Position numbers and translations under genes: made by a program
Notes under the pieces: generated by a model
What the model was told of the DNA's origin: nothing
The model's input: the letters and a program-made list of their open reading frames with translations, nothing else
Database searches by the model: none
Shown here: positions 1 to 6,895 of the stretch, in pieces
Layout: every line of letters begins with the position of its first letter
How positions within the stretch are numbered: the stretch's first letter is position 1
Assembly (NCBI GenBank): GCA_001828295.1
Contig: MHYI01000071.1
Span: 1 to 6,895, forward strand
Source of the DNA: Planctomycetes bacterium RBG_16_41_13
Lineage (GTDB): Bacteria > Planctomycetota > Brocadiia > Brocadiales > Brocadiaceae
Reading direction: 5' to 3'
DNA length: 6,895 nucleotides

Positions 1-2
1 AC

Positions 3-752
3 AAACTAGGAAAGAATATTGACGACGTAAACATTTATAGAGTTGGGCATCCTTTGGCTCAGCGTATTATCGAAAAAACAAAGTCTTTATCTTTAGTAGT
101 TCAGGAGTTAGTATTCAATTACTCAGCCTCTATCAAGAAAATAAATATTTTAGAATCCCTTATAGCAAAGTCAGGCTGGTTATCTGTAATCAACTTAACA
201 ATTAATTCGTTTGAAATTGAAGATCAAATTTTGTTATGCAGCGTGACAGATGAAGGTACAGAATTGGATATTGAGCAATGTAAAAGGCTATTTTCCCTCC
301 CTGCCACAATAAGTCCCCTCTCGGGAGGGGATTCAGGGGTGGGTTCTCATGTTAAAAATCTTATAAGTCAAATAGCCCAGAGACAGCAAGCGGAAATCCT
401 GCAAATGAATTCTGTACGTAATGCAGGTTTCTTCGATACCGAGATGGAAAAATTAGACAGATGGGCAGAAGATGTGAAAAGCAGCATGGAAATTGAGTTG
501 AAAGAATTAGATAAAGAGATAAAATGCCGAAAGACAGAGGCTAAAAAGATACTGAATCTTGAAGAGAAAGTAACGGCACATCGGCAGATAAAGGAAATGG
601 AAAAGAAACGAAACACCATGCGTTTGAATTTGTATCAGACACAGGATGATGTAGATAACAAAAAAGAACAACTCATTGATGAAATTGAGACACGGTTGAA
701 GCAGAAGACAGAAACAACAGAACTGTTTACTGTCAGGTGGAAAGTTATATAA
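3..752 (+). CDS. SNF2/DEAD-box-type helicase, C-terminal part (5' end outside window)
   Basis: The frame is open from the window edge to TAA at 750-752, so this is the tail of a longer protein and the TTG at 54 is not a real start. The residues around 36-90 (YRVGHPLAQRIIEKTKSL), the GWLSVINLTI strand at 174-203 and the FFDTEMEKLDRWAED segment at 429-473 resemble the C-terminal region I remember from large (~950-1000 aa) SNF2/RapA-like helicases of defence islands. They are followed by a charged coiled coil (about 474-715) and end in LFTVRWKVI. The helicase motor motifs themselves lie upstream and cannot be seen. Such helicases would act on DNA, often beside methyltransferase or restriction genes, which fits the methyltransferase stump further down. 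An odd Gly/Ser-rich stretch at 309-347 is encoded by a hairpin repeat. DISARM DrmD-like or another SNF2 family are both possible. Family call from memory, no search run. Confidence 0.72.
   Translation, partial: KLGKNIDDVNIYRVGHPLAQRIIEKTKSLSLVVQELVFNYSASIKKINILESLIAKSGWLSVINLTINSFEIEDQILLCSVTDEGTELDIEQCKRLFSLPATISPLSGGDSGVGSHVKNLISQIAQRQQAEILQMNSVRNAGFFDTEMEKLDRWAEDVKSSMEIELKELDKEIKCRKTEAKKILNLEEKVTAHRQIKEMEKKRNTMRLNLYQTQDDVDNKKEQLIDEIETRLKQKTETTELFTVRWKVI
312..344. repeat. Hairpin repeat-like element inside the helicase reading frame
   Basis: The core cccctctcgggagggg (315-330) is an inverted repeat with a 6-bp GC stem and a 4-base tcgg loop. The stem extends to 9 pairs (312-320 with 325-333, one G-T). 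It is followed by attcaggggtgggtt. This arrangement resembles a dispersed intergenic repeat I recall from many bacterial genomes. Here it is translated in frame as ISPLSGGDSGVGS, a Gly/Ser-rich stretch unlike the surrounding helical, charged protein. Copies elsewhere in the genome cannot be checked from this window. Confidence 0.55.
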
Positions 753-765
753 TGGAGAATTGATT

Positions 766-894
766 ATGACAGTTGTAGCGCACGCTGTTATAAATAAAAA
801 TACCTTTGCGGTCTTTGAGGAAGGAAGAGGATTGAAGACTGTTTTTGTTGGTGGGACTGCTAAAGGCCGGGAGATACCCAATGACAGAGGCTGA
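766..894 (+). CDS. Small hypothetical protein (42 aa) between helicase and AlbA_2 gene
   Basis: ATG at 766 is preceded by ggaga at 754-758 with a 7-base spacer, a good SD. The ORF runs to TGA at 892-894. It starts 13 bases after the helicase stop and overlaps the next gene's ATG (881) by 14 bases in another frame, an arrangement typical of translational coupling. The product begins MTVVAHAVINKNTFAVFEEG and continues with LKTVFVGGTAKGREIP. It has alternating hydrophobic strands, no signal peptide, no membrane segment and no cysteines. I do not recognise a family. It may be a genuine small operon member, a leader peptide coupling translation of the downstream gene, or the truncated start of a lost protein. 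Without it, 753-880 would be an unusually long gap for this tightly packed operon. Confidence 0.5.
   Translation: MTVVAHAVINKNTFAVFEEGRGLKTVFVGGTAKGREIPNDRG
869..873 (+). promoter_or_regulatory. Ribosome binding site fixing the AlbA_2/ATPase start at 881
   Basis: GGGAG lies 7 bases before ATG 881. The frame stays open upstream to a TTG at 845, but the 12 extra residues have no clear SD and do not look like the family. The ATG gives a normal AlbA_2 N-terminus (MTEADKINILIKEGEGLTVE). The site lies inside the small 766-894 ORF, so ribosomes finishing that ORF could re-initiate here. Confidence 0.7.
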
Positions 895-2257
895 TAAGAT
901 AAATATACTCATTAAAGAGGGCGAAGGGCTAACGGTTGAGTATAAGGAAAGGTATACCCCAAGGATTGACCGTGATATTGTCGCGTTTGCTAATTCGAAG
1001 GGGGGGCTATTGCTTCTCGGAGTTCATGACGCGGGCAGGGTTGTTGGTGAGAAGCTAACCAACAAAATGAAGGCAGAAATACATGCTATTGCCCGGAATT
1101 GTGATCCGTCAATCCACCTTAAGAATATCCGTCAAGCGGGCAAGATAGTTATTATTGAGGTTGCAGAGGGAGATGAAAAGCCATACGCTTCATCATCCGG
1201 ATATTTCAGGCGACTTGACGCAGTAACACAGAAGATGACGCAAAGAGAGGTGCGGACGATATTTCGTGAGACTAACGATATTTCCTTTGAGGACGCCACT
1301 TGCAGAGATTTAGTCACTAAGGATATATCACTCAAGAAGGTTAAATCATTTTTACGGGAGGCGAATCTGTCTTATAAGATCAGCAAGGTGAATCTTTCTT
1401 CTTTTCTTACGAGTCTGGGTATTTACAGGAAGGGAAAAATCAACAATGCAGGGGCTTTAATGTTTGCATCTAAAGTTGAAAAATATGTCCCTCATGCAGA
1501 AAGTATTTTCGCGTCTTTCAAGGGAACGGACAAAACGAATATTTATGACCGCAATGATGTAAGAGATGACCTTTTAACCCAGTTTGGCGAATCCGTCGCT
1601 TTTTTTAAGAAACATTTGAACATCCGCAGTGAAATTCGTGGGTTTGACCGGTTTGATATTTATGAGATTCCATTAGATGCTTTAAGGGAAGCTGTTGTTA
1701 ATGCTCTAATTCACAGGGACTATGCAATGAAAGGAACAAGCTTATATGTAAGAATTTACGATGACCGTGTTGAGATAGAAAACCCCGGGGGGTTGTCTAG
1801 CGGAATTACAAGGCAGGACTTCGGCAAGTCCTCTGTAAGGAGAAATCCTATAATTGCCGATCTGTTCCACCGCATGGGTAAAGTCGAGCGTATGGGTTCC
1901 GGCATTGAACGCATGAGAGAGCTTATGCGTGATGCAGGGCTGAAAGAGCCTGTATTTGAAATGGACGCATTCTTTCGTGTCACTTTTTATCGTGATCCGC
2001 GTTATTCTCTTAAAGTGGGTAGAGAAACTGGGGAGAAAGGGTTGGTAGGTACTACCCAGAAAACTACCCAGAAAACTACCCAGAAAATCCTAGAAACTAT
2101 CACGAACAAACCTGACATTACTAAAAAAGAACTGGCAGCGGTTATAGGGATAACTGAAGACGGAGTAAAATACCATATAACCATACTTAGAAAAAAAGGC
2201 TTAATCAAACGCATCGGACCTGATAAAGGCGGGCATTGGGAGATTGTTGATGTCTAA
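881..2257 (+). CDS. AlbA_2 (Schlafen-like) / GHKL-ATPase / winged-helix protein
   Basis: A 458-aa protein of a common family annotated as ATP-binding protein or putative transcriptional regulator. Residues ~15-128 form an AlbA_2 domain (LTVEYKERY, then IVAFANSKGGLLLLGVHD, then the GYFRR strand), predicted to bind nucleic acid. Residues ~264-370 are a C-terminal GHKL-type ATPase region: N-box REAVVNALIHRDY (269-281, with E270, N274, H278), G1-like NPGGL (301-305) and the lid RMGSGIERM (337-345). A flexible linker at 391-402 repeats TTQK three times. Residues ~403-458 form a winged helix (TKKELAAVIGITEDGVKYHI recognition region, then a GHWEIV wing). The ATPase motifs look intact. The role is unproven: members occur as regulators and as defence-island genes, and AlbA_2 domains can belong to Schlafen-like RNases. 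The stop overlaps the following methyltransferase stump by 8 bases, which indicates an ancestral operon. Composition is AT-rich like the helicase and unlike the DUF2130 gene. Confidence 0.9.
   Translation: MTEADKINILIKEGEGLTVEYKERYTPRIDRDIVAFANSKGGLLLLGVHDAGRVVGEKLTNKMKAEIHAIARNCDPSIHLKNIRQAGKIVIIEVAEGDEKPYASSSGYFRRLDAVTQKMTQREVRTIFRETNDISFEDATCRDLVTKDISLKKVKSFLREANLSYKISKVNLSSFLTSLGIYRKGKINNAGALMFASKVEKYVPHAESIFASFKGTDKTNIYDRNDVRDDLLTQFGESVAFFKKHLNIRSEIRGFDRFDIYEIPLDALREAVVNALIHRDYAMKGTSLYVRIYDDRVEIENPGGLSSGITRQDFGKSSVRRNPIIADLFHRMGKVERMGSGIERMRELMRDAGLKEPVFEMDAFFRVTFYRDPRYSLKVGRETGEKGLVGTTQKTTQKTTQKILETITNKPDITKKELAAVIGITEDGVKYHITILRKKGLIKRIGPDKGGHWEIVDV
2051..2086 (+). repeat. Three tandem 12-bp units (actacccagaaa) in the linker of the AlbA_2 protein
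   Basis: Three identical copies occur at 2051-2062, 2063-2074 and 2075-2086. Each encodes TTQK, giving TTQKTTQKTTQK between the ATPase and the winged helix. Because the unit is a multiple of three, a change in copy number would lengthen or shorten the linker without shifting the frame. Similar TTQK-rich linkers are, from memory, common in this protein family. Confidence 0.9.
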
Positions 2258-2339
2258 ACCACCAAAACTTGGAATCACATGGATAGGCAAAGAACACCAG
2301 CTACGGATAGCGTTGCTCCTCGGGATGCCGGTTTGTTGA
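2250..2339 (+). pseudogene. Stump of a site-specific adenine DNA methyltransferase gene (N-terminus only)
   Basis: ATG 2250 has a good SD (GGGAG 2238-2242, 7-base spacer) and overlaps the preceding gene's stop by 8 bases. It opens with MSKPPKLGITWIGKE. This closely matches the N-terminus I remember for large type III Mod-like site-specific DNA methyltransferases (M-x-KPKLELTWIGKENRPRLEPRI). After about residue 15-18 the similarity fades (HQLRIALLLGMPVC) and TGA follows after 29 codons (2337-2339). The catalytic DPPY and AdoMet motifs are absent. The simplest reading is a modification gene removed by a deletion that left its translation start, now a dead-end peptide just before the DUF2130 gene. 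A real 29-aa protein is less likely. The match is from memory only. Confidence 0.62.
2309..2329. repeat. Fragment resembling a dispersed intergenic repeat
   Basis: The core gctcctcgggatg, reading catcccgaggagc on the other strand, resembles a widespread bacterial intergenic repeat of the form cgctcctcgggatgac, whose translations often contain HPEE. It sits exactly where similarity of the methyltransferase stump ends and before the DUF2130 SD. Only about 20 bases match, and the call rests on recollection. Confidence 0.3.
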
Positions 2340-2358
2340 TACTATCAAGGAGAGATAT

Positions 2359-3633
2359 ATGGCAGAGCCAATGATTACTTGTCCGAAATGCCAGACTGAG
2401 ATCAAACTGACAGAATCGCTTGCGGCGCCGATTGTCGAGTCCGCCCGTCGTGAGTATGAGCAACGTTTGGCACAGAAAGACGCCGATATCGCCAAACGCG
2501 AGACTTCGCTCCGTGAGCGTGAAAAAGAGCTTGCCCAGGCAAAAGAGGCTATTGATGACCAAGTCACTGAGAAATTGCGACAGGAGCGTGCCAAGATAGT
2601 CGCCGAAGAATACAAAAAGGCCAAACTTGCTCTGGCTACCGACCTTGAGCAGAAAAGAAAGGAGATTACCGATCTTCAAGAAGTTCTCAAACAGAGGGAC
2701 GAAAAACTTGCCGAGGCACAGAAGGCGCAGGCAGAAGTCTTGAAAAAGCAGCGGGAGCTTGATGACGCAAGGCGCGAATTTGACTTGACGGTGGAGAAGC
2801 GGATTCAGGAAGGGCTTGCCACTGTCCGTGAACAAGCCCAAAAAGAGGCGGAAGACCAACTGAAATTCAAGGTGTTGGAGAAAGAGCAGACTATCGCCTC
2901 CATGCAAAAACAGATTGAAGAACTCAAGCGCAGGGCGGATCAGGGGTCGCAGCAGCTTCAGGGAGAAGTCCAGGAACTTGAGCTTGAGGCGCTGTTGATC
3001 TCAAAATTCCCGCGCGATACGATAGAACCCGTCCCGAAGGGCGAGCATGGCGGCGATGTATTGCATCGGGTTATCGGTCCGCTCGGCCAAACCTGCGGTA
3101 CTATCTTATGGGAATCCAAAAGGACCAAGAGCTGGAGCGACGGTTGGCTTGTCAAGCTCCGTGAAGACCAGCGGGCAGCAAAGGCAGAGGTTGCCGTAAT
3201 CGTCAGCCAAGCGCTCCCGAAGGGCGTGGAGACATTCGAATTAATTGACGGCGTATGGGTAACGCATCCCAGGGCGGCAATCCCCATCGCCGTCACGCTC
3301 CGCCACACCCTCATTGAGGTCTCGTCAGCCCGTCAGGCCACGGAAGGACAGCAAACCAAGATGGAAATGGTCTACCAGTACCTTACCGGTCCAAGATTCC
3401 GCCAGCGAGTCCAGGCCATTGTCGAGGCGTTCTCATCCATGCAGGAAGACCTTGACAAGGAGAAGAAGGTCATTACGAAGCAATGGGCCAAGCGCGAGGA
3501 GCAGATCGGGCGCGTGATGCAGTCAACCGTAGGCATGTACGGCGACCTGCAGGGGATTGCGGGGAAGACGTTGCAGGAGATTGAGGGGCTTGGCTTACAA
3601 GTATTAGAATCGCCAAGTGATAGTACAGATTGA
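2359..3633 (+). CDS. DUF2130 family protein: coiled coil plus PD-(D/E)XK-like nuclease domain
   Basis: 424 aa, the usual size for DUF2130 proteins. ATG 2359 follows AAGGAGA (2347-2353) at a good distance. Residues 8-11 (CPKC) are half of a zinc-ribbon-like knuckle; no second CxxC is present. Residues ~30-205 are a long charged coiled coil. Residues ~206-305 are the conserved core. It has helix ELELEALLISKFP, then GGD (D233), then ILWESK (E252, K254), and then REDQRAAKAEVAVIVS (268-283), where Q271 begins a helix leading to a strand. The spacing D-x18-E-x-K, flanked by strands, matches a PD-(D/E)XK nuclease active site, so a DNA- or RNA-cleaving role is plausible, although the family is formally of unknown function. 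A second helical stretch fills ~325-415. GC content is clearly higher than in the genes before it. The next gene starts 57 bases downstream, so the two are probably co-transcribed. Confidence 0.88.
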   Translation: MAEPMITCPKCQTEIKLTESLAAPIVESARREYEQRLAQKDADIAKRETSLREREKELAQAKEAIDDQVTEKLRQERAKIVAEEYKKAKLALATDLEQKRKEITDLQEVLKQRDEKLAEAQKAQAEVLKKQRELDDARREFDLTVEKRIQEGLATVREQAQKEAEDQLKFKVLEKEQTIASMQKQIEELKRRADQGSQQLQGEVQELELEALLISKFPRDTIEPVPKGEHGGDVLHRVIGPLGQTCGTILWESKRTKSWSDGWLVKLREDQRAAKAEVAVIVSQALPKGVETFELIDGVWVTHPRAAIPIAVTLRHTLIEVSSARQATEGQQTKMEMVYQYLTGPRFRQRVQAIVEAFSSMQEDLDKEKKVITKQWAKREEQIGRVMQSTVGMYGDLQGIAGKTLQEIEGLGLQVLESPSDSTD

Positions 3634-3681
3634 AGAAATTTGTCATTAACAGAACTTTTTGCATTGTTGTGTTATTTAGAT

Positions 3682-3686
3682 GGAGG
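3682..3686 (+). promoter_or_regulatory. Ribosome binding site fixing the PHP-ATPase start at 3691
   Basis: GGAGG lies 4 bases before ATG 3691 (tggaggaaatatg). The frame is also open from a TTG at 3640, but the extra 17 residues (SLTELFALLCYLDGGN) overlap this SD and precede the conserved N-terminus, so ATG 3691 is preferred. Confidence 0.75.
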
Positions 3687-3690
3687 AAAT

Positions 3691-6594
3691 ATGGCTTCAT
3701 GCCCAGTTATACAACATGATGTTCGAGGTTCACTTTGGCATCGATGGGATCTGCACTTTCACACACCTAGTTCATTCGACTACGGAAACAAGAGTGTAAC
3801 CAATCGGCAGATTGTTGGTCGTCTTATCGCTGAGGGCGTCCGTGTCGTGGTGGTTACTGATCACCATACAATAGACGTTGCGCGTATTCGAGAACTACAG
3901 CAACTCGGCGGTGAGCGACTTGCTGTATTGCCTGGGATTGAATTAAGAGGCGACCATGGTGGTGAGCCTATTCATTACATTTGCGTTTTCTCCGAAGACT
4001 GTGACCTCGACCATGTCTGGACTACCCTTCAGGGCAGTTTAGGACTCACCGCGGTAGCTATTCGAGAAAAAGGGGGCGACGAAAAGATTTACGTTCCCAT
4101 TGAGGATGGTGCCAAACAGACGCGCAACCTGGGAGGAGTAGTTTCAATTCACGCGGGGACTAAGAGCAACTCAATCGAATCAATCAAGAACAACGAACAG
4201 TTTCAGCAGCGAATCAAATACGACATCACCAGAGAATGGGTCAACTTGATGGAGATCGGCCAACTAAAGGATATAGACGTTCACCTGAACACAATATTCC
4301 CTGAAACAGGCCTGGACAAACCACTGGTTATCTGTTCTGATAATCACGATATCGCAAACTACAAAATCAAAGTTCCGCTCTGGTTTCGTGCTGACCCTAC
4401 TTATCGCGGAATGTTGATGGTAATCCGAGAACCTAGAGGGCGTGTTCATATCGGTGACCGGCCACCGGAGATAGTTCGCGTCGAGCAGAATCGCACCAAG
4501 TACATCAGTAAAGTTTCCTTTCAGCGCAAACCAAGTGCACCTGCTTCGGAACACTGGTTTAGTGGCAGCATTTCTTTCAATCCTGGCCTAGTTGCTATCG
4601 TTGGGAACAAAGGCAGTGGCAAGAGTGCGCTTGCCGATACCTTGGGATTACTCGGAGCATGCAAAAATACCGACTCATTTTCGTTCCTAAGCAAGAAGCG
4701 ATTTTGCCATCCAACAGGAGGCTTTGCCGCACACTTTGAAGCCACTCTTGAATGGCAATCAGGCGAGCAAGTCCCTCGATGTTTGGCCGATACCACAAAG
4801 CCTGAAGAGGTTGAACGGTTGAAGTATTTGCCTCAAGACCACGTGGAGAAGGTCTGTAATGAGCTTGTAGGGATTGGCGAAAAGGGTTTTGAACAAGAGT
4901 TAAAAGGTGTAATTTTTTCGCACGTTCCGGAAGCACAGCGTTTGGGACAATCAACCCTTGATGATCTTGTTCGTTTCCAAACAGGTGAAAAACAGAAGCG
5001 AATTGATTCCTTGCTGAGGCAACTCCGTGAGACAAGTAGGTCGCGGGCCATTCTTGAAGTCCAAGCCGATCCTAATGCCAGGCGTGAACTGCTAGAGAAG
5101 ATCAAACGGCGTGAGATCGAGATCGAAGCGCACGAGAAAATTAAGCCGATAGAACAGCCCAACCCATCTGCAAGCAGTGGGAGTTTATCCTCAGAACCGG
5201 AGGTACTCCAGGACTTGAGCATTGCAGAGAACGCCAAGAAAACGATTGAGGACCAAATTGCTCAAGCAGAGAGACGCTTGCGTACCGCGGAACGTCGCCA
5301 TGCCGTGGCTAAACGACTGATCGAAAAACTTGTGAACTTTCAAAAGGATTTTGACGTTTTCTCGGCGTCATTGAGTGAAGATGCTAAAGAGCTTGAATTG
5401 GACCCCGCCAATCTCGTATCGTTATCCATTAAAAAATCAGACGCCGAGAATATTCAAAATGAAGCAGCGTTGGCAATCTCGTCTGCAAAGAAACAACTGA
5501 ATAACACCCACCCTGATGGGCTGAGAAAACAACTCAATGAGAGCCTGTTAAAGATATCTGGGATACAGTCAAAGCTCGACGCACCGAACCGTGCCTATCA
5601 AGTGTATCTCAAAGCGTTGGATGAATGGCAGGAAAAACGAATAAAGCTTGAAGAAGACGAGCAAGATGTCGAATCGTTAAAGGGGCTTAAAGCGACACTC
5701 ACAGCGCTTGATGATTTGCCAGCGAAGATAGCCAAGCTGAAATCTCAGCAAAGCAATCTTGCGCTTAAGATTCACACAGAAAAACTCGCGCAAGCTTCGG
5801 TTTACCGAACCCTTTATGAACCAGTTCAACAGTTCATTGATTCACATGCGCTGGCAAAAGACAAATTGAAACTAGAATTCCGAGTAGAGTTAGCCAACGG
5901 GGATTTCGTGGACCGACTGCTGGGATTGCTGGCACTTAACAGACGAGGCAGCTTCATGGGTGTTGATGAGGGTCGCGCGAAAGCGGAGGGTTTTGTTCAG
6001 CACACAAAATGGGAAGAGGCGGAGTCAGTCCGGGTGTTTCTTGAGGGCATAGACTCGGCATTAAATACGGACCAGCGGGAGAATCCAGCTCCACAAGTCC
6101 AACTCAAAGACCAGCTTTTGCGCGGGAAGAAGGTCGAGGAGGTCTTTGATCTATTGTATGGGCTGGAATACATCCATCCGAGGTACATCCTGCGTTGGGA
6201 AGGCAAAGACCTTGCTATGCTTTCTCCTGGTGAACGTGGAACATTATTGCTTGTTTTCTATTTGCTGATCGATAAAGGCGACATGCCGCTGTTGATTGAT
6301 CAGCCCGAAGGTAATCTCGACAACCATACCGTTGCCAAGGTTCTGGTGGACTGTATTCGAGAGGCTCGAAAGCGGCGGCAAGTCTTCATCGTCACACACA
6401 ACCCGAACCTAGCGGTGGTGTGCGATGCTGACCAAATTGTTCACGCGAGTATGGACAAGATGAACGGCAATGCGATTACATATACGTGTGGCGCTTTGGA
6501 GAACCCCAACATGAGCCTACACGTAACGGATGTGCTGGAAGGTACACGCTGGGCATTCGACATGCGCGGTGCAAAGTATGAAGTTGGGAAATAG
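3691..6594 (+). CDS. PHP phosphoesterase-SMC/Rad50-like ATPase fusion (TrlF family, Ppl-like defence protein)
   Basis: 967 aa. Residues ~18-260 are a PHP metal-dependent phosphoesterase domain with all expected ligand motifs: DLHFH (D20, H22, H24), TDHH (D57, H58), GIEL (E84), SIHAG (H154) and SDNHD (D217, H219). Residues ~270-967 form an ABC/SMC-type ATPase: Walker A GNKGSGKS (305-312), Q-loop YLPQDH (Q382), and coiled-coil arms (~430-480 and ~510-710) broken by a Pro/Ser-rich linker at ~486-506. The signature LSPGERGT (844-851), Walker B LLIDQPEGNLD (867-877) and H-loop VTHNPN (H903) follow. NCBI names such proteins TrlF family AAA-like ATPase. The same architecture, PHP plus ATPase, is the single-gene antiphage protein Ppl. 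Likely a cytoplasmic ATP-gated nuclease or phosphoesterase; the substrate is unknown. All key residues look intact, so it should be active. No Rad50-type CxxC zinc hook is present. It follows the DUF2130 gene closely and probably shares its transcript. Confidence 0.9.
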   Translation: MASCPVIQHDVRGSLWHRWDLHFHTPSSFDYGNKSVTNRQIVGRLIAEGVRVVVVTDHHTIDVARIRELQQLGGERLAVLPGIELRGDHGGEPIHYICVFSEDCDLDHVWTTLQGSLGLTAVAIREKGGDEKIYVPIEDGAKQTRNLGGVVSIHAGTKSNSIESIKNNEQFQQRIKYDITREWVNLMEIGQLKDIDVHLNTIFPETGLDKPLVICSDNHDIANYKIKVPLWFRADPTYRGMLMVIREPRGRVHIGDRPPEIVRVEQNRTKYISKVSFQRKPSAPASEHWFSGSISFNPGLVAIVGNKGSGKSALADTLGLLGACKNTDSFSFLSKKRFCHPTGGFAAHFEATLEWQSGEQVPRCLADTTKPEEVERLKYLPQDHVEKVCNELVGIGEKGFEQELKGVIFSHVPEAQRLGQSTLDDLVRFQTGEKQKRIDSLLRQLRETSRSRAILEVQADPNARRELLEKIKRREIEIEAHEKIKPIEQPNPSASSGSLSSEPEVLQDLSIAENAKKTIEDQIAQAERRLRTAERRHAVAKRLIEKLVNFQKDFDVFSASLSEDAKELELDPANLVSLSIKKSDAENIQNEAALAISSAKKQLNNTHPDGLRKQLNESLLKISGIQSKLDAPNRAYQVYLKALDEWQEKRIKLEEDEQDVESLKGLKATLTALDDLPAKIAKLKSQQSNLALKIHTEKLAQASVYRTLYEPVQQFIDSHALAKDKLKLEFRVELANGDFVDRLLGLLALNRRGSFMGVDEGRAKAEGFVQHTKWEEAESVRVFLEGIDSALNTDQRENPAPQVQLKDQLLRGKKVEEVFDLLYGLEYIHPRYILRWEGKDLAMLSPGERGTLLLVFYLLIDKGDMPLLIDQPEGNLDNHTVAKVLVDCIREARKRRQVFIVTHNPNLAVVCDADQIVHASMDKMNGNAITYTCGALENPNMSLHVTDVLEGTRWAFDMRGAKYEVGK

Positions 6595-6732
6595 GCACGA
6601 CGATTGGAATCATTCTGTGTAAGGACAAGGCATAGATGCGCCGTGTTTTACTTCATTAGAAAACGGAAAACCTTCGAAACATCATAAATATCAATAGGTT
6701 ACTACTTCATTAATAAATGAGACGATGAACCA
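6595..6732. other. AT-rich intergenic gap between PHP-ATPase and second AlbA_2 gene
   Basis: 138 bases without a convincing gene. I see no strong GC hairpin with a T-run, so no clear terminator. I also see no good -35/-10 pair. It contains a 10-base direct repeat, tacttcatta, at 6649-6658 and 6703-6712. There is a small inverted repeat tcatt-aata-aatga at 6707-6720 and a weak AT arm pair gtttt/aaaac at 6645-6649 and 6660-6664. Either repeat could be an operator or chance in AT-rich DNA. Confidence 0.5.
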
Positions 6733-6895
6733 ATGAAGAAATGGATAACATCTGCGATGGAAACACTTGAAGCCTGTCTTGGGCCGGTGTCCCACGAGAT
6801 TAACGAACTTGACTGGAAACAAAGTCTTTCGCCCAAGAAAGAGCGTCTGATGCAACACCTTTCAGCCTTTGCCAACCATTCAAGCGGCGGTGTTC
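6733..6895 (+). CDS. AlbA_2 (Schlafen-like) domain protein, N-terminal part (3' end outside window)
   Basis: ATG 6733 opens a frame that stays open to the window edge (54 full codons). The product starts MKKWITSAMETLEACLGPVS. It continues with NELDWKQSLSPKKERLMQHL and SAFANHSSGGV, which matches the opening of AlbA_2 domains: E-x-D-x-K, then S-P-K, then a helix ending AFAN followed by a Gly-rich turn. The SD before 6733 is weak. An in-frame ATG at 6757 is an alternative start but has no better SD. A three-codon ATG-AAC-CAA-TGA at 6725-6736 overlaps the start, probably by chance. A GHKL ATPase or other domain may follow outside the window. The 138-base gap before it suggests a separate transcription unit or looser association with the PHP-ATPase gene. 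Confidence 0.75.
   Translation, partial: MKKWITSAMETLEACLGPVSHEINELDWKQSLSPKKERLMQHLSAFANHSSGGV

Follow-up and report, generated by a model that had tools for sequence, protein, structure and literature searches.

What is a 29-codon open frame that begins like a methyltransferase gene doing between an AlbA_2 gene and a DUF2130 gene, and does it mean that methylation has been lost from the operon? The question is raised by a 6,895-nt stretch of DNA from Planctomycetes bacterium RBG_16_41_13 (contig MHYI01000071.1), which was analysed at full length and is referred to below as the window. An earlier sequence-only reading had taken the frame for the remnant of a type III Mod-like methyltransferase gene and had argued that, if the helicase operon once needed this enzyme for self-protection, its loss implies that the cutting activity is also gone, moved or repurposed. 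We reach a partly different answer, namely that the frame is probably a scar and not a gene, left when defence genes were inserted between a DrmD-like helicase and the methyltransferase gene (Mod) and stranded the first codons of the latter. The features of the window are given below, with the helicase-Mod interval called the slot and with L and G numbers denoting loci and genomes.

3–752, forward strand: C-terminal part of a DrmD-like SNF2 helicase, the left wall of the slot (amino acid identity 82% to the L012 and 92% to the L043 helicase)
753–880, forward strand: mosaic gap between helicase and AlbA_2 gene (blastn)
881–2257, forward strand: AlbA_2 (Schlafen)-HATPase_c_4-wHTH gene, first gene of the slot (PF04326, PF13749, PF13412)
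2250–2301, forward strand: scar that holds the initial ~17 codons of a type III Mod gene and overlaps the stop of AlbA_2 (Mod-start profile; same junction with Mod in L014, L019, L036, L176 and L191)
2302–2339, forward strand: tail of the scar, not recognisable as Mod, ending in TGA (found before DUF2130)
2347–2352, forward strand: Shine-Dalgarno-like AAGGAG, the DUF2130 gene's own (kept in L010, L015 and L043)
2359–3633, forward strand: DUF2130 gene, behind the scar (PF09903, E = 2.7e-78)
3691–6594, forward strand: TrlF-family ATPase gene, behind DUF2130 (NF045780, E = 3.4e-185)
6733–6894, forward strand: 5′ part of the following gene, truncated by the end of the window (94% amino acid identity over 54 residues to L043 14985)

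In blastn comparisons, positions 746–782 are similar to the DNA that follows the helicase in L167 and L043, and positions 828–885 resemble the 3′ end of a small upstream ORF, presumably PIN-like, together with the AlbA_2 leader in L001, L010, L015 and L163; the latter stretch is probably another remnant. Between the ATPase and wHTH parts of the AlbA_2 gene lies a 12-bp tandem repeat (2051–2091, TTQK) that has copies in other loci, and since the DNA similarity to L014 and L015 also begins there, it may be another recombination joint. The DUF2130 product is 91% and 90% identical in amino acid sequence to those of L010 and L015, both of which carry the same scar, and the DUF2130-TrlF order recurs in L018 (68%) and L015 (32%).

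The 29-codon frame (2250–2339) encodes MSKPPKLGITWIGKEHQLRIALLLGMPVC. As had been noted from the sequence, its start overlaps the AlbA_2/ATPase gene and is preceded by a Shine-Dalgarno-like motif: the ATG at 2250 lies in the AlbA_2 stop (ATGTCTAA, 2250–2257), with GGGAG upstream at 2238–2242, and the frame closes 19 nt upstream of the DUF2130 start. The 29 residues alone matched no model in Pfam or NCBIfam. The first ~17 codons, rather than the ~15 originally proposed, match the start of full Mod genes, and Mod homology stops near 2301 (codon 17). Among the loci examined, the remaining 12 codons were found solely ahead of DUF2130; by-eye comparison suggested at most that codons 18–29 may be Mod sequence past a small deletion. 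The sequence-only reading had proposed to look for relatives with a full methyltransferase gene at this exact junction, and Mod begins there in L014, L019, L036, L176 and L191, its frame being open over the available DNA in L019, L036 and L191 and shifted in L014 and L176. Positions 2051–2293 of the window are 90% identical to L014, which has kept the direct AlbA_2-Mod junction, and the match ends within the scar; L014 (no insert) and the window and L015 (insert) are 87–90% alike in DNA up to the join, and are not strain-level pairs.

To follow the fragment further, we built a DNA profile from ten Mod starts and ran it over the window and 49 chosen loci. These 50 mapped loci comprise 34 from Mod-start searches, 15 chosen after viewing junctions from a set of 80 (themselves kept out of 303 loci from an AlbA_2 protein search of genome contigs), and the window, which was itself found by the profile with E = 2.5e-5. 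The profile gave 66 matches in 47 of the 50 loci, and no locus had matches on both strands; a script rule placed 34 at the start of a Mod alignment, some broken Mods included, and the other 32 elsewhere. Decayed or divergent scars in L010, L018, L165 and L166 were added by eye, giving 70 instances in total. The profile match, the single strand of the matches in each locus and the L014 match that ends in the scar indicate that the likeness to Mod is real, and on these comparisons the frame is confirmed as the stranded 5′ end of a type III Mod gene.

Mod-start matches in DNA were found in 19 of 62 genomes of the order of G011 (Candidatus Jettenia ecosi, the genome of L018), 21 of 230 genomes of the class of G013 (L036, Thermodesulfovibrionia) and 15 of 297 genomes of the phylum of G012 (L019, Deltaproteobacteria). 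Two or more matches were present in 14/19, at least 5/21 and at least 0/15 of these genomes, respectively, the last two counts being minimum values, as scoring was limited to three candidates per genome. Most relatives are metagenome-assembled genomes by record title, as an assembly chimera might have it, but the scar recurs across many genomes, including a record titled complete genome (L011) and the multi-megabase contigs G041 and G043, and this recurrence already refutes chance similarity or a chimera as its source.

The frame might instead have been retained for its product or its position, as a functional leader peptide or as a translational coupler from AlbA_2 to DUF2130. The identical 29-residue frame is open in the window, L010 and L015, and the overlap with the AlbA_2 stop and the 19-nt spacing to DUF2130 would suit such a role. 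Among the 11 scars that precede DUF2130, however, only four have a frame that runs uninterrupted to its stop codon (the window, L010, L015 and L182) and seven a broken one (L001, L018, L160, L161, L162, L165 and L166), so the product is unlikely to be under selection; a conserved short peptide gene was sought across these equivalent positions and the open frame is not kept. In addition, AlbA_2 is followed by DUF2130 with no scar between them in L003, L043 and L163, and the scar stands behind the helicase instead of AlbA_2 in L161 and L162. We therefore regard a leader or coupler as very improbable. Conserved ORFs of the same 29-residue length in many genomes had been named in advance as an argument against a remnant; such conservation extends to L010 and L015 and fails in the seven broken scars.

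In the relatives, Mod is a type III methyltransferase gene that lies upstream of a type III Res gene. The L018 Mod matches PF01555 (2e-50) and the PADLOC MTase_III model (2.6e-194), as an N6/N4 methylase should, and its Res matches PF04851 (3.4e-21) and PADLOC REase_III (9.2e-181), as a ResIII/helicase protein should. The interval between helicase and Mod holds DUF2130, TrlF, DUF1016/YhcG, further AlbA_2 genes, SIR2_2, HerA and unidentified genes. In L001 (12051–15615) and L169 (174–1256), SIR2_2 and HerA genes (a HerA relative in L169) occupy the slot, with a Mod-start scar behind each HerA gene. These loci thus resemble type III restriction-modification in their Mod-Res pair and differ from it in the DrmD-like helicase and the slot of accessory genes that precede it.

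On the reading that we prefer, the ancestral operon would have had the order DrmD-like helicase, AlbA_2, Mod, (DUF559) and Res. A block carrying DUF2130 (and TrlF) would have entered between AlbA_2 and Mod through recombination, with its left join ~17 codons into the resident Mod, so leaving the first codons of that Mod behind AlbA_2, and with its right side bringing a Mod copy further downstream. Such stacking is most simply explained if an incoming version of the operon (gene X plus Mod) recombined with the resident one, the right side lying in the shared Mod. Similar events with other defence genes would make the helicase-Mod interval a slot in which genes pile up, each stranded Mod start marking an earlier position of Mod, and the displaced Mod would have survived intact in part of the relatives and have decayed or disappeared in the rest. 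We infer that recombination between versions of the operon created the joins and that subsequent exchange, with gain or loss of genes, ran through the 40–75 bp of homology that two Mod starts around a gene would offer. Because a join upstream of Mod would leave no scar and one far downstream would leave a long truncated methyltransferase, short remnants may be favoured. About eight Mod remnants exceed 85 nt, which counts against this reading.

The alternative closest to the original reading is in-place loss, in which a Mod between AlbA_2 and DUF2130 was deleted from codon 17 onwards and the operon no longer modifies or cuts. The two accounts were weighed on the 31 other scar-bearing loci, that is, the 28 with an unattached Mod start (window counted) plus L010, L018, L165 and L166 found by eye, minus the window. 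In 16 of them a Mod alignment follows further downstream, past the genes that come after the scar (L001, L003, L005, L011, L012, L015, L018, L036, L043, L159, L160, L161, L162, L165, L166 and L169), against in-place loss. Six of the 16 have full-length open Mod and Res genes (L003, L018, L159, L160, L161 and L165), though the scars of L018 and L165 have themselves decayed. In the others, Mod is open and Res ends early (L162), Res is open and Mod split (L169), Mod is open and Res runs across masked bases (L005), the operon runs off the contig (L036), or Mod and/or Res are broken (L001, L011, L012, L015, L043 and L166). In nine of the 31 loci no Mod, or only a distant one (L181, 35% identity), is found across at least 5 kb (L170, L172, L173, L177, L179, L180, L181, L183 and L186), which does favour loss, and six have less than 5 kb of DNA, too short to judge (L009, L010, L182, L184, L188 and L189).

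Mod loss is thus common among scar-bearing loci, and these operons often carry internal deletions (L001, L177 and L178): codon 33 of Mod is fused to the end of Res in L177, and most of Mod is missing in L001. In L178 (10450–11163 of the oriented locus), helicase codons 1–210 are in frame with the last AlbA_2 codons and are followed by Mod, the gene ends being kept. The two loci that share the open 29-codon frame and DUF2130 with the window also point towards decay. In L015, Mod is reduced to a stub of 52 codons, 5.9 kb downstream, and Res to pieces. The L010 contig stops 3.6 kb further, and L173, from the same genome and probably the continuation of that contig, has two Mod-start scars around DUF1016 (963–2173) and then genes unrelated to the operon, with no Mod or Res; Mod has apparently been lost in this genome, as judged through L173. 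Further points stand against in-place loss as the origin of the scar: L001, L043 and L160 each carry two scars as well as a Mod copy, the scar-DUF2130 joint is found alike behind the helicase, AlbA_2 and other left flanks, and none of the 50 mapped loci has a full Mod directly followed by DUF2130. In-place loss is accordingly unlikely in our view. With a Mod copy downstream in 16 of the 31 loci and open Mod and Res in six, a scar alone is not proof of Mod loss; of the earlier reading, the ancestral Mod at the junction holds, and the inferred loss of methylation and cutting is real in some relatives (L015, L173) and is not the rule.

The window itself contains only ~17 Mod codons, and its DNA stops at 6895, ahead of any Mod or Res. 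Over its final 256 bases it is 96% identical to L043 (Planctomycetia bacterium isolate H5_AMX3). A homologue of the gene that begins at 6733 is matched in 29 of 62 genomes of the G011 order, and close homologues (at least 85% identity over the matched part, or the stop-interrupted G014 copy, whose first 54 residues are 94% identical to the window) occur only in G033, G029, G050 and G014, where a Mod start follows in 4/4, G033 being the query's own genome. Distant homologues (55% identity or less), for example in G016, sit elsewhere, and G016 has no Mod-start match. Since Mod comes after this gene in each of the four genomes, we predict that a Mod copy, whether intact or broken, probably lies just beyond the right end of the window; Mod is intact in one of the four (L159).

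Scars stand before DUF2130, DUF1016, AlbA_2 and other genes, and their flanks are mixed. Clustering of 124-bp left and 180-bp right flanks showed that the AlbA_2 end, in 18 instances, is followed by six kinds of right flank: Mod in eight, DUF2130 in four, DUF1016 in two, a helicase end plus an AlbA_2 relative in two, and two single types. Conversely, the DUF2130 right flank (11 loci) has six kinds of left flank and the DUF1016 right flank (seven loci) five, some of these left-flank kinds being single, decayed sequences that are perhaps decayed forms of others. The Mod start is joined to the helicase 3′ end in L036 and L009 and apparently, by eye, in L179. It looks as if the scar-DUF2130 joint, with its tail, formed once and later travelled. 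A common left flank precedes Mod starts in L001, L011, L012, L160, L162 and L168, with three different right neighbours.

The evidence that scars may be recent local copies of their own genome's Mod start is mixed. In L001, L005, L036 and L043 the resemblance is distinctive, with just 5–11% of other Mod starts as close, and in L011, L012, L015, L018, L165 and L166 the scar is not specially near its own Mod start (42–68% of others as close). The DUF1016 scar of L005 is 93% identical over 42 nt to the Mod start of the same genome, and the joint behind it resembles that of L173, as would be expected from exchange through the Mod start.

As a control, we asked whether ends of other genes are also found loose. 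In the 50 mapped loci, copies of a gene's first (or last) 96 nt were scored as unattached if the adjoining ~200 nt was missing, and matches within 150 nt of a locus end were scored as attached. Unattached 5′ ends made up 34/65 for Mod, 6/14 for DUF2130, 2/15 for DUF559, 1/5 (weak) for one AlbA_2 relative, 1/17 for the helicase, 0/24 for Res and 0/21 for AlbA_2; among 3′ ends the values were 9/31 for the helicase, 4/28 for AlbA_2, 3/20 for Res, 0/8 for DUF2130, 0/7 for DUF1016 and 0/4 for the AlbA_2 relative. Since the mapped loci had been chosen partly by Mod start or junction, the control was repeated on the 80 AlbA_2 loci and the window. Here the unattached 5′ ends were 12/23 for Mod (with one more at a locus end), 2/7 for DUF2130, 2/9 for Res, 1/7 for DUF559, 4/32 for AlbA_2 and 0/8 for the helicase, and the unattached 3′ ends 7/16 for the helicase, 14/90 for AlbA_2 and 0/6 each for DUF2130 and Res. 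The 3′ ends of Mod and DUF559 were unusable because a dispersed palindromic repeat swamps them, and the 5′ ends of TrlF and DUF1016 were left out since full copies were too few for a profile. Loose ends are conspicuous at both walls of the slot, at the Mod start and at the helicase end. Mod is not alone in having stranded starts, since DUF2130 has them too. Starts of DUF2130 that lack the gene body lie before other genes in L161 (9600), L162 (10265), L163 (9683), L043 (11404), L160 (8786) and L001 (11642; all in oriented loci).

Codon usage at the Mod start was compared between two groups that belong to different phyla by record title, five loci of the G013 class and eleven of the G011 order. 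Of 37 Mod frames, the 17 longer than 400 codons were aligned and 16 used (L019 falls in neither group); the pairs are not independent. At conserved residues the same codon is used in 393/544 cases (0.72) in the Mod start, 419/711 in the next 16 codons and 7761/16427 (0.47) in the body, and Mod-start windows are the top eleven of 427. With another selection of sequences the Mod start ranked third of 448. Among windows starting in the first 25 columns, the best one was 20th of 888 for the helicase, 72nd of 802 for Res and 42nd of 401 for AlbA_2 (other selection); the helicase 3′ end came near the top, and the high windows of Res lie inside the gene and near its end (other selection). The codon conservation of the Mod start suggests either exchange or constraint.

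It is tempting to go further and propose, tentatively and with somewhat less than even confidence, that the first 15–28 codons of Mod form a recurring recombination joint, through which units consisting of a Mod start plus a gene, or of a helicase end, a gene and a Mod start, may be exchanged between operons and even between phyla, so that the loci would amount to an integrase-free array of defence cassettes whose scars give the order of arrival. A site-specific version of this idea, in which a recombinase uses an inverted repeat in the Mod start as its attachment site, seems quite improbable to us. The repeat (CCAGC-CGAA-GCTGG or CAGCC-GA-GGCTG) occurs in 16 of the 25 full Mod starts that were inspected, and eight of 14 junction types end within it, at model positions 42–56 (a hand count that takes the commonest value per type). 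Yet the ends span positions 37–75 over the 14 types and longer remnants exist as well, the repeat is missing in eight of the 25 Mod starts and a different one is found in L019, DUF2130 starts are stranded as well, and the clustering of ends was spotted after the fact.

Several known systems bear comparison with the insertion account. In the insertion with long target duplication described for restriction-modification genes (Nobusato et al., 2000, as cited in PMC3031569 and PMC4978471), the inserted DNA lies between direct copies of a long target, in one case with one restriction-modification system inside another. Direct copies likewise flank the inserts here, as a scar and a Mod start on either side of the inserted genes, e.g., in L005, L011, L015 and L001. 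In contrast to the cases described in the available parts of those sources, here defence genes enter a restriction-modification operon, the duplicated piece is the operon's own Mod 5′ end, and the copies are diverged and stacked. Accessory genes embedded in restriction-modification operons, as here, are described in the accessible portions of reports on rlo/mlo in Campylobacter hsd loci and prrC in EcoprrI (PMC5183652, PMC3874165, PMC12707154); those are type I systems, with stranded gene starts not mentioned in the available text of PMC5183652 and PMC3874165, as opposed to type III genes with scars in the present loci. In the openly available literature on restriction-modification operons with inserted genes, on target duplication and on DrmD/SNF2 helicases with type III restriction, from which subscription papers are mostly absent, no description of Mod-start scars was found.

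The domain order of the window's AlbA_2 gene is also that of a backup effector from BREX loci, in which Schlafen is joined to a minimal histidine kinase and a wHTH and which is linked to core defence genes, as outlined in the accessible part of PMC12839542, in which DrmD, DUF2130 and DUF1016 do not occur. The genes that were examined revealed no BREX system; the SNF2 helicase cross-matches BrxHI/BrxHII, more weakly. As for DISARM, the full-length L012 relative of the helicase has SNF2-rel_dom and Helicase_C matches and is recognised by the PADLOC DrmD model (E = 2.1e-210), and the window fragment alone reaches 22.5 bits against NF038318, far below the cut-off of 950. DrmB, which we take to be a core component of DISARM represented by PF09369, was not found at the locus; PF09369 is present in 3/15 genomes, ~2.5 Mb from the operon in G007 and on other contigs in G003 and G008, and membership in DISARM is therefore not supported. 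In viral contigs, 22 pattern matches for DUF2130 yielded no confirmed relative, and window positions 2180–2500 had no match in a plasmid collection.

Defence genes cluster, though the splicing of single genes into an existing operon is rarely visible. The scars record such joins, giving the former site of the Mod start, a suggested order of gene arrival and the gene starts and ends used as joints. Because Mod is still found downstream in 16 of the 31 other scar-bearing loci, a short ORF annotated as a truncated methyltransferase need not mean a lost methyltransferase, and the Mod-start scar provides a simple DNA signature by which accessory defence genes beside type III systems can be located. 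Apart from the scar, a palindromic repeat at 304–347 of the window lies in frame within the helicase gene and is translated PLSGGDSGVG; near copies of it occur in the Mod and Res regions of relatives, several of them directly past the SYG of Mod, near codon 34.
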